Positions 1 to 64,000 of a stretch of DNA of 64,000 bases are shown here, one piece after another (position 1 is the first letter of the stretch; every line of letters starts with the position of its first letter). The notes beneath the pieces are model-generated. The model had not been told where the DNA came from, did no database searches, and worked only from the letters and a program-made list of their open reading frames with translations. The position numbers and the translations under genes are program-made. The DNA comes from Prevotella sp. (lineage in GTDB: Bacteria; Bacteroidota; Bacteroidia; Bacteroidales; Bacteroidaceae), in NCBI GenBank assembly GCA_017554385.1, contig JAFZIL010000030.1, positions 1-64,000 on the forward strand, written 5' to 3'.

Positions 1-14
1 AAAAGAGAAGGACA

Positions 15-1247
15 ATGGAAGACGAAGTGTTGGATTTCGGACAAGTGGAAGACCTGTCACAGCATATCATCAAGGTGATTGGTGTGGGTGGCGGCGGCTG
101 CAATGCCGTGCGCAACATGTATGAGGAAGGCATCGAGGGCGTGACGTTGGCGGTGTGTAACACGGACAGCCAGTCGCTGTCGAAGTCGCCTGTGCCCGTG
201 AAGGTGCAGTTGGGAGAAGAAGGCTTGGGTGCCGGTGCGCAGCCGGAGATTGGTAAGCGGGAGGCGGAAGCCTGTATAGACGACATCAAAAAGCTGCTGA
301 ACGACGGTACGAGGATGGTTTTCGTGACGGCGGGCATGGGCGGTGGAACGGGAACGGGGGCTGCTCCGGTGGTAGCCAGAACTGCGCGTGACATGGGCAT
401 CCTGACCGTGGGCGTGGTGACCATCCCGTTCTACTTCGAGAAGAAACGCAAGATTGTGAAGGCCCTGAAGGGGGTGGAAGAGCTGCGCAAGAACGTGGAC
501 GCGCTGCTGATCATCAACAACGAGCGTCTCTGCGACGTCTATGCCGACTCGGAAGTCTCTATCAAAGAGGCGTTCGTGCGGGCTGACAACATCCTGAAAG
601 ACGCAGTGAAGGGCATCTCAGAACTGATTACCGTACATAGCGACGGCAGCATCAACCTTGACTTCCGTGATGTGGAGACGACCACACGCAACGGTGGAGG
701 AGCCATCATGGCGATGGGACGCGCCTGTGGCGACAAGCGGGTGGAGAGGGCTATCCTGAATGCCTTGGACTCACCGCTGCTCTACGGCAACGACGTGGGT
801 AAGGCCAAGCGCATCCTCTTCAACATATATGCCAGCGAAACGACACCTATCCTGGTAAGTGAAATGCAGGAGATAGACGATTTCTTCGATCAGCTAGACC
901 CGAATATTGAGGTGATCTGGGGCACGTCGACCGACGATTCTTTAGGCGATGATGCCAAGGTGACCATCCTGGCTACTGGGTTGGAGGACGAGCTGCAACA
1001 GGCCACCCAGCACGAGACGATTGCCGACGATTCCTACTATGAGGAGCTGATACCGAAACTCTATAAACCCATCAAGAAGCCCGTGCCTGCAAAAGAACCT
1101 GATTCGGAGCCGGACTTCGTGGTAAAGCCTGCACCCACGCCGGAACCAGCCGTACAGACAACATCACATGATGACGATCTGAAGCCGGGCATCATTAGTA
1201 GGTGGAAGAAGTGGGTGAACGGATTCATGCAATATGACGAGGACTGA
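15..1247 (+). CDS. ftsZ: Cell division protein FtsZ
   Basis: Tubulin-like GTPase that polymerises into the cytokinetic Z ring at mid-cell. The 410-residue product has the nucleotide-binding [11 protein letters not shown] segment near residue 25, the tubulin signature [11 protein letters not shown] near residue 112, and the [17 protein letters not shown] region that contributes the catalytic T7-type loop. After the two folded domains (to about residue 320) comes a proline-rich linker and a basic/aromatic tail ending FMQYDED. The common PxFLR-type partner-binding tail is not obvious, so contacts with FtsA may use a diverged tail. A purine-rich GAGAAGGA lies just before the ATG at 15, which makes this start credible. 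ftsA would be expected upstream, outside the window. The downstream gene starts inside the stop codon (TGATG). Confidence 0.97.
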
Positions 1248-1831
1248 TGAACGAGCTAAAACCAAACACTCCCGAAGCCGTTGCTGCCAAGCTGAAGGTG
1301 CTTGCCAGTGAACTGTTGGCGGCAGGCCGTACCGACCTGCTACTGCAGGCCATTGGCGTGTCGGCACTTGAAGAGCTGAAGATTGAAGCGGCCCGTCAAC
1401 AGCTGAGCCGCCTGCAGATTACGCGCGACTTCCGTTTTCTGCTCATAGATCAAGGCATGCGTGAGGTGGAGTTGCAACCTGTCCACAAGGCGGTCTACCT
1501 ATTGTTCTTGGCCCATCCTGAGGGGATAGAGTTCAAACGGCTGGCCGAATACCGCAACGAGCTGCGGGACTACTACATGAAGACGGCGAAGAGCATGGAC
1601 AAGCAAAAGATCATAGAGAGCATCGACCATCTGGTCAACCCGTTTGACAATGCCATCAACGAGAAATGTTCGCGCATCAAGAATGTCTTTAACTCGATCA
1701 TGGACGAATATAGTGCGAGCTACTATATCATTAGCAGCCATACTCAGCGCCATGTGGCATGTTCGAACCGCATCTGGTACGAACGCCTGAAGATCATCAC
1801 CCTACCACGCGAATTGGTGGTGTGGGAATGA
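1247..1831 (+). CDS. Conserved hypothetical protein downstream of ftsZ
   Basis: A 194-residue protein that I do not recognise. It starts on the last base of the ftsZ stop codon (TGATG), so translational coupling with ftsZ is likely. There is no signal peptide or membrane segment. The first 60 residues are predicted helical and rich in Ala/Leu. The central part (about 85-150) has many charged residues (KSMDKQKIIESIDHL), and the C-terminus RIWYERLKIITLPRELVVW looks like a conserved end. In many Bacteroidales a GatB/YqeY-type gene follows ftsZ; this protein does not look like that family. A cytoplasmic role linked to division is only inferred from its position. It ends 13 bases before the convergent thrC stop. 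Confidence 0.75.
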   Translation: MNELKPNTPEAVAAKLKVLASELLAAGRTDLLLQAIGVSALEELKIEAARQQLSRLQITRDFRFLLIDQGMREVELQPVHKAVYLLFLAHPEGIEFKRLAEYRNELRDYYMKTAKSMDKQKIIESIDHLVNPFDNAINEKCSRIKNVFNSIMDEYSASYYIISSHTQRHVACSNRIWYERLKIITLPRELVVWE

Positions 1832-1844
1832 TGATGAGATATTT

Positions 1845-3194
1845 TTATTGCTCCATAAGGAAGGCTTTGAAGCCGGCGAAGTCGCTGGTCATAGCGACGC
1901 TCTGCTTCTCGCCCTTCATAAAGGCCTGCAGACGCTCGGGTACCTCGACATCGATACCAAGGATATCGTCGACCTTCTCCTTGAACTTCGCGGGATGGGC
2001 GGTCTCGCAGAAGATGCCCACCTCTCCGGGTTGCAGCTGCTCCTGGAGTGCACGATAGCCGCAGGCTCCGTGTGGGTCGAGGATGTAGCCAGTCTCTTCA
2101 TAGCACTGGCGCATGGTCTCACGTATCTGCTCGTCGCTGTAGGTAGCACCGCTGATGAGCGAGGTGATGCGCTCGTGGGTCTCTTCTGGCGTAAGCTTAC
2201 CGTTGTTGCTGTAGAGGTTGATGATGCGGGCGAAGTTCGAGGGATCGCCCACGTCCATTGCGTTGGCCAGCGTCTGTACGGATGGCTTCGGCTCGTAACG
2301 ACCTGTCTGCAGGTAGTTATAGAACACGTCGTTGGCATTGTTGGCAGCAATGAATCGCTTGACGGGCAGTCCCATCTCGTGGCCGTAGAGGGCAGCACAG
2401 ATGTTACCGAAATTGCCGGAGGGAACGCACATCACGATGTTTGAGGTTTGAGGTTTGAGGTTTGAGGTTTGGGCCACTGCGTTGAAATAGTAGAAGGCCT
2501 GTGGCAGGAAGCGGGCTACGTTGATGCTGTTGGCCGAGGTGAGGCGCATGTGCTTGTTCAGCTCCTCGTCCATGAAGGCACTCTTCACTAAGCGCTGGCA
2601 GTCGTCGAACACTCCGTCGACCTCAACAGCCGTGATGTTCTGACCGAGCGTAGTGAACTGACACTCCTGGATGGGGCTTACCTTGCCCTTGGGATAGAGC
2701 ACGTAGACATGGATGCCGTCAACGCCGAGGAAGCCGTTGGCAACGGCACTACCCGTATCACCACTGGTGGCCACGAGAACGTTCACTTGGTTTGAGGTTT
2801 GAGGTTTCTTGCCTTCTTGCTCAAGTCTAATGAAATACTGGAGCAGACGAGCCATGAAGCGGGCACCTACATCCTTGAAGGCGAGGGTGGGGCCGTGGAA
2901 TAGCTCTAACGAGTAGATGTTTTCCTTCACCTTGACCACGGGACAGTCGAACGAAAGGGTGTCGTAGACCAGATCCTTCAGACAGTCGCTGTCGACGTCT
3001 TCGCCAAAGAAAGCGTCGGCCACGTTGTATGCGATGTCTTGGAATCGCATCGATGGCATATTATCGAAGAACGCCTTCGGCAGTTTGTTGATACGCTCTG
3101 GCATGTAGAGACCTCGGTCTTCGGCCAGGCCTTTCACCACGGCCTTCTGCAGGTCGGCTATGGGAGCTTTCTGGTTAGTGCTGTAGTACTGCAT
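1845..3194 (-). CDS. thrC: Threonine synthase
   Basis: PLP enzyme converting O-phosphohomoserine to threonine in the cytoplasm. The 449-residue product shows the N-terminal MQYYSTNQKAPIADLQKAVVKGLAEDRGL typical of the family (given here as a landmark in residues 1-29), the PLP-lysine segment HGPTLAFKDVGARF, the phosphate-binding VATSGDTGSAVANGF, and VPSGNFGNICA. Two short heptanucleotide repeat insertions are translated in frame (about residues 129-135, KPQTSNQ, and 241-253, QTSNLKPQTSN). Both lie in variable loops just before conserved strands, so activity is probably kept. It is the last gene of the minus-strand set thrA, phosphoglycerate-mutase-like gene, metY, thrC, 27 bases after metY. 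The leader before the ATG is A/C-rich (AACAACAGACAACT). Confidence 0.96.
   Translation of the reverse strand: MQYYSTNQKAPIADLQKAVVKGLAEDRGLYMPERINKLPKAFFDNMPSMRFQDIAYNVADAFFGEDVDSDCLKDLVYDTLSFDCPVVKVKENIYSLELFHGPTLAFKDVGARFMARLLQYFIRLEQEGKKPQTSNQVNVLVATSGDTGSAVANGFLGVDGIHVYVLYPKGKVSPIQECQFTTLGQNITAVEVDGVFDDCQRLVKSAFMDEELNKHMRLTSANSINVARFLPQAFYYFNAVAQTSNLKPQTSNIVMCVPSGNFGNICAALYGHEMGLPVKRFIAANNANDVFYNYLQTGRYEPKPSVQTLANAMDVGDPSNFARIINLYSNNGKLTPEETHERITSLISGATYSDEQIRETMRQCYEETGYILDPHGACGYRALQEQLQPGEVGIFCETAHPAKFKEKVDDILGIDVEVPERLQAFMKGEKQSVAMTSDFAGFKAFLMEQ
2439..2473 (-). repeat. Heptamer tandem repeat inside thrC
   Basis: Four perfect copies of GTTTGAG and one GTTTGGG on the plus strand, lying in frame within thrC. 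On the coding (minus) strand the unit is CTCAAAC, which reads without stops in every frame as the cycle L-K-P-Q-T-S-N. The opposite orientation would give TGA. It adds a loop next to the conserved VPSGNFGN motif. Confidence 0.95.
2790..2808 (-). repeat. Second heptamer repeat inside thrC
   Basis: Two copies of GTTTGAG plus a partial GTTTC, the same unit and orientation as the array at 2439-2473. It is translated in thrC as KPQTSNQ just before the strand leading to VATSGDTGSA. Confidence 0.9.
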
Positions 3195-3221
3195 AGTTGT
3201 CTGTTGTTTGGTTCTATCGGG

Positions 3222-4505
3222 TTAGATTTTGGCAAGTGCCTGCTTGATGTCGTCGAGAATGTCCTCAACGTCCTCGATACCTACGCTCAGGCGGATGAGG
3301 TCGGGTGCTACGCCTGCCTGGCGCAGCTGTTCGTCGGAGAGCTGGCGGTGGGTATGGCTGGCGGGATGGAGCACGCAGGTGCGTGCGTCGGCCACATGGG
3401 TCACGATGTTAATCATCTCGAGCGAGTCCATCCACTTGATGGCTGTCTCGCGTGTGCCCTTCAGTCCGAAGGCAATGACACCGCAAGAGCCGTTGGGCAA
3501 GTACTTCTGTCCGCGCTCATAGTTGGCATCACCCTTCAGTCCGCAGTAGTGAACCCATGCCACCTTCTCGTTGCTGTTCAGGAATTCGGCCACACGCTGG
3601 GCATTGCGGCAGTGCTGAGCCATGCGCAGGTGGAGTGTCTGAAGACCCAAGTTCAGCAGGAAACAGTTCTGGGGAGCGGGGATGGAGCCGAGGTCGCGCA
3701 TGAGCTGTGCTACGAGCTTGGTGGTGTAGCCCATCTTGCCGAACTTCGTGACGTATGTCAGTCCGTGGTACGATTCATCGGGGGTGCAGAGACCGGGGAA
3801 CTTGTCGGCATGGTCCATCCAGGGGAAGTTACCGCTATCGACCACCGCACCGCCTACCTGTGTAGCCATTCCATCCATATATTTCGTGGTGGAGTGGGTG
3901 ACGATGTCAGCTCCCCACTCGAAGGGACGGCAGTTGATGGGGGTAGCAAAGGTGTTGTCGACGATAAGGGGCACACCGTTCTTATGAGCGATACGTGCGA
4001 ACTTCTCAATGTCGAGCACAGCGCAGCCTGGGTTGGAGATGGTCTCGCCGAAGAGTGCCTTCGTGTTGGGGCGGAAGGCTGCCTGTATCTCTTCTTCGCT
4101 GGCCTCGGGACTTACAAAAGTACACTCGATGCCCAGCTTCTTCAGCGTGACACCGAAGAGGTTGAACGTGCCGCCATAGATCTCGTTTGAAGTAACGAAG
4201 TGGTCGCCGGCCTCGCAGATGTTGAACAGGGCATAGAAGTTGGCAGCCTGGCCACTGCTGGTGAGCACACAGCCCACACCGCCTTCGAGAGCGGCAATCT
4301 TTGCTGCTACCGCATCGTTGGTCGGGTTCTGTAGGCGTGTGTAGAAATATCCTTCTTTCTTCAAGTCGAAGAGTTGGGCCATCTCGTCGGAGTCGTCATA
4401 TTTGAAAGTGGTACTCTGTACGATAGGCACCTCGATAGGTTCTCCGTTCTTGGGCTTGTAACCTGCGTGTATGCAGAGCGAGCCCATTCTTAGATTCTTT
4501 TCCAT
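3222..4505 (-). CDS. metY: O-acetylhomoserine sulfhydrylase (aminocarboxypropyltransferase)
   Basis: PLP enzyme of the Cys/Met-metabolism family that makes homocysteine from O-acetylhomoserine and sulfide. The 427-residue length fits MetY better than the shorter MetB/MetC proteins. Visible marks are the N-terminal SLCIHAGYKP, the YTRLQNPTNDAVAAKIAALEGG segment (residues about 53-75), SSGQAANF, the Asp of LIVDNTFATP, and the PLP-lysine in THSTTKYMDG. It lies between the putative homoserine kinase gene and thrC, so homoserine made by ThrA can go either to threonine or to methionine from the same cluster. The ATG is preceded by an A/C-rich leader (AACAAACAATCAACACAATA). A MetB-type activity cannot be excluded from sequence alone. 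Confidence 0.93.
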   Translation of the reverse strand: MEKNLRMGSLCIHAGYKPKNGEPIEVPIVQSTTFKYDDSDEMAQLFDLKKEGYFYTRLQNPTNDAVAAKIAALEGGVGCVLTSSGQAANFYALFNICEAGDHFVTSNEIYGGTFNLFGVTLKKLGIECTFVSPEASEEEIQAAFRPNTKALFGETISNPGCAVLDIEKFARIAHKNGVPLIVDNTFATPINCRPFEWGADIVTHSTTKYMDGMATQVGGAVVDSGNFPWMDHADKFPGLCTPDESYHGLTYVTKFGKMGYTTKLVAQLMRDLGSIPAPQNCFLLNLGLQTLHLRMAQHCRNAQRVAEFLNSNEKVAWVHYCGLKGDANYERGQKYLPNGSCGVIAFGLKGTRETAIKWMDSLEMINIVTHVADARTCVLHPASHTHRQLSDEQLRQAGVAPDLIRLSVGIEDVEDILDDIKQALAKI

Positions 4506-4531
4506 TATTGTGTTGATTGTTTGTTGTCTTC

Positions 4532-4560
4532 TTTATTGGGCTAATGGGACTGGGCCATTA
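4532..4560 (-). repeat. Intergenic repeat with CCCATTAGCCC motif
   Basis: The short gap between the phosphoglycerate-mutase-like gene and metY begins on the stop codon TAA and contains, on the minus strand, CCCATTAGCCCAATAAA. The same words occur at 46165-46214, in the same place relative to the upstream gene's stop. A small dyad TAATGG/CCATTA is present. Confidence 0.7.
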
Positions 4561-5832
4561 TAGTGCCATGAATGTCTGCATGAACTCGTTGAGGCGTAGC
4601 AAGCCGAAGCTACCAGAGACACACGACACTTCGTCGTAGGTCTGCACGTCATCGGGCTCTATACCTTTATAATATATAAGGAAGGGAACCGGCTCGCTGA
4701 CGTGGATGCGCAGCTCGACGGGCGTTGGATGGTCGGGCAGTACGGCGATGCAGACAGGTTCCTGCATCTGTTCCGTGGCCTCAACGATGGGCTTGATGAG
4801 TCGCTGGTCCAAGTAGTTGATGGCGCGTAGCTTCAGGTCGAGGTCGCCGTCGTGGCCTGCCTCGTCGGTGGCTTCGACATGAACGAAGACGAAGTCATCC
4901 TGCTTCAGCGCCTCGATGGCTGCCTGTGCCTTGCCCTCGTAGTTGGTGTCGGCAAGGCCGGTGGCACCGGGCACCTTGATGATGCGCAGGCCTGCATACT
5001 TGCCTATGCCCTGGATCAGGTCGACGGCAGAGATGACGGCACCGGTCTTCACCTGCGGATACTGCTCCATAAGCGTTTGCATCGAAGGACGATAGCCGCC
5101 GCTCCAAGGCCAGATGCTGTTGGCCTGGCGCTCGCCCTTTTCTGCCTTGGCAAGGTTATATGGGTGCTGAGCCAAGAGTTCCTGCGAACGCAGGATGAGG
5201 TCGTTGATGAGGTCGGCGGTTTGCTGAGGGGAAAGGGCGCGGGTGTCAGCGGCAGAACCGCTGACCACAGTTGCTTCTTCTGGTTTTACCAGCAGGGGGC
5301 GCCACTCCTCATTCGGATGGTCGTGGGGTGGGGCGCACTCGATGTGCTTGTTGCCGCCCTTGATGACGAGCAGATGACGGTACTGAATGCCGCAGATGAA
5401 CTTCACGCGTTCGCAGCCCTGCTGTTCGTTGATGGGCTTGGCGAGGTGCTCGTTCAAGTAGTCGATGAGCACGCGGGCATCCTCGGTCTGCAGGTTACCG
5501 CCGTTATGGGTGATGATTTTGCCGTTCTCCAAGGTTATGATGTTACAGCGGATGGCAAAGTCGTCGGGCTGCATGTCGTAGCCGATAGAGGCAGCCTCCA
5601 ACGGGCCGCGCCCTTCATAGACCTTGTTAAGGTCATAGCCAAGGATGGCGGTATTAGCCACCTCGCTGCCGGGAGGGAATCCTTCGGGCACGGTGATGAG
5701 TCGGCCACAGCGACCTTCGCGGGCCAGACGGTCCATCATGGGCTTATCGGCATATTGCAGCAGCGTTTTGCCTCCGAGGCTTTCGACCTTGTGGTCGGCC
5801 ATGCCATCGCCGAGAATAATAATGTGCTTCAT
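4558..5832 (-). CDS. Phosphoglycerate-mutase-like (ApgM/COG3635) protein, probable homoserine kinase
   Basis: A 424-residue member of the alkaline-phosphatase superfamily, of the archaeal-type cofactor-independent phosphoglycerate mutase branch. Metal-site motifs are visible: GDGMADHK at residues 8-15, the nucleophile region PPGSEVANTAILGYD, HVEATDEAGHDGDLDLK, and VLPDHPTPVELR. The start was placed at MKHIIILGDG (5832): a longer frame to 5874 would translate the terminator stem just upstream. The gene sits between thrA and thrC with metY, and no GHMP-type ThrB is seen here. From memory, genetic studies in Bacteroides and Desulfovibrio assigned homoserine kinase activity to this kind of protein. 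The context strongly favours phosphorylation of homoserine over glycolysis, but this is inference. Confidence 0.85.
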   Translation of the reverse strand: MKHIIILGDGMADHKVESLGGKTLLQYADKPMMDRLAREGRCGRLITVPEGFPPGSEVANTAILGYDLNKVYEGRGPLEAASIGYDMQPDDFAIRCNIITLENGKIITHNGGNLQTEDARVLIDYLNEHLAKPINEQQGCERVKFICGIQYRHLLVIKGGNKHIECAPPHDHPNEEWRPLLVKPEEATVVSGSAADTRALSPQQTADLINDLILRSQELLAQHPYNLAKAEKGERQANSIWPWSGGYRPSMQTLMEQYPQVKTGAVISAVDLIQGIGKYAGLRIIKVPGATGLADTNYEGKAQAAIEALKQDDFVFVHVEATDEAGHDGDLDLKLRAINYLDQRLIKPIVEATEQMQEPVCIAVLPDHPTPVELRIHVSEPVPFLIYYKGIEPDDVQTYDEVSCVSGSFGLLRLNEFMQTFMAL

Positions 5833-5837
5833 AAGGG

Positions 5838-5870
5838 AAAGAAAAAGGCTGGACGGCAAAACCGTCCAGC
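5838..5870 (-). terminator. Intrinsic terminator between thrA and the phosphoglycerate-mutase-like gene
   Basis: On the minus strand a perfect 9-bp stem GCTGGACGG / CCGTCCAGC with loop TTTTG is followed by CTTTTTCTTT. It fills the 44-bp gap and ends about 5 bases before the start codon at 5832. It may partly terminate transcription after thrA or work as an attenuator. Confidence 0.85.
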
Positions 5871-5876
5871 ACACTA

Positions 5877-8357
5877 TTAGATATTAGCGATAGACATGAT
5901 GTTGGCGAAGACGCCGGCGGCCGTGACGGCGGCACCGGCACCATAGCCCTGGATGAGCATGGGGTACTCCTTGTAGCGTTCGGTGGTGAGCAGCACGATG
6001 TTGTTCGAGCCTTCCAGTCCGTAGAAGGGGTGACCTTGGGGCACCTCTTTAAGAGCAACGCTGGTCTTGAATGACGATGGATTCTGCTCGTCGGCTTCCA
6101 TTGTAGCCACGAAGCGCCAGCGCTTGTTCTCTGCCTCGAGCACCTTGCGGCGGGCCTCAAAGTCAGCGTCGAGCTCAGGCAGACGCTTCCAGAAATCGTC
6201 GATGCTGCCCTCGAAGTAGCTGTCGGGCACGAAGAGATGTTTCTCTACATCGTCCTGCTCCACCTTGTAGCCTGCCTCACGGGTGAGGATAACGAGTTTG
6301 CGAATGACGTCGGTGCCGCTGAGGTCGATGCGCGGGTCGGGCTCGGAGTAACGCTGCTCCTTGGCGCGGCGCACGGTCTCTGAGAAGGGCACGTTGGCAG
6401 CAATCTCGTTGAAGATGAAGTTGAGCGTACCGGAGAGGATGGCCTCGATCTTCAGGATCTTGTCGCCCGAGTTGCAGAGGTCGTTGATAGTGCCGATGAT
6501 GGGCAGTCCGGCGCCTACGTTGGTCTCGTAGCGGAACCACACGCCACGGTCGCGGGCCGTCTGGCGCAGCTTGATATAGCTGTCGTAGTCGCTGGAGGCA
6601 GCAATCTTGTTGGCTGCCACCACGCTGATATTATGCTCGAGGAATGTCTGGTAGAGCGTGGCAATCTGACGGCTGGCCGTGCAGTCGACGAATACGCTGT
6701 TGAAGATGTTCATCTTCACGATATCGTCGCGCATCTTCTCGGTGTTGGCAGGCTCGCCGGCACGCAGTCGCTGTTCGTAGTTGTCGAGGTCGATACCATC
6801 GCGGTCGAGCACGTAATTCGACACGTCGCTGATACCCACCACGTTCAGCTTCAGGCGCTTCTTCTGCATGAGCACCTGCTGCTGGGTACGGATTTGTTCG
6901 AGCAGCATGCCACCCACGGTGCCGATGCCGCAGATGAAGAGGTTGAGCACCTTGTATTCGGAGAGGAAGAACGAGTCGTGGAGCACGTTGAGCGACTTAC
7001 GGAGGAAACGCCCGTCGACGACGAACGAGATGTTCGTCTCAGATGCGCCCTGTGCACAGGCAATGACACTGATACCGCTTCGGCCCAAGGTGCCGAAGAG
7101 CTTACCGGCGATACCCGGCGTCTGCTTCATGTTCTCACCCACGATGGCGATGGTAGCCAGACCGCTCTCCACCTGCATGGGGAACATGGCACCTGTCTCA
7201 ATCTCCTTGGCAAACTCGGCATTGAGCACCTCGGCTGCTGCTTTGGCATCCTCATCGCGCACACCGATAGACGTAGAGTTCTCGGAAGAAGCCTGAGACA
7301 CCATGAAGACCGAGATGCCCTGATTGGCCAGCGTCGTGAAGATACGACGGTTCACACCGATGACACCCACCATCGACAGGCCCGTAACGGTGATGAGCGT
7401 GGTGCCCTTGATGGAGGAGATGCCCTTGATGGGCTTCAGGTCGTTGTCGATCTTGTCCTTGATGAGCGTTCCCGGATGCTCGGGGTTGAAGGTGTTCTTC
7501 ACCTTGATGGGGATGTTCTTGATGCAGACGGGATAGATGGTCGGGGGGTAGATGACCTTAGCACCGAAGTTACAGAGCTCCATCGCCTCTACATAGGAAA
7601 GCTCATTGATGGTGTAGGCCGACTGGATGACCTTGGGGTCGGCAGTCATGAAGCCGTCGACATCGGTCCATATCTCCAGCACGTCGGCATCGAGGGCGGC
7701 AGCGATGATAGCTGCTGTATAGTCAGAACCGCCACGTCCCAGATTGGTCGTTTCGTGGCTGTCGCGGTCGCGAGAGATAAAGCCGGGAACCACAGCCACG
7801 GTTTTGTTTGTTGCGACTGAGTCGCAACATACCTTACCAAAGGTCTCGCGCACTAACCGGGCGGTAAGCTCGGTGTCGAGCACATGCTTGCCGTGTTTCT
7901 TCTCCGTGCGGATGAAGTCGCGGGCGTTCATTCGAACGCCATTCTCAATCACGGCGGCTACGATGTGAGAGCTCAGACGCTCGCCATAGCTGATGATGGT
8001 GTCTTGTGTCTTCTCGCTCAAGTCGTGTATCAAGTATACACCAAAGTAGATGCTCTTCAGCTGGTCGAAGAGCTTGTCTATCTGGTTCAGCAGGTCAGCA
8101 CGCTTCTTGTCGTCGGTGACTACTGTGTCAATCATCTGATGATGGCGCTGTACCATAGCGTCGTACTCTTCACGATATTGCTTGTCGCCGTTCTTTGCCA
8201 TCTTCGATGTGGCAATGAGCTGGTCGGTGATGCCGTTGAGTGCGCTAACTACAACGATGACTGACTGCGTGCGGGCTTCTGCCTCCACGATTTTCTTCAA
8301 ACTCAGAATACTGTTCACGGAACCTACGGACGTTCCGCCGAATTTCATTACTTTCAT
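5877..8357 (-). CDS. thrA: Bifunctional aspartokinase / homoserine dehydrogenase
   Basis: Catalyses the first and third steps from aspartate to homoserine. Residues 1 to about 300 are the kinase, starting MKVMKFGGTSVGS, with GRGGSDYTAAIIAAALDAD at the substrate site. Two ACT-type regulatory repeats follow (about 310-460, including ISVFMVSQASSENS and ISVIACAQGASETN), which normally give feedback by threonine. The homoserine dehydrogenase part runs from about 465, with the NAD(P) loop LFICGIGTVGG, and ends with YGAGAAVTAAGVFANIM. Length (826) is normal for the fused enzyme. The gene opens the minus-strand cluster and is divergent from the FAD oxidoreductase gene. The leader is A/C-rich (CAAATAAACAACAAA before ATG), with a TACTTTTG -7 box at 8426-8419. 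Confidence 0.97.
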   Translation of the reverse strand: MKVMKFGGTSVGSVNSILSLKKIVEAEARTQSVIVVVSALNGITDQLIATSKMAKNGDKQYREEYDAMVQRHHQMIDTVVTDDKKRADLLNQIDKLFDQLKSIYFGVYLIHDLSEKTQDTIISYGERLSSHIVAAVIENGVRMNARDFIRTEKKHGKHVLDTELTARLVRETFGKVCCDSVATNKTVAVVPGFISRDRDSHETTNLGRGGSDYTAAIIAAALDADVLEIWTDVDGFMTADPKVIQSAYTINELSYVEAMELCNFGAKVIYPPTIYPVCIKNIPIKVKNTFNPEHPGTLIKDKIDNDLKPIKGISSIKGTTLITVTGLSMVGVIGVNRRIFTTLANQGISVFMVSQASSENSTSIGVRDEDAKAAAEVLNAEFAKEIETGAMFPMQVESGLATIAIVGENMKQTPGIAGKLFGTLGRSGISVIACAQGASETNISFVVDGRFLRKSLNVLHDSFFLSEYKVLNLFICGIGTVGGMLLEQIRTQQQVLMQKKRLKLNVVGISDVSNYVLDRDGIDLDNYEQRLRAGEPANTEKMRDDIVKMNIFNSVFVDCTASRQIATLYQTFLEHNISVVAANKIAASSDYDSYIKLRQTARDRGVWFRYETNVGAGLPIIGTINDLCNSGDKILKIEAILSGTLNFIFNEIAANVPFSETVRRAKEQRYSEPDPRIDLSGTDVIRKLVILTREAGYKVEQDDVEKHLFVPDSYFEGSIDDFWKRLPELDADFEARRKVLEAENKRWRFVATMEADEQNPSSFKTSVALKEVPQGHPFYGLEGSNNIVLLTTERYKEYPMLIQGYGAGAAVTAAGVFANIMSIANI

Positions 8358-8418
8358 TTTGTTGTTTATTTGTTGTTTTGATACCCCTAAACGGACGGGG
8401 CTTTTGGTTTACAGGGTG

Positions 8419-8426
8419 CAAAAGTA
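8419..8426 (-). promoter_or_regulatory. -7 box upstream of thrA
   Basis: TACTTTTG on the minus strand matches the Bacteroides TAnnTTTG -7 element, about 60 bases before the thrA ATG. A good TTTG -33 box at the right distance was not found, so this is a weaker call. Confidence 0.5.
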
Positions 8427-8455
8427 CAAAAATATTTTGAACAATAACATAAATA

Positions 8456-8487
8456 TTTGCCATTTTGCTACATTTTTACTAATTTTG
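8456..8487 (+). promoter_or_regulatory. Bacteroides-type promoter of the FAD oxidoreductase gene
   Basis: TTTG at 8456-8459, a 20-bp spacer and TAATTTTG at 8480-8487: a full match to the primary sigma factor promoter of Bacteroidetes. The expected transcript start is near 8491, giving a leader of about 23 bases to the ATG at 8514. Confidence 0.8.
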
Positions 8488-8513
8488 TGCCTGCATTATA
8501 ACGTTTTGACAGA

Positions 8514-10169
8514 ATGATCAGCGAATATCAAGTAAGAGTGTTGCCCGAAGTGGCTGCACAGCAGGAGTGTCTCGTGGCCTTTCTGGCCGACGAATACGGA
8601 CTAAATAAGAAAGATGTGACGGGCGTGCGGATATTGAAACGCTCCATCGATGCCCGACAGCGTACCATCTATGTCAACCTTCGCGTACGCGTGTATATAA
8701 ATGAGGTGGCAGCTGACGATGTGTTTGAGCCTGTCAGCTATCAGGACGTATCAGATAAGCCGCAGGTCATTGTCGTCGGTGCGGGTCCTGGTGGTCTGTT
8801 TGCCGCCCTTCGGTTGATAGAGCTGGGCTTGCGCCCCGTGGTGATAGAGCGTGGTAAGGACGTACATGAACGGAAGAAGGACCTTGCTCAGATTGCCCGC
8901 ACGCAGCAGGTCGATGAGGAGAGTAACTATTGTTTCGGTGAGGGCGGTGCCGGTGCCTACAGCGACGGCAAGCTCTATACCCGTTCGAAGAAGCGCGGAC
9001 CAATAGAAAAGATACTCCGTGTGTTTTGTCAGCATGGTGCATCGACGGCTATTCTGGCTGATGCCCATCCCCATATCGGCACCGACCGACTTCCACAGGT
9101 CATTGAGGCTATGCGCAATACCATTATCCGTTGCGGTGGTGAGGTGCATTTCCAGACGAAGATGACGCGGCTCTTGATTGGTGGAAGGTTGAAGGTGGAG
9201 GGTGGAAGGAGGATAGACTCTGGTGAGACTTATAAGGTGATGGGTGTGGAAGCATTGTATTCTCCCTCCTCTCTCCACCTTCCACCCTCCACCAAAGAAT
9301 TTCTTGGTCCCGTCATTCTGGCTACAGGCCACAGCGCCCGCGATGTCTACCGATATCTGGCAGATGCGAAGATAGAGATTGAGCCCAAAGGTATTGCCGT
9401 GGGTGTCAGATTGGAACATCCTGCACAGCTAATAGACCAGATACAATACCATCGGCGCGAGGGTAGGGGACGCTGGCTCCCTGCAGCCGAATATTCTTTT
9501 GTGACGCAGGTCGACGGTCGTGGTGTCTACTCGTTCTGTATGTGTCCTGGCGGCTTTGTCATCCCCGCAGCCACAGGGCCGGAGCAGATAGTGGTCAACG
9601 GCATGAGCCCTGCCAGTCGCGGTACGAAATGGAGCAATAGCGGTATGGTGGTAGAGGTTCGTCCTGAAGATCTTCAGGACAAAAAAATGAGAAATGAGAA
9701 AGGAGAAATGGGAAATGACCCGTTGGCCATGATGCGCTATCAGGAAGAGCTCGAGCGTATGTGCTGGCAGCAGGGCAACAGGAAGCAGACGGCACCTGCA
9801 CAGCGTATGGCTGACTTTGTGAACAGTCGGTTGAGCGCTGACCTTCCTCAAAGCAGCTATGCACCTGGCCTCTTGGCATCGCCGCTCCATTTCTGGATGC
9901 CGAAGCCAATTGTCAGCCGATTGCAGCAGGGCTTCCGAACCTTTGGCCGACAGGCTCATGGATTCCTGACCAACGAGGCAGTGATGATTGCCGTTGAGAC
10001 CCGCACGTCGAGTCCCGTACGTATCACCCGCGATGCTATGACCTTACAGCATGTACAGTTGCAAGGACTATTCCCCTGTGGCGAGGGTGCCGGCTATGCC
10101 GGAGGCATTGTCTCAGCAGGTGTCGATGGTGAGCGTTGCGCGGAAATGTGCGCTGCGTGGATGTCTTGA
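8514..10169 (+). CDS. FAD-dependent oxidoreductase (COG2509-like, NAD(P)/FAD fold)
   Basis: A cytoplasmic flavoprotein with an N-terminal region of about 80 residues, the Rossmann motif VIVVGAGPGGLFAALRLIELG at about residues 83-103, a glycine-rich FGEGGAGAYSDGKLYTRSKKRG, LGPVILATGHSARDVYRYL, and the C-terminal FAD-binding FPCGEGAGYAGGIVSAGVDG. The substrate is unknown; the family is common in Bacteroidetes. Two stretches look like insertions compared with the expected fold: about residues 223-260, bounded by a 16-bp inverted repeat, and about 383-402, made of a perfect 20-bp palindrome plus heptamer repeats. Both keep the frame. The stop is one base away from the tamB stop (convergent), and no terminator is visible between them. 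Confidence 0.9.
   Translation: MISEYQVRVLPEVAAQQECLVAFLADEYGLNKKDVTGVRILKRSIDARQRTIYVNLRVRVYINEVAADDVFEPVSYQDVSDKPQVIVVGAGPGGLFAALRLIELGLRPVVIERGKDVHERKKDLAQIARTQQVDEESNYCFGEGGAGAYSDGKLYTRSKKRGPIEKILRVFCQHGASTAILADAHPHIGTDRLPQVIEAMRNTIIRCGGEVHFQTKMTRLLIGGRLKVEGGRRIDSGETYKVMGVEALYSPSSLHLPPSTKEFLGPVILATGHSARDVYRYLADAKIEIEPKGIAVGVRLEHPAQLIDQIQYHRREGRGRWLPAAEYSFVTQVDGRGVYSFCMCPGGFVIPAATGPEQIVVNGMSPASRGTKWSNSGMVVEVRPEDLQDKKMRNEKGEMGNDPLAMMRYQEELERMCWQQGNRKQTAPAQRMADFVNSRLSADLPQSSYAPGLLASPLHFWMPKPIVSRLQQGFRTFGRQAHGFLTNEAVMIAVETRTSSPVRITRDAMTLQHVQLQGLFPCGEGAGYAGGIVSAGVDGERCAEMCAAWMS
9180..9293 (+). repeat. In-frame palindromic insertion in the FAD oxidoreductase gene
   Basis: A stretch of about 114 bp bounded by inverted arms rich in GGTGGA. 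The core arms GGTGGAGGGTGGAAGG (9194-9209) and CCTTCCACCCTCCACC (9278-9293) are perfect complements over 16 bp, and the similarity extends beyond with mismatches. It is translated as about 38 residues (GGRLKVEGG ... SLHLPPSTKE) in a loop before LGPVILATGH. Confidence 0.85.
9661..9680 (+). repeat. Perfect 20-bp palindrome in coding sequence
   Basis: GTCCTGAAGATCTTCAGGAC is fully self-complementary, with no loop. It is followed directly by AAAAAA and the heptamer array at 9687. It is translated within VRPEDLQDKK. Confidence 0.95.
9687..9717 (+). repeat. Heptamer repeat (ATGAGAA-type) in the FAD oxidoreductase gene
   Basis: Units ATGAGAA, ATGAGAA, AGGAGAA, ATGGGAA and ATGA in a row. A perfect array would bring TGA into frame; the third unit carries AGG where that stop would fall, so the frame stays open (MRNEKGEMGND). 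Similar words occur at 48095-48110. Confidence 0.9.
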
Positions 10170-10170
10170 T

Positions 10171-13100
10171 TTATTGCTTGCTCTCCCGCTTGATATGGAA
10201 AAGTTCGCCAAGGCCGTTGAAGTCCTTCTTCATGATGAGTCCGATGCCTTGGGTGTTCAGACTTGAACGGGTGAAATAGCGGTCGTTCGTCTGGTTATAG
10301 ACCTTCAGCGCGAGGTTGCCGTTAGGATGGAGCAAGTAGCGGATGTCGAAGTCACCGATAAATGAAGGCGTTGCCTGTGTGGCGTTGTCGCGATAGCCGA
10401 ACTGACCGTTGATGAGTAGGCGGTTGTTCAGCATGCGTCCGCTGACCATTCCCTCGTATTCGGCGTTGTGCCATCCCTCGTTGCCTGTTGAGATGTTGGC
10501 ACCGAAGTTCCAGTTGTTCGATTTCAGCACCTGCGACAGCACTTCGTTGAATTGTGTACTCAGCGTGCCAGAGAGGAAACTCTGCATGGCCAGCTGCGAC
10601 TGTCCATACTGCTGTTGCGTGTTGGCATTGTTGGCACCCTGAGTGTAGAATCGTCCTATGCCCAGGAGATAGAGCACTTGTTGGTTCATCTCCTGTTCGC
10701 TGGTAATGACCGAACGGATCATCTGCTTTTCCTCGCTGTTTACCGTAGGCATGTCCAGGTCGAAGTCCACTTGTGGCGCACCGGCCTGTCCACCAATATT
10801 CATCAGACAATTCACGCGTACGGTGTTGCTTGAGAACGAGTTGCCAATACTGAGGTCGGAAAGCGAGACACCATTGACGGTATAGACGGCTTGCAGGTTC
10901 AGGTTGGCATCGAAAGGAGCACCGCCAAAGGCAAGTGTGCCTCCGGGTTGGAAGGTGAAGTTCTTCTTGATGATGTTCTGGATGGTTACGCCGTAGGTTC
11001 CCTGATCAACGGTGTAGGTACCGAACATCTGGAATGCCCCTTTGTTATAGTAGGTGGCACGGATGACACCGTGTCCGGCAAGGGTGATGTAGTCGCTCGT
11101 CTTGGCATCCATGAGTATTCGCAGCGTGGCATCGGGCGTGGTGTTGACCAGGAAGTTGATGCGAAGGTCTGAGGTGGGTGAGTCGTCATCAGTCGTTGTA
11201 GTAGAGGCTTCGTGGCTCCTTGCCGCAGTACTCTCGATTATGTTTGCTTCGTTATTCTCTTTCCTTGTATGCCAACGGATGAAACTCTGGTCGCTGATAG
11301 CCTCGGGAGAGGCTGCGTCATAGGTGAAGACGGTGCCGTCGAGCGGTGTGGCGTTGCAGTTGATGATGACCTCGCCTGGACGTCCTATCAGTTCCACGTC
11401 GCCAGCAGCGAAGACGGTGCCGTGGAAAATGTCGCCATTGTCGGTAGGCATGCTATAGGCCAGCAGCTTTTCGGTCTTGATGTCGAGGTCGAAGGTCAGG
11501 TCCGACAGGTTGTCGTGGTGGATGCCTCCATTGAGTTGGGCGGTGTTCTGGTAGATGTCGCGGGCAGTAACGTCGTGCAGCAGAATGTCGTTGTGCACGA
11601 AGTCTACGGTGTCTTGTGTCAGCGTGTATGTGGTGCCAAGGGCTGTCACTGTGGCTTGCGCGTTGACCACCAGTTTTCCAAGCAGGTCCATTTCACCTAA
11701 TGGTCCAACGAGCCGCAGGTCTCCGTAGGCATGGCCGGTGATGTCGTTTAGGAAGCTGCTGGCGTAGGTGTGCAGGAAGTCGACGTAGGTTCCCCGCCCT
11801 TTGATGGCAAGGTCAATGTTTTCCTTTACTGGTGAGACGTAGCCGTCGATGTAGGTGATGGCATCGGGGCCGTCGTTGGCTATAGCATGGATGTCAATCT
11901 GTTTCTCCAGCTGGTTCCATTGTGCGTGGGCGTTGAGTGTTCCCATGCGTCCACCTTCGAAGCGGAACTGGTCGACTCGCAGGTTGGCCCATGCACCAGG
12001 CTGGCCGAAAGCCTGGGTGACGAAGGCTTTGCCTGTGACCTTGCCGGCAAAGCTCACAGCTGTAAAGCCCACGAGGTCCATGATATAGGCCACTTCGACG
12101 CCCTTGAGGTCGACAATCAGGGAGTCGGAAGGGCTATCGGAAGCGATGCCGTCGACGATGATATGCTGCTGTCCGTGGGTTACCGACAGGTGGTCAACCA
12201 GTACTTGGTCGGCATTATAGACAATACCTCCCGGTTCTACAATCCATGTGGTATCGCCCATGACGACATACGACGGGAGCACGTAGACGTGAGCCTCCGG
12301 TTTGCCGTTGGTGTTTCTGTAGAGCGAGGTGCTTGTGTGGAGCAGGCCTTTGATGCCCTCGTCCTGTCTGTTGTTGTCCCATCCCAAGGTGGTGGCCAGT
12401 TCGTTATTGGCAGCCGTAGCCTGAACGTTGAAGTTCATCTGGTTGCCGTTGTCGTCAGAAACCCTAACGGCACCTATTTCGCACTTCATCGAGTCGCCAG
12501 GCGATGAGATGCGGATATTGGCATTCTCGTATTGGCTGTCGTTATAGCGGAACTTCGGCATGCTTCCTGCCACATTCAGCTTGTGGCTCTTGTCGTTGAT
12601 GGAAGCGTGGAGCATCAGGGGCTTCTGTAGCGACAGGTCGATGCTTAGGAGATGGCGCAACCACTCGGTATCGTTCAGGAACAGCCTGATGTCGAAGTTG
12701 TTGTCGACGGGTTTGCTGACGCTTGGCAATCCGGGCAGGGTGGGGAGTTTTGAGCCGATGTAGCTGTAGAAGCTCTGGGGGAGGGTGGCCCAGTCGAAGT
12801 GACCCTTTAGTTCTGCCTCGCCCATATCGCCAGTGAGTTTCAGGAAGTGGGTGTCTTCGTCGTAGCCCGACAGCAATTGCAGGTTACTGATGCGATAGGC
12901 TGACGTTGTGTCGCGCATGACAAAGTCCTTGATGCTGACGCGTCCTTGTGCATCGTTCAAGTTGCTGGCAACGAAGTCTATATCGAGCATGGCGCTGAAA
13001 GTGGCGTTACCCCACTGGTCGCTAAGCTGTAAGGCCTTCGGCGAAAGATGCTTCACGTCGCCTGTTAGTCGGATGGCATAGTTGCCGTTGTTCACCAGGC

Positions 13101-14568
13101 TGCCTTCCAGCTCGGTTTCCAGATGAGAATCCTTGATCTGGAGCTTACCGGCAATGTCGCCCTTACTGTGGTTGTAGGTGCCGTCGACCGTAACATCATG
13201 GTAGGTATAGCCTCGGAAGTCCAGATGCGACACGTTGCCTTGGGCACTGACGAAGTGCTGGTCACCGCTGATGTCGACGGTAGTCGTAAGCAGCCCGAGC
13301 TGGTCGTTGTCAAGCAGTTGGCCCAAATGGATGCTGTCGGTCTCAATGTGCCCCCGGTAGTAGTGGTTGTCGGCAATGTTTGCCTTTAGCTTCAGATTGC
13401 CCATGTTTGAGGCTATTTGACCGTTCATGTCGATGGAACCGTCTGTATGGGCAGTCGCCTCGCCCGTCAGTAGTACTTGGTTCAGCAGACTGACAAACTT
13501 AGGCGCACCCTCGACGTTCTGTACCAACAGGTCGAAGAATTCGTTAGTGGCTGTCAGCTTCTCTACTTGGGCGTGCCATACGGGTTTGGTTTGCGATGCG
13601 CGATACCAGCCGTTGAGTAGTGCCGACAGCGTTCCGTCGGCAGTATACAGCTTTAGTCTCTCGACGTCGATGTTGTCGGCTGAGCCTCTGAAATGGGCAT
13701 TTAAGCTGACGGGCGACTTCAGCTGGCTGGTCTTTGGCGTGAGGAAGCTGAGGTCGGACGGGGTGATGCTGGCATCAGTAAGGTCGGCTGTGAACTGCAA
13801 CGTTTCCTTAAGATGGTCGAAGTCGCAGGTGGCTACAATGCTGTCGACGGTCAGGCTCGAGCGGGGCAGCTGCAGGAAGAAGTTGCGCAGCTGGGCTCCA
13901 TGCGGGTCTTTCTGTAGTTTAAGGGACAGTCGGCTGACGGTAAGGCCCGACTGCTCTTTCATGGCCAGTCGCTTCACATTGACCGACAGCGAGTCATCGG
14001 TCAGCGCCTTCAGCAGGATATGGGCACTGATGTCGCTTATCTTCAGATGCTTAGGGTTGATAATGCCTTTGGTCTCTGGGATGTCCAGCTGGTCGTAGCT
14101 GACGCTGGAACGTCGCACAATAAGCGAGTTGACGGCCAGATTCAGCGGTGTCTGGCTGGTAGTGTCTTTCGATGCAAGCGAGTCGATGACAAACTGGAAG
14201 TTGGTTTTCGAAAGCGAGTCCTTGCGCAGGAGCATGGCGTGGGCGTTGAACAACTGTGCCGACGAGATGACGATACGTCCTTCGCTCAGTGGCAGCAGGT
14301 CTACCTTTACCGACATGCGTCCTACGCGGAGCAGGTCTCCTTGCTCTTGATCCTTGACCGTCATGTCGTCGACAATCAGACGGTTCAGAAAGCCCAGGTC
14401 TATGCTGCCTATGTGTACCTCGGTGCCCAACTTCTGGCCAATAACGTGTGCTGCCCGCCCTGCCAGCCACTGCTGGAAGGCGGGTAGATGGGTCAGCGTC
14501 ATGAGCAGCACATAAAGTGCCACGATGCTCCAGATAACCCAGTTGACGACGCGCTTGAATATGTTCAT
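10171..14568 (-). CDS. TamB / DUF490-type translocation and assembly module protein
   Basis: A very long envelope protein (1465 residues from the chosen start) with one N-terminal membrane anchor (VVNWVIWSIVALYVLLMTL) and then a beta-rich periplasmic body ending in the conserved TamB C-terminal domain (about the last 350 residues). That domain includes LRINFLVNTTPDATLRILMD and NWNFGANISTGNEGW. TamB/AsmA-like proteins bridge the inner and outer membranes and are linked to outer-membrane protein insertion or phospholipid transport. The start at 14568 (MNIFKRVV) was preferred: a -7 box at 14626-14619 would put the transcript start after an ATG at 14706. MVRDLQ at 14586 is also possible. No TamA-like gene is adjacent. 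Confidence 0.88.
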   Translation of the reverse strand: MNIFKRVVNWVIWSIVALYVLLMTLTHLPAFQQWLAGRAAHVIGQKLGTEVHIGSIDLGFLNRLIVDDMTVKDQEQGDLLRVGRMSVKVDLLPLSEGRIVISSAQLFNAHAMLLRKDSLSKTNFQFVIDSLASKDTTSQTPLNLAVNSLIVRRSSVSYDQLDIPETKGIINPKHLKISDISAHILLKALTDDSLSVNVKRLAMKEQSGLTVSRLSLKLQKDPHGAQLRNFFLQLPRSSLTVDSIVATCDFDHLKETLQFTADLTDASITPSDLSFLTPKTSQLKSPVSLNAHFRGSADNIDVERLKLYTADGTLSALLNGWYRASQTKPVWHAQVEKLTATNEFFDLLVQNVEGAPKFVSLLNQVLLTGEATAHTDGSIDMNGQIASNMGNLKLKANIADNHYYRGHIETDSIHLGQLLDNDQLGLLTTTVDISGDQHFVSAQGNVSHLDFRGYTYHDVTVDGTYNHSKGDIAGKLQIKDSHLETELEGSLVNNGNYAIRLTGDVKHLSPKALQLSDQWGNATFSAMLDIDFVASNLNDAQGRVSIKDFVMRDTTSAYRISNLQLLSGYDEDTHFLKLTGDMGEAELKGHFDWATLPQSFYSYIGSKLPTLPGLPSVSKPVDNNFDIRLFLNDTEWLRHLLSIDLSLQKPLMLHASINDKSHKLNVAGSMPKFRYNDSQYENANIRISSPGDSMKCEIGAVRVSDDNGNQMNFNVQATAANNELATTLGWDNNRQDEGIKGLLHTSTSLYRNTNGKPEAHVYVLPSYVVMGDTTWIVEPGGIVYNADQVLVDHLSVTHGQQHIIVDGIASDSPSDSLIVDLKGVEVAYIMDLVGFTAVSFAGKVTGKAFVTQAFGQPGAWANLRVDQFRFEGGRMGTLNAHAQWNQLEKQIDIHAIANDGPDAITYIDGYVSPVKENIDLAIKGRGTYVDFLHTYASSFLNDITGHAYGDLRLVGPLGEMDLLGKLVVNAQATVTALGTTYTLTQDTVDFVHNDILLHDVTARDIYQNTAQLNGGIHHDNLSDLTFDLDIKTEKLLAYSMPTDNGDIFHGTVFAAGDVELIGRPGEVIINCNATPLDGTVFTYDAASPEAISDQSFIRWHTRKENNEANIIESTAARSHEASTTTTDDDSPTSDLRINFLVNTTPDATLRILMDAKTSDYITLAGHGVIRATYYNKGAFQMFGTYTVDQGTYGVTIQNIIKKNFTFQPGGTLAFGGAPFDANLNLQAVYTVNGVSLSDLSIGNSFSSNTVRVNCLMNIGGQAGAPQVDFDLDMPTVNSEEKQMIRSVITSEQEMNQQVLYLLGIGRFYTQGANNANTQQQYGQSQLAMQSFLSGTLSTQFNEVLSQVLKSNNWNFGANISTGNEGWHNAEYEGMVSGRMLNNRLLINGQFGYRDNATQATPSFIGDFDIRYLLHPNGNLALKVYNQTNDRYFTRSSLNTQGIGLIMKKDFNGLGELFHIKRESKQ

Positions 14569-14618
14569 CTGCAGGTCTCGCACCATGAAGATGCAGAGAC
14601 ATGATTGGTTGTGAGCTG

Positions 14619-14626
14619 CAAATTTA
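14619..14626 (-). promoter_or_regulatory. -7 box upstream of tamB-like gene
   Basis: TAAATTTG on the minus strand, 50-60 bases before the chosen start. The -33 region is weak. It supports a start at 14586 or 14568, not at 14706. Confidence 0.5.
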
Positions 14627-14719
14627 CGAAAAAAACTCGATACGTAAGTCTCTTTTGGGAAGATTAACAATAAGGACTGCTGTCGCACCTCTTCGTAAGC
14701 CCTCAACGAGGGAATGCGG

Positions 14720-14800
14720 CTCGCTGGCAGCGAGAATAGTTCTCACTATCGACGAGAATAGTTCTCACTATCGACGAGAATACGGCTCGTTATTTCATTC
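14720..14800. repeat. 22-bp tandem dyad array between tamB and nqrA
   Basis: Four units begin at 14720, 14742, 14764 and 14786, exactly 22 bp apart. Each starts CTC(G/A)(C/T)T; the first three end in GAG followed by AAT(A)(G/C). The first is a perfect dyad CTCGCT-GGC-AGCGAG, and GAGAA-TAG-TTCTC dyads occur between units. It lies in the divergent gap of about 375 bp (14569-14943), which otherwise holds only the two promoters. Confidence 0.85.
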
Positions 14801-14860
14801 TTGCAAGGTTTTTGGGTAAGCTCATGGTGAGGAATGTGCTTTGAAAAATTCTCTTCAGCA

Positions 14861-14892
14861 TTTGGTAGTTTGACAGGAAATGATTACCTTTG
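14861..14892 (+). promoter_or_regulatory. Promoter of the nqr operon
   Basis: TTTG at 14861-14864, a 20-bp spacer and TACCTTTG at 14885-14892. The expected start near 14896 leaves a leader of about 48 bases before nqrA. Confidence 0.85.
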
Positions 14893-14943
14893 CACCGATA
14901 TTATTATTGTATGCGCATGTACATTCATTAATCATTCAACTAT

Positions 14944-16305
14944 ATGTCATTCAATCAAGTGTTTCAATTAAAGAAAGGCTTGGACATCCGCTTGAAAGGG
15001 CGTGCTGAGGAGACGAAAATCCAGTTGAAGTCGAACGGGAAGTTTGCTTTGGTTCCCGACGATTTCGAGGGTGTGACTCCGAAGGTTGTCGTAAAAGAGG
15101 GTGACCAGGTCAAGGCGGGCGACATCTTGTTCGTGAACAAGCAGTTCCCGCAGGTAGGCTTTGCTTCTCCAGTGAGCGGTAAGGTCACGGCCATTGAGCG
15201 AGGGGAACGCCGCAAGGTGCTTGCTGTGAAGATTGATGCCGACGCCCAGCAGAGCTATCGCGAGTTGGGTAAGAAGGACGTGGCGCAGATGGACGGCAAG
15301 GCCGTCGTCGACGCACTCCTCGAGGCTGGCATCTTTGGGTACATCAATCAGTTGCCTTATGCTGTGTCTACCAACCCGGAGACCATGCCTAAGGCGATTT
15401 TTGTTTCCGCCCTGCGCGACAAGCCGCTGGCCTGCGATTTCGAGTACGAAGTCAAGGGACAGGAACAGGACTTCGTGACTGGTTTGCAGGCGTTGTCGAA
15501 GATTGCCAAAACCTATGTAGGCGTAGGCGAAACCTCAAACCTCAAATCTCAAATCTCAGACCTAAAGGATGTTGAGGTGAACGCATTCGCCGGACCTTGC
15601 CCTGCAGGTAATGTTGGTGTGCAGGTGAACCACATCGACCCCGTAAACAAGGGTGAGGTGGTGTGGACCATTGGTGACCCGACGGTGGTGCTCTTCATCG
15701 GTCGTCTCTTCAATACGGGCCGAGTGAACCTGACCCGCACGGTGGCTCTTTGCGGCAGCGAGATTCAGAAGCCCGTCCATGTAGACATGCTCGTAGGCGA
15801 GGAACTCTCCACATTGCTGTCGAACAGCTATGATGCCTCGCACCACGTGCGCATCATCAACGGCAATGTGCTCACAGGCCGCCAGACCTCGAAAGAGGGC
15901 TACTTAGGCGCACACAGTTCTGAGATTACCGTCATTCCCGAAGGCGACGATGCCGACGAGATGCTGGGTTGGATTATGCCGCGATTGAAGCAGTTCTCCG
16001 TCAACCGTAGTTACTTCTCTTGGCTTTTGGGTAAGAAGGAGTATGAGGCCGATGCCCGCATCAAGGGCGGTGAGCGTCACATCATCATGAGTGGGGAATA
16101 CGACCGCGTGCTGCCGATGGACATCTATGGTGAATACCTCATCAAGGCCATTATCACTGGCGACATCGACCGCCAGGAACAGCTTGGCATCTATGAGGTT
16201 AGTCCCGAGGACTTCGCCCTTGCCGAGTTCGTCGACAGCTCGAAGTTGGAGTTGCAGCGCATTGTGCGTGAAGGACTGAATATTTTACGTAAAGAAAACG
16301 CATAA
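14944..16305 (+). CDS. nqrA: Na+-translocating NADH:quinone reductase subunit A
   Basis: Cytoplasmic-side subunit of the Na+-pumping NADH:quinone oxidoreductase. The 453-residue product starts with a lipoyl-like domain (KGLDIRLKGRAEETK, GDILFVNKQFPQVGFASPVSGKV), then FAGPCPAGNVGVQVNHIDPVNKGE, and ends with a helical tail (LELQRIVREGLNILRKE). Residues about 196-207 (ETSNLKSQISDLK) come from a heptamer repeat inserted in frame just before the conserved FAGPCPAGN stretch. First gene of nqrABCDEF; nqrB begins 2 bases after the stop. Confidence 0.97.
   Translation: MSFNQVFQLKKGLDIRLKGRAEETKIQLKSNGKFALVPDDFEGVTPKVVVKEGDQVKAGDILFVNKQFPQVGFASPVSGKVTAIERGERRKVLAVKIDADAQQSYRELGKKDVAQMDGKAVVDALLEAGIFGYINQLPYAVSTNPETMPKAIFVSALRDKPLACDFEYEVKGQEQDFVTGLQALSKIAKTYVGVGETSNLKSQISDLKDVEVNAFAGPCPAGNVGVQVNHIDPVNKGEVVWTIGDPTVVLFIGRLFNTGRVNLTRTVALCGSEIQKPVHVDMLVGEELSTLLSNSYDASHHVRIINGNVLTGRQTSKEGYLGAHSSEITVIPEGDDADEMLGWIMPRLKQFSVNRSYFSWLLGKKEYEADARIKGGERHIIMSGEYDRVLPMDIYGEYLIKAIITGDIDRQEQLGIYEVSPEDFALAEFVDSSKLELQRIVREGLNILRKENA
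15529..15561 (+). repeat. Heptamer tandem repeat inside nqrA
   Basis: Partial GAAAC, then CTCAAAC, CTCAAAT, CTCAAAT and CTCAGAC on the coding strand. This is the same unit, and the same orientation relative to coding, as in thrC at 2439 and 2790, giving similar peptides (TSNLK). It is more degenerate than the thrC copy. Confidence 0.92.
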
Positions 16306-16307
16306 CT

Positions 16308-17468
16308 ATGTCAGCAATAAGAAATTATCTCAATAAGATTAAGCCGAATTTCGAGGAAGGTGGCAAACTGCATGCCTTTCGTTCGGTGTTCGACGGCTTC
16401 GAGACGTTCCTTTACGTGCCCAACGACACGGCGAGGACGGGCGTACATATCCACGACGCCATCGACTCGAAGCGCATCATGAGCATGGTGGTGCTGGCGC
16501 TGATGCCAGCCATGCTGTTCGGCATGTATAATGTGGGCTACCAGAACGCTTTGGCCGCTGGCGCATTAGCCACGACAGGCTTCTGCGAAATGTTCCTCTT
16601 CGGCTTCATGGCCGTGTTGCCCAAGATTCTCGTCAGCTACATCGTAGGCCTCGGCATCGAGTTTGCCTGGGCACAGTGGAAGGGCGAGGAGATCCAAGAG
16701 GGCTTCCTCGTTTCGGGTATCCTTATACCGCTGATTATCCCCGTGAACTGTCCGCTGTGGATTCTGGCTATTGCCGTGGCCTTCGCCGTTATCATCGGTA
16801 AGGAGATATTCGGTGGCACGGGTATGAACATCTTCAATCCCGCGCTGCTCTGCCGTGCGTTCCTGTTCTTCGCTTATCCCACGAAGATGAGTGGCGACCA
16901 GGTTTGGGTGGCCAACGAGAGCATCCTCGGCTTCGGCAACACGCTGCCCGACGGCTTCACGATGGCTACGCCGCTTGGACAGATTGGTGCAGGTACCGAT
17001 GTTACTGCCTCGCTGAACGATATGATTATCGGTTTCATCCCCGGTTCTATTGGTGAGACCTCAGTCATTGCCATTGCTCTTGGCGCTATCCTGCTGCTTT
17101 GGACGGGCATCGCCTCGTGGAAGACCATGTTGAGTGTGTTCGTAGGTGGCGGCCTGATGGCCTGCCTGTTCGAGAGCCTTGGCATGACCCCGATAACCTG
17201 GTACGAGCACTTAGTGTTAGGCGGCTTCTGCTTCGGTGCCGTGTTTATGGCTACTGACCCTGTGACCTCTTGCCGCACCGAGTGTGGTAAGTGGATCTAC
17301 GGCTTCATCATCGGTGCTATGGCCGTCATCATCCGTGTGATGAACCCCGGCTATCCCGAAGGTATGATGCTTGCCATCCTGCTCATGAATATGTTTGCCC
17401 CCACTATCGACCACTTCGTAGTGGAGCGTAATATTTCGAAACGAATGAAGAGAGGAGGTACCAAATGA
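16308..17468 (+). CDS. nqrB: Na+-NQR subunit B
   Basis: Integral membrane subunit carrying a covalently bound FMN and riboflavin. The 386-residue product has about ten hydrophobic helices. FNPALLCRAFLFFAYPTKMSGD and DGFTMATPLGQIGAG (about residues 219-233) match the segment where NqrB/RnfD proteins are flavinylated on a Thr; the exact Thr is inferred. The N-terminal 50 residues are soluble. It overlaps nqrC by 4 bases (ATGA). An ApbE flavin transferase is needed but is not in this window. Confidence 0.96.
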   Translation: MSAIRNYLNKIKPNFEEGGKLHAFRSVFDGFETFLYVPNDTARTGVHIHDAIDSKRIMSMVVLALMPAMLFGMYNVGYQNALAAGALATTGFCEMFLFGFMAVLPKILVSYIVGLGIEFAWAQWKGEEIQEGFLVSGILIPLIIPVNCPLWILAIAVAFAVIIGKEIFGGTGMNIFNPALLCRAFLFFAYPTKMSGDQVWVANESILGFGNTLPDGFTMATPLGQIGAGTDVTASLNDMIIGFIPGSIGETSVIAIALGAILLLWTGIASWKTMLSVFVGGGLMACLFESLGMTPITWYEHLVLGGFCFGAVFMATDPVTSCRTECGKWIYGFIIGAMAVIIRVMNPGYPEGMMLAILLMNMFAPTIDHFVVERNISKRMKRGGTK

Positions 17469-18169
17469 AACTGAATACTAATTCGAACTCGTACATTATT
17501 ATATATAGTGCGATACTCGTCGTCATCGTGGCTTTCCTGCTGGCTTTCATCTTCAAGGCTTTGAAGCCGATGCAGGATGCTAACGTGGCACTCGACATTA
17601 AGAAACAGATTCTTTATTCGCTCAACATCCGCAACCTCGATGGTGCAGAGGCCGAAGCCAAGTATGCTGAAGTAGTGAAGGATGAGGGTGAGATTGATGG
17701 GCAGAAATACTATGCCTGTGAGATTGATGGCGAGGACATCCTCGTCGTATCCCTGAAAGGTATGGGACTCTGGGGTGGCATCAGCGGTTACATCTCCATC
17801 CACGGCGATGAGGAGCCCGTTGTCTATGGCGCTTATTTCAACCACGAGAGCGAGACCGCAGGCCTGGGTGCAGAGATCAAGGACTCTCAGGAGTGGCAGG
17901 AGAAGTTCATTGGAAAGAAAGTCTTCGTTGACCCTGCTGATGGTAGTGAAGTGGCTCTCGCCGTGGTCAAGAACGTTGATGACCCCACGACGCAGGTTGA
18001 CTGTGTGACGGGTGCCACCTTGACCTCTAATGGTGTGAACGATATGATTAAGGCAGGTTTGAAGGATGCAGGAAAGCGCTTTGTGCAACTGTTTGTAAAG
18101 ATGCAATGCGTAAAGGATGCGCCTACAGATTCTATAGCCACAGAAGAACCTAAAGCAGAGGAGGAATAA
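17465..18169 (+). CDS. nqrC: Na+-NQR subunit C
   Basis: Membrane-anchored FMN subunit. The 234-residue product has one N-terminal helix (YIIIYSAILVVIVAFLLAFIF), then a periplasmic FMN-binding domain with WGGISGYISI. The flavinylation motif DCVTGATLTS (about residues 179-188) matches the known (S/T)GAT-x-(S/T) site, the second Thr being the FMN acceptor. The C-terminus is acidic (EEPKAEEE). It overlaps nqrB by 4 bases and is 3 bases from nqrD. Confidence 0.96.
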   Translation: MKLNTNSNSYIIIYSAILVVIVAFLLAFIFKALKPMQDANVALDIKKQILYSLNIRNLDGAEAEAKYAEVVKDEGEIDGQKYYACEIDGEDILVVSLKGMGLWGGISGYISIHGDEEPVVYGAYFNHESETAGLGAEIKDSQEWQEKFIGKKVFVDPADGSEVALAVVKNVDDPTTQVDCVTGATLTSNGVNDMIKAGLKDAGKRFVQLFVKMQCVKDAPTDSIATEEPKAEEE

Positions 18170-18172
18170 ACT

Positions 18173-18796
18173 ATGGCATTATTCAGTAAACAGAACAGGG
18201 AGGTTTTTACTAATCCGTTGAACCTCGACCACCCGATATTGGGTCAGGTGCTGGGCATCTGCTCGGCTCTCGCCGTGACCTCGCAGTTGAAGCCCGCCAT
18301 TGTGATGGGCTTGGCCGTGACGGTGATTACGGCATTTGCCAATGTAATTATCTCTGTCATCCGCAACACCATCCCCAACCGCATCCGTATCGTGGTGCAA
18401 CTGGTGGTTGTGGCCGCGCTGGTGACCATCGTGTCGCAGATCCTGAAAGCCTACGTCTATGATGTGAGCGTACAGCTGAGCGTATACGTCGGCCTGATTA
18501 TTACCAACTGTATCCTGATGGGGCGTCTGGAGGCTTTCGCCATGCAGAACAAGCCTTGGCCGTCGTTCCTCGATGGTGTGGGCAATGGTCTGGGCTACGC
18601 CATGATCCTCGTCATCGTGGGTGGTGTGCGTGAGTTCCTTGGACGCGGCTCGCTGCTGGGCTTCCAGATAATCCCCGACGGCGTCTACGAGGCTGGCTAC
18701 ATCAACAACGGAATGATGACCATGCCCGCTATGGCCCTCATCCTGGTGGGTATTGTGATATGGGTACACCGTGCTTTCTTTTATAAGGAAAAGTAG
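18173..18796 (+). CDS. nqrD: Na+-NQR subunit D
   Basis: A 207-residue hydrophobic subunit with six predicted helices, of the NqrD/RnfE fold. Together with NqrE it forms the membrane core, with an inter-subunit iron centre. LGQVLGICSALAVT and GYAMILVIVGGVREFLGRG are typical. The stop codon TAG is directly followed by a 32-bp inverted repeat arm, so nqrE is 158 bases away instead of the usual close spacing. Confidence 0.96.
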   Translation: MALFSKQNREVFTNPLNLDHPILGQVLGICSALAVTSQLKPAIVMGLAVTVITAFANVIISVIRNTIPNRIRIVVQLVVVAALVTIVSQILKAYVYDVSVQLSVYVGLIITNCILMGRLEAFAMQNKPWPSFLDGVGNGLGYAMILVIVGGVREFLGRGSLLGFQIIPDGVYEAGYINNGMMTMPAMALILVGIVIWVHRAFFYKEK

Positions 18797-18947
18797 GCCC
18801 ACCCAAGCCCTCCCAAAGGGAGGGATGTCTGGTTACCAAAGAAACCGGAGATGGGCAATACATTAAATTAATCTGTAATACAAACTAAAAAAAGGAGCAC
18901 CCAATATGTAACTAAACATCCCTCCCTTTGAGAGGGCTTGGGTGGGC
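18797..18947. repeat. Long inverted repeat between nqrD and nqrE
   Basis: The arms at 18797-18828 and 18916-18947 are 32 bp and complementary at 31 positions, around a spacer of about 87 bp. Each arm contains a small palindrome (CCCTCCC-AAA-GGGAGGG in the left arm). The left arm starts at the first base after the nqrD stop; the right arm is followed by TTTTAAT just before nqrE. Transcribed, it would form a strong hairpin inside the operon. It resembles REP/MITE-type intergenic elements. Confidence 0.92.
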
Positions 18948-18954
18948 TTTTAAT

Positions 18955-19581
18955 ATGGAACATATAATAAGTTTATTCTTCCGGTCGATATTCGTCGACA
19001 ACATGATATTCGCGTTCTTCCTTGGCATGTGTTCGTACCTTGCCGTGTCGAAGACGGTGAAGACATCATTGGGACTGGGCCTTGCCGTGACCTTCGTGCT
19101 CACGGTGACGGTGCCCGTCAACTATCTCTTGCAGACGAAGGTGCTGGGTGATGGATGCCTGGTTGAGGGCGTTGACCTGAGCTACCTGTCGTTCATCCTC
19201 TTCATCGGTGTGATAGCCGGCATGGTGCAGCTCGTGGAGATGACAGTAGAAAAGTACTCGCCTTCGCTCTACGCTGCCCTTGGCATCTTCCTGCCGCTCA
19301 TCGCTGTAAACTGCGCCATCATGGGTGCATCGCTCTTCATGCAGCAGCGCATCCTGATGGAACCCGACAACACGCAGGCCATCACCTCTATCTGGGATGC
19401 CGTGGTCTACGGTTTCGGCTCGGGCATCGGTTGGACGCTGGCCATCGTGTCGCTGGGTGCTATTCGCGAGAAGATGCAGTACTGCGACGTGCCCAAGCCC
19501 TTGCAGGGATTAGGTATTACGTTTATTGTGGTAGGCCTCATGGCTATGGCTATGATGTGCTTCAGTGGACTTAATATATAA
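18955..19581 (+). CDS. nqrE: Na+-NQR subunit E
   Basis: A 208-residue membrane subunit of the NqrE/RnfA fold, with six hydrophobic helices. [16 protein letters not shown] and [21 protein letters not shown] are typical N-terminal features; Cys in GMCSYL and NCAIMGAS may serve the iron centre shared with NqrD. The start at 18955 gives the usual length and lies 7 bases after the end of the repeat arm. nqrF starts 7 bases after its stop, with an AAAGGAAT ribosome-binding-like stretch. Confidence 0.96.
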
Positions 19582-19588
19582 AAGGAAT

Positions 19589-20857
19589 ATGGCACAGTTT
19601 ATAGCTTATAGTATCGGAGTATTCCTCATTGTCATACTCCTTTTGGTTGTGATTCTACTCGTGGCGAAGAAGTACCTTTCGCCCAGTGGAAACGTGAATA
19701 TAGAAATCAACGGCGAGCGTACGATTAACGTGCCCCAAGGCTCAAGCCTCATGGCTACGCTCAACGAGAATGGCGTCTTCCTGCCCTCAGCCTGCGGTGG
19801 AAAGGCTTCGTGTGGACAATGTAAGGTTCAGGTTCTTGAGGGTGGGGGAGAGATTCTCGACTCTGAGAAGCCTCACTTCAGCCGCAAGGAAATCAAGGCC
19901 GGCTGGCGCCTGGGTTGCCAGTGCAAGGTGAAGGGCGACTTGAAGATACACGTGGACGAGTCGATACTCGGCGTGAAGGAGTACGAGTGCACCGTTATTT
20001 CGAACAAGAACGTGGCTACGTTCATCAAGGAGTTCAAGGTGCAGCTGCCTCCGGGCGAGCACATGGACTTCCTGCCTGGCTCATACGCACAGATCAAGAT
20101 TCCTGCCTTCGACTGCATCGACTACGACAAGGACTTCGACAAGTCGTTGATTGGCGCCGAGTACCTGCCCAGCTGGGAGAAGTTCGGTTTGTTCCCGTTG
20201 AAGTGTAAGAATCCCGAACCTACCATCCGTGCCTATTCTATGGCCAACTATCCTGCCGAGGGCGACGTCTTTATGCTTACCGTGCGTATCGCTACGCCAC
20301 CGTTCAAAGCCGACAAGAGCGGCTTCATGGAGGTGAACCCCGGTATCGCCTCGTCGTACATCTTCTCGCTGAAGCCCGGCGATAAGGTGATTATGAGCGG
20401 CCCGTTCGGTGACTTCCATCCTCACTTCGACTCGAAGAAGGAGATGATTTGGGTAGGCGGTGGTGCTGGTATGGCTCCGCTTCGTGCACAGATCATGCAC
20501 ATGACGAAGACGCTGCACACGACCGATCGCGAGATGCATTACTTCTACGGAGCCCGTGCCTTGAACGAGGTCTTTTACCTTGACGACTTCCTTGGCTTGG
20601 AGAAGGAATATCCCAACTTCCACTTCCACCTCGCCCTCGACCGTCCAGACCCCGCTGCCGATGCAGCAGGCGTGAAGTACACCCCGGGCTTCGTCCACCA
20701 GGTCATGCTCAATACCTACCTGAAAGACCACGAGGCACCCGAGGACATCGAATACTACATGTGTGGTCCCGGCCCCATGTCGAAGGCTGTAGTCTCCATG
20801 CTTGACTCGCTCGGCGTAGAGCCCGAAAGCATCATGTATGATAACTTCGGAGGATAA
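19589..20857 (+). CDS. nqrF: Na+-NQR subunit F (NADH-oxidising)
   Basis: NADH dehydrogenase subunit of Na+-NQR: one N-terminal helix, a 2Fe-2S ferredoxin domain and a ferredoxin-reductase-like FAD/NADH domain. In the 422-residue product the cluster ligands are in ACGGKASCGQCKVQV and LGCQCKV (about residues 69-112), RAYSMANYP is the flavin site, and GGGAGMAPLRAQI the NADH site. The C-terminus is YDNFGG. The start at 19589 (MAQFIAYS) is favoured over 19565, which would lie inside nqrE. Last nqr gene; a DUF1846 gene follows after 33 bases. Confidence 0.97.
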   Translation: MAQFIAYSIGVFLIVILLLVVILLVAKKYLSPSGNVNIEINGERTINVPQGSSLMATLNENGVFLPSACGGKASCGQCKVQVLEGGGEILDSEKPHFSRKEIKAGWRLGCQCKVKGDLKIHVDESILGVKEYECTVISNKNVATFIKEFKVQLPPGEHMDFLPGSYAQIKIPAFDCIDYDKDFDKSLIGAEYLPSWEKFGLFPLKCKNPEPTIRAYSMANYPAEGDVFMLTVRIATPPFKADKSGFMEVNPGIASSYIFSLKPGDKVIMSGPFGDFHPHFDSKKEMIWVGGGAGMAPLRAQIMHMTKTLHTTDREMHYFYGARALNEVFYLDDFLGLEKEYPNFHFHLALDRPDPAADAAGVKYTPGFVHQVMLNTYLKDHEAPEDIEYYMCGPGPMSKAVVSMLDSLGVEPESIMYDNFGG

Positions 20858-20890
20858 TCGTCAGCATGGAAACAAACACAAAATGTTACA

Positions 20891-22354
20891 ATGAAAATAG
20901 GATTTGACAACGAGAAGTATCTGAAGATACAATCGGAACACATTCGTGAGCGTATCGCCCAGTTCGACGGAAAACTTTACCTCGAACTGGGTGGGAAGCT
21001 CTTCGACGACCATCATGCTTCTCGCGTGTTGCCAGGCTTTAAGCCCGACTCGAAGCTGCGTATGTTTGCACAGTTGCGTGACCAGCTTGAGATCGTTATT
21101 GTGGTAAGTGCCGAGGACATTGAGAAGAATAAAATCCGTGCCGACCTCGGTATCACCTACGACGAGGATGTGCTTCGTTTGCGCGACGAGTTCATGCAGC
21201 GCGACTTCATGGTGGGGTCGGTAGTCATTACCCACTATAACGGACAGCGTGCTGCTGATCAGTTCCGTCATCGTCTGGAGCGTATGGACATCAAGTCCTA
21301 CGTACACTATCTGATTGACGGCTATCCGCACAATGTGGAACTGATTGCCTCGGACGACGGCTTTGGAAAGAACGACTATGTGGAGACCTCTCGCGAACTG
21401 GTTATTGTCACCGCTCCAGGACCGGGCAGCGGCAAGATGGCTGTATGCCTGAGTCAGCTCTATAATGAGAACAAGCGTGGCATTCGTGCTGGTTATGCCA
21501 AGTTCGAGACCTTCCCCGTGTGGAACCTGCCGTTGAAACATCCCGTGAACATTGCTTATGAGGCAGCTACGGCCGACTTGAACGACGTGAACATGATCGA
21601 CCCCTTCCATCTGGAAGCCTACGAGAAGATTGCCGTGAACTACAACCGCGACATAGAAATCTTCCCCGTGCTCAACGCTCTCTTCGAAGGTATCTATGGC
21701 GGTAGCCCCTACAAGTCGCCTACCGATATGGGAGTGAACATGGTGGGCTTCTGTATCTCAGACGATGAGGTGTGTTGTCAGGCCAGTCGAGAAGAAATTA
21801 TCCGTCGCTACTACGATGCCACGAACAAGCTGGCTGACGGCGCCGACAATGAATCAGAGGTACACAAAATCCAGCTGCTCTTCAATCAGGCACACATCAA
21901 TACGGCCTATCGCCGTGTTACTGTAGCTGCCGCCGCGAAGAAAGAACTGAGTGGGCATACTGCTGCTGCTATGGAACTGCACGACGGTACTATCATTACC
22001 TCGAAGTCTTCGCCGCTGTTGGGTTGTAGTGCTGCGCTGTTGCTCAATGCCACGAAGCATTTGGCGGGCATAGGTCACGACGTGAAGCTGATACCCCAGA
22101 GCCTGATTGAACCTGTGCAAAAGACTAAGACCGAGTATCTGGGTGCCAAGAACCCGCGTCTGCATACCGACGAGGTACTGGTGGCACTAAGCGTCCTGTC
22201 GCAACACGACGACAACTGCCGACGTGCCCTGGAGCAACTGCCCCAGCTGCGCGACTGTCAGGTACACAGCACCGTGATGCTGAGTGAGGTAGACCGCAAG
22301 ATATTCAAGAAGCTGGGTTGTGGCCTGACCTGCGACCCTGTGAGGAAAAAGTAA
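20891..22354 (+). CDS. DUF1846 domain-containing protein
   Basis: A 487-residue cytoplasmic protein of the DUF1846 family, recognised from MKIGFDNEKYLKIQSEHI, LYLELGGKLFDDHHASRVLPGF, VITAPGPGSGKMAVCLSQL-like phosphate-loop residues near 178 (APGPGSGK), and NDVNMIDPFHLE. The function is not established to my knowledge; the glycine-rich APGPGSGK suggests nucleotide or phosphate binding. It follows nqrF by 33 bases on the same strand and may be cotranscribed, but a link to respiration is not implied by the family. The 201 bases after it show no clear terminator, promoter or small gene. Confidence 0.9.
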   Translation: MKIGFDNEKYLKIQSEHIRERIAQFDGKLYLELGGKLFDDHHASRVLPGFKPDSKLRMFAQLRDQLEIVIVVSAEDIEKNKIRADLGITYDEDVLRLRDEFMQRDFMVGSVVITHYNGQRAADQFRHRLERMDIKSYVHYLIDGYPHNVELIASDDGFGKNDYVETSRELVIVTAPGPGSGKMAVCLSQLYNENKRGIRAGYAKFETFPVWNLPLKHPVNIAYEAATADLNDVNMIDPFHLEAYEKIAVNYNRDIEIFPVLNALFEGIYGGSPYKSPTDMGVNMVGFCISDDEVCCQASREEIIRRYYDATNKLADGADNESEVHKIQLLFNQAHINTAYRRVTVAAAAKKELSGHTAAAMELHDGTIITSKSSPLLGCSAALLLNATKHLAGIGHDVKLIPQSLIEPVQKTKTEYLGAKNPRLHTDEVLVALSVLSQHDDNCRRALEQLPQLRDCQVHSTVMLSEVDRKIFKKLGCGLTCDPVRKK

Positions 22355-22555
22355 CAGACTAAGTGACAGGTAAGGGTAAAGACAATGATGGAATCCTGAG
22401 GCCGATGATGTCGTTTGTGAGGCTGGCCGATGGGAAAGGACGTTTTCGAAATGTATGCATAGAGAAATAACCTCTCACGTCTTTTTCGTTTCCAAGGAAC
22501 AACTAATTATAGAACGCTGAATTGGAGAAGTTATAGGCAACAAAAAAACAAGGTT

Positions 22556-25500
22556 ATGAAGAAACTATTACTTATTGGGTTGGCATTCTTCTGTGTGTTG
22601 GTCACGATCAATGCCGAAGAAGGCAGAAAGTCAGGATGGGTTCATCAGCCGGTTTTTAATAGCAAAGGTGTTCCTGTGCGCTATGTTATGGTACCCGGTG
22701 AAGAGACAGCTACACCGCTACTCTCGCCAACTATACAGGCCGACCGCTCTGATGATGGTGTCAAAGGCATGGTGGCCGAGATGGTAGACGGTCAGCTGGT
22801 AACGCGCCAAATGACCGACATCGAGCTGGCGAAACGTCATCGTGCCCGTGCCGAGGCTAATACACACATTTTCACCAGCTATACTGTTGAGGGCGTAGCC
22901 ATGACGTTCATGGTGCTCGACGAAACGGCCAAGACCTGTCAGGTAGGTACTGGCGAAGGAAACAGTGCTGGCAGTTCCGATGCTGCTATCGAAAGAGATT
23001 ACGCAGGAACTGTGACCATTCCTGAACAGGCCAACGGCTATACTGTGACGACTATTGGTAACGGTGCTTTCTACTATTGTACTAAACTTCAGGGGGTTAC
23101 CATTCCTACTACTGTAGAGAAAATAAACTTCTATGCTTTCGCTTACTGTGAGTCTATGACGCAGCTCCATATCCCTAAAAGTGTTACCGATATAGATCAA
23201 CTACTCTTATGTAATTGTCCTTCGTTGGAGCAGATTACGGTTGACCCTGAAAATACTTCCTATGATTCGCGTGACAACTGTAATGCCCTCATACAGACCA
23301 GTGGCAGCTACGTGGTGGCTGGCTGCAAGAACACCGTGATACCCGAGACTGTAAAAGGATTTTACAACGCTGCGTTCAGGGGATGCTTGGGACTGACACA
23401 ACTATACATTCCGGCTTCGGTGAACTGGGTGGGGGGACAGGCCTTCAATGGTAGTTATAACCTAATGTCTATCATAGTAGACCCAAACAACCCCTATCTC
23501 GACTCGCGCGATGGTTGTAATGCCATCGTCCGCACCGCTGACAACACCATTGTCACGGGTTGCGCCACATCGGTGATTCCCGAGACGGTGACGGGCATCG
23601 GCTCTAGTGCTTTTGCTGGTCACGAGAAGATAGAGACTGTGACTTTCCACAAGAACATGACCTCTATTGGGGACAGAGCTTTTGAGTCTTGTCCTAACTT
23701 ATTGAAGGTGGTTGCTTGGATGGCAGTACCGTTTGCCATCACTAACAATGTGTTTACCATTTGGTACGGACAATTTAACAGCGATGCTACCCTCTACGTT
23801 CCCAAAGGCACCAAGACTGCCTATCAGAACACACAGGGATGGACTCTCTTCACGAAGATGCTTGAGATGAACGAAGGTCCTGATGATATTGTTGACGACG
23901 AAGACGAGTTTACAGCAGAGACCGTTGAGGGCATCACCATGAAGTTTAAGGTGCTCGACCGCGATGCCAAGACCTGTCAGGTGGGCTGGAACACAGGCTA
24001 CAATATTAGTAGCGAATTCAACTGCGTCGACAGAAATACTACGGGTGTGGTGACCATTCCTGAGACAGCGAAGGGTTACCGTGTGGTACAGATTGGCGTT
24101 TCGGCGTTCTATTATTTGCCGAACGTTACCCAGATAAACATTCCCAACACAGTGGAGAGCATCAATGACTTTGGCATCTCCAATCTGTATGCAATGAATG
24201 CCCTCTACTTGCCAGCATCGGTTACCAGCCTCTCAAATTATGCCTTTGGCGATCCTGTGGGCCGTACCTCCATCACTGTTGATCCGGCAAATCCTGTCTA
24301 TGACTCGCGCGACAACTGCAATGCCATCATCGAGACAGCCACCAATACTTTGGTTTCCGGTTGTGCTGTCACTACCATTCCGAACACGGTGACCGCCATA
24401 GGTCATGCACCTTTCTATGGTTGTTCTGACGTAAAGTCGTTCGTGCTGCCTACATCCGTTGCCAGCATTGGTTCACAGGCTTTCTCCTACTGTCGTAATC
24501 TGGAATCGTTGACGGTTGAGGAGGGTAATCCCGTTTACGACTCACGCGACAACTGCCACGCCATCATTGAGACGGCCACTAACAAATTTGCAAAGGGTGC
24601 CGGACTGTCTACTATCCCTGAGTCGGTGGTCATCATTGGCTATGATGCTATTGAGGGCAACAACCTGTTGGAGAAGATCACCATTCCCGCAAGTGTGACA
24701 GCTATCGAAAATTATGCATTCGAATACTGTTACAACCTGAATCAGGTGAGTTCGCTTATTAAGCAGCCGTTTGAGATTTCCGAAGGTGTATTCAAGCAGG
24801 GTTCTAACAAATATCCCGAATACCTCTATGTGCCAGCAGGTACAAAGGCTCTCTACCAGGCCACCCCAGCATGGAACCGATTTACGAATATCGTTGAGTC
24901 AGGTAGCGATGCCCAGATTGACATTGAACCCCTTCCGTCAAACGAGAGCGACTTTGCCAACAGCATGGTCGATGAGGACGGAGACGCTGTGGATTTGAGC
25001 AATACCGAGGTTGATGACGTGCTCTTCACGCTCAACCAGGAGAATGGCGATGGCTATGATGTCACTGAAGGCTGTGTGGTGGTGAACACCCCGATGACCG
25101 ACGAGGCTGTCGATGCACTTGACATGTCGCAGGTAGGTACTGATGAGTTTGCTGAGCAGTTCACGGGTCTTGTGTTTGCTATCACAGCAGGCAGTGGTTC
25201 CATCAGCATTAACCTGCAGACGCTTGGACAGAATGCCCTAAGCGTGAAGATTGGTGGTGGCGCTGCCATCAAGATCCAGCATCCTGACCGTAATACTGTG
25301 GTCATCAACTACAACGTGGAGTTTGATACCTACGTTCTTATCTACGTTCGTGCCAATGACGAGATGCTTACCCGTGCTATGGCTGGTGACAACAGTGTGA
25401 AGATTTACTCTGTTGCATGGGAACGTACTGGTGACTATTATGATGGTATCGGCAGCGTTTCCCACAACGAATCGACTGTCAGTGCTGTCTACTCGCTTGA

Positions 25501-25585
25501 TGGTCGTCGGTTGCAGCAGCCCCAGTCGGGTGTCAATATTGTTCGCTCGTCTGAAGGCAAGAGCCGCAAGTATATGATGAAATAA
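22556..25585 (+). CDS. Secreted leucine-rich repeat (BspA-like) protein
   Basis: A 1009-residue exported protein with a signal peptide (MKKLLLIGLAFFCVLVTINA). BspA/TpLRR repeats of the form IPxTVTxIGxxAFxxC appear throughout residues about 150-780. The protein is built as two large homologous halves (about 100-440 and 455-780), each starting TVEG(V/I)xMxFxVLDxxAKTCQVG and containing DSRD(N/G)CNAI cassettes, ending with an LYVP(K/A)GTK ... Y segment. Residues after 790 are acidic, then beta-rich. The C-terminal tail VYSLDGRRLQQPQSGVNI...K resembles Prevotella sorting tails of T9SS cargo. Likely cell-surface adhesion or host/substrate interaction. No clear promoter was found. Confidence 0.9.
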   Translation: MKKLLLIGLAFFCVLVTINAEEGRKSGWVHQPVFNSKGVPVRYVMVPGEETATPLLSPTIQADRSDDGVKGMVAEMVDGQLVTRQMTDIELAKRHRARAEANTHIFTSYTVEGVAMTFMVLDETAKTCQVGTGEGNSAGSSDAAIERDYAGTVTIPEQANGYTVTTIGNGAFYYCTKLQGVTIPTTVEKINFYAFAYCESMTQLHIPKSVTDIDQLLLCNCPSLEQITVDPENTSYDSRDNCNALIQTSGSYVVAGCKNTVIPETVKGFYNAAFRGCLGLTQLYIPASVNWVGGQAFNGSYNLMSIIVDPNNPYLDSRDGCNAIVRTADNTIVTGCATSVIPETVTGIGSSAFAGHEKIETVTFHKNMTSIGDRAFESCPNLLKVVAWMAVPFAITNNVFTIWYGQFNSDATLYVPKGTKTAYQNTQGWTLFTKMLEMNEGPDDIVDDEDEFTAETVEGITMKFKVLDRDAKTCQVGWNTGYNISSEFNCVDRNTTGVVTIPETAKGYRVVQIGVSAFYYLPNVTQINIPNTVESINDFGISNLYAMNALYLPASVTSLSNYAFGDPVGRTSITVDPANPVYDSRDNCNAIIETATNTLVSGCAVTTIPNTVTAIGHAPFYGCSDVKSFVLPTSVASIGSQAFSYCRNLESLTVEEGNPVYDSRDNCHAIIETATNKFAKGAGLSTIPESVVIIGYDAIEGNNLLEKITIPASVTAIENYAFEYCYNLNQVSSLIKQPFEISEGVFKQGSNKYPEYLYVPAGTKALYQATPAWNRFTNIVESGSDAQIDIEPLPSNESDFANSMVDEDGDAVDLSNTEVDDVLFTLNQENGDGYDVTEGCVVVNTPMTDEAVDALDMSQVGTDEFAEQFTGLVFAITAGSGSISINLQTLGQNALSVKIGGGAAIKIQHPDRNTVVINYNVEFDTYVLIYVRANDEMLTRAMAGDNSVKIYSVAWERTGDYYDGIGSVSHNESTVSAVYSLDGRRLQQPQSGVNIVRSSEGKSRKYMMK

Positions 25586-25603
25586 CAGTTCTGCGTAATA
25601 ATG

Positions 25604-25635
25604 TTATAACGTCATAACGAAATAACGTTATAACG
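25604..25635. repeat. Octamer tandem repeat after the LRR gene
   Basis: Four 8-bp units TTATAACG, TCATAACG, AAATAACG and TTATAACG, preceded by the degenerate TAATAATG, beginning about 18 bases after the stop at 25585. Confidence 0.9.
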
Positions 25636-25651
25636 CCTCTTTAGAAATAGG

Positions 25652-25696
25652 AAGGCATATCACAAAAAGGTGGTATGCCTTCTTTCGGTTTTTTAG
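25652..25696 (+). terminator. Intrinsic terminator after the LRR gene
   Basis: A 12-bp stem AAGGCATATCAC / GTGGTATGCCTT (one G-T pair) with a six-base loop, followed by a T-rich run (TCTTTCGGTTTTTT). Confidence 0.85.
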
Positions 25697-25704
25697 TCAG
25701 AAAA

Positions 25705-25736
25705 TTTGGCCTTTTGAGCCCTTCTTTGTATCTTTG
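25705..25736 (+). promoter_or_regulatory. Promoter of the S9 peptidase gene
   Basis: TTTG at 25705-25708, a 20-bp spacer and TATCTTTG at 25729-25736. Transcription should start near 25740, after the ATG at 25675, which supports the start at 25768. Confidence 0.88.
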
Positions 25737-25767
25737 TAGCCCAAAAGAACAAGTTACTACAGAAAAT

Positions 25768-27933
25768 ATGAAAAAACTAATGATGATTGCTGCTCTGATG
25801 CTGATGGCATTGAGCAGCTCAAATGCACAGAACGACGTGAAAATTGGTAAACAGAACGTAACCGTCAGCGACGGACGTATGACACCCGAAGCCCTTTGGG
25901 CTATGGGACGCATTAGTGGCTATGCCGCCTCACCTGATGGTAGCCACATTGTCTGTCAGGTGGGTTACTACAGCGTGAAACACAACAAGAGCCACCATGT
26001 GCTCTACATGATGAATGCCGACGGCAGCGGCAAGCAGCAGTTGACGAAGAGTGACAAGAACGAGACTGACGCAGCCTGGCTCGACAACGAGACCTTGGCC
26101 TTCCTCACTGGGGGAGAAGTTTGGTCGATGAAGCTTGATGGCAGCGAACGCCGTCAGCTGTCGAAGACCGACGGAAACGTGGAGGGATTCCTCTTCTCGC
26201 CCGACCAAAAGAAGGTGATTCTCTTAAAGAGCATCCCTTTCCATGAGGTAATAAAAGAGAACCCCAGTGACCTGCCGAAGGCCACGGGACGTTTGGTTAC
26301 TGATTTGATGTATCGTCATTGGGACCATTATGTGGAGTCGATACAGCATCCATTTGTAGCTGACGTTACTTCTGAGGGCATCGGTGAGGGAAAAGACATC
26401 CTCGTTGGTGAACCCTATGAGTGTCCTATGGAGCCGTTTGGTGGCATGGAGCAGTTGGCATGGAGCACCGATTCGAAGCAGATTGCCTACACCTGCCGAA
26501 AGAAGACGGGTACAGCCTATAGTATTTCGACTGACTCAGACATCTATTTGTATGATTTGTCGACAGGAAAGACACGCAATCTCTGCAAGCCCGACGGCTA
26601 TCAGGAACCGGCTGTCGAGCCAACCAAGACTATGAAGCAGCAGAAGGTGAATGCTCGTGAGAATCTTGTCAACAATGTGGGCTACGACCAGAATCCGAAA
26701 TTCTCACCCGACGGCAAGTATGTGGCTTGGCTCTCGATGGAGCGCAACGGTTATGAGGCTGACCGTCAGCGGCTGTGCTGCTACGATTTGGCAACAGGAG
26801 AAAAAAAGTATCTGACGGAGGCATTCGACTCGAATGTCGATGACTTCTGCTGGAGTGATGCAAAGGATGCCATGATCTATTTCATTGGTGTGTGGCATGC
26901 TACTGAGAATCTCTACGCCATCAGTTGGAAGGGTGAGGTAAAACAGCTCACCGACACCTGGCATGACTTTGGAAGCCTGCAAATGCTGAACAACAAGAAG
27001 CAATTGTTGATGGAACGTCACTCGTTCACTTCACCTGCTGATCTTTATGTCGTGACACCAAACTTTAAGAAACCGGAGAAGACTACCGTCACACAAATTA
27101 CGGAAGAGAACAAGCATATTCTCGACCAGTTGGCTAAGCCCCGCGTACAGCAGCGATGGGTGAAGACTACCGATGGAAAGGAGATGCTGACATGGATTAT
27201 TCTGCCCCCGAACTTCGACGAAACAAAGAAGTATCCCACGCTGCTCTTCTGTGAAGGTGGACCACAGAGTCCCGTCTCGCAGTTCTGGTCGTACCGTTGG
27301 AACTTCTTTATTATGGCTTCTCAGGGCTATATTATCGTAGCTCCCAACCGCAGAGGACTGCCGGGATTCGGTCAGGATTGGCTTGAGGAAATCAGCGGTG
27401 ACTGGACTGGGCAGTGTATGAATGACTATCTGTCAGCTATTGACGATGCTGCCGAGAACCTGCCATACGTTGACAAGGAGCGGATGGGTGCCGTTGGCGC
27501 TTCGTTTGGTGGATTCTCCGTCTACTATCTGGCCGGACATCATGACAAGCGCTTCAAGTGCTTTATTGCCCACGATGGTGCCTTCAACCTTGAGGCAATG
27601 TACACTGAGACTGAGGAGAACTGGTTCTCGAACTGGGAGTACGACGATGCTTTCTGGAACAAGGACCAGACGGCCAATGCCAAGAGGACCTACGACAATT
27701 CGCCCCACCGCTTCGTAGACAAGTGGGACACACCCATCCTATGTATCCACGGCGAGAAGGACTACCGCATCAATGCTACTCAGGGTATGAGTGCCTTCAA
27801 TGCTGCCCGTATGCGGGGTATCGAGGCCGAGTTGCTTATCTTCCCTGATGAGAACCACTGGGTGCTGAAGCCCCAGAATGGCATACTCTGGCAGCGCACC
27901 TACTTCGATTGGCTTGCCCGCTGGTTGAAGTAA
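25768..27933 (+). CDS. S9 family (prolyl oligopeptidase-type) serine peptidase
   Basis: An exported peptidase of the DPP/acylaminoacyl-peptidase group, 721 residues. A signal peptide (MKKLMMIAALMLMALSSSNA) is followed by a beta-propeller (GYAASPDGSHIVCQVGYYS, FSPDGKYVAWLSM) and the alpha/beta hydrolase domain from about residue 470. Catalytic residues by reading: Ser579 in GASFGGF, Asp665 in HGEKDYRIN and His697 in DENHW. It probably cuts peptides in the periplasm for nutrition. It has its own promoter. Its terminator is inside the convergent menA coding region. Confidence 0.94.
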   Translation: MKKLMMIAALMLMALSSSNAQNDVKIGKQNVTVSDGRMTPEALWAMGRISGYAASPDGSHIVCQVGYYSVKHNKSHHVLYMMNADGSGKQQLTKSDKNETDAAWLDNETLAFLTGGEVWSMKLDGSERRQLSKTDGNVEGFLFSPDQKKVILLKSIPFHEVIKENPSDLPKATGRLVTDLMYRHWDHYVESIQHPFVADVTSEGIGEGKDILVGEPYECPMEPFGGMEQLAWSTDSKQIAYTCRKKTGTAYSISTDSDIYLYDLSTGKTRNLCKPDGYQEPAVEPTKTMKQQKVNARENLVNNVGYDQNPKFSPDGKYVAWLSMERNGYEADRQRLCCYDLATGEKKYLTEAFDSNVDDFCWSDAKDAMIYFIGVWHATENLYAISWKGEVKQLTDTWHDFGSLQMLNNKKQLLMERHSFTSPADLYVVTPNFKKPEKTTVTQITEENKHILDQLAKPRVQQRWVKTTDGKEMLTWIILPPNFDETKKYPTLLFCEGGPQSPVSQFWSYRWNFFIMASQGYIIVAPNRRGLPGFGQDWLEEISGDWTGQCMNDYLSAIDDAAENLPYVDKERMGAVGASFGGFSVYYLAGHHDKRFKCFIAHDGAFNLEAMYTETEENWFSNWEYDDAFWNKDQTANAKRTYDNSPHRFVDKWDTPILCIHGEKDYRINATQGMSAFNAARMRGIEAELLIFPDENHWVLKPQNGILWQRTYFDWLARWLK

Positions 27934-27964
27934 GTCTTATGGGGAGCACCAATTCCCAAAGGTC

Positions 27965-28870
27965 TTATAGAAGTAAACCGATTGTTACCAACAGCCCGTA
28001 TATGAAAATATTACGGGCTGTTTTTTCAAGGCATGTGTTCAGCTCGCGCCCTTCCCACAGTTGCTTCATACGGAGCCATGTAAAAAAGTGGAAGGCGAGA
28101 TAGATGAGTGGCAGGAGGAAGGCAAGCTGGTGTCCGTTGTACCAAAACATGAGTCCCATCAGACAGGCGACGATGCCCACGCCAAGATAGAGTGCTAAAG
28201 ATGCCTTTGCTCCAATTCTTACTACCAATGTTTTTTTACCGGCAAAGCTGTCGGTATCACGATCACGGAAGTTATTGACCAAGAGCAGGGCGTCGATGAC
28301 GAGTCCACAGGCAAGCGAGGCAACAACTACTTGAGGGGTAATAGTGTGCAGTTGAACGTAGTAGGTGATGCATACAGGCACAAGTCCGAAGAATAGCAGC
28401 ACGAGCAGGTCGCCCAATCCTATGTAGGATAGGTGTGTAGTATAAAGAAAGCAGAACACGACGCAGGCCGCACCCACGAAAATCATTTCCAGACCTCCAA
28501 ACAGGACAAGTGGCAAGCCCACGATGCAGGCAAGAATGGTAGTAGCTGCGATGGCGTGCTTCATGCTCTCGATGCCTACCCATCCTTGTGCGCAGGCTCG
28601 TTCAGGTCCCAGACGGGTTTCGCGGTCGTCGGTACCCTTGGCATAGTCCACAAAATCGTTGACAAAATTAGCATCGATCTGCATGATAAAGGCAAAGAGC
28701 AGGCACAGTACGGCAGCCGTCCAGCTGAAGACGCTTCCTTCGTACTGCTGGGCGTCTATCCATGCTAAGGCAAGGCCAATCATCACTGGCACGGCAGCTC
28801 CCGTCAACGTCTTCGGGCGAGCTGCCAGCATCCATGCTCGAAGCGAGTTTTTCTTGACTTCCATAGACAT
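27965..28870 (-). CDS. menA: 1,4-dihydroxy-2-naphthoate polyprenyltransferase
   Basis: Membrane prenyltransferase of menaquinone synthesis: it attaches the isoprenoid chain to dihydroxynaphthoate. The 301-residue product has about eight to nine hydrophobic helices. The first Asp-rich motif, NFVNDFVDYAKGTDDRETR (about residues 66-84), and the second, NNFRDRDTDSFAGKKTL, bind the prenyl diphosphate through Mg2+. It lies downstream of the MscS-type channel gene (24-base gap, same strand). Its last codons also encode, on the other strand, the terminator of the S9 peptidase gene. The quinone made is the likely acceptor for Na+-NQR in the same window. Confidence 0.95.
   Translation of the reverse strand: MSMEVKKNSLRAWMLAARPKTLTGAAVPVMIGLALAWIDAQQYEGSVFSWTAAVLCLLFAFIMQIDANFVNDFVDYAKGTDDRETRLGPERACAQGWVGIESMKHAIAATTILACIVGLPLVLFGGLEMIFVGAACVVFCFLYTTHLSYIGLGDLLVLLFFGLVPVCITYYVQLHTITPQVVVASLACGLVIDALLLVNNFRDRDTDSFAGKKTLVVRIGAKASLALYLGVGIVACLMGLMFWYNGHQLAFLLPLIYLAFHFFTWLRMKQLWEGRELNTCLEKTARNIFIYGLLVTIGLLL
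27992..28026 (+). terminator. Terminator of the S9 peptidase gene, inside menA
   Basis: CAGCCCGTA (27992-28000) and TACGGGCTG (28012-28020) form a 9-bp stem with an AT-rich loop, followed by TTTTTT on the plus strand, 58 bases after the peptidase stop. The sequence is antisense to the last codons of menA. Confidence 0.85.
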
Positions 28871-28894
28871 GCGGTTTAAGGTTTGAATGATAGA

Positions 28895-31222
28895 CTATGA
28901 GTTGATGATATGCACGTCGCGCTGTGGGAACGGTATCTCGATGCCGTTATCATAAAGCGTGTCGTAGACGGTCTTCAGCACATCGCTGATGACGTAGGAC
29001 TTCTTTGCGGCGACAGCCCATACAAACAGATTGAAGTTGACGCTCGAGTCGCCCATGCCCGACATGACAGACTTGACTTTCTTGTCAGGATCCATCCATT
29101 TGTGATGCATCGAGTTCACGGCATTCTCAACAAGCTCGGTTACTTGTTTCAGGTTCGAGCCGTAGGCCACACCGAAAGGCACTACTGCCAGTACGTAGCC
29201 GTGGTTCTTCGTCAGGTTCTTGTAGTTCTTCGTGAAGAGCTGTGAGTTCTGGAAGGTGATGACTTCGCCGTAGAGTGTCTCGACGACGGTGGCGGTATAA
29301 CTGATGGATGTCACCTTGCCCATCGTACCGTCTATCTCTATCCAGTCGCCGACTTTTACGCGTCCTGCCATGAGTGTGGCACCATAGTAGATGTTCTCGA
29401 TGATGTCCTTCGAGGCAAAACCGATACCTGTCGAAAGACCGCCACCGATAGCAAGCAGCCACGCCACGCTGATGTGCAGGATGCTAAGCGACATCATGAG
29501 CCAGACGCCCCAGATGAGTACTTGAATGACGTTCTTGCCCATCACTTCGCGCGAAGCAGCCGTTGAGGGATCTTGTGTCTGGAAATGCAGACGCATGAAT
29601 GACAGGATGGTGCGTGAAGCATATGAGAAGAAAAGCCACAGACAAACCACGATGGTGAGCTTGATCAGGCTGACCTTCAGGTTCTCCAGGTCGATGAAGT
29701 TGCGATTGAACAGTTGCCAGCACAGTTCGCCTAAGTTGAACACGCCTGCTGCCCAGTAGATGCTCAGCATCACTGAGAGCACTCCAAGCGTGGGTAGCAA
29801 TACTTTATATATAAATAGGTATAGCCATGACTGGGTGATAGGCTTGTCTTCCAAGCCGTGTCGCTGTCCGTATTGATGAATCCAGCTCGAGATGCAGGTG
29901 ATGGTGAGTATGCAGGTGAGCTGCATGATCCACCAGATAAGTATCTGCACGGCTAATAGCGTGTATCCGCTCCATGAACAGATGACCGACCCTACGAAGA
30001 CAGCCAGCGATACGTAGCTGTAGAACATGTCCTGTCGGGGTACGTTCTGGTTATGTCTGCTGATGACGTTCCATTGCCACAGCGTGCAGAGCAGGAGTAT
30101 GGGTGGGAATACCATGTTGACCAGTTCGCCAGGGATGAGTATGATGCGGAAGGCTATAACCAGGAACCCAACTACGACGAGCGGTGCATAGATGCGGAAG
30201 GCACTTCGTATCTGGCTGCCATTGACTCTGAGCAGTAATGAGATAAGTATAACTCCCAGCAACCATGCATACTCGATGAGCAGTCCTGATGCCATGAAGA
30301 AGAAGTTCTGGTTGAGCGTAGCCCGCAGCACGCCAAGTAGAATGGCAAACGTGATGGTTGTGGTTGCCCAGATAATGCAGGCGCGTTTCCGGAGGAATTC
30401 AGGCGTGTGGAACCGGCGTGGCATCAGCTTGAATGCCAGCAGGTTCAGCAGTATGGAGATGATGGCAAAGATGGCTATTGAAATAAACAGGCCAAAGATG
30501 AAGCGACTGTCCCAGTCGCTGTTTTTTGTTGGCTTATATTTATCAATCAAGGTTTCTTTGGCCCTGTTCCAGTTAGACCGGAAGTGTCGGATTGTAGTGA
30601 AATAGTCGTTGCTGCCATTGCGGAATATGCCTGTCTGAATATCGGTGTAGAGCTGGTTGGCATAGTCGTTCTGGTACTTCAGCCGTTGCTCTATCATCTC
30701 ATACATCTGCATGTCGTGGGCTGTCTGCGAGCGGTTTTCCTCGAGTGTGTTTCGTATGGTTGTGGCAAGTGTCAGAGCTACGTTGCGGTCGGTTTGTGCT
30801 TGAACTCCCATTTGGGCAAGCCGCATCAGTTGCAGCCCGGTGATGAGACTGTCGAATTTCGCTATCTCCACTTCGTTACTTTCGAGAAACGAACGGTAGG
30901 GTAACTGCTGACGCTGGAACCTGTGATACAGTTCGGTAGCCTCGTGGCAGGCATAGGTCAGGTCGAACACGTAGTCGCTTTTCTGCGAGTAGAGCATGAT
31001 TGAGTTCTGGTTGGCCTGTTTCAGGGTCTCCAGCATCTCGCGTCGTGTCTGTTCGTTCTGTTTCCGTCGCTCGCTTGACTGGCTGGTCAGTTCCTGATGA
31101 TACTCGGTCAGTTCTTGTCGCAGTACACTCAGAGTTTGTTCTATGTCTTTCTCTTTAAGCACGGCTCCTGCTTGTAGCAGCGAGGCAGAGAGTATTATCA
31201 GCAGTAGGATCGGTCTTTTCAT
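28895..31222 (-). CDS. Mechanosensitive ion channel of the MscS family
   Basis: A 775-residue multi-domain MscS-type channel. It has a signal peptide (MKRPILLLIILSASLLQAGA), a periplasmic coiled-coil-rich region to about residue 230, and then around eight to ten hydrophobic helices. The MscS pore/beta domain is near residues 590-680 (GGGLSTGIGFASKDIIENIYYGATLMAGR, IDGTMGKVTSISYTATVVETLYG), followed by the C-terminal cytoplasmic domain. It protects cells from osmotic downshock by opening under membrane tension. The start at 31222 makes the ATGA overlap with the DUF4861 gene upstream, so the two are probably translationally coupled. Confidence 0.93.
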   Translation of the reverse strand: MKRPILLLIILSASLLQAGAVLKEKDIEQTLSVLRQELTEYHQELTSQSSERRKQNEQTRREMLETLKQANQNSIMLYSQKSDYVFDLTYACHEATELYHRFQRQQLPYRSFLESNEVEIAKFDSLITGLQLMRLAQMGVQAQTDRNVALTLATTIRNTLEENRSQTAHDMQMYEMIEQRLKYQNDYANQLYTDIQTGIFRNGSNDYFTTIRHFRSNWNRAKETLIDKYKPTKNSDWDSRFIFGLFISIAIFAIISILLNLLAFKLMPRRFHTPEFLRKRACIIWATTTITFAILLGVLRATLNQNFFFMASGLLIEYAWLLGVILISLLLRVNGSQIRSAFRIYAPLVVVGFLVIAFRIILIPGELVNMVFPPILLLCTLWQWNVISRHNQNVPRQDMFYSYVSLAVFVGSVICSWSGYTLLAVQILIWWIMQLTCILTITCISSWIHQYGQRHGLEDKPITQSWLYLFIYKVLLPTLGVLSVMLSIYWAAGVFNLGELCWQLFNRNFIDLENLKVSLIKLTIVVCLWLFFSYASRTILSFMRLHFQTQDPSTAASREVMGKNVIQVLIWGVWLMMSLSILHISVAWLLAIGGGLSTGIGFASKDIIENIYYGATLMAGRVKVGDWIEIDGTMGKVTSISYTATVVETLYGEVITFQNSQLFTKNYKNLTKNHGYVLAVVPFGVAYGSNLKQVTELVENAVNSMHHKWMDPDKKVKSVMSGMGDSSVNFNLFVWAVAAKKSYVISDVLKTVYDTLYDNGIEIPFPQRDVHIINS

Positions 31223-32454
31223 CTCGTCTTCTTGATAATGATGGGATTCTCCACTTCTGTGCGCCACTGACGCAGCCATTCAAACCATTCCTGGGCCGAA
31301 TGAAAACCGAAGGTCTCGTTGGCCGAGCAGTAGGCTACCTGATAGTGCATCTGACTGCCTTCAGGTGCCACTACAAACGTGTAGTTGCCTCCTTGCTTCA
31401 CGCCAGGGTCGGCAGGCAGTTCGCTCATCACGTTCTTTTCTTGCAGCAGGATGGCCAGCCCCACCGTCTCGCGGCTCCATTTCACAGTGTCGGTCGATGG
31501 GTAGTCGGTGCCCCAGCAGGCACGGAGTCCCCGTTTGTCGCTCATCTCCTGTGACCCCATCACGTTGATGATACCTGTGGAGAAACGATAGTCGGAAGCG
31601 TCGTGGTTGAAGATTACGTCAACGTCTGTATCGCGGTGCCCGGCATATTGGGTGTAGCGCAGCGTCATGTTCAGGGCAGGCTTCGATGTGTCTGCCACCC
31701 AACCTTGGTCAACGACTTCGACGATGGTGCGCAACGGACCGTAGCTGACGATGCGTTGTGTACGGTTTTTCACAGGCTCAATCATCGTCGGCTCTTTGCC
31801 GTCCCATCCTCGGAAGGCTCCAAGACCGAAGGTCTGGCCTACCCAAAGCACATCATCACCGTAGGCTTGCTTTTTTTGTTCGTCAGAGGTGTAGAACTGC
31901 GTTGCCTGCAGCTCCAGGCGCTTTTGGAATTTTCCGTATAGGTCAAGCGTCTGGCGTTTGTCAAAGTAGATGCGGATGCCGTTGAGCTCGCTCTCGAAAC
32001 AAACGCCATGATGATGCTGCAGGTTGTAGGAGTTGGCGCAGTCGCCACGTGCGGTGATGCTTGATATGTAGTTATCGTGGCGATTCTTTTCCTTGACCTT
32101 GTCATTGCGCATGAGCATCTCGGCATAGACACGGGCAGGGTAGGGGCGAGGCTCACCCTCGGCATACAGCGTAACGTGGAATGAGCGCGTCTCTTTTCCT
32201 TTCAGATTGCAGAGGAAGCAGAGCTCGTCCATTTGCTCGTCCATGTCGAGGTCATCGAGTTGGCAGGCTATCTCCTCACCATCTTTCGAGGTGACCAATG
32301 CCGAGCTCACAGTGCCGTATTGACTTAATGGCAAGACAACGGGCTCGTCGTACCGGTCATGGCTGAGCGGGTTGCTGACGCTGATGTCCAACGTCTGCTG
32401 AGCGCTGGCCGTCAGGGTCAGAAAACATGCCAAGGTTGCAAATAACAGCTTCAT
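31219..32454 (-). CDS. DUF4861 domain-containing exported protein
   Basis: A 411-residue protein with a signal peptide (MKLLFATLACFLTLTASA). The body resembles the DUF4861 family, seen in Bacteroidetes and often near carbohydrate genes. Marks are LPLSQYG, LDDLDMDEQMDELCF, HHHGVCFESELNGIRIYFDKRQTLDLYGK (about residues 145-174), and the C-terminal FHSAQEWFEWLRQWRTEVENPI. The enzymatic role is unknown to me; the conserved His/Glu residues could suit a sugar-active fold. First gene of the minus set DUF4861, MscS, menA. A TATTTTTG -7-like box is at 32490-32483. Confidence 0.85.
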   Translation of the reverse strand: MKLLFATLACFLTLTASAQQTLDISVSNPLSHDRYDEPVVLPLSQYGTVSSALVTSKDGEEIACQLDDLDMDEQMDELCFLCNLKGKETRSFHVTLYAEGEPRPYPARVYAEMLMRNDKVKEKNRHDNYISSITARGDCANSYNLQHHHGVCFESELNGIRIYFDKRQTLDLYGKFQKRLELQATQFYTSDEQKKQAYGDDVLWVGQTFGLGAFRGWDGKEPTMIEPVKNRTQRIVSYGPLRTIVEVVDQGWVADTSKPALNMTLRYTQYAGHRDTDVDVIFNHDASDYRFSTGIINVMGSQEMSDKRGLRACWGTDYPSTDTVKWSRETVGLAILLQEKNVMSELPADPGVKQGGNYTFVVAPEGSQMHYQVAYCSANETFGFHSAQEWFEWLRQWRTEVENPIIIKKTR

Positions 32455-32482
32455 GAGTGTTCGTTTTTGTTCGGATATTGTG

Positions 32483-32490
32483 CAAAAATA
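32483..32490 (-). promoter_or_regulatory. -7-like box upstream of the DUF4861 gene
   Basis: TATTTTTG on the minus strand, 29 bases before the ATG at 32454. No TTTG -33 box lies at the right distance, so the call is tentative. Confidence 0.4.
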
Positions 32491-32540
32491 CGGAAAAACA
32501 CGAAATAGGGCCCTTGTGTTTTAATTATTTTAGGTTAAAA

Positions 32541-32572
32541 TTTGGTTATTAAAAGAATTTTTAGTAAATTTG
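32541..32572 (+). promoter_or_regulatory. Promoter of the GldB-like gene
   Basis: TTTG at 32541-32544, a 20-bp spacer and TAAATTTG at 32565-32572: a full match. The start should be near 32576, about 43 bases before the GTG start. Confidence 0.85.
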
Positions 32573-32618
32573 CAGTCGTATTTAACGTTCGTAAAAGATT
32601 CATACACGTTTCTTAGCT

Positions 32619-33404
32619 GTGCGCAAGGTCTATTTTTTGCTTTTACTCATCATGATGGGCTGTCTGGGATGCGAATGGAAGCTTCAGTCTTCCGACTCTC
32701 AGTCAGATAGTCAGTTGATGGTTATCGACCGTTATGATCAGTTGGAACTGCGCTATCTTACCACTGGCGATTTTTCTGCACTTCAGGAGATGAATATAGA
32801 ATATCCTGTTGAAACGCGTATGCTGATCGAGGATATGCTACATCTTGGCCCGGCCAACGATCCTGAGTTAAAGACGAAGCTGCTGGTTTTCTTTCAGGAT
32901 TCCACGCTTCAGACCATCATGCGCGACGTGCAGAAGACATTTGCCGACATAAGCGACGTCGAAGAGCAGCTTTCCGAGTCGTTTCTCAATCTCAAGAAGA
33001 TGTTGCCTTCCTTGACTATTCCTCGTGTCTATACGCAAATCAGCTCCCTCGACCAGAGCATCGTTGCAGGCGATGGCTTCCTGGGTATCTCGCTCGACAA
33101 ATACCTGGGCGAGGACTATCCGCTCTATGTGAAATACGGTTATACTGAGCGGCAGCGTTCCATGATGACGCGTTCGGCAATTGTTCCCGATTGTCTGGGC
33201 TTCTATTTGCTTACCCTTTATCCTTTCGATGAAGCCGACACCACCCGCTCGGCTCGCGACCACCACATGGGCAAGATCCAGTATGTTGTGAACAAAGCTA
33301 CCGACCAGCGCATCTTCGACAACGAGCCAGTACGCAACGTAGAGCAATATGTGGCGAAACACAAGGATCTTAGCGTCCAGCAGATATTAGAGGAGTCATT
33401 CTGA
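32619..33404 (+). CDS. GldB-like lipoprotein
   Basis: A 261-residue lipoprotein (signal MRKVYFLLLLIMMGCLGC; lipobox-like GCLGC). It resembles the gliding-motility-associated lipoprotein GldB: IPRVYTQISSLDQSIVAGDGFLGISLDKYLG (about residues 133-164) and YTERQRSMMTRSAIVPDCL match its core. In gliding relatives GldB belongs to the wider Gld/T9SS set. In non-gliding Bacteroidales the homologue is kept, with unclear function. The start codon is GTG. The gene has its own good promoter and converges on the DUF486 gene; the 22-base gap is T-rich, without a clear hairpin. Confidence 0.78.
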   Translation: MRKVYFLLLLIMMGCLGCEWKLQSSDSQSDSQLMVIDRYDQLELRYLTTGDFSALQEMNIEYPVETRMLIEDMLHLGPANDPELKTKLLVFFQDSTLQTIMRDVQKTFADISDVEEQLSESFLNLKKMLPSLTIPRVYTQISSLDQSIVAGDGFLGISLDKYLGEDYPLYVKYGYTERQRSMMTRSAIVPDCLGFYLLTLYPFDEADTTRSARDHHMGKIQYVVNKATDQRIFDNEPVRNVEQYVAKHKDLSVQQILEESF

Positions 33405-33426
33405 CTCTTTTCCTTTTTTCCCCTTT

Positions 33427-33795
33427 TTACTTCATAAACACCAGATAGACGGCGCAGATGATTAGTAGGAACGCAAGAATGTGGTTCCAGTGTAGGTGTG
33501 TGCCCTGAAACATGATGTTGGCTATGATGCAGAATACGGCCAGCGAGATACATTCTTGGATGACCTTCAGCTGAATGAGGTTAAATGGACCACCGTTCTC
33601 GACGAAGCCTAACCGATTGGCGGGTACTTGACAGCAGTACTCGAAGAAGGCGATGCCCCAAGAAAAGACGATGACACCGAGTAGGGGCCAGTTGTTGCTG
33701 ATGCCCGTTTCCTGCAGCTTTAAATGCCCATACCAAGCAAGCGTCATGAAGACGTTACTTAGTATGAGCAATATGATGGTATAGAGTCCGTTCAT
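33427..33795 (-). CDS. DMT-like membrane protein of the DUF486 family
   Basis: A 122-residue membrane protein with four hydrophobic helices. WGIAFFEYCCQVPANRLGF in the middle (about residues 46-64) matches the DUF486 signature (FEYxxQVPANRxG). This family looks like a half-size drug/metabolite transporter and may dimerise; the substrate is unknown. The 84-base gap before the next minus-strand gene upstream contains a pair of inverted heptamer repeats. Confidence 0.85.
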   Translation of the reverse strand: MNGLYTIILLILSNVFMTLAWYGHLKLQETGISNNWPLLGVIVFSWGIAFFEYCCQVPANRLGFVENGGPFNLIQLKVIQECISLAVFCIIANIMFQGTHLHWNHILAFLLIICAVYLVFMK

Positions 33796-33812
33796 AATCT
33801 AAAGTTATAGGT

Positions 33813-33890
33813 AAAAGTGAAAAGTGAAAAATTTCCTTCCGGAACAGCTTGGCGGCAGCAATTATTCACTTTTCACTATTCACTTTTCCC
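33813..33890. repeat. Inverted heptamer repeats between the NfnAB-like and DUF486 genes
   Basis: The left arm 33813-33834 has AAAAGTGA AAAGTGA AAAATTT; the right arm 33861-33890 reads TTCACTTTTCACTATTCACT and on, its complement. The unit AAAGTGA carries TGA in its reading cycle, and this supplies the stop codon of the NfnAB-like gene at 33880. Confidence 0.88.
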
Positions 33891-36237
33891 TTAAATACTC
33901 GTCCATGTTCTGAGCAGCACGGCGGCCGTCGCCCATAGCGAGGATGACGGTGGCACCTCCGCGCACGATGTCGCCTCCAGCGAATATCTCCTTGCGCGAC
34001 GACTGCATCTCCTCGCTCACTGCGATGGTGTTCTTGCGACCCAGCTCCAGGCCCTCAATGCTCTTTGGTACGAGTGGGTTGGGGCTAACGCCTACGGCCA
34101 CGATGACCTGGTCGACGTCGAGTGTCACCGTCTTGCCCTCCACAGGCACCGGTGAACGGCGTCCGCTGGCATCGGGCTCACCCAGCTCCATCACCTGGAG
34201 CACGGCCTGCTTCACGGCTCCCTGCTCGTCGGCAATGTACTTGATGGGGTTGTGCAGCGTGAGGAATGTGATGCCCTCTTCCTTGGCGTGCTTCACCTCT
34301 TCGAGACGGGCAGGCATCTCGACTTCCGAGCGACGATATACCAGCGTGACGTTGGCACCGAGACGCTTGGCCGTACGACAAGAGTCCATAGCTGTATTGC
34401 CACCGCCCACGACGAGCACGTTGGTGGCGGGATTCAGCGGGGTGTCGGTGGTCGGGTTGGCGGCATCCATCAGGTTTACGCGCGTCAGGTATTCGTTGCT
34501 CGACATGATGTTGATGCTATTCTCACCAGGAATGTTCATGAAGTTGGGAAGACCTGCGCCCGAGCCTACGAAGATGCCCTTGAAGCCTTGCTTCTCTAAC
34601 TGTTCCACGCTGATGGTCTTGCCCACGATGACGTCGGTCTGGAAGTGCACGCCCATCTTAGCGAGGTTCTCAATCTCCACGTCGACGATGCGGTTGGGCA
34701 GACGGAACTCGGGGATGCCGTACTTCAGCACACCGCCAATTTCGTGCAGGGCCTCGAACACGTAGACGTCGTACCCCTTCTTCACCATATCGCCAGCGAA
34801 GGACAAGCCGGCAGGGCCAGAGCCTACGACGGCAATCTTGATGCCGTTGGCAGGTGCTATCTCGGGCAGGGAGATGTTGCCGCTCTCGCGTTCGTAGTCG
34901 GCAGCGAAACGCTCCAAGTAGCCGATGGCCACAGCGGGCTTGCCCATCTTCAGGTGTATGCACTTACTCTCGCACTGCTTCTCCTGCGGACATACGCGAC
35001 CGCATACGGCAGGCAGGGAAGAGGTGTTCTTCAGCACTTTTGCGGCAGCGAGGAACTGGCCGCGCTCAATGTTCTTGATGAACGACGGGATGTCGATGTT
35101 CACCGGACATCCCTCTATACATGAAGGCTTGGCGCAGTCGAGACAACGCTTGGCCTCCTTCATGGCCATCTCTTTCGTCAGACCGATGTTCACCTCCTCA
35201 GTACGGGTGGTGGCACGGTAGACGGGGTCGAGCTCGGGCATCACCACACGCTCTATCTGTGTGCGCTCTTTCGGCTTCATCGTAGCTCGGAGCTCCTTGC
35301 GCCACTCGGCCTCGTGGTCGGTGAGCACATCAATAGTATCGTTTGTCGGGTCGTCATCCATTACGATGTCAGTGTTTTTCTCGGCGGCAGAACCGTCGGA
35401 CACACTTACATTTGCTAAGTGCTCCTCAAAGTGAGCCAACTCCTCCTGCTCCTCGCGCTTGAAGGTACCCATGCGCTTGAACATCTCGTCCCAGTCGACG
35501 AGAGCACCGTCGAACTCAGGGCCATCGATGCAGACGAACTTCGTCTTGCCGCCAATGGTCAGTCTGCAGGCACCACACATGCCCGTGCCGTCGACCATGA
35601 TGGTGTTCAGGCTCACTTCGCAGGGTATGTTGTGCTTCTGGGCGGTGAGGTTCGAGAACTTCATCATGATGGGAGGGCCAATGGCAAACACCTTGTCCAC
35701 ATGCTCCTGCTCGATAAACTTCTCAATGCCCACGGTCACCACGCCCTTTTCACCGTAGCTGCCGTCGTCGGTCATGATGATGACCTTGTCCGAGCTCTCA
35801 CGTACCTTGTCTTCTAATATGATAAGATCCTTCGAGCGTCCGGCCATCACCGAGAGCACACGGTTGCCTGCTGCCTTCAGTGCTTGGATGATGGGCAGCA
35901 TCGGGGCCACGCCCAGTCCGCCACCGGCACACACCACGGTGCCGAAGTTCTCGATGTGGGTAGGATTGCCCAACGGGCCCACCACGTCGGCCACATATTC
36001 GCCCTCGTTGAGCATGCACAGCTTCTTGCTGGAGAGTCCAACCTGTTGTACCACGAGAGTGATGGTGCCGCGTTCCTTATCGGCACCGGCGATGGTGAGG
36101 GGCATGCGCTCGCCTTTCTTGTCGACACGCACGATGACGAAGTTACCCGCTTTGCGGCTCTGCGCAATCAGCGGAGCCTCGATTTCAAAGAGAAAGACCT
36201 TCTCAGAGAATTGTTCTTTTCTGACAATTTTATTCAT
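33880..36237 (-). CDS. Fused flavoprotein: NfnA/PyrK-like + NfnB/GltD-like
   Basis: A 785-residue fusion. Residues 1 to about 250 resemble the NAD/FAD electron-transfer unit of dihydroorotate dehydrogenase B or NfnA (GGGLGVAPMLPIIQAL; 2Fe-2S cysteines around VDGTGMCGACRLTIGG). From about 330 it is a GltD/NfnB-like part with two 4Fe-4S cysteine groups (CLDCAKPSCIEGCPVNI and CGRVCPQEKQCESKC), the FAD motif VGSGPAGLSFAGDM, and the NADPH site VVGGGNTAMDSCRTAKRLG. It may act as an NADH-dependent ferredoxin:NADP oxidoreductase (electron bifurcation) or as a glutamate synthase small chain; no large GltB is adjacent. The start at 36237 (MNKIVRKEQ) follows a promoter. The last codons lie in a heptamer repeat. 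Confidence 0.87.
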   Translation of the reverse strand: MNKIVRKEQFSEKVFLFEIEAPLIAQSRKAGNFVIVRVDKKGERMPLTIAGADKERGTITLVVQQVGLSSKKLCMLNEGEYVADVVGPLGNPTHIENFGTVVCAGGGLGVAPMLPIIQALKAAGNRVLSVMAGRSKDLIILEDKVRESSDKVIIMTDDGSYGEKGVVTVGIEKFIEQEHVDKVFAIGPPIMMKFSNLTAQKHNIPCEVSLNTIMVDGTGMCGACRLTIGGKTKFVCIDGPEFDGALVDWDEMFKRMGTFKREEQEELAHFEEHLANVSVSDGSAAEKNTDIVMDDDPTNDTIDVLTDHEAEWRKELRATMKPKERTQIERVVMPELDPVYRATTRTEEVNIGLTKEMAMKEAKRCLDCAKPSCIEGCPVNIDIPSFIKNIERGQFLAAAKVLKNTSSLPAVCGRVCPQEKQCESKCIHLKMGKPAVAIGYLERFAADYERESGNISLPEIAPANGIKIAVVGSGPAGLSFAGDMVKKGYDVYVFEALHEIGGVLKYGIPEFRLPNRIVDVEIENLAKMGVHFQTDVIVGKTISVEQLEKQGFKGIFVGSGAGLPNFMNIPGENSINIMSSNEYLTRVNLMDAANPTTDTPLNPATNVLVVGGGNTAMDSCRTAKRLGANVTLVYRRSEVEMPARLEEVKHAKEEGITFLTLHNPIKYIADEQGAVKQAVLQVMELGEPDASGRRSPVPVEGKTVTLDVDQVIVAVGVSPNPLVPKSIEGLELGRKNTIAVSEEMQSSRKEIFAGGDIVRGGATVILAMGDGRRAAQNMDEYLREK

Positions 36238-36267
36238 GATTGTAACGAAATGTTTCAAATTGCGCTG

Positions 36268-36301
36268 CAAAGGTAGCAAATAGTTTTCAAATGACATCAA
36301 A
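36268..36301 (-). promoter_or_regulatory. Promoter of the NfnAB-like gene
   Basis: On the minus strand TTTG (36301-36298), a 22-bp spacer and TACCTTTG (36275-36268). The spacer is slightly longer than the usual 19-21. It supports the start at 36237, not 36354. Confidence 0.6.
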
Positions 36302-36340
36302 AAATGACCAAAATCTATTCTTTGCAAAGCCTTGTCTGCC

Positions 36341-36378
36341 AAATAAAGGGCCAACTGGCGTATGTGGCAGTTGGCTCT
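36341..36378 (-). terminator. Intrinsic terminator after the GH128-like gene
   Basis: GCCAACTG (36350-36357) and CAGTTGGC (36368-36375), extended to about 11 bp with one G-T pair and a 10-base loop. On the minus strand it is followed by TTTATTTGG. It lies in the 197-base gap before the NfnAB-like promoter. Confidence 0.7.
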
Positions 36379-36434
36379 CTTTGGTTATGCAGACCGTTTT
36401 CTCTTTCGATAGTCGGTCTAAAAGACGTTGTGGG

Positions 36435-39400
36435 TTATTTAGTGAATACTTTTGTAGCCTTCTTTCCAGCAACCTTGATATGCAGACCCGACGATGGTTT
36501 TGTCGTGGCGGGTCGGCCGTCCATCTGGTAGTAGACGGCGTTGTCCTCAGTGTTGCTGGTGAGGCTGATTCCGTCGGGCTCGCCCAGCTCGTCGGTTACG
36601 TTGTGGATGACCATGGTGGGACCGCTCCACTCGTTGAAGAGAGGCAGACCTTCGGCCTTGCGTATGACTGCCGAGTAGACCGGGAACTTGGGGCGCTCCT
36701 CATTCTCGCCTAAGCGGTACCATTCACCGTCGTCATGGAGTATATACGAACCACTCGTCACTTTGGCCGAGGAGGCGAAGTTGCCAACAAGGTTGTTGGT
36801 GCCACGGGTGACGGGACGAACGATGGCCTCGCCATAGGTGTAGAAGGTTACCTCGTCGACCCCTTCCTGTTCGCTGATGTAGATGTAGGGATAGCCTTGT
36901 TGCACCTCATTGACTTCTTCCAGACATATGCGGCTATAGTCACTCAGCAGGCCTGCCACCTGATAGAACTTGTAGCCTTCGGGCAGCATGTAGGCATAGG
37001 GCAGGCAGACGGTGTTCCACTTGCCAGGCGTGGGATGGAGCTTCATGATGGGGTGGTAGAGCAGACGGAAGTCGGTAGCGCACCACCAGCCTTCGCGCAG
37101 GTCACCGGTATTCTCATCGGTCTCGGTCTTTCCGTAGCGACGCCATGCATAGTCGGTGGTACCCTGCTTCGAACCGATGAAGCCGATGTAGATGGTATCG
37201 GTGGGGGCTACGTAGACGGGCGTTGTGGTGAGCGTCTGCCAGGCAGTCAGCGTACCAGCTACGTCGAGATAGTCGCGCGTCAGCATGGGGGTGTTCTGCT
37301 CCAGTGCGAAGTCGGTGTCTCCGTCGTGCCTTACCTTGATGTAGGCGTGCTGGTCACCGAGACAGTAGTGCTGGGTCGACGCCTTGCATTCAAGCCAGTA
37401 GAGGCCCTCGGCCAGGTTGTCGATTTTCTGTACTATCTCCATGGTCTGGGCAGTGCCTTCTTCGGCCTTGATGCCGTCCCACCAGGCGTTCCAGCAGGTC
37501 TTGTCCTGTTGTGTCTTTTTACTTTGGTCACCGCCTTTGTAGGTTCCGGCCTTGACGGTCCATCCGTCGGTCGAGGCGAACGAGGGCGACTGGGGCTGTT
37601 TCTCGCTTTCGGTGGTGCTGACGAATCCGTCGAGAGCCTGTTGCAGCTGCAGGCGTGCTTCGGCCAGAGCCTGACTGCTGATTTCTACGTTGCTGGCAGC
37701 CTCGACAGCCTCTTGCAGCTCGTCGCGTCCGGCGAAGTTCATATAGTCAACGGTCTTGGCAACCGTGAGCAGAGAGTCGAGCACTTTCTTATCGTCGATG
37801 GCTTGTAGCAGGTCGCCTATGGCAAGTGTGAGCTCGGCCAGTATCTCGTCGTTGGTGCCAGCGGCCTCGTTGGCCCGTTGTTCCATCTCGGTGTTCAGGT
37901 CGGGTAGGGCCGTGTTCCACTCCTTGACCATCTGCACCTTGCGGCGTGCCTGAGCGACGCCGTCGGCAATAGCTTCCTCGCGGGTGTTGAAGAGACGGCA
38001 CAACTCAATGTCTCCCAGACGTGCCTGAGCGTCGAGCCAACGGAACGACATGAGTGCTTCGTTATACTCTCCGCTGTTGAATACTCCCTGCTGCGTGCGC
38101 CAGTAGTTGTAGTTGGTCATGGTGAGCTTGTTCTTGTCGGCAGTCTCGCCCTTCGTGCGTACGTCGAGCTTCACGTATTCGCCAGCGTTCTGGCTTGCTA
38201 ACCGTAGTACGTAGTCGGTATTGGGCTCGATGTCGAAAGCAGTAAGCAGTGAACCTTCGTGCTCCTTACCCTTATTGGCAAAGGCCTGCAGGAAGTAACC
38301 GTCTGTGAGACTCATGGGGAATACCTCGAACCAGGGCTGGCCGATGGGCTGACCGGTGCCGCCGGTCCATCCATACATGCCCATGCGGAACTGGCCGTTC
38401 AGTGCAAGGTTGCCTCCTACGTAGCGCAGACCGTTCTCGGTCTCCAGCGCTTCACCTGGCTCCATGTCCTGACTGCTGAAGTAGTCGCGACCGCTGTAGC
38501 TCTTGATGTGGAGGCGATAGCGCACGCCATTGGTGTACTCTGCATCCTCAATGTTATAGTCGGCTTCCTCATCTTCAGGACGGATGACTCGCCATGTCTG
38601 CCAAGCACCGCCTGGCTCCTTGCGCAGCACCTCCATGACCTGATTGTACTCACCATCGTAGTCGTGCCAGGTGATGATGGCCTTGCTGCCTTCAGTTGTC
38701 ACGCGGAAGTCGCGGAAGCCACCGTGCATACGGGGAATGTTAGGGATCTTCTCGTACTTGCTGTTATAGCCCATGCCTGAGAGCATGTTAGCATAGTAGG
38801 TACCTATCTGGGAGGTGACACCACCATTGTAGACCTTACCTTTCGATTCGCTGTTCCAGTAGAAGTAGCGCTCCACATAGGCGTAGGAGTTCAGCTTTTC
38901 GCAGATCTGTTTGACTGCCCAGGCAATGTCGCCGTCAGTCTTTCCGCTGGAGAAAGCACCATTGCCGCCCCACGAAGAGCCCCAGAACCACTCTGAGATC
39001 CAGAGCGGGCGCTTGTACTTGCTTTGCATCGTGCCCAGGTTATTGAAGTTGTCAATCTCCCAATAGCAGTGCAGGTCGGCCAGGTCGCAGCGCCAGCCGC
39101 GTGCGTCGATAGAGTCGAAGAACTGCTTGAGGAAGCCCGAGCCGTCGGTGTAGTCGCTGCCGTCCCATGACGAGGGCGAGCAGAGGCGCATGCCGGTACG
39201 CATGAGGTTCTGCCAGTTGTTCAGGATTGTGTTCAGCGATTGTGGGTTGTCGTCGCTACTGTTGAGAGGCTCGTTGTTGGTCTTCATGTGGGCCGACCAT
39301 GTGGCCTTTCCACAAGCCTTCGATGTGGGATAGTCTTCGTACAGGTGGTTGACCACACACTCCACGTTAGGGTACATATTGTGTCCCTCGTTCCAGTCAT

Positions 39401-40121
39401 AGCAGCTGATGACGTTCAGTGCGTCACAGGCAGTGGCATCGGTATTGCTTGCCAGACCTTTCTTGCCTGCGGTGTTCCACTTGAAGATTCGGTAACTTGA
39501 TATTTTCTCGTCAAGAATCTGTGGCAGGGTGGCCATTTCGAGGTCGGCATTGTTGGCAATGAAACAGCGCTGGTAGCCATAGCCGCTTTTGCCGGTGGCA
39601 AAGGTTACCATGTAGCCTCGCTTCAGACGGAATGAGCGGATGCGGTTGTTCAGCTGGGCGTTGGTCATGGTGACCATATAGCCCTCGTCGTTCTCCAGTC
39701 CGAAGCTGCTGCTCTGCTCGCCACTGAAGTTCTGTTCAGTATAGACGGTGAGTGGTTTGTCGGTGAGGGCGTATGGCAGAATCATACTACCTTTGGTTCC
39801 ATAAAGGCGTACCTGGCAGTTAGCTCCGTCGACGGCAGCCGCTCCGTTGATCTGCACGTATTTTTTTAGCAGGGTGTTGATAGCTACCGTAGGTTTCACG
39901 TTCTGGAAGATGAGCACCGCATGTTCGGTGTTGGTGATGTTGACCAAACCATCTTCTGTGAAAGGTGTTGCGCCGGTGACGATATAGTCGAGGTCGTCGG
40001 CAAGCGTGATGGTTGTGGTAACTTGTGTTACCGTCTCCTTTTGGTTTGCGGCTAAGACGGACAACGTTGTCAGCATCAGCAGTAGGAGTGCTGATAATCT
40101 CCAAGGTCTGTTCTTCTTCAT
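36435..40121 (-). CDS. Large exported glycosidase, GH128-like (Asl1 fold)
   Basis: A 1228-residue secreted protein with a signal peptide (to about residue 25). An N-terminal beta-rich domain (30-200) is followed by a TIM-barrel-like catalytic part at about 220-480. WSAHMKTNNEPLNSSD (Glu284) and RPLWISEWFWGSSWG (Glu377) fit acid/base and nucleophile, with LHCYWE between them. This pattern resembles GH128 beta-1,3-glucanases; exact substrate unknown. After it come a fibronectin-like region, a carbohydrate-binding-like part, a helical FIVAR-like stretch (about 740-850), another beta domain, and a C-terminal tail (VYYQMDGRPATTKPSSGLHI...K) like Prevotella T9SS sorting tails. The T9SS plug gene is 73 bases upstream on the same strand. 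Confidence 0.82.
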   Translation of the reverse strand: MKKNRPWRLSALLLLMLTTLSVLAANQKETVTQVTTTITLADDLDYIVTGATPFTEDGLVNITNTEHAVLIFQNVKPTVAINTLLKKYVQINGAAAVDGANCQVRLYGTKGSMILPYALTDKPLTVYTEQNFSGEQSSSFGLENDEGYMVTMTNAQLNNRIRSFRLKRGYMVTFATGKSGYGYQRCFIANNADLEMATLPQILDEKISSYRIFKWNTAGKKGLASNTDATACDALNVISCYDWNEGHNMYPNVECVVNHLYEDYPTSKACGKATWSAHMKTNNEPLNSSDDNPQSLNTILNNWQNLMRTGMRLCSPSSWDGSDYTDGSGFLKQFFDSIDARGWRCDLADLHCYWEIDNFNNLGTMQSKYKRPLWISEWFWGSSWGGNGAFSSGKTDGDIAWAVKQICEKLNSYAYVERYFYWNSESKGKVYNGGVTSQIGTYYANMLSGMGYNSKYEKIPNIPRMHGGFRDFRVTTEGSKAIITWHDYDGEYNQVMEVLRKEPGGAWQTWRVIRPEDEEADYNIEDAEYTNGVRYRLHIKSYSGRDYFSSQDMEPGEALETENGLRYVGGNLALNGQFRMGMYGWTGGTGQPIGQPWFEVFPMSLTDGYFLQAFANKGKEHEGSLLTAFDIEPNTDYVLRLASQNAGEYVKLDVRTKGETADKNKLTMTNYNYWRTQQGVFNSGEYNEALMSFRWLDAQARLGDIELCRLFNTREEAIADGVAQARRKVQMVKEWNTALPDLNTEMEQRANEAAGTNDEILAELTLAIGDLLQAIDDKKVLDSLLTVAKTVDYMNFAGRDELQEAVEAASNVEISSQALAEARLQLQQALDGFVSTTESEKQPQSPSFASTDGWTVKAGTYKGGDQSKKTQQDKTCWNAWWDGIKAEEGTAQTMEIVQKIDNLAEGLYWLECKASTQHYCLGDQHAYIKVRHDGDTDFALEQNTPMLTRDYLDVAGTLTAWQTLTTTPVYVAPTDTIYIGFIGSKQGTTDYAWRRYGKTETDENTGDLREGWWCATDFRLLYHPIMKLHPTPGKWNTVCLPYAYMLPEGYKFYQVAGLLSDYSRICLEEVNEVQQGYPYIYISEQEGVDEVTFYTYGEAIVRPVTRGTNNLVGNFASSAKVTSGSYILHDDGEWYRLGENEERPKFPVYSAVIRKAEGLPLFNEWSGPTMVIHNVTDELGEPDGISLTSNTEDNAVYYQMDGRPATTKPSSGLHIKVAGKKATKVFTK

Positions 40122-40194
40122 ATTATTCAGTGTTAGTTAGTGAAATAGCAGTATTGATCGTTGTATAAATGCCGGTGAGTAGTGTTGTAGAATG

Positions 40195-41454
40195 TCAGTG
40201 GATGCGGAAGGTGACTTCTCGGAATCCTACGAGCCGCCAAGAACGTCCTCCTGTGGCGCGGTAGTAGACGAGCGCCTCGTAGCGGTTTTCTGTCTGATAG
40301 AACGAACCTTCTTCCGGCACAATATGGGTTGCTCCACCCGGATCCTGCAGGAGCAGTTGGTAATTGTAGTAGCCTTGCTTCTGTAGGATGACGGCGTTGT
40401 AGCTTTGGTCGGCAGGGTCGTAGGTCATGGCGTAGTCATCAGCGTTTTCAGTGGTCCACTGTCCGTCAAGGATGATGCGTGCGTCGTCATAATAATTGGC
40501 CGGTGCAAGCTTATAGTGAACCCAGACGTAGTCAGAGATACGGTCGTTTTCGATGTTGTCGCTGTTACGGATATAGAAGGCGCCGTCGGCATCCTCGTCG
40601 TAGATGTAGTTGCGGCGTGGTTCGCAGACGAAGGGATAGGCATGGTACTGGCGCTGTTCCTCGTTCCAAAGCATGTGCTCCAGTCCCATGGTGGGATGGC
40701 TCACGTCGAGCACCTCAAACTTGTGGTACTCGTTGCCGCCTTCGAAGATGAGCTCACGGTTGTGCTCCCAACGGAGCCCCTGTTGCGTGGTGAAGTTGGG
40801 ACGGGGATTTTCGCGCATGGTGTCCTCGCGCTGGTTCTGCATGACGAAGACCTGTACCTGCTCGTTCAAGTTGTTCACCCGCAGGCTGTTGTAGTTGACG
40901 CTCATGTTAAGCTGCTGGTAGCGACGGTTGTGGTCTATGTCGGTATTGGTAGTCACGTCGAGGCCTACGTCCATCAGCTGCTCTGCGACCCGAAACTCGC
41001 AGACGAGCACTTCCTGCAGGTCGTTGTCCTCATCAAGAACGTGCAACCGGTAGTTGCCGCTCAGCTTCAGCCGTTGCTGGTCGTTAGGCAACTGGTAGTG
41101 GTAGTGGGTATAGAGAACGGTGGTGTTCAGCGAGTTCTCGTAGTCTTCGATAGCCAGGTCGTTGAAGCCTTCGAGCCATTCGCTCTCGAAAAGTCCGTCG
41201 ACGGGTGTCCAGTCGGGATTACAGAGCTCCAGATGACAGATGAAACGGTGAAAGTTGTGAGAAAGTTCGTCGAAATCTATATGCAATATGTCCGTCGAAT
41301 GCAATTGCATGACGGGCATACTGGTCCACTCCTGGTTCACCACCACCTGCAGGGTCTTGATGTTGGGTGCAAGAATCTGGTGGCGGGCGTGGCAGTTAAG
41401 AATACAGATAGCGCTTAATACTACGCTTAGGAGTCTTCTCAAATTCATTCTCAA
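40195..41454 (-). CDS. Type IX secretion system plug protein (DUF5103)
   Basis: A 419-residue exported protein of the DUF5103 family. The family member seen in the Flavobacterium SprA structure plugs the periplasmic side of the T9SS translocon pore. A signal peptide (LRRLLSVVLSAICILNCHA) is followed by beta-sandwich repeats: FICHLELCNPDWTPVDGLFESEWLEGF (about 71-97) and YTHYHYQLPNDQQ are typical. The 5' end overlaps the 3' end of the acyl-CoA ligase gene by 59 bases. No other start is available without losing the signal peptide, so the overlap appears real. It supports the presence of a T9SS in this organism, in line with three proteins here carrying sorting-like tails. Confidence 0.88.
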   Translation of the reverse strand: MRMNLRRLLSVVLSAICILNCHARHQILAPNIKTLQVVVNQEWTSMPVMQLHSTDILHIDFDELSHNFHRFICHLELCNPDWTPVDGLFESEWLEGFNDLAIEDYENSLNTTVLYTHYHYQLPNDQQRLKLSGNYRLHVLDEDNDLQEVLVCEFRVAEQLMDVGLDVTTNTDIDHNRRYQQLNMSVNYNSLRVNNLNEQVQVFVMQNQREDTMRENPRPNFTTQQGLRWEHNRELIFEGGNEYHKFEVLDVSHPTMGLEHMLWNEEQRQYHAYPFVCEPRRNYIYDEDADGAFYIRNSDNIENDRISDYVWVHYKLAPANYYDDARIILDGQWTTENADDYAMTYDPADQSYNAVILQKQGYYNYQLLLQDPGGATHIVPEEGSFYQTENRYEALVYYRATGGRSWRLVGFREVTFRIH

Positions 41455-43057
41455 GGATTTCTATTTCGCTGATCTTCTCATAGGCAGGAAGCATCTGGTT
41501 CAAGCCATTGCGGTTCTGCTCCATGATGTTCTTGATGTCTTCGTTAGTGAATCCCAGCTTCTTTGCTTCGTCTTGGTCGGGGTAGACCATCGCAACCAAC
41601 TTGTTGTCGCGCTGCACCACAAGACTTTCGACGACCATCGTCATCGAGTTCAGCTTGTCCTCGATCTCCTCGGGATAGATGTTCTGTCCGCTCGGACCAA
41701 GGAGCATGTTCTTCGAACGCCCATTGATATAGACGTTGCCGTAGCTGTCGATGGTGCCCAGGTCTCCAGTGTGATACCATCCGTTCTTGTCGATGGTCTC
41801 GGCTGTAGCTTCGGGGTTCTTGTAATAGCCAAGCATGACGTTAGGACCCTTGGCAAGAATCTCGCCTGGGATGTTGGCGGGGTCGGGCGAGTCAATCTTC
41901 ACTTGCATGTGCAGAGCAGCCCGTCCGCACGAACCGGGTGCGAATTCGTGCCAGTCGGCATAGCAGATGATGGGGGCACACTCCGTGGCACCATAGCCCA
42001 CGGTGTAGGGGAAGTTGATGCGTTTGAGGAACTGCTCAACTTCCTGATTGAAAGCAGCACCGCCAATGATTACCTCGTACATATTGCCGCCGAAGGCTTT
42101 CACTACCTCCTGACAGATCATCTCGCGTACCTTTTTAGATATGACAGGCATCTGCAGGAGCAGTCGCATGCGGTTGTTCTGTATCTTGGGGAACACTTTC
42201 TTTCGGATAATCTTCTCGATGACCAGCGGCACGGCGATGATGATTTTCGGTTTCACATCGGCAAAAGCCTGTGCGATGATGGCTGGCGAGGGGATGCGGT
42301 TGAGGTAGTAGACATGGCAGCCTTTCAGGAACTCGTAGATGAACTCAAAGGCCATGCCATACATGTGGGCCATAGGCAGGATGGAGATCACGTTGTCACC
42401 AGTCTTGATGGTCTTGCCCAGGACGTGTTCGGCAAAGTCGTAGTTCGACCACAATGCACGGTAGGGAATCATCACGCCTTTGGAGAATCCCGTTGTTCCG
42501 CTCGTATAGTTGATCATGGCCATGTCGTTGCTGTCTGACTCACGGAAGTAGCGTACGTGTTCCTTACGGAAGTATTTTGGGAACTTCTTGCCGTAGAGTT
42601 CGTTCAAATGTTCACGTGCATAGGTGAGCTTGTCCGTACGGCTGATCATGAGCGAGTAGTCGCCATTGTTGATGATACCCTCGAGATGGGGCATCTGCAT
42701 AGGGTCGATGATTGAAGCCACGTGGTCGCCAACGAAGAGCAGACGGGCGTCAGAGTGGTTGACGATGTTATGGATCTGCTCGGCCATGAACTCATGTAGT
42801 ATGGGCACAGCAATGGCACCATAGGTCAGCGTGGCAAGGAAGGCAGCTGCCCATTGGCTGGAGTTGCGTCCGCATAGTGCTATCTTGTCACCTTTCTCGA
42901 TGCCTGAGTTCTCGAAAAGTATGTGTAGCTTCTCAATCTTACGAGCCACATCGTGGTATTGCAGCGTCTGGCCCTTATAGTCGGTCAGTGCGTCGCGATC
43001 CCAATTGGTGATGATGCTCTTTTCGATGAGCTCGTTGAAACTTGGTATTTTTTCCAT
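41396..43057 (-). CDS. Long-chain fatty acid-CoA ligase (AMP-binding), copy 1
   Basis: Adenylate-forming enzyme activating a carboxylic acid, probably a fatty acid, to its CoA ester. The 553-residue product has the AMP-binding P-loop INYTSGTTGFSKGVMIPYRA (about residues 184-203), VGYGATECAPIICYADW, GWYHTGDLGTIDSYGNVYINGR, and the C-terminal catalytic lysine region KTPKRSIKRYLYS. It is highly similar along its whole length to the next gene upstream, pointing to tandem duplication. The two are 9 bases apart on the same strand. The 3' end is overlapped by the T9SS plug gene. Confidence 0.93.
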   Translation of the reverse strand: MEKIPSFNELIEKSIITNWDRDALTDYKGQTLQYHDVARKIEKLHILFENSGIEKGDKIALCGRNSSQWAAAFLATLTYGAIAVPILHEFMAEQIHNIVNHSDARLLFVGDHVASIIDPMQMPHLEGIINNGDYSLMISRTDKLTYAREHLNELYGKKFPKYFRKEHVRYFRESDSNDMAMINYTSGTTGFSKGVMIPYRALWSNYDFAEHVLGKTIKTGDNVISILPMAHMYGMAFEFIYEFLKGCHVYYLNRIPSPAIIAQAFADVKPKIIIAVPLVIEKIIRKKVFPKIQNNRMRLLLQMPVISKKVREMICQEVVKAFGGNMYEVIIGGAAFNQEVEQFLKRINFPYTVGYGATECAPIICYADWHEFAPGSCGRAALHMQVKIDSPDPANIPGEILAKGPNVMLGYYKNPEATAETIDKNGWYHTGDLGTIDSYGNVYINGRSKNMLLGPSGQNIYPEEIEDKLNSMTMVVESLVVQRDNKLVAMVYPDQDEAKKLGFTNEDIKNIMEQNRNGLNQMLPAYEKISEIEILENEFEKTPKRSIKRYLYS

Positions 43058-43066
43058 AGATTGTTA

Positions 43067-44725
43067 TTAGATATTCTGATACAGGTAACGCTTGATACTT
43101 TTTTTCGGAGTTTTCTTGAACTCCTCGTCGTGCAGCTTGATAGCAGCGAGATGGCAGTAGTTGGGCAGGATCTTGTTCAGCTCCAGACGGTTCTGCTCCA
43201 TGATGGCTTCCAGCTCCTCTTTGCTGAAGTTCATCATCTCGTCTTGGTCGGGATAGACCAGAGCCACCAGTCGTTCGTTCTGCTGCACGACGATGCATTC
43301 TGACACCATGGCCATGGAGCTGAGCTTGTCTTCTATCTCTTCAGGATAGACATTCTGTCCGTTGCTGCCGAGCAACATGTTCTTGATACGTCCGCGAATG
43401 AAGATGTTGCCCAGTTCGTCGATGGTACCCAGATCGCCCGTGTGGTACCATCCTTCGGCATCGAGTGCCTCGTTGGTGGCTTCCTCGTTCTTGTAGTAGC
43501 CTAACATCACGTTTGCACCGCGTGTTACAATCTCGCCCGGCACCTGATGTGGCTGTTTGGAGAGGATGCGCACCTCCATACCCTCTACAACCTTGCCGCA
43601 CGATCCGGGCACATGTTCTTTCCAGTCGTTATAGCTGATAAGCGGTGCACACTCGGTGGCACCATAGCCTACGGTGATGGGGAAGCCGATGTCGAGCAGG
43701 AACTGTTCCACTTCCTTCGAGAGTGCTGCTCCGCCCACGATAATCTCGTAGGCTTGTCCGCCAAAGGCCTCATACACCTGCTCGCAAATCTTCTCCTTCA
43801 CTTTCTTCGACACGACAGGCATGGCCAGCAGCAGGCGCATGCGGTTGGTTGCGATAATGGGGAATACTTTCTTTCGGATGATTTTCTCAACGATGAGTGG
43901 CACGGCAACAATCAGGCGTGGACGAACGTTGAGGAATGCCTGGGCGATGAGGGTGGGGGAGGGCAGACGGTTGAGGAAGTAAAGGTGACAACCGTTGCAG
44001 AATCCGAAGATGAACTCTACTGCCATGCCATACATGTGGGCCATGGGCAGAATATCAAGCATCGGGCTTCCAGCCTTGATGATAGGGCTCAGACGGTGGA
44101 TGCAGAAATTGAGGTTGCCCAAGAGTGCCCGGTAGGGAAGCATCACGCCTTTCGAGAATCCTGTGGTGCCGCTGGTGTAGTTGATGAGTGCCAGCTCTTC
44201 GGGTGTGTCGTGATAATAGGTGATGTTTTCTTTCCTAAATGCCTTGGGATATTTCGACCCGAACATCATATTCAAATGTTCGCGCGCATAGGTTAGTTCG
44301 TCCGAACGTGAAACCATCAGCGAGAAATCGGGCAGATTGATAATACCCTCCAGTTGTGGCATTTCGTCTGGCGTAATTTCCTTGGCAATATAGTCACCAA
44401 CGAAGAGCAGGCGTGAGCCGGAGTGATTGACGATGTTGTGTATTTGGTCGGCATTGAACTCATGGAGCACGGGAACAGCCACAGCTCCATAGGTCAGCGT
44501 AGCAAGAAATGCCACAGCCCAGTGGGCCGAGTTGCGTCCACAAATGGCAATCTTGTCGCCTTGACTGATGTTGCAGTTATCAAAAAGGATATGCAACTTT
44601 TCTATCTTGCGAGCCACATCATGGTATTGCAGTGTTTGTCCTTGATAGTCGGTTAGGGCATCAGCATTCCAGTTATTGATGATGGCTTCATAAACGTATT
44701 CGTTGAAACTATTTGCAGATTTCAT
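43067..44725 (-). CDS. Long-chain fatty acid-CoA ligase (AMP-binding), copy 2
   Basis: A 552-residue paralogue of the gene just downstream. It has the P-loop INYTSGTTGFSKGVMLPYRA, VGYGATECAPLISYNDW, GWYHTGDLGTIDELGNIFIRGR and the C-terminal KTPKKSIKRYLYQ. The start at 44725 (MKSANSFNE) aligns with the start of copy 1 and is 20 bases after the predicted transcript start; an upstream ATG at 44779 lies within the promoter. Both copies probably feed fatty acids into lipid synthesis; differences in substrate range are possible but not readable here. Confidence 0.94.
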   Translation of the reverse strand: MKSANSFNEYVYEAIINNWNADALTDYQGQTLQYHDVARKIEKLHILFDNCNISQGDKIAICGRNSAHWAVAFLATLTYGAVAVPVLHEFNADQIHNIVNHSGSRLLFVGDYIAKEITPDEMPQLEGIINLPDFSLMVSRSDELTYAREHLNMMFGSKYPKAFRKENITYYHDTPEELALINYTSGTTGFSKGVMLPYRALLGNLNFCIHRLSPIIKAGSPMLDILPMAHMYGMAVEFIFGFCNGCHLYFLNRLPSPTLIAQAFLNVRPRLIVAVPLIVEKIIRKKVFPIIATNRMRLLLAMPVVSKKVKEKICEQVYEAFGGQAYEIIVGGAALSKEVEQFLLDIGFPITVGYGATECAPLISYNDWKEHVPGSCGKVVEGMEVRILSKQPHQVPGEIVTRGANVMLGYYKNEEATNEALDAEGWYHTGDLGTIDELGNIFIRGRIKNMLLGSNGQNVYPEEIEDKLSSMAMVSECIVVQQNERLVALVYPDQDEMMNFSKEELEAIMEQNRLELNKILPNYCHLAAIKLHDEEFKKTPKKSIKRYLYQNI

Positions 44726-44748
44726 TGCACAATTTTCGAAATAATGTG

Positions 44749-44780
44749 CAAAGATAATGCCTTTTCTGCACATCGCCAAA
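44749..44780 (-). promoter_or_regulatory. Promoter of the acyl-CoA ligase pair
   Basis: On the minus strand TTTG (44780-44777), a 20-bp spacer and TATCTTTG (44756-44749): a full match. It decides the start of copy 2 at 44725. Confidence 0.88.
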
Positions 44781-44862
44781 AAAAATGTGCAGTTTTTTAG
44801 CGACAGTCCTCAGAAAACCCTGTATTGGGTAAAAACGGAACAGAAATGGTAATAAGAAGAAC

Positions 44863-44927
44863 GATAATCCTACTCGTACCTCATGGATTGATGAAGAATG
44901 ATGATTCTACTCGTACCGCATGGATTG
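44863..44927 (-). repeat. Duplicated 3' tail of the LolC-type gene
   Basis: Two 28-bp direct copies (44863-44890 and 44900-44927), identical at 25 positions, 37 bp apart. The second contains the last codons and stop of the permease (SMRYE-stop). The first lies just after the stop and could encode the same end (SMRYE-stop). Confidence 0.85.
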
Positions 44928-46154
44928 TGCCGGGTGGATTCTGGACACCAGATAGCTTGGCGCTACGAGCACAAAGATGCTGATGACGAGTGTTGCAGCA
45001 TTGAGTAGCAGAATCAGTGGGATGTTGAGCTCCATGGGTGCCTCACTCACGTAGTACGTCTGAGCGTCAAGGGTAATAAGTCCCGAGTATTGTTGCAGTA
45101 GAACGATGCCGATACCAAGAAGGTTGCCCCATAGCAGTCCCTGTCCGATGATGAATACTGCAAACCAGAGGAAAGTATGGCGTATGGTCTTGTTGCGTGC
45201 TCCCAAAGCCTTGAGCACACCGATCATCTGTGTACGCTCCAAGATGATGATGAGCAGTCCGCTGATCATGGTGAAACCTGCTACGCATACCATCAGTGCA
45301 AGGATAATCCACACGTTGATGTCAAGCAGTTCGAGCCAGGAGAACACCTGTGGATAGAGCTCACGGATGTTCATCGAAGTGAAGCTGTTCTCCATTCTGT
45401 CTTCTGTGCGGTTCACCTGGTCGATGACGCGGTCGCTGACCGTCTCTAACTGGTCGAAATCGTTGATAAGCAGTTCTGCACCCGAACACTCGTCATCCTC
45501 CCAGCTGTTCAGTCGTCGGGTGGCATAGAGGTCGGTGAGGCAGATGACGTCATCGAACCGCTTCATGTTGGTTTCGTAGACGGCACTGATGGTGAAGCGG
45601 CGGGTGCGCACGTCGTCCTGATTGATAAAGTAGGCAAATACGCGGTCGCCTGCATGCAGGTTCAGCTTGTCTGACATGGTTTTCGAGATGACAAGCGGAT
45701 ATTTGGTCGTCGAGTCGCTGAACTGTGGCAACTCACCCTCTACGAGATGCTGTCCGAGGAAGTTGTTCTCGTATTCCTGACCTACGCCTTTGAACATGAC
45801 GCCCAGGAATTCGTCCTCAGTCTTCAATATGCCTTGCGTCATGGCGTAACGCTCCACGTGTTTCACGCCTTCAATGCCCTGCAGCACCTGCATCATCGAA
45901 TCGTTGATGCATACGGGGTAGGGTGTGGCAGTGCCTGCCGCCATGACGTTCTGCACCTGGATATGACTGCCGAAGCCCACTACCTTGTCGCGTATCGTAT
46001 GCTTGAAACCAAGCACCACCGAGACTGTCACGATCATCACTGCCAGCCCTATGGCTACGCCGAGCATGGCTATGCGTATGGCAGGGCGGCTCACTTCGCG
46101 CCCTTCGTCCTGCTGACCGTAGATCTTTCGTGAGAGGAATAGTGGGAGGTTCAT
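44907..46154 (-). CDS. LolC/FtsX-type ABC transporter permease
   Basis: A 415-residue inner-membrane permease of the type used for lipoprotein release (LolC/E) or related exports. It has an N-terminal helix after MNLPLFLSRKIYG (IAMLGVAIGLAVMIVTVSVVLGFK), a periplasmic MacB-like domain of about 220 residues, three more C-terminal helices, and the family's end (HPAQSMRYE). The conserved IIILERTQMIGVLKALGARNKTIR is the coupling segment contacting the ATPase. No ATPase gene (LolD) is adjacent. It is minus-strand, 64 bases after the aminotransferase gene, with repeat DNA between them. Confidence 0.9.
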   Translation of the reverse strand: MNLPLFLSRKIYGQQDEGREVSRPAIRIAMLGVAIGLAVMIVTVSVVLGFKHTIRDKVVGFGSHIQVQNVMAAGTATPYPVCINDSMMQVLQGIEGVKHVERYAMTQGILKTEDEFLGVMFKGVGQEYENNFLGQHLVEGELPQFSDSTTKYPLVISKTMSDKLNLHAGDRVFAYFINQDDVRTRRFTISAVYETNMKRFDDVICLTDLYATRRLNSWEDDECSGAELLINDFDQLETVSDRVIDQVNRTEDRMENSFTSMNIRELYPQVFSWLELLDINVWIILALMVCVAGFTMISGLLIIILERTQMIGVLKALGARNKTIRHTFLWFAVFIIGQGLLWGNLLGIGIVLLQQYSGLITLDAQTYYVSEAPMELNIPLILLLNAATLVISIFVLVAPSYLVSRIHPAQSMRYE

Positions 46155-46164
46155 GCTTCTTTTT

Positions 46165-46214
46165 TTATTGGGCTTATTGGGCTAATGGGGCCAATGGGTC
46201 TTGGGGCTAATGGG
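46165..46214 (-). repeat. Repeat-filled gap after the aminotransferase gene
   Basis: On the plus strand TTATTGGGC, TTATTGGGC, TAATGGGGC, CAATGGGTC, TTGGGGC and TAATGGG follow each other. On the minus strand CCCATTAGCCCAATAA is shared with the gap at 4532-4560. Confidence 0.8.
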
Positions 46215-46218
46215 ATGA

Positions 46219-47424
46219 TTACTCGTCGGCCGTACGACCGGGATAAGCCTCAAGGGCTCGCTTCAGCACGTCGAGGGCCTTGACAAGGTCTTTCTTTTTC
46301 AGCACGTAGGCTATGCGCACCTGGTTGCGCCCGGCGCCTGGTGTGGTATAGAAGCCTGCGGCGGGAGCCATCATCACCGTTTGGCCTTCGTATTCGAACT
46401 CGCTCAGGCACCAGCGGCAGAACTTCTCGGCATCGTCTACCGGAAGCTTGGCCACAGTGTAGAATGCTCCCATGGGGATGGGTGAGTAGACACCAGGTAT
46501 GCGGTTAAGCCCGTCGATGAGGCACTTACGTCTTTCCACGTACTCGTCGTAGACGTCGCGCATGTATTCTTCGGGTGTGTCGAGCGATGCTTCGGCCACA
46601 ATTTGTCCGATGAGTGGTGGAGAGAGGCGGGCTTGGCAGAACTTCATCACGGCAGCCCTCACTTCTTTGTTCTTCGTGATGAGCGCACCCACGCGAATGC
46701 CGCACTCCGAATAGCGCTTCGACACCGAGTCGATGAGAATGACGTTCTGTTCGATGCCTTCGAGGTGGCAGGCCGAGATATAGGGTGAGCCAGTGTAGAT
46801 GTATTCGCGGTAGACCTCGTCGCTGAAGAGGTACAGGTCGTACTTCTTCACCAGGTCGCGTATCTGGTTCATCTCGCGTCGAGTGTATAGGTAGCCCGTG
46901 GGGTTGTTCGGGTTACAAATCATGATCGCACGCGTACGTTCATTAATCAACTCTTCGAACTTCTCTACCTTTGGCAGTGAGAAACCCTCCTCAATGGTAG
47001 TTGCAATGGTGCGTATCTTTGCTCCTGCCGAGATGGCGAAGGCCATGTAGTTGGCGTATGCCGGTTCGGGCACGATGATCTCATCGCCGGGGTTCAGGCA
47101 TGAGAGGAATGCGAAGAGCACAGCCTCTGAGCCACCGCTGGTGATGATGATATCGTCGGCTGAGACATTGATGTTGTACTTTGCGTAGTAGCCCACAAGT
47201 TTCTCGCGGTAGCTCAGGTAGCCCTGCGAGGGTGAATATTCCAGTATGGTACGGTCGATGTGCTTCAGCGCGTCGAGTCCTACCTGAGGTGTGGGAAGGT
47301 CGGGCTGGCCGATATTCAGGTGATAGACCTTAGTGCCCCGCTTCTTGGCTGCAGCAGCCAGTGGAGCGAGCTTTCTGATGGGCGACTCGGGCATTTCCAG
47401 TCCGCGAACAGATATTTCCGGCAT
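46219..47424 (-). CDS. PLP-dependent aminotransferase (class I/II)
   Basis: A 401-residue fold-type I aminotransferase, most like aspartate/aromatic aminotransferases. Marks: YHLNIGQPDLPTP near the N-terminus, YSPSQGYLSYREKL, ITSGGSEAVLFAFLSCLNPGD, ICNPNNPTGYLYTRREM, LFSDEVYREYIYTG, and the PLP-lysine in DSVSKRYSECGIRVGAL (about residue 235). The amino donor and acceptor cannot be read from sequence. The start at 47424 (MPEISVRG) was chosen because a TAACTTTG -7 box at 47465-47458 lies between it and the farther ATG at 47511. Confidence 0.92.
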   Translation of the reverse strand: MPEISVRGLEMPESPIRKLAPLAAAAKKRGTKVYHLNIGQPDLPTPQVGLDALKHIDRTILEYSPSQGYLSYREKLVGYYAKYNINVSADDIIITSGGSEAVLFAFLSCLNPGDEIIVPEPAYANYMAFAISAGAKIRTIATTIEEGFSLPKVEKFEELINERTRAIMICNPNNPTGYLYTRREMNQIRDLVKKYDLYLFSDEVYREYIYTGSPYISACHLEGIEQNVILIDSVSKRYSECGIRVGALITKNKEVRAAVMKFCQARLSPPLIGQIVAEASLDTPEEYMRDVYDEYVERRKCLIDGLNRIPGVYSPIPMGAFYTVAKLPVDDAEKFCRWCLSEFEYEGQTVMMAPAAGFYTTPGAGRNQVRIAYVLKKKDLVKALDVLKRALEAYPGRTADE

Positions 47425-47457
47425 TTCTTTTTCTGCTTGGTAATAATAAATCGGCTG

Positions 47458-47465
47458 CAAAGTTA
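47458..47465 (-). promoter_or_regulatory. -7 box of the aminotransferase gene
   Basis: TAACTTTG on the minus strand, about 34 bases before the start at 47424. The -33 region is not clear. Confidence 0.5.
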
Positions 47466-47529
47466 CAACTTTCTTTTCAATAATTAACTCCTTTTTCCAG
47501 ATTTCTTTCAATTTATTGCATGTAAAATA

Positions 47530-47561
47530 CTTGCGGATGTCAGAAATAATCCTTATCTTTG
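47530..47561 (+). promoter_or_regulatory. Promoter of the nfeD-SPFH-DUF4450 set
   Basis: CTTG at 47530-47533 (one base off TTTG), a 20-bp spacer and TATCTTTG at 47554-47561. The leader to nfeD is about 53 bases. Confidence 0.7.
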
Positions 47562-47617
47562 CCCCGATTATCAGAGGAAGTCCCTCTGCAAGTAACCATA
47601 TTCACGACAATTAAAAG

Positions 47618-48079
47618 ATGAATGCAATGATTGAATACCTTTCTGCCAACATGTGGCAAGTGTGGGCCGTCGTAGCCGTTCTGGGGTTGATACTCGAGCT
47701 TTCCTCGGGCGACTTCTTCATCATTTGTTTTGCTATCGGTGCCTGTGGTGCTGCTATTGTGTCGCCGTTCGCGGGTTTCTATGTGCAGCTGGCCGTGTTT
47801 GCCGTTGTCACTGCCTTGAGCATTTTCCAGGTTCGACCCTTTGCCCTGCGTTATCTGCATAGGGGCGACTCAGACCGTGTGAGCAATGCCGATGCGCTCA
47901 TGGGGCGCACGGGTCGTGTGGTCGAGACGGTCAAGGCCCAGGGCTACGGTCGCGTGGCCATCGATGGCGACGTGTGGAAGGCCGTGAGCCACGAAACTCA
48001 GGACATCCCTGTCGATGCCAATGTGCGTGTCGTCGGACGCGAGAGTACCATCATCACCGTCGAACCCGTCAATGGCTAA
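47618..48079 (+). CDS. NfeD-like membrane protein
   Basis: A 153-residue protein with two or three hydrophobic helices (VWAVVAVLGLILELSSGDFF, then GACGAAIVSPFAGFYVQLAVFAVV). A small OB-fold-like C-terminal domain (ALMGRTGRVVETVKAQGYGRVAIDGDVWKAV, about 99-129) is typical of short NfeD proteins. NfeD proteins are partners of SPFH/stomatin proteins, and the next gene is one. Together they probably organise membrane microdomains or protein quality control. The 41-base gap to the SPFH gene holds a short heptamer-like stretch. Confidence 0.9.
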   Translation: MNAMIEYLSANMWQVWAVVAVLGLILELSSGDFFIICFAIGACGAAIVSPFAGFYVQLAVFAVVTALSIFQVRPFALRYLHRGDSDRVSNADALMGRTGRVVETVKAQGYGRVAIDGDVWKAVSHETQDIPVDANVRVVGRESTIITVEPVNG

Positions 48080-48094
48080 TACCTGATTCTCAAG

Positions 48095-48110
48095 ATTTCC
48101 CATTTCTCAT
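48095..48110. repeat. Short heptamer-like repeat after nfeD
   Basis: ATTTCCCATTTCTCAT, complementary to ATGAGAAATGGGAAAT. It uses the same two 7-bp units as the array inside the FAD oxidoreductase gene (9687-9717). Confidence 0.55.
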
Positions 48111-48120
48111 ATTTATTATT

Positions 48121-49074
48121 ATGGACATTACACTTTATTTCCTGTGTGCAGTCATCATCTGCATCATTATCTTCGCCAAGATGGCGCTGGTCATCATCCC
48201 TCAGTCGGAAACCAAGATTGTTGAACGTCTGGGCCGCTACCACGCCACGCTGAACCCCGGCATCAACGTGATTGTGCCCTTTATCGACCGCGCCAAGAAC
48301 ATCGTGGTGCTTCATCACGGCCGCTACGTTTACTCTTCGACCATCGACCTTCGTGAGCAGGTCTACGACTTCCCCAAGCAGAACGTGATCACGAAGGACA
48401 ACGTGCAGACGGAGATCAACGCGCTGCTCTACTTCCAGATTGTAGACCCCTTCAAGGCCACCTACGAAATCAACAACCTGCCCAACGCTATCGAGAAACT
48501 CACGCAGACCACCTTGCGTAACATCATCGGTGAGATGGAACTCGACGAGACGCTTACCTCGCGCGATACCATTAACAAGAAGCTTTCGGCAGTGCTCGAC
48601 GATGCCACCGACAAGTGGGGCGTCAAGGTGAACCGTGTGGAACTTCAGGACATCACGCCTCCCGACTCCGTGCTCACAGCTATGGAGAAGCAGATGCAGG
48701 CAGAACGTAACAAGCGTGCGCAGATCCTGACCTCTGAGGGACAGAAAGCTGCTGAAATTCTGGCTTCCGAGGGTGAGAAGACTGCCATCGTCAACAAAGC
48801 CGAGGCTGCCAAGCAGGAGGCCATCCTTCATGCCGAAGGTGAGGCACAGGCCCGCATCCGCAAGGCTGAGGCCGAGGCCAAGGCCATCGAGCTGATTACA
48901 CAGGCTGTAGGCAAGTCGACCAATCCTGCCAACTACCTGCTGGCTCAGAAATACATTCAGATGATGCGTGAGCTGGCCGAGGGCGATAAGACCAAGACGG
49001 TCTATCTGCCTTACGAGGCTACCAACCTCATGGGTAGCATCGGTGGTATCAAGGATCTCTTCAAGAGCGAATGA
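48121..49074 (+). CDS. SPFH/stomatin-like membrane protease-associated protein
   Basis: A 317-residue protein of the stomatin/QmcA type. It has one N-terminal membrane helix (MDITLYFLCAVIICIIIFAKMAL), the SPFH domain (VERLGRYHATLNPGINVIVPFIDR, about residues 36-60, to about 200), a long coiled coil rich in Ala/Glu (EGQKAAEILASEGEKTA), and a short tail. It forms large ring-like oligomers at the membrane. The start at 48121 restores the helix. It overlaps the next gene by 4 bases (ATGA), so the DUF4450 protein is cotranslated with it, an odd pairing. Confidence 0.94.
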   Translation: MDITLYFLCAVIICIIIFAKMALVIIPQSETKIVERLGRYHATLNPGINVIVPFIDRAKNIVVLHHGRYVYSSTIDLREQVYDFPKQNVITKDNVQTEINALLYFQIVDPFKATYEINNLPNAIEKLTQTTLRNIIGEMELDETLTSRDTINKKLSAVLDDATDKWGVKVNRVELQDITPPDSVLTAMEKQMQAERNKRAQILTSEGQKAAEILASEGEKTAIVNKAEAAKQEAILHAEGEAQARIRKAEAEAKAIELITQAVGKSTNPANYLLAQKYIQMMRELAEGDKTKTVYLPYEATNLMGSIGGIKDLFKSE

Positions 49075-52001
49075 AGCATCCCTTCCTTGCGACGTTGCTG
49101 ATGATGCTCCCTGCCCATTGTGTCTGGTCACAGACGGCAGGGAGCATTGCCGGTGCCCTGCCGTCGTACAACGAGAACACGCGGGGCACGGAGCGTACGC
49201 TTCAGTACACGCCCGAGGACGGTGGCTTTGCTACGGTTAACGGTGTGAACCGCTTTACGCGGGCTCTCTATGGCGGTCCTACCGACTATCGCATCGAGAC
49301 CAGCGACCGTCCAGTCTTTGCCGTCGTAAAGAAAGGTCATCACCGCAATGTGCGCTTCCTTGTCAACGGCATTTCTGTCGACTCCACCGGCTACTGTCGT
49401 GCCCTCTACCGCGACGGCATGCGCTATTATCAGCTGAAGGATGAACGCTGGACCTCTTGGGACGAGCTGCATTTGCAGGTCGTGGCGTTGCACGACGAGG
49501 AGGGAGCCGTGTTCCGGTTCGAGGCAATCCCCGGTCCGGAGATTGCGGCCTTTCCGGAGATACAAGTCAGCCTCTCGCCTATTGCCAATCCCCGCCTGAA
49601 GCGTAACGGCGACCTGGGTGCCGACCCGCCAGGCGTGTTTGAGGCTGCCCATCCTTCGCCCTTCACGCTTTACCCTTCATCTTCCTCCGTTTACTACCTT
49701 GTGCTCCGTTTGGACAGTATCGACAATGGGGTGTCGCAGGCCGAGGCCCAACAATTGTTCGACCGTGCCGAGGAGTATTACCGACAGCTGGCCTCGCGCA
49801 TCCAGTTCACGACGCCCGACGCCTATATCAACACCTTGGGCAGTGCCCTTTCCGTAGCTGCCGACGGTGACTGGGACGGGCAGACGTGGCTGCATGGCTG
49901 CATAGGGTGGCGCATGCCGCTGGCTGGCTGGCGTGCTGCCTACGTGGGCGACGTGCTGGGGTGGAATGATCGTCAGCGCCGCCATTTCGATGCCTACGCC
50001 AAGAGTCAGGTGACTGACGTGGAACCCACGATTGCACATCCCTCGCAGGATGCTAAGATGAACCTTGCCCGTGCCGAGAAGCGCTGGGGCACGCAGATGT
50101 ACAGCAACGGCTACATCTGTCGCAACCCTGAGCGCAACGACCAGATGCACCACTACGACATGAACCTCAACTACATCGACGAGCTGCTCTGGCATTTCCA
50201 GTACGATGCCGACACGGCCTATATGCGCCAGATGTGGCCCGTCATCACGTCGCACCTGGCATGGGAGAAGCGTAACTATGATCCCGACGGCGACCACCTC
50301 TACGATGCCTACTGCTGCATCTGGGCCAGCGATGCCCTCTATTATAGCGGTGGTGCCGTGACCCATTCATCGGCCTATAATTACAGAGGCAACAAGCTGG
50401 CTGCAAGGATTGCCGAGCTGATCGGTGAGGACGCGCGGCCATACGCTGAAGAGGCCGAAGCCATACTCAAGGCCATGAACGAGCGGCTGTGGATGCCCGA
50501 CAAGGGCGTGTGGGCTGAGTATCAGGACGCTATGGGCTTGAAGCGCTTGCATGAGAGTCCTGCCGTCTGGAGCATCTATACGCCTGTCGACTGTGGTGCC
50601 TGCTCGCCTGAACAGGCATGGAAGGCTACTCGATGGGTCATGACACATATTCCGCATATCCGTGTTGAGAAGTCGGGCTATCGCACCATCGCCACCTCGA
50701 ACTGGATGCCCTACTCTTGGAGCATCAACAATGTGGCAGCAGCCGAGGTGATGCATACGGCACTGGCATTCTTCGAGGCAGGCCATAGCTCATGGGGCTA
50801 CGAGCTGCTGATGGGAAATGTGATGGACCAGATGTACTACGGGCAGAGTCCAGGCAATTTCGGACAGCTTTCGCACTACGATGCCGCCCGTGGAGAGTGT
50901 TACCGCGACTTCGGCGACTGCATCGGCATTGCCTCGCGCACGCTCATCCAAGGGCTCTTCGGCATCATTCCTCAGGCGCTCTACGGCCTTTGCATCATCC
51001 GTCCGGGCTTTCCCGCCAGCTGGGACAGCGTAGCTGTAAAAACGCCTTACCTCTCTTATACATACACGCGCAAGGATGGTGTGGAGCACTACGAAATCAC
51101 CCAGCACTTCCGGCAGCCGCTGAAGATTGTCGTCCGGCAGGATTGTGGTGACGGGCGCTATCGCGACGTAGTGGGGACGAGCGAGGAACAGCAGATCATA
51201 GAATCGCCGATACCTGACTACAATTTAACGCTTACCCATCCCGTCGTGAAGGGGAGACCTTGTTGGGGTACCGATGAACCCGACCTGGAGAAGCCGTTTG
51301 CCATCTGTAATATCTCGAAGCACTTCAATGCCGAGGTCGACGAAATCTTCAAGAACCGCTATGAGTCGCCCCGACCACAGACCACCACCTTGCAGATTCC
51401 CGTGCAGGGGGTAGGCGAGTGGTGCCACCCGCAATATACGCCGGAGATCAACGACTCTGTGTTCCGCACGATGATTGTCGACGATTGCTTTGTGGTGGCT
51501 GGCGTACCGTTTGCAACGCCCAAACGTGGAAATAACATTATCTACACCTCGCTCTGGGACAACTATCCCGACAGCATTGTCGTTCCCCTGAAGGGTAGGG
51601 CGTCGAGTGCCTATCTGCTCATGGCGGGCTCGACCAACCACATGCAGAGCCGCATCGACAATGGTCTTGTCGTGGTTGCCTATGCCGACGGCTCTACAGA
51701 CACGCTGCGGCTGCGCAATCCCGACAACTGGTGCCCCATCGAGCAGGACTATTACGTCGACGGCAAGGCTTTCACAGCCGCTCAGCCGCGTCCCTACCGT
51801 ATATGTCTCGGCACAGGCACCGTCAGCCGTGATCTCGGCCAGGCACTTGATATCAACGGTGTCTATGGGCGTGAGATTCCTGGAGGTGCGGCACAGATGC
51901 TGCGCCTGCCCCTCAACAGGCAGAAACGCTTGAAATACCTCACCGTAAGGACGCTCTCTAATGATGTGGTCATCGGATTGATGGGGGTTACCCTGCAGTA
52001 G
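49071..52001 (+). CDS. DUF4450-type exported six-hairpin glycosidase-like protein
   Basis: A 976-residue protein with a signal peptide (MKHPFLATLLMMLPAHCVWS). It has an N-terminal beta domain (about 20-240), then an (alpha/alpha)6-type region (about 245-650) with AADGDWDGQTWLHGCIGWRM, DVEPTIAHPSQDAK, YDPDGDHLYDAYCCIWASDA and LAHDxxGxExx-like acidic residues, and C-terminal beta domains. It resembles DUF4450 proteins encoded in Bacteroides carbohydrate loci; catalytic residues and substrate are not established. No SusCD pair is nearby. A short pyrimidine heptamer-like stretch (49652-49688) is translated as SPFTLYPSSSS in a loop. G+C at third positions is high, as in its neighbours. Confidence 0.8.
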   Translation: MKHPFLATLLMMLPAHCVWSQTAGSIAGALPSYNENTRGTERTLQYTPEDGGFATVNGVNRFTRALYGGPTDYRIETSDRPVFAVVKKGHHRNVRFLVNGISVDSTGYCRALYRDGMRYYQLKDERWTSWDELHLQVVALHDEEGAVFRFEAIPGPEIAAFPEIQVSLSPIANPRLKRNGDLGADPPGVFEAAHPSPFTLYPSSSSVYYLVLRLDSIDNGVSQAEAQQLFDRAEEYYRQLASRIQFTTPDAYINTLGSALSVAADGDWDGQTWLHGCIGWRMPLAGWRAAYVGDVLGWNDRQRRHFDAYAKSQVTDVEPTIAHPSQDAKMNLARAEKRWGTQMYSNGYICRNPERNDQMHHYDMNLNYIDELLWHFQYDADTAYMRQMWPVITSHLAWEKRNYDPDGDHLYDAYCCIWASDALYYSGGAVTHSSAYNYRGNKLAARIAELIGEDARPYAEEAEAILKAMNERLWMPDKGVWAEYQDAMGLKRLHESPAVWSIYTPVDCGACSPEQAWKATRWVMTHIPHIRVEKSGYRTIATSNWMPYSWSINNVAAAEVMHTALAFFEAGHSSWGYELLMGNVMDQMYYGQSPGNFGQLSHYDAARGECYRDFGDCIGIASRTLIQGLFGIIPQALYGLCIIRPGFPASWDSVAVKTPYLSYTYTRKDGVEHYEITQHFRQPLKIVVRQDCGDGRYRDVVGTSEEQQIIESPIPDYNLTLTHPVVKGRPCWGTDEPDLEKPFAICNISKHFNAEVDEIFKNRYESPRPQTTTLQIPVQGVGEWCHPQYTPEINDSVFRTMIVDDCFVVAGVPFATPKRGNNIIYTSLWDNYPDSIVVPLKGRASSAYLLMAGSTNHMQSRIDNGLVVVAYADGSTDTLRLRNPDNWCPIEQDYYVDGKAFTAAQPRPYRICLGTGTVSRDLGQALDINGVYGREIPGGAAQMLRLPLNRQKRLKYLTVRTLSNDVVIGLMGVTLQ
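49652..49688 (+). repeat. Heptamer-like pyrimidine stretch inside the DUF4450 gene
   Basis: CCTTCGC, CCTTCAC, GCTTTAC, CCTTCAT and CTTCCTC in a row: degenerate 7-bp units in frame, giving PSPFTLYPSSSS. Less certain than the thrC and nqrA examples. Confidence 0.5.
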
Positions 52002-52033
52002 TAATCGACGGGCCATGACAGCCCGTCTTCAAA

Positions 52034-52058
52034 CATAAAAGCGGTAAAGCGGTAAAAC
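52034..52058. repeat. Octamer repeat, left outer arm
   Basis: CATAAAAGCGGTAAAGCGGT and on: two AAAGCGGT units. It is complementary to the array at 52606-52639 at the 3' end of menF, so the two bracket the 607-base gap between the convergent DUF4450 and menF genes. Confidence 0.88.
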
Positions 52059-52066
52059 ATGTGTCT

Positions 52067-52227
52067 AATGGGACAATGGGACAAAGGGACTTTTCTATTT
52101 TTAAAAGTCTATAAATTTCAAAATATACCAAATATTAATTTAATATTATATATATATAGTATATATATAATATTAAAATTTTGAGTGCCAACATTTTCAA
52201 AATGTCCTTTTGTCCCATTGTCCCATT
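52067..52227. repeat. MITE-like imperfect palindrome, 161 bp
   Basis: The end arms at 52067-52090 (AATGGGAC AATGGGAC AAAGGGAC) and 52204-52227 are complementary at 23 of 24 positions. The centre is an AT-rich 16-bp-arm palindrome (52141-52156 with 52160-52175, three bases between). No ORF inside. It could be a small non-autonomous element or a repeat-derived hairpin. Confidence 0.85.
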
Positions 52228-52280
52228 TGACATTTGCGCGGTTTACCCTCTTTTCTGCATCAAGTGGAAGAAGCTCCTTT

Positions 52281-52402
52281 CGCCTCGTGACGGCCTCACG
52301 AGACCTTCGTGAGAGTGCCACGGACGCTTCGTGAGGGGTGTCACGGAAGCTCCGTGATGGTGTCACAAAAACACCGTGAGGGTGTCACGGAGTATCCGTG
52401 AG
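52281..52402. repeat. 22-bp tandem dyad array
   Basis: Units of about 22 bp, the clearest being TCACGGA-AGC-TCCGTGA and TCACGGA-GTA-TCCGTGA, linked by GGGTG or TGGTG, with two diverged units (TCACAAA-AAC-ACCGTGA, CCACGGA-CGC-TTCGTGA). At the left edge is a dyad CTCGTGA-CGGCC-TCACGAG. There are no unique spacers, so it is not a CRISPR. The architecture is like the array at 14720. Confidence 0.85.
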
Positions 52403-52455
52403 GAAATCGTGTGTAAAAATGGGTTGCGAGAGGTTAAAATCTGTAACAAAAGGGT

Positions 52456-52605
52456 GTGGCCGACCCCGACGAGTGGTCTGTGCTCAAGAACATCAAGAGC
52501 GCCCACGTGATCTTCCAGCCTGAGTTCGAGACCGAGATCGTCGGTGGACAGCACCGTCGCGTCTACGCGAAACCCCTTTATCTGTGCGTAAAGCGCGAAA
52601 ATAAC
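52456..52605 (+). pseudogene. Orphan coding-like fragment
   Basis: About 45 codons in one frame, starting from GTG at 52456 (VADPDEWSVLKNIKSAHVIF, then QPEFETEIVGGQHRRVYAKP), with the strong C/G preference at third positions seen in real genes here. I do not recognise the family. The frame has no natural end: beyond about 52595 it runs into the octamer repeat and the antisense of menF. It is best explained as the remnant of a gene broken by rearrangement; a tiny real gene is less likely. Confidence 0.45.
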
Positions 52606-52639
52606 GTTTTACCGCTTTACCGCTTTACCGCTTTTTATG
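52606..52639 (-). repeat. Octamer repeat at the 3' end of menF
   Basis: On the minus strand AAAGCGGT units follow the codons for LLD. One pass through the unit in frame gives S-G-K-A-V-K-R-stop, so the repeat provides the last residues and the TAA of menF. Inverted partner at 52034-52058. Confidence 0.9.
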
Positions 52640-53682
52640 TCCAAAAGACGGGCCATGGTTTCCATCTTTGCCTCGGTCTCGAGCCATTCCTGCTGCTCTG
52701 TGCTTTCTTTCAGAATGCCACCACCGGCATAGAGCCTGTATTCGTGGGGACAGATGTGCATGCAACGGAGCGTGACGTAAAGATGGGTCTCCATGTCAAT
52801 GTTGAGCGGTCCCATGAAGCCGCTGTAATATAAGCGGGGTACTGACTCGTTTTGCATGATGAATTCAGCGGCCGCCTCCTTGGGCAGCCCGCAGACGGCG
52901 GGAGTAGGGTGGAGAGTCTGAAGCAGGTCGCCTACGCGCGTGTTATGAATTAAGGTAAAGATGAAGTCGCTGCGCAGGTGAATAAGGTTGGCAGCACGTA
53001 CTGTTCGTGGCCCTTCTTCGTGCAGGTCGCTTGCAAATGGCTTCAGCTGTTCGGCCAGATAGGTTGCCACGTAGCGCTGTTCCTGGATGTTTTTTGTGCT
53101 CCAAGTGGCATTCTCGCCTTCGCCTTCCAAGTTTTTTCCTTCCAGTTTCATGGTACCGGCCAGTGCTATTGTTCGCCATTGCCCGTTCTTTCCGTCGAGC
53201 AGTATTTCGGGCGTGGCCGTGAGCCACGTGCCGCCTTGCTCTGTGCTTACGAGCGAAATGAATAGACGGGGATAGCGTTGACATGCCCTGATAAATAGTT
53301 CCAGAGGTTGGTAAGTACCATCGTTGGGTAGAGGAAGACAACGCGAAAGCACCAGCTTCTCATAGTGGTTGGCAAGCAGTTCGGAGTGGAAGCGAGAGTA
53401 ATCGATACTGTATTGGGTGCGTAACAGGGGCTGTTTGCAAGGGTAAAATGGCATTGATGACATGTCGAAGTGACGTATGTCGTCAATCAATAGTGTCTTT
53501 GTCTGTTCTGGATGGAGTAGCAGCAATGGCGTGGCAGGACTGATGCTGAATGGTGCAATGACAAATCCGCTCTTTCCATTCAGCGCTGCGTAAGACTGCA
53601 GCACCTCTGGTTGTCCGTCGTCTTGCACCAATAACGTGCAATGGTCTTCGTACGGCAACCTGTAGATGGCATAGCTGCTCAT
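52609..53682 (-). CDS. menF: Isochorismate synthase (menaquinone pathway)
   Basis: Chorismate-utilising enzyme making isochorismate, the first committed step to menaquinone. The 357-residue product shows ALAGTMKLEGKNLEGEGENATW, LHPTPAVCGLPKEAAAEFI (about residues 235-253), RLYYSGFMGPLNIDMETHLYVTL and LYAGGGILKESTEQQEWLETEAKM. An anthranilate or salicylate synthase is less likely in this setting. The start at 53682 overlaps the thioesterase stop (ATGA). In many Bacteroidales menD, menB, menC and menE follow; here the gene ends in an octamer repeat and a repeat-filled gap, so the rest of the cluster is elsewhere or was displaced. Confidence 0.92.
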   Translation of the reverse strand: MSSYAIYRLPYEDHCTLLVQDDGQPEVLQSYAALNGKSGFVIAPFSISPATPLLLLHPEQTKTLLIDDIRHFDMSSMPFYPCKQPLLRTQYSIDYSRFHSELLANHYEKLVLSRCLPLPNDGTYQPLELFIRACQRYPRLFISLVSTEQGGTWLTATPEILLDGKNGQWRTIALAGTMKLEGKNLEGEGENATWSTKNIQEQRYVATYLAEQLKPFASDLHEEGPRTVRAANLIHLRSDFIFTLIHNTRVGDLLQTLHPTPAVCGLPKEAAAEFIMQNESVPRLYYSGFMGPLNIDMETHLYVTLRCMHICPHEYRLYAGGGILKESTEQQEWLETEAKMETMARLLDIKSGKAVKR

Positions 53683-54089
53683 TGGTGGCTGATGATATAG
53701 TTGGTCACGCGTACGCTTGAGATCAGGTCGCCCTTCGAGTCGCGTATATCGACCTGCCAAACGTGTAGGGTGCGTCCTCCGTTCAGCATGCGTGCGTAAG
53801 CAGTCACGGTGTCGCCCTCGGCCACAGCCTTGACGTGGCTGCCGCTCACCTCGATGCCTACGCAGGCACAGCCGGGACGCAATGCCGACGAGCCTACGCC
53901 TGCAAGGTTCTCGGCCAGAGCCAGCGAAGCCCCGCCACTAAGAAAGCCGAAGGGCTGGCGGTTGCGTTCGTCGACCCGCATGCGGGCCATGCAGGTATCG
54001 TCCTCGGGAGTAGAGATGAACTCCATGCCGAGGGCGGTACTGAGATTGGGCTTTTCGTTGATGATCTGCTTGATACGCTCTACGTTCAT
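53679..54089 (-). CDS. PaaI/MenI-like hotdog thioesterase
   Basis: A 136-residue acyl-CoA thioesterase of the hotdog fold. MRVDERNRQPFGFLSGGASLALAENLAGVGSSA (about residues 37-69) has the family's catalytic region (the Glu of ALAEN) and the GxxxGG-like phosphate loop, followed by GIEVSGSHVKAVAEGDTVTAYA. The overlap with menF (ATGA) suggests it is the 1,4-dihydroxy-2-naphthoyl-CoA hydrolase of menaquinone synthesis; a general PaaI-type role is the alternative. It lies 12 bases after the first ROK gene on the minus strand. Confidence 0.86.
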   Translation of the reverse strand: MNVERIKQIINEKPNLSTALGMEFISTPEDDTCMARMRVDERNRQPFGFLSGGASLALAENLAGVGSSALRPGCACVGIEVSGSHVKAVAEGDTVTAYARMLNGGRTLHVWQVDIRDSKGDLISSVRVTNYIISHQ

Positions 54090-54101
54090 TGTCCTTACGG
54101 C

Positions 54102-55082
54102 TTACTTGAACAACGAGTATTCCTTGATGCCCCATGCCAATGCACTGGCACCCAGCACGTCGCGTTCGCGGTCATCGATGCTGGAGGACAGAATCTTCAC
54201 ATGTCCGCGAATGTTGCGGAACACGTGCTTGTCGAAGGCCTCAATGGCGGGGTCGAGCAGCCAGTGGCCAGCCTTGCTGATGCCGCCTGTAAGGATGACG
54301 ACCTCGGGGTCGACAATGGAGGCGTAGTTGGCAATGGCTACACCCAAAATGTGGCCCGTGCGCCGGAATACCTCAATGGCAAGCTTGTCGCCCTGCTCGC
54401 AGCACTTGCAGATGGTGCGGGGCGAGATATGGTCCAGTTCGCGCATGAGTGAAGGCTCCTGGCTTTGGGCAAGCAGTTCGTGGGCAGTGGTCTTGATGCC
54501 CTTGTCGCCGCAATAGGCTTCGAGACAGCCCATCCGGCCACAGCCGCACATTCGGCCATTGGGCACGACGCAGGCATGGCCGAACTCACCTGCAAAACCG
54601 TCGGCACCGAGATGAGCCTCGCCGTGGGAGAAGATGCAGCTGCCGATGCCATAGCCCAGCGACACGACGATGAAGTTCTTCATGCCGTGGGCCGAGCCGA
54701 AGACGTGTTCGCCCAAGGCCGTCACATGGGCGTCGTTGCCCAATGCTACGGCAATGCCCAGACGGTCACGCAACATGGCTGCCAGCGGGGTGACGCCAGG
54801 CCAGCGCAGGTTAGGCGGATTCTCAATGCAGCCGGTGAGATAGTTGCCACTGGGCGAGCTGATGCCCATGGAGCGTATGGTGTCGTAGCCGCCGTTGGCC
54901 TCGGTGAGCAGGATGATGCGCTCGCTGAGTGCTGCTACATATTCGTTCACGCTTTCATACTGGTCGGTGTCGAAGTAGTCCTGGGCTATGATGTTGCCAC
55001 GCACGTCGACGATGGCATAGGTAGTGCGCTCTAAGCTGATGTCGACACCAACCACTCGGTTCTTGATGCTGGTCTGTTCCAT
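54102..55082 (-). CDS. ROK family sugar kinase, copy 1
   Basis: A 326-residue ROK protein without a DNA-binding N-terminus, so a kinase and not a repressor. Motifs: GVDISLERTTYAIVD (phosphate 1), ALGNDAHVTALGE (catalytic Asp), GFAGEFGHACV, the zinc site CGCGRMGCLEAYCG, and VILTGGISKAGHWLL. The likely substrate is glucose or another hexose; not readable. The start at 55082 (MEQTSIKNR) aligns residue for residue with copy 2. It is 8 bases after copy 2 and 12 bases before the thioesterase gene, so all four minus-strand genes may form one operon. Confidence 0.92.
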   Translation of the reverse strand: MEQTSIKNRVVGVDISLERTTYAIVDVRGNIIAQDYFDTDQYESVNEYVAALSERIILLTEANGGYDTIRSMGISSPSGNYLTGCIENPPNLRWPGVTPLAAMLRDRLGIAVALGNDAHVTALGEHVFGSAHGMKNFIVVSLGYGIGSCIFSHGEAHLGADGFAGEFGHACVVPNGRMCGCGRMGCLEAYCGDKGIKTTAHELLAQSQEPSLMRELDHISPRTICKCCEQGDKLAIEVFRRTGHILGVAIANYASIVDPEVVILTGGISKAGHWLLDPAIEAFDKHVFRNIRGHVKILSSSIDDRERDVLGASALAWGIKEYSLFK

Positions 55083-55090
55083 TGTTCGTC

Positions 55091-56071
55091 TTAGATGAAT
55101 AATGAGTATTCCTTTACGCTCCAAGCCAGTACACTGGCTCCAAGCACGTCGCGCTCCATGTCGGTGAGCACGGAAGGTAGCAGTTTGACTTTACCCTTGA
55201 TATTACGGAACACATGTTCCTCGAACGATTCTTCCATCGGGTCGGTAAGCCAGTGGCCGGCACGGGCGATGCCACCGCTCAGGATAATGGCCTCAGGATT
55301 GATGACCGACGCATAGTTGGCCAGACCAATGCCCAGAAAGTAGCCTGTGCGGCGGTAGACCTCGATAGCCAGTGCGTCGCCTTCATCGCAGCATTCCTTG
55401 ATGGTCTTAGGATTCAAATCGGTTAGCGAACGCATGAGCGAAGGCTCGCTGCTCTCCTCCATGACTTCGTGGGCGGTCTGAATGATGCCGTTGTGGGCGC
55501 AGTAGGCCTCAAGGCAACCCTGTCGTCCGCAGCCACAGGTGCGCCCGCCTTCAACAATACACGAGTGGCCTATCTCGCCTCCGAAACCCTCGGCTCCCAG
55601 ATGGACGCGACCTTGGGAGAAAAAAGTGCTACCCAGACCATGACCCAAGGCCACAAGCACGAAGTCCTTCATACCGCGTGCACTGCCATAGGTGAACTCA
55701 CCAAGGGCACGCGCGTGGCCGTCGTTGGCAAGAGCCACAGCCAGTCCTAAGCGGTCGCGCAAAAGGGCTGCAAGGGGTATTACTCCCGACCACTGCATGT
55801 TGGGCGAGTTGACAATACTGCCGGAGATAAAGTTACCGCTGGGCACGCTTACACCTACAGAGCGTATGCGATCGTAGCCGCAATGATCTTCAAAGAACAT
55901 GACCAGACACTCCGTCAGATGGGCAACGAAGTCGTTGACGTTGGGATAGTCGTTGGTAATAAAGCTGTCTTTGGCAATAATTGCGCCTCGCAGGTCCACG
56001 ATGGCGTAGGTGGTGCGGTCATAGCTAATGTCGACTCCTGCGACATAGGTCTTCATATTTGTCCGTATCAT
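55091..56071 (-). CDS. ROK family sugar kinase, copy 2
   Basis: A paralogue of copy 1 with exactly the same length (326). It has GVDISYDRTTYAIVD, ALANDGHARALGE, GFGGEIGHSCI, the zinc site CGCGRQGCLEAYCA and IILSGGIARAGHWL. The alignment with copy 1 begins at residue 1 (MIRTNMKTYVAGVDI), which fixes the start at 56071 over an internal ATG at 56056. First gene of the minus-strand set, with a full-match promoter 36 bases upstream. Divergence between the copies suggests different substrates or regulation. Confidence 0.93.
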   Translation of the reverse strand: MIRTNMKTYVAGVDISYDRTTYAIVDLRGAIIAKDSFITNDYPNVNDFVAHLTECLVMFFEDHCGYDRIRSVGVSVPSGNFISGSIVNSPNMQWSGVIPLAALLRDRLGLAVALANDGHARALGEFTYGSARGMKDFVLVALGHGLGSTFFSQGRVHLGAEGFGGEIGHSCIVEGGRTCGCGRQGCLEAYCAHNGIIQTAHEVMEESSEPSLMRSLTDLNPKTIKECCDEGDALAIEVYRRTGYFLGIGLANYASVINPEAIILSGGIARAGHWLTDPMEESFEEHVFRNIKGKVKLLPSVLTDMERDVLGASVLAWSVKEYSLFI

Positions 56072-56106
56072 ATCGTCCGAAGGATGAAAAATGTCTTATT
56101 TTCGGG

Positions 56107-56138
56107 CAAAAATAGCAATTATTTTGTGATTGACCAAA
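56107..56138 (-). promoter_or_regulatory. Promoter of the ROK-thioesterase-menF set
   Basis: On the minus strand TTTG (56138-56135), a 20-bp spacer and TATTTTTG (56114-56107). Its -33 box is only 16 bp from that of the divergent lipoprotein promoter. Confidence 0.82.
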
Positions 56139-56154
56139 TGATATGTAGATTTTT

Positions 56155-56186
56155 TTTGCTATTCTCAGTCTTTTTTCTTAAATTTG
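56155..56186 (+). promoter_or_regulatory. Promoter of the lipoprotein gene
   Basis: TTTG at 56155-56158, a 20-bp spacer and TAAATTTG at 56179-56186. The leader to the ATG at 56230 is about 40 bases. Confidence 0.85.
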
Positions 56187-56229
56187 CCAGCAAAATATCT
56201 ATTGTATAACATTTTTGTTAAAAAAATTG

Positions 56230-56814
56230 ATGCGTATGAAAAAGATTTTCGTCATGATTGCCGTGGCTATGACCGTAGGTCTGGCCTCGTGTGGCAACAA
56301 GAACGGTGCGCAGGCATCCGACCAGCAGGACACGGAGATGGCCAGCGCAGCTGATGCCACCATCGAGAATGCTACTGCCGAGATTGCAGCCCAGCTTGAG
56401 GCTGGCGATGCAAGCAAGTTACAGCAGGCCATTGAGGCCGCCAAGGAGAAAGTGCAGGAACTGCTGCAGGATAATCCTGAGATGGCCAAGGAGTACCTGA
56501 CGAAGGTGCAGAACTTCCTGAAGGAGAATGCCGAGCGAGTGAAGGCTGTCGTGGGCGACAATGCCGTTGTGCAAACTGCCGTATCAGCACTGACGGATAT
56601 GCCCGTAGACAATATCTTGGAGTCGCTACAGGCGCTCGGTGCCGACGGTCAGCAGGCTGCTGAACAGGCTGCCAAGCTGGTGGAGGAAGCTCCCGATGCT
56701 TTGAAAGAAGCTGCCAACCAGAAAATAGAGGAAGGCAAGGAGGCCGTGAAGGAAAAGGCTAAGGAGAAGCTGAACGAGGAGGCCGACAAGGCCCTGAAGC
56801 AGCTGGGACTTTGA
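56230..56814 (+). CDS. Small helical lipoprotein, unknown function
   Basis: A 194-residue lipoprotein I cannot assign to a family. The signal peptide ends in the lipobox LASC (MKKIFVMIAVAMTVGLASC). The mature part is almost entirely helical, rich in Ala, Glu and Lys, with repeated heptad-like stretches (IENATAEIAAQLEAGD, IEEGKEAVKEKAKEKLNEEA), suggesting a coiled coil or helical bundle in the envelope. Start at 56230 (MRMKKIF) or 56236; both give the same mature protein. Divergent from the ROK genes with its own promoter; 47 bases before the carbohydrate-binding protein gene. Confidence 0.85.
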   Translation: MRMKKIFVMIAVAMTVGLASCGNKNGAQASDQQDTEMASAADATIENATAEIAAQLEAGDASKLQQAIEAAKEKVQELLQDNPEMAKEYLTKVQNFLKENAERVKAVVGDNAVVQTAVSALTDMPVDNILESLQALGADGQQAAEQAAKLVEEAPDALKEAANQKIEEGKEAVKEKAKEKLNEEADKALKQLGL

Positions 56815-56861
56815 TGGCCGAGACCCATCAGCATCATTTTCACCAATAACAAAAACGAGAC

Positions 56862-57860
56862 ATGAGAATAACAGTTCTTTTCACTGCCTTACTGCTGGCT
56901 TCGGCCTCGGCAAGGGCCATCGAAGACAATACGGTGGAGATAGCCTATAGTGGCTCTACCGCAAAGGTGACCGTGGCTTCGAACATCAAAAGCTACGTCA
57001 GCGTTACCAGTGGCACGTCTTCTCACGTGAAGATAGTGCAGAGCGAAAGCTTTGCAGGTGTCGACGCAACCGACGAGAACGAGGACGGCGAGATCATCTA
57101 CGTGCTCTCGGGTTCATCGACCGACGGTGAATTCTATATGGAAGGTTCTTTCAAGGCAACTGTCGAGCTGAGCGGCCTGACGCTGACCAACCCTACAGGT
57201 GCTGCCATCGCCATCATGGACGGCAAGCGCGTATCCGTGAGCGTGAAGAAGGGAACCACCAATACGTTGACCGATGGTGCCAACGAGACTTATAACGGCT
57301 GCTTCCACTGCAAGGGCCACACCAAGTTCAAGGGCAAGGGCACGCTGACCGTGGTGGGTAACTCCAAGCATGCCATCTACAGTAAGGAGTACCTCGAAGT
57401 GAAGAACTGCGCCCTGAAGGTGACGAAGGCTGCCAAGGATGGCATCCACTGCAAGGAATACTTCCTACAGGAGAGTGGCAGCATCGCCATCAGCGGAGTT
57501 GCCGACGATGGCATTCAGGTAGAGATTAGCGGTACCACTCCTACTGGCACGACGTCTGGCCATGAGGAAGAGGATTCGGGCAATTTCTATCAGGATGCCG
57601 GTACGCTGACCATCAAAGATTTTGGAGGCAGCGCTGTCAAGGCCGACGGCAGTGTTAAGCTGTCGGGCACGACGAGTGGATTCAGCTCGTCGGACGTCAG
57701 CGAGTACTCGTCGGGCATCTATTCGATCTTGAATGACAATAACGGCCGGAAGACCTACTACGACCTGAACGGACGTCAGCTGCCTTCACAGGAAGCCCTC
57801 CATAAGGGTGTCATCCTTCAGAGGCAGAACGGAGAGACCAAGAAGGCTATTGTCAAGTAA
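56862..57860 (+). CDS. Exported carbohydrate-binding domain protein (DUF4353-like)
   Basis: A 332-residue exported protein with a signal peptide (MRITVLFTALLLASASARA). The body is a right-handed beta-helix of the type called DUF4353 or Cthe_2159, a calcium-dependent acidic-sugar-binding family: GCFHCKGHTKFKGKGTLTVVGN (about residues 145-166), SKHAIYSKEYLEVKNCALKV, KDGIHCKEYF and DDGIQVE. The tail YYDLNGRQLPSQEALHKGVIL...K resembles the other sorting-like tails in this window. Probably surface-bound, holding polysaccharide. The intrinsic terminator is antisense in aroB. Confidence 0.86.
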   Translation: MRITVLFTALLLASASARAIEDNTVEIAYSGSTAKVTVASNIKSYVSVTSGTSSHVKIVQSESFAGVDATDENEDGEIIYVLSGSSTDGEFYMEGSFKATVELSGLTLTNPTGAAIAIMDGKRVSVSVKKGTTNTLTDGANETYNGCFHCKGHTKFKGKGTLTVVGNSKHAIYSKEYLEVKNCALKVTKAAKDGIHCKEYFLQESGSIAISGVADDGIQVEISGTTPTGTTSGHEEEDSGNFYQDAGTLTIKDFGGSAVKADGSVKLSGTTSGFSSSDVSEYSSGIYSILNDNNGRKTYYDLNGRQLPSQEALHKGVILQRQNGETKKAIVK

Positions 57861-57869
57861 ACTTGCGGA

Positions 57870-58928
57870 TTACTGTCCGTCGCGATAGAAATCGAGGGCT
57901 TCCTCGATTTCTTTTTTTGTGGCTGTCTGGTTCAGCATGAGCTCACCCACGCCTGAGAGCAGCGAGAAGTTGATTTCCCCTCCGATGTTCTTCTTGTCGT
58001 GGGTCATCAGCTCTATCAGCTCGTCGTAGTCGTCGCACGAGATGTCCATCTTTCCATAATGATTCACGATAAAACTCACTACCTGGCGCATGGTGGCAGA
58101 GGGGAATCCGGTCTTCACCGTGCTGAGATAGAGTTCGCCTACGAGTCCCCAGGCAACGGCATAGCCGTGAAGTACAGGCTGGTTGCGACGCAGGGCAAGC
58201 GATTCGAAGGCATGTCCCATCGTGTGGCCCAGATTCAGCGCCTTGCGCAGTCCCTGCTCGGTAGGGTCTTCAAGCACGATGCGCTGTTTCACGGCTACGC
58301 TGTCTTCTAAGAGTCGGGCCAGAAGGCTATAGTCGATGGTGCCGTTGAAATCGTATTGCAGCAGTTCGCCGAGCATTGCCGGCGTGGAGATGAGTCCGTG
58401 CTTCAGCATCTCGGCGTAGCCTGACAGCAGGTTCTTCATGTCGAGCGACTGTAGGAACAGTGTGTCGACAATGACTGCCGAAGCATTGCGGAAGACGCCA
58501 ATCTCGTTCTTCAGCCCACCGAAGTTGATGCCGGTCTTGCCGCCCACCGACGCATCGACCATAGCCAGTAGGGTGGTGGGGATGTTGATGCAGTGGATGC
58601 CGCGCTTGAACGTGCCGGCAGCAAAGCCGCCCAGGTCGGTAATCATGCCGCCTCCTAAGTTGATGAGCAGCGAATGGCGCGTGGCTCTGTGCTGCTGCAG
58701 CTGTTCCCATACGTGGCAGAGCGAGTCGAGCGTCTTGTGCTGGTCGCCGGGAGGAATGACGATAACCTCAACGCCTTTCATACAGGCATCTTCAGCAATG
58801 TGGGGCAGACAGAGCCGTTCGGTGGTTTCGTCGACGAGCACGAAGGTGAGGTCGGGATGTATTTCTTCGATCATCTCTGCCAACGTGTTGCCAATGGCTT
58901 GGGTGAATATGACTCTTTGCTTTTCCAT
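57870..58928 (-). CDS. aroB: 3-dehydroquinate synthase
   Basis: Second enzyme of the shikimate pathway; it makes 3-dehydroquinate and so supplies chorismate for menaquinone and aromatic amino acids. The 352-residue product has INLGGGMITDLGGFAAGTFKRGI (about residues 88-110, NAD and phosphate sites), TTLLAMVDASVGGKTGIN, the metal-binding Glu in LSGYAEMLKHGLI, and LNLGHTMGHAFE with its metal-binding His. The end (KKEIEEALDFYRDGQ) is encoded by the terminator sequence of the convergent gene. It starts 22 bases after the HI0933-type flavoprotein gene. Confidence 0.96.
   Translation of the reverse strand: MEKQRVIFTQAIGNTLAEMIEEIHPDLTFVLVDETTERLCLPHIAEDACMKGVEVIVIPPGDQHKTLDSLCHVWEQLQQHRATRHSLLINLGGGMITDLGGFAAGTFKRGIHCINIPTTLLAMVDASVGGKTGINFGGLKNEIGVFRNASAVIVDTLFLQSLDMKNLLSGYAEMLKHGLISTPAMLGELLQYDFNGTIDYSLLARLLEDSVAVKQRIVLEDPTEQGLRKALNLGHTMGHAFESLALRRNQPVLHGYAVAWGLVGELYLSTVKTGFPSATMRQVVSFIVNHYGKMDISCDDYDELIELMTHDKKNIGGEINFSLLSGVGELMLNQTATKKEIEEALDFYRDGQ
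57888..57919 (+). terminator. Terminator of the carbohydrate-binding gene, inside aroB
   Basis: A perfect 11-bp stem AGAAATCGAGG / CCTCGATTTCT with loop GCTT and a T run (57913-57919), 27 bases after the stop at 57860. It lies antisense in the codons for KKEIEEALDFY at the end of aroB. Confidence 0.92.
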
Positions 58929-58950
58929 AATCGTATCGTTTTTGTGTTTG

Positions 58951-60183
58951 TTATTGTGTCAAGTCTTTCTCTGTCTTGCTGATGGCGTTTGCCACCGTGT
59001 AGGCAGTGGTCCATGCTGCCTGGAAATTAAAACCTCCTGTCACACCGTCGATGTCAAGAATCTCACCGGCGAAATAGAGGTGGGGACAGCTGCGGCTTTC
59101 TAACGTCTGGGGCACGACGCTGTTGAGCGACACGCCTCCGCAGGTGACGAACTCATCCTTGAAGGGTGCACGCCCATTAATGAGATAGGTGTCGTTGCAA
59201 AGGGTGTTGACAAGCCGGTTCATGTGCTTCTTACCTATCTCAGCCCAGCGTGCATCGGCTTTCCCGTCGAGGCTTCTTTCTATAAGGTGGCTCCACAAGC
59301 GGGCAGAGAGGTCGAAGGGGCGCACCGAGCTGACGAGCTTCTGTGAATGGGTGGCAGCAAGTTGCGAGAGATGGCTGGCCACCTCGGCTTCGTTCATTCC
59401 CGTCCAGTTGATGCTTATGGGCGACTGGTAGTTGTGCTCGTGTAGCCAGCGGGCAGCATGGCTCGACAGCTTCAGCGTGGCCGGACCGCTCAGTCCCCAG
59501 TGGGTGACAAGCAGCGGCCCCGTAGAGCGGAACTTGGTCTGCGGCAGCATCAGGGAGGCATGCTCGCAAACGGTGCCCATGAGACTGCGAAGCCGTTCGT
59601 CGTCGATGTTGAAGGTGAAGAGCGACGGTACAGGCTGTTCAATCTCATGCCCGGCATCTGCCAGCCATTGCAGCGACGTGGCCTTCGGTTGTCCGCCAGT
59701 GGTAATGGCCACATAGTCAAAGGATTGCAGCTCGTCGAGCGATTGTATGGAAGTGCCCGTCCTGATGTCGATACCGTGTCGGCGAGCCTCATTGAGGAAG
59801 CAGTCGATGATGGTCTTCGAGTCCTGCGATGAAGGGAACACACACTCATCGTCTTGCGTGGTGAGCTGCACTCCGTGGCGTTCGAACCATTCGTAGGCAT
59901 CGCGGGGACCGAACAGATGGAACAGACGCTTCAGAAGCCGGTGTCCACGCGGGTATACTTCTGAAAGGTCGCGAACCTGGGCAAACGAGTTGGTACAGTT
60001 GCAGCGTCCTCCACCCGAGATGGCTACCTTGGCCAGCACGCGCTGGCTACGCTCCAGAATGGTTACCTGCATTTCTGGACACATCTCCTTTAGGTTCAGG
60101 GCAAGGAAAAATCCCGCTGCCCCGCCACCCACAACCGCGCATCGGCGCGGACGACTCTCAATGCTTGTTCCTTCGTTTCTCAT
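58951..60183 (-). CDS. HI0933/BaiN-type flavoprotein
   Basis: A 410-residue NAD(P)/FAD-dependent oxidoreductase of the HI0933-like family. FAD motif CAVVGGGAAGFFLALNLKE near the N-terminus, then AKVAISGGGRCNCTNSF (family signature), VAITTGGQPKATSLQ, and the C-terminal CGGVSLNSV and LYFAGEILDIDGVTGGFNFQAAW. The physiological substrate is not known; older names such as aminoacetone oxidase are not supported here. A -7 box (TACTTTTG, 60202-60195) lies about 12 bases before the ATG, giving a very short leader. Confidence 0.92.
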   Translation of the reverse strand: MRNEGTSIESRPRRCAVVGGGAAGFFLALNLKEMCPEMQVTILERSQRVLAKVAISGGGRCNCTNSFAQVRDLSEVYPRGHRLLKRLFHLFGPRDAYEWFERHGVQLTTQDDECVFPSSQDSKTIIDCFLNEARRHGIDIRTGTSIQSLDELQSFDYVAITTGGQPKATSLQWLADAGHEIEQPVPSLFTFNIDDERLRSLMGTVCEHASLMLPQTKFRSTGPLLVTHWGLSGPATLKLSSHAARWLHEHNYQSPISINWTGMNEAEVASHLSQLAATHSQKLVSSVRPFDLSARLWSHLIERSLDGKADARWAEIGKKHMNRLVNTLCNDTYLINGRAPFKDEFVTCGGVSLNSVVPQTLESRSCPHLYFAGEILDIDGVTGGFNFQAAWTTAYTVANAISKTEKDLTQ

Positions 60184-60194
60184 TCAAACAGGTG

Positions 60195-60226
60195 CAAAAG
60201 TACACTAAAAACACGAATCTTGCAAG
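60195..60226 (-). promoter_or_regulatory. Promoter of the HI0933-type gene
   Basis: On the minus strand CTTG (60226-60223), a 20-bp spacer and TACTTTTG (60202-60195). One base off consensus in the -33 box. The leader would be under 10 bases. Confidence 0.6.
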
Positions 60227-60278
60227 CTAATTTAACGTTAAATTATCGGAAACCCTGCAATATTCCGTATTTTATCTG

Positions 60279-60286
60279 TAATTTTG
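60279..60286 (+). promoter_or_regulatory. -7 box at the lptD start
   Basis: TAATTTTG only 4 bases before the GTG at 60291. If used, the transcript would be leaderless or nearly so. No TTTG is at the -33 position. Confidence 0.5.
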
Positions 60287-60290
60287 CACC

Positions 60291-63200
60291 GTGAAACAGA
60301 AAATACTCATCATATTGCTGTTTGCCGTACTCATGCTGACATGGGCTTGCACACCTCGTTCGCTCCAGAAAAACAAAGAGGTAAAGGGCGAAGTGCATGC
60401 CGAGACAGTCAGGGATGCGATCAAGACAGCAGCTGCCATATCCGACCTTTCCGACTTGGTGCCCGACACGCTTGTTGTCGGAAAGGATACCATATCCGGA
60501 CTATCCAAGACCTCTGAAGAACTGATTGCTGCTGGTCAGGAAGTGCTGCAGAACGACTCACTCCTGGCCTCTGCCGATTCTTCTTTTGCCGAAAAGAAGA
60601 CAAATAGTCTTGAGCCTGATACCACGAAGATGGACTCCTTGACGCTGGCTATCTACAAGCACAATAAAGCTGTCGACGATTCCCTTCGCTTAGACAGCCT
60701 GAACCGTCAGCGTAAGAACGGTATCGACTCGCCCGTCGACTTTACTGCTAACGATTCACTCATATACGAGGCAGGGTCGGGCATGGCTTTCCTCTATGGC
60801 GACGCCAATGTGAAATACCAGAACATGGATCTCAAGAGCGAGCGCATCTATATGTGCTTAGACTCGTCGCTGGTCCACGCTACAGGTATTCGTGACTCGG
60901 CTACCAACAGCCTGAAAGGAACGCCGGTGTTCAAGATGGGCAGCGACACCTACGAGAGCGACACCATGGCCTTCAACTTCAAGACCAAGAAAGGACTGAT
61001 ACAGCAGGTTTACACGCAGCAGGATGAGGGATACCTGACCTCAGAACTGTCGAAACGCGGAGCTGATGGCGAGCTGTTCCTGCAGCATGGACGCTATACC
61101 ACTTGCGATGAACCGCATCCCGACTTCTATCTGGCACTCTCCCGTGCAAAGGTGCGACCGGGAAAGGACGTGGTGTTCGGTCCTGCCTACCTCGTGGTCT
61201 GCGATGTGCCTGTGCCGTTGGCTGTTCCCTACGGTTTCTTCCCGTTTACGAAAAGCTATTCCAGCGGTTTTATCATGCCTACCTATGGCGACGAGACCGA
61301 ACGTGGATTTTACCTGCGTGACGGCGGATATTATTTTGCCATCAGCGACTACCTGGACTTAAAGGTCATTGGCGAAATCTATACGAAAGGCTCGTGGGGT
61401 ATCTCCGCTGCGTCGAACTACAGGAAACGCTATAAGTACAGTGGTTCGTTCTATGGCAGTTACCAGAATACCATCAACGGCGAGAAGAACATGCCCGACT
61501 ACACCAAGCAGACCAGCTTTAAGATTCAGTGGAGCCACCGTCAGGATGCGAAGGCCAATCCTTATTCCAACCTGTCGGCATCGGTCAACTTTGCCACGTC
61601 GAGCTACGAGCGCAACAATCTCACCTCGATGTACAACCCGCAGTCCATGACCCAGTCAACACGTACTTCGTCGGTCAGCTATAGCACAGGCTTCTCAAGT
61701 ATAGGAATGACGCTTTCGACCACGATGAACCTGAACCAGAACATGCGCGACTCGACCATCTCCATGACCCTGCCCGACCTGAACATCTCCATCTCACGCT
61801 TCAGTCCTTTTAAGCGCAAGAAGATGGTGGGTAAGGAACGCTGGTACGAGAAAATCTCGGTGTCGTACACAGGACATTTCAGCAACTCCATTTCTACTAA
61901 GGAGAGCGAACTCATGGATAAGAACATTGTGCGCGACTGGCGAAACGGTATGCAGCACCAGATTCCCATCACCGGTAACTTCACTATCCTGAACTATATC
62001 AACATCAACCCGTCGTTCAATCTTACCGACCGTACCTATTCCAAGAGGGTGATGCAGTCGTGGGATACCATGACTCAGACAGTGGTCAACGATACCACCT
62101 ATGGCTTCTATAATGTCTACAACTGGAACATGGCCATCTCGGCATCGACGAAGCTGTATGGCTTCTATATCCCTTCAAGGAAACTCTTCGGTGATAAGAT
62201 CGATGCCATACGCCACGTGTTGACTCCGCAGGTCAGCTTTACCTATGCACCCGATTTCAGTGCCTCGCGCTATGGCTACTACCAGACCTACCAGAAGACC
62301 GACGCCCAAGGCAACGTCTCGCTCGTCGAATATTCGCCCTATACAGGGGCGCTCTACGGCGTACCAGGTAAGGGAAAGACGGGTAGCATCTCAGTGAGCC
62401 TGACCCATAATGTCGAGATGAAGTTGCGCAGCGACGAGGATACGGTGGGATTCAAGAAGGTAAGCATCATCGACGAGTTCGGTACCGAGATGTCCTACAA
62501 CCTTGCTACCGACATCCGTCCGCTCAGCGATTTGAGGACACGTCTCAGGCTGAAGCTCACCAAAAGCTATACGCTGAACCTCAGTGCCGTCTTTGCATCC
62601 TATGTCTATGAAGCCGATTCCGTAGGGGCGACGCCACGAGTCAGCGAGCACACCACCTACTGGGAACAAGGCAAGATAGGACGCTTCCAGGGTATGTCGC
62701 AGAACCTCTCCTATACCATCGACAATAACAAGGTGGCCAACCTCTTCAAATGGCTTAGGGGTGAGAAACCCGATAAGAAAGATGACAAGAAGAAACAGGA
62801 TGAGGACGAGGACGATGAATACGACACCGGAACCGAGACCAACGTCGACAAGGATCTGGAGGCGGGAAAGCATGGTGCGCGTAAGGAAAATGCCGGCATG
62901 GCCGAGACCGATGACGACGGCTATATGAACTTCTCGCTCCCCTGGTCGCTCAGCTTCGGCTATGGTATCACCATGCGCGAGGATACCGACAAAAGCCGCT
63001 TCAACTACAACACGATGCGCTATCCCTACACGTTCACACAGAACCTGAATATGAGCGGTAACATCCGACTCTCCGACGGGTGGAATATCTCGTTCTCCTC
63101 AGGCTATGACTTTGAGAACAAGAAAATCTCGATGACGACGGCATCGCTGTCACGCGACCTGCACTGTTTCAACATGTCGTGCTCTGTCGTGCTCGCTCCC

Positions 63201-63305
63201 TATACCAGCTACAACTTCTCCTTCCGATGCAATGCCGCAACGCTCACCGATGCACTGAAGTACGACAAGCGTAGCAGCTATTCGAACTCAGTGCAGTGGT
63301 ATTAG
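60291..63305 (+). CDS. lptD: LPS assembly outer-membrane protein LptD
   Basis: Outer-membrane beta-barrel that inserts lipopolysaccharide. The 1004-residue product has a signal sequence (MKQKILIILLFAVLMLTWA), a Ser/Asp-rich linker, an OstA/LptA-like beta-jellyroll (about 155-300: YEAGSGMAFLYGDANVKYQNMDLKSERIYM), then the barrel (VPYGFFPFTKSYSSGFIMPTYG to the end, with many amphipathic strands). A highly charged insert of about 55 residues (823-878, KKDDKKKQDEDEDDEYDTG) lies in one barrel loop. The start codon is GTG, directly behind a -7 box. Length fits Bacteroidetes LptD, longer than the E. coli protein. serB follows after 36 bases. Confidence 0.92.
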   Translation: MKQKILIILLFAVLMLTWACTPRSLQKNKEVKGEVHAETVRDAIKTAAAISDLSDLVPDTLVVGKDTISGLSKTSEELIAAGQEVLQNDSLLASADSSFAEKKTNSLEPDTTKMDSLTLAIYKHNKAVDDSLRLDSLNRQRKNGIDSPVDFTANDSLIYEAGSGMAFLYGDANVKYQNMDLKSERIYMCLDSSLVHATGIRDSATNSLKGTPVFKMGSDTYESDTMAFNFKTKKGLIQQVYTQQDEGYLTSELSKRGADGELFLQHGRYTTCDEPHPDFYLALSRAKVRPGKDVVFGPAYLVVCDVPVPLAVPYGFFPFTKSYSSGFIMPTYGDETERGFYLRDGGYYFAISDYLDLKVIGEIYTKGSWGISAASNYRKRYKYSGSFYGSYQNTINGEKNMPDYTKQTSFKIQWSHRQDAKANPYSNLSASVNFATSSYERNNLTSMYNPQSMTQSTRTSSVSYSTGFSSIGMTLSTTMNLNQNMRDSTISMTLPDLNISISRFSPFKRKKMVGKERWYEKISVSYTGHFSNSISTKESELMDKNIVRDWRNGMQHQIPITGNFTILNYININPSFNLTDRTYSKRVMQSWDTMTQTVVNDTTYGFYNVYNWNMAISASTKLYGFYIPSRKLFGDKIDAIRHVLTPQVSFTYAPDFSASRYGYYQTYQKTDAQGNVSLVEYSPYTGALYGVPGKGKTGSISVSLTHNVEMKLRSDEDTVGFKKVSIIDEFGTEMSYNLATDIRPLSDLRTRLRLKLTKSYTLNLSAVFASYVYEADSVGATPRVSEHTTYWEQGKIGRFQGMSQNLSYTIDNNKVANLFKWLRGEKPDKKDDKKKQDEDEDDEYDTGTETNVDKDLEAGKHGARKENAGMAETDDDGYMNFSLPWSLSFGYGITMREDTDKSRFNYNTMRYPYTFTQNLNMSGNIRLSDGWNISFSSGYDFENKKISMTTASLSRDLHCFNMSCSVVLAPYTSYNFSFRCNAATLTDALKYDKRSSYSNSVQWY

Positions 63306-63341
63306 CGGTAGCCACTCCTACACTTCTAAACTCCTATTCAC

Positions 63342-64000
63342 ATGGAAATGACTAATAAAGAAGAACAGATTCTCGTCCGTATCACAGGACAGGACCGTCC
63401 GGGACTCACTGCTTCGGTTATGGGCATCCTGGCCCGCTACGACGCACAGATACTCGATATTGGACAGGCCGACATCCACTCCACACTGTCGCTTGGCATC
63501 CTTATCCGCATGGACGAGATGCACAGCGGACAGGTGATGAAGGAACTCCTGTTCAAGGCCACAGAGCTGGGTGTGAACATCGGCTTCTCGCCCATCACCG
63601 ACGATGAGTACGAGGACTGGGTGGGCCATCAGGGCAAGAACCGCTACATCCTCATGGTCATGGGGCGCGAACTGGAAGCTCGCCAGATAGAGGCTGCTAC
63701 TCGCGTCATTGCTGACCAAGGCTTCAATATCGATGCCATACGCCGCATGACCGGACGCAAGAGCATCAAGAACCCCGCCAAGCACATCCGTGCCTGTATC
63801 GAGTTCTCGCTGCGAGGTGAGCCGCGCGACCGTCAGCAGATGCAGGCGCAGTTCATGAAACTGTCGCAGGAGATGGAAATAGACTTCTCGTTCCAGCGCG
63901 ACGATATGTTCCGTCGCATGCGCCGTCTCATCTGCTTCGATATGGACTCCACGCTCATCCAGACCGAGTGTATCGACGAGCTGGCCGAGCGGGCTGGGGT
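63342..64000 (+). CDS. serB: Phosphoserine phosphatase with ACT domains (partial, cut by window end)
   Basis: The reading frame opens at ATG 63342 (or 63348) and runs off the window after 219 codons. Residues 1 to about 175 hold two ACT-like domains (ILVRITGQDRPGLTASVMGI, YILMVMGRELEARQIEAA). Then the HAD phosphatase begins with RLICFDMDSTLIQTECIDEL, whose DxDST motif carries the catalytic Asp. It hydrolyses phosphoserine to serine, the last step of serine synthesis, and the ACT domains may sense serine. Truncated only by the window edge. Confidence 0.93.
   Translation, partial: MEMTNKEEQILVRITGQDRPGLTASVMGILARYDAQILDIGQADIHSTLSLGILIRMDEMHSGQVMKELLFKATELGVNIGFSPITDDEYEDWVGHQGKNRYILMVMGRELEARQIEAATRVIADQGFNIDAIRRMTGRKSIKNPAKHIRACIEFSLRGEPRDRQQMQAQFMKLSQEMEIDFSFQRDDMFRRMRRLICFDMDSTLIQTECIDELAERAG

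Follow-up and report, generated by a model that had tools for sequence, protein, structure and literature searches.

Among the long simple sequence repeats of bacteria, heptamers are the commonest class in most genomes, and polymerase slippage has been proposed to account for them (Mrazek 2007, cited in PMC4679880). Long simple sequence repeats with a heptanucleotide unit, such as TAACTGA of Beggiatoaceae, Cyanobacteria and some Bacteroidetes, form dispersed tandem arrays that are mainly direct and intergenic, with one inverted case among 170 sets (PMC4679880). Heptamer arrays have also been reported from Xanthomonas and Nostoc (PMC4692102), and a 23-bp minisatellite MITE from Porphyromonas (PMC4596501). 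The heptanucleotide repeats that make up the P6b stem in the trnL group I intron of Nostoc fall into Class I (TDNGATT) and Class II (NNTGAGT); degenerate heptamers stand on both sides of the stem, and complementarity is kept while the class has been replaced repeatedly and independently between lineages (PMC4476775). Palindromic DNA that is translated in frame is represented by the RPEs of Rickettsia, which occur in unrelated genes (PMC10969869), and by the coding palindromes of nematomorph mitochondria, where inverted-repeat arms are translated and template switching is given as one possible origin (PMC6649704). Quasipalindrome mutation by template switching predicts nearby reverse-complement copies and homogenised arms (PMC8794818; PMC7202029), and in the passages concerned it is not linked with heptamer arrays in adjacent loops of a protein. 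Among the open-licence papers listed, no title or abstract opening pointed to a description of heptamers, translated palindromes or palindromic repeats in Prevotella or Bacteroidales.

The locus presented here, in a window of 64,000 nucleotides (the whole stretch of DNA that was analysed), resembles each of these systems in part. It shares with the long simple sequence repeats the dispersed tandem 7-nt units in many copies, other unit lengths being rare in the study genome, but differs from them in its excess of inverted neighbours and in that one sampled array in two is located in an open reading frame. The P6b stem is non-coding and serves the folding of its intron, whereas the arms of the study locus are translated, belong to two loops, flank conserved codons and have no indicated RNA role; a location in a group I intron stem was itself ruled out, because the arms lie in a protein-coding ORF and the window gave no Rfam match at gathering score. 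RPEs, compared here by description, are units of about 150 bp inserted whole, while the study locus has a native centre and arms made of heptamer arrays. The nematomorph arms are perfect, reach 284 bp and encode conserved residues; here it is the spacer that is conserved, and the arms are of low complexity and lie in variable loops. The locus resembles two kinds of sequence already known, heptamer repeats and the palindromes made by template switching, and its unusual outcome is that two protein loops co-vary as mirror images at the DNA level.

Two arrays around a native segment

The features concerned are given below in window coordinates.

8514 to 10169, plus strand: host gene, a VP0956-like FAD-dependent protein of 551 aa (ORF; PF21688, E 9.9e-70; 3nlc_A (VP0956), E 2.3e-90)
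9174 to 9311, plus strand: stretch delimited by conserved anchors, with a length of 46 aa in this protein and a median length of 26 aa over 109 rows (alignment)
9178 to 9215, plus strand: left arm, an array of purine-strand GGTGGAR/GGTTGAR heptamers read as GGRLKVEGGRR, in the first loop (inverted-repeat search, alignment)
9194 to 9209, plus strand: 16-bp perfect core of the left arm, GGTGGAGGGTGGAAGG (word search)
9234 to 9254, plus strand: native conserved segment KVMGVEA between the arms, outside any insertion (homologue alignments)
9258 to 9295, plus strand: right arm, an array of YTCCACC heptamers in the next loop, reverse-complementary to the left arm and translated as SPSSLHLPPST (inverted-repeat search, alignment)
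9278 to 9293, minus strand: 16-bp perfect core of the right arm, GGTGGAGGGTGGAAGG on this strand (word search)
9681 to 9718, plus strand: AAATGAG heptamer array in the third loop, with no inverted partner, KKMRNEKGEMGN (array search)
33809 to 33891, minus strand: second inverted heptamer pair, of the AGTGAAN family, at the end of a gene, with arms at 33809-33830 and 33870-33891 (inverted-pair search)

The solved protein VP0956 (3nlc) is a homologue of the ORF product. Alignments of the FAD protein were made with 29 relatives and then with 109 other homologues, giving 110 rows of which 108 are different; the study locus is row L021, and the nearest relative fetched is L022 from genome G034, with 85% identity. 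A search of plasmid records for the gene matched four records, none covering 80% of the query. The best ungapped arms of the inverted repeat measure 38 nt each, are 84% complementary and stand 42 nt apart. Folded as RNA, the repeat strand reaches -63 kcal/mol versus -42.3 (sd 3.6) in 200 dinucleotide shuffles, none of which equalled it (z -5.77); folded as single-stranded DNA it gives a z of -4.21. Both arms are in frame and free of stops within the ORF, so that the first-pass annotation was right to describe an inverted repeat translated in frame in an FAD protein, and its remark that the low-complexity arms are akin to the other heptamers of the window is borne out by the arms being degenerate heptamer arrays.

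The same annotation took 9180..9293, about 114 bp, for one insert bounded by a 16-bp perfect inverted repeat and adding about 38 residues. The repeat is present, but its perfect core starts at 9194 on the left and does not bound the segment. The codons of KVMGVEA align with a segment that is retained by homologues: a script could split 106 of the 110 rows around this middle, leaving out L090, which has no anchor, and L046, L097 and L101, in which the segment can be seen but was missed by the pattern used for the middle. Gly244, which lies within KVMGVEA, is invariant in 35 aligned rows. The anchor-to-anchor median of 26 aa includes the study row itself (and leaves aside L090), and the net gain of the study locus over it is about 20 aa, not 38. 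The left arm occupies the loop before KVMGVEA and the right arm the loop after it, so in place of the clean-edged single insertion expected from homologue alignments there are two arrays flanking kept sequence. Since the middle is conserved host sequence, the segment is neither a single mobile palindrome nor one 114-bp insert; the feature consists of two heptamer arrays, both translated and both belonging to the same family, inverted with respect to each other, in successive loops around a native segment. To judge by length variation in the alignments, the array sites are probably surface loops. In the nearest relative, L022, the middle is present, the left array is absent and the array of the right loop is built on a different heptamer.

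Co-variation of the loops and spread of the arrays

Co-variation was assessed by scoring each left loop against the reverse complement of each right loop over the 106 split rows. In the 18 rows whose loops are both long, with 8 aa or more on the left and 12 aa or more on the right, the inverted score of a genome's own pair averaged 10.5 versus 5.7 (sd 0.67) when permuted, a value reached in 0 of 20,000 permutations; the permuted unit was the genome, the pattern had been noticed after looking, and because certain rows, L023 and L074 among them, are closely related, the p-value overstates independence. Direct, non-inverted similarity of left and right loops gave no signal, 6,276 of 20,000 permutations reaching the observed value. 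The strongly paired rows are L148, L133, L021, L074, L023 and L025, with L084 and L149 weaker, and the majority of the 106 rows show no pairing. L148 and L133, which belong to one starred clade of three rows, score 26.5 and 24.0 against themselves and only 4 and 5 against each other. As in the Nostoc P6b stem, complementarity is thus found within a genome together with a difference of sequence between genomes, here even between clade mates. For these two rows and for L021 (self-score 23.0) no loop of any other genome matches as well as the genome's own; for L023, L025, L074 and L084 one or two other genomes have loops that match equally or better, because the heptamers are shared. On the tree the paired state (eight rows labelled, two of them weak) requires at least 5 changes, and starred branches by themselves force 5, by a quick method with SH-aLRT only.

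Full-length homologues carrying other nucleotides at this place, named in the first-pass annotation as grounds for rejecting the feature, do exist (L023, L025, L074, L133 and L148), yet in them the two loops are again complementary to each other. Different heptamers in the same loops argue for a recurrent process and not against the feature, and loops with different but matched repeats suggest that a DNA-copying process, not protein function, shaped both loops jointly.

Over the 110 rows the FAD gene holds 29 arrays with period 7 and none with periods 5, 6 or 8-12. At a looser threshold 35 arrays were counted, of which 7 lie in the left loop, 8 in the right loop, 15 in a third loop near residue 395 and 5 upstream of the start codon. 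Of these left and right loops, the right alone carries an array in L022, L027 and L049, and the left alone in L073, L084 and L148. L148 counts as left-only by the array criterion, though its right loop is complementary. The third loop, which was taken via alignment columns (L106 being dropped for an N), carries arrays in 13 of the 110 rows; inverted pairs occur in 5 of its 58 loops of at least 14 aa, each beating 200 of 200 shuffles, and include the named strains Bacteroides finegoldii DSM 17565, B. rodentium JCM 16496 and Mediterranea massiliensis.

Beyond this gene, 46 period-7 arrays were counted in two contigs of the study genome (391,642 bases) versus 0 in a Markov null, and every other period from 5 to 13 gave 0-9 arrays each in the same sequence. 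In 200 kb each of genomes G024 and G016, neither of which has arrays in its FAD gene, the numbers of period-7 arrays were 0 and 1. When the arrays of the contigs and the window were taken together, 12 of 52 had an inverted partner within 300 bp (both members of each pair being counted) versus 2.1 expected from swapped flanks, and direct partners within the same distance numbered 6 versus 3.5 expected. The remaining 40 have no inverted partner at this cut, and inversion is therefore not obligatory. By a simple longest-ORF rule 26 of the 52 lie more than 60 bp within an ORF; in 18 of these the strand that is read has the smaller number of stop-bearing frames, in 3 the two strands are equal and in 5 the opposite strand is read. 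In the genome search called for by the first-pass annotation, GGTGGAGGGTGGAAGG with at most 2 mismatches has 74 matches in the study genome, overlapping matches within an array included, versus 18 for the reversed-pattern control. Elsewhere this GGTGGA family reaches at most 12 matches in any of 53 other genomes, with 3 in the nearest relative, G034, and it is largely specific to the study genome. As G034 lacks both the family and the left array, the two arms in their present form probably arose after the split from that lineage.

Capped palindromes in open reading frames

The study genome holds a second kind of translated palindrome, which is capped and has heptamer arms. The cap motif AATTTGCTNCCGC (at most 1 mismatch) occurs 103 times in it versus 3 times for the reversed control, and the copies examined usually adjoin AGTGAAN or GAGTGTA arrays. 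Neighbouring caps within 120 bp form 17 pairs among the 100 matches listed, 14 of them facing, 3 direct and 0 outward. Eight capped palindromes were examined in open frames of the study genome; by Pfam their hosts are the exonuclease VII large subunit, an RNB protein (RNase R-like), a poly(A) polymerase head (PcnB-like) and MatE, and further a DEAD helicase (PriA-like by reading) and three proteins without a Pfam match. The 35-aa insert of XseA is absent from all 23 other rows aligned (29 fetched). At the PcnB site most of the 22 other rows aligned (again of 29 fetched) carry only a few residues, and L277, L278, L281 and L289 carry other, longer inserts.

A profile of the translated element matched in 14 of 60 genomes, that is, in 14 of 36 of the same genus and in 0 of 24 others; many of these matches are partial or represent the second strand of one palindrome, and at least 9 of the 14 genomes have a match at 29 or more of the 32 positions among the matches listed. 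In the study genome 12 places match 29 or more of the 32 positions and lie in an open frame of at least 430 aa. This capped family of translated palindromes is apparently undescribed in Prevotella. A mover of the RAYT/REP type was considered and rejected: there is a single Y1_Tnp match, and its gene is flanked by a different palindrome, GTAGGGGCAGGCCC (GTAG). The cap and the REP-like word searched for are both absent from the Y1_Tnp locus, and the 1,001 bases there contain no GGTGGA array. One of the five third-loop paired rows of the FAD protein, L049, has in that loop a capped palindromic element of the XseA/PcnB type.

The comparison with Rickettsia RPEs made in the first-pass annotation does not hold at the study locus, where the centre is native, and is apt for the genome, where XseA and PcnB each contain an in-frame insertion of capped palindromic DNA that fits the description of RPEs. 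Because the study locus has no cap and keeps a native centre, it is treated as a sister phenomenon and not as a member of the capped family.

Origin of the paired arrays

The preferred reading, to which we assign a probability of about 0.58, is heptamer slippage combined with short-range inverted template switching, tolerated in loops. In heptamer-rich Bacteroidales genomes replication slippage would multiply short 7-nt units, and a polymerase in the middle of copying would at times switch to a nearby complementary or nascent strand and so copy an array, as its reverse complement, into a position some tens of bases off. Later switching may homogenise both arms, which would then change in concert, and the copies would survive only at sites where they are tolerated by the protein and where stops do not occur or have been purged, namely in loops, signal peptides and intergenic sequence. 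Template switching has been described as creating and homogenising inverted arms (PMC8794818; PMC8604942). The observations behind this reading are the two arms, the native middle, complementarity within genomes despite differing heptamers, recurrence and the genome-wide excess of inverted partners; from them we infer slippage, template switching and neutrality for the enzyme, and no sign was seen that the arrays serve it.

The alternatives differ in what they would make of the same observations. It is rather unlikely that each loop independently gained a locally abundant heptamer and that coding constraint (a stop-free frame, loop chemistry) set the orientation. Independent acquisition is in keeping with arrays being often single (40 of 52 without a partner), with rows that have an array in the right loop only or the left loop only, with the plenty of GGTGGA arrays in the study genome compared with 53 others, and with the 18 of 26 in-ORF arrays that read the strand with fewer stop-bearing frames. 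In 5 of the 6 strongest pairs, however, the left loop holds the stop-bearing strand of the pure array, with units altered to avoid stops, and the excess of neighbours across the genome is inverted, not direct. As read, the stop-bearing units of left loops are GGTGAGA, GGTTAGG, ATTGACC and ATAGTTC, and the opposite strand is stop-free for GGTGAGA and ATTGACC. That a mobile palindrome was inserted complete and in frame at the study locus, in the manner of an RPE, is distinctly improbable: the true capped palindromes in XseA and PcnB of the same genome and the presence of their translated consensus in 14 of 60 genomes lend it some colour, but the centre is conserved host sequence, which already contradicts this reading, the span has no TTTGCTNCCGC cap, and L022 has the middle without the left arm.

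Selection for an mRNA hairpin, with the transcript needing the stem for translation pausing, stability or regulation, would explain why the predicted stem is so stable and why its two sides co-vary among genomes. We regard it as very improbable, since mismatches show no excess of G-U, which speaks against a selected hairpin, most homologues have no stem, and neither the window nor 14 loci with related repeats gave an Rfam family at gathering score. Mismatches between the arms in ten rows of the FAD gene comprise 7 G-U, 11 A-C and 24 transversions; in 26 pairs, 24 of them in the study genome, they comprise 27, 65 and 90, the pairs not being independent and coding constraint contributing. Hardly credible is an artefact of assembly: the genome is metagenome-assembled, with 98 contigs and 81% completeness, but the reading frame is kept, analogous pairs are found in several other genomes, and the third-loop inverted pairs in named strains show that the phenomenon is not confined to assembled metagenomes.

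Returning to slippage with inverted template switching, part of the imperfection of the arms is explained by coding constraint, because replacing one arm in silico by the exact complement of the other produced in-frame stops in 5 of 7 rows. A donor state was sought among the relatives compared and not found, which together with the large share of unpaired arrays is the weak point of this reading: the left arm of L021 against the right loop of L022 scores 6.0, rank 26 of 106, so that the latter is unsupported as a template, and the left arms of L023 and L074 against the right loop of L049 score 6.0 and 6.5.

We hold the chances to be evenly balanced for a wider claim, that in heptamer-rich Prevotella and other Bacteroidales protein loops are written by a DNA process (inverted heptamer copying over tens of bases and concerted mirror-image evolution of separate loops) and that the same process with a conserved TTTGCTNCCGC cap yields the dispersed in-frame palindrome family with the consensus ..EFATA-x(n)-AVANSTLYTLHSxL. 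Members of this family lie in genes that include exonuclease VII and RNase R-like, PcnB-like and PriA-like ones, and among the 36 same-genus genomes searched 14 have the translated motif. If the claim is true, Bacteroidota have in this family their own equivalent of the Rickettsia RPEs, one that arises in a different way. The locus ties simple heptamer repeats, which are widespread and little explained, to the formation of inverted repeats and to the evolution of protein loops, and it offers a natural series of related genomes whose two arms vary jointly, so that template switching and RNA selection can be set against each other in culturable Bacteroidales. Annotators and protein modellers should be aware that some indel-rich loops in such proteins are repeat DNA. 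A near-identical left array is shared by L084 and L148 despite their wide separation on the tree, which may point to transfer instead of local copying.

Loops of the FAD gene in other genomes

In the left of the two loops of the FAD-dependent protein, the ATTGACC array and the flanking peptide are almost identical in the homologues L084 and L148, and the genomes that carry them are widely separated on the gene tree. The score of the L084 left loop against the L148 right loop (similarity of one to the reverse complement of the other) is 25.5. Transfer or recombination is a possible source of this common array. The loops of three further homologues (L128, L141 and L081) are filled by other repeat-like inserts of the CCGCTCGGC...GACGCTT type, and for this reason both loops look like insertion-tolerant sites.

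Palindromes and REP-like words of the own genome

The cap, the conserved word of a separate palindrome family, was found in the source genome of the window in 103 copies by motif search, against 3 for the reversed control. The layout is heptamers-TTTGCTNCCGC-spacer-GCGGNAGCAAA-heptamers, and several conserved proteins of this genome have such a palindrome read in frame. A further REP-like word, GCAAGCGACCNNNGGTCGAGCGGA, has 26 copies versus 0 for the control (up to 3 mismatches), and in the loci read it is adjoined by GGTTTGA and GGTGGA arrays. The single PF01797 match of the genome is a Y1-type (RAYT-like) transposase gene, which is flanked by the palindrome GTAGGGGCAGGCCC and whose neighbours read like hisC and hisD, one on each side.

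Examples of palindromes and words, and the transposase gene (contigs of the own genome)
C70:8345-8398, capped palindrome (L261)
C79:39405-39452, capped palindrome (L262)
C39:4736-4786, capped palindrome (L259)
C14:33669-33707, capped palindrome (L256)
C32:25256-25303, capped palindrome (L220)
C57:25622-25696, GCAAGCGACCNNNGGTCGAGCGGA (L068)
C25:2039, GCAAGCGACCNNNGGTCGAGCGGA (L057)
C77:15216, GCAAGCGACCNNNGGTCGAGCGGA (L063)
C75, locus L255, ORF 1408-1953, minus strand, RAYT-like transposase gene

Other arrays

Two ORFs of the window besides the FAD gene contain SNLKPQT-type repeats, which are the translation of GGTTTGA-family arrays. On contig C62, pyrimidine-strand heptamer arrays encode the hydrophobic part of the signal peptides of apparent lipoproteins (gene type judged from sequence), and a purine-strand array lies directly 5' of the start codon in the same genes.

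Tandem arrays of the window and signal-peptide arrays of C62
2433-2476, GGTTTGA-family heptamers, translated
15527-15565, GGTTTGA-family heptamers, translated
46164-46201, short array, 9-bp unit
52599-52637, short array, 8-bp unit (TTTACCGC)
C62:62760-62980, arrays at the signal peptide of an apparent lipoprotein
C62:132800-133010, arrays at the signal peptide of an apparent lipoprotein
C62:136850-137060, arrays at the signal peptide of an apparent lipoprotein
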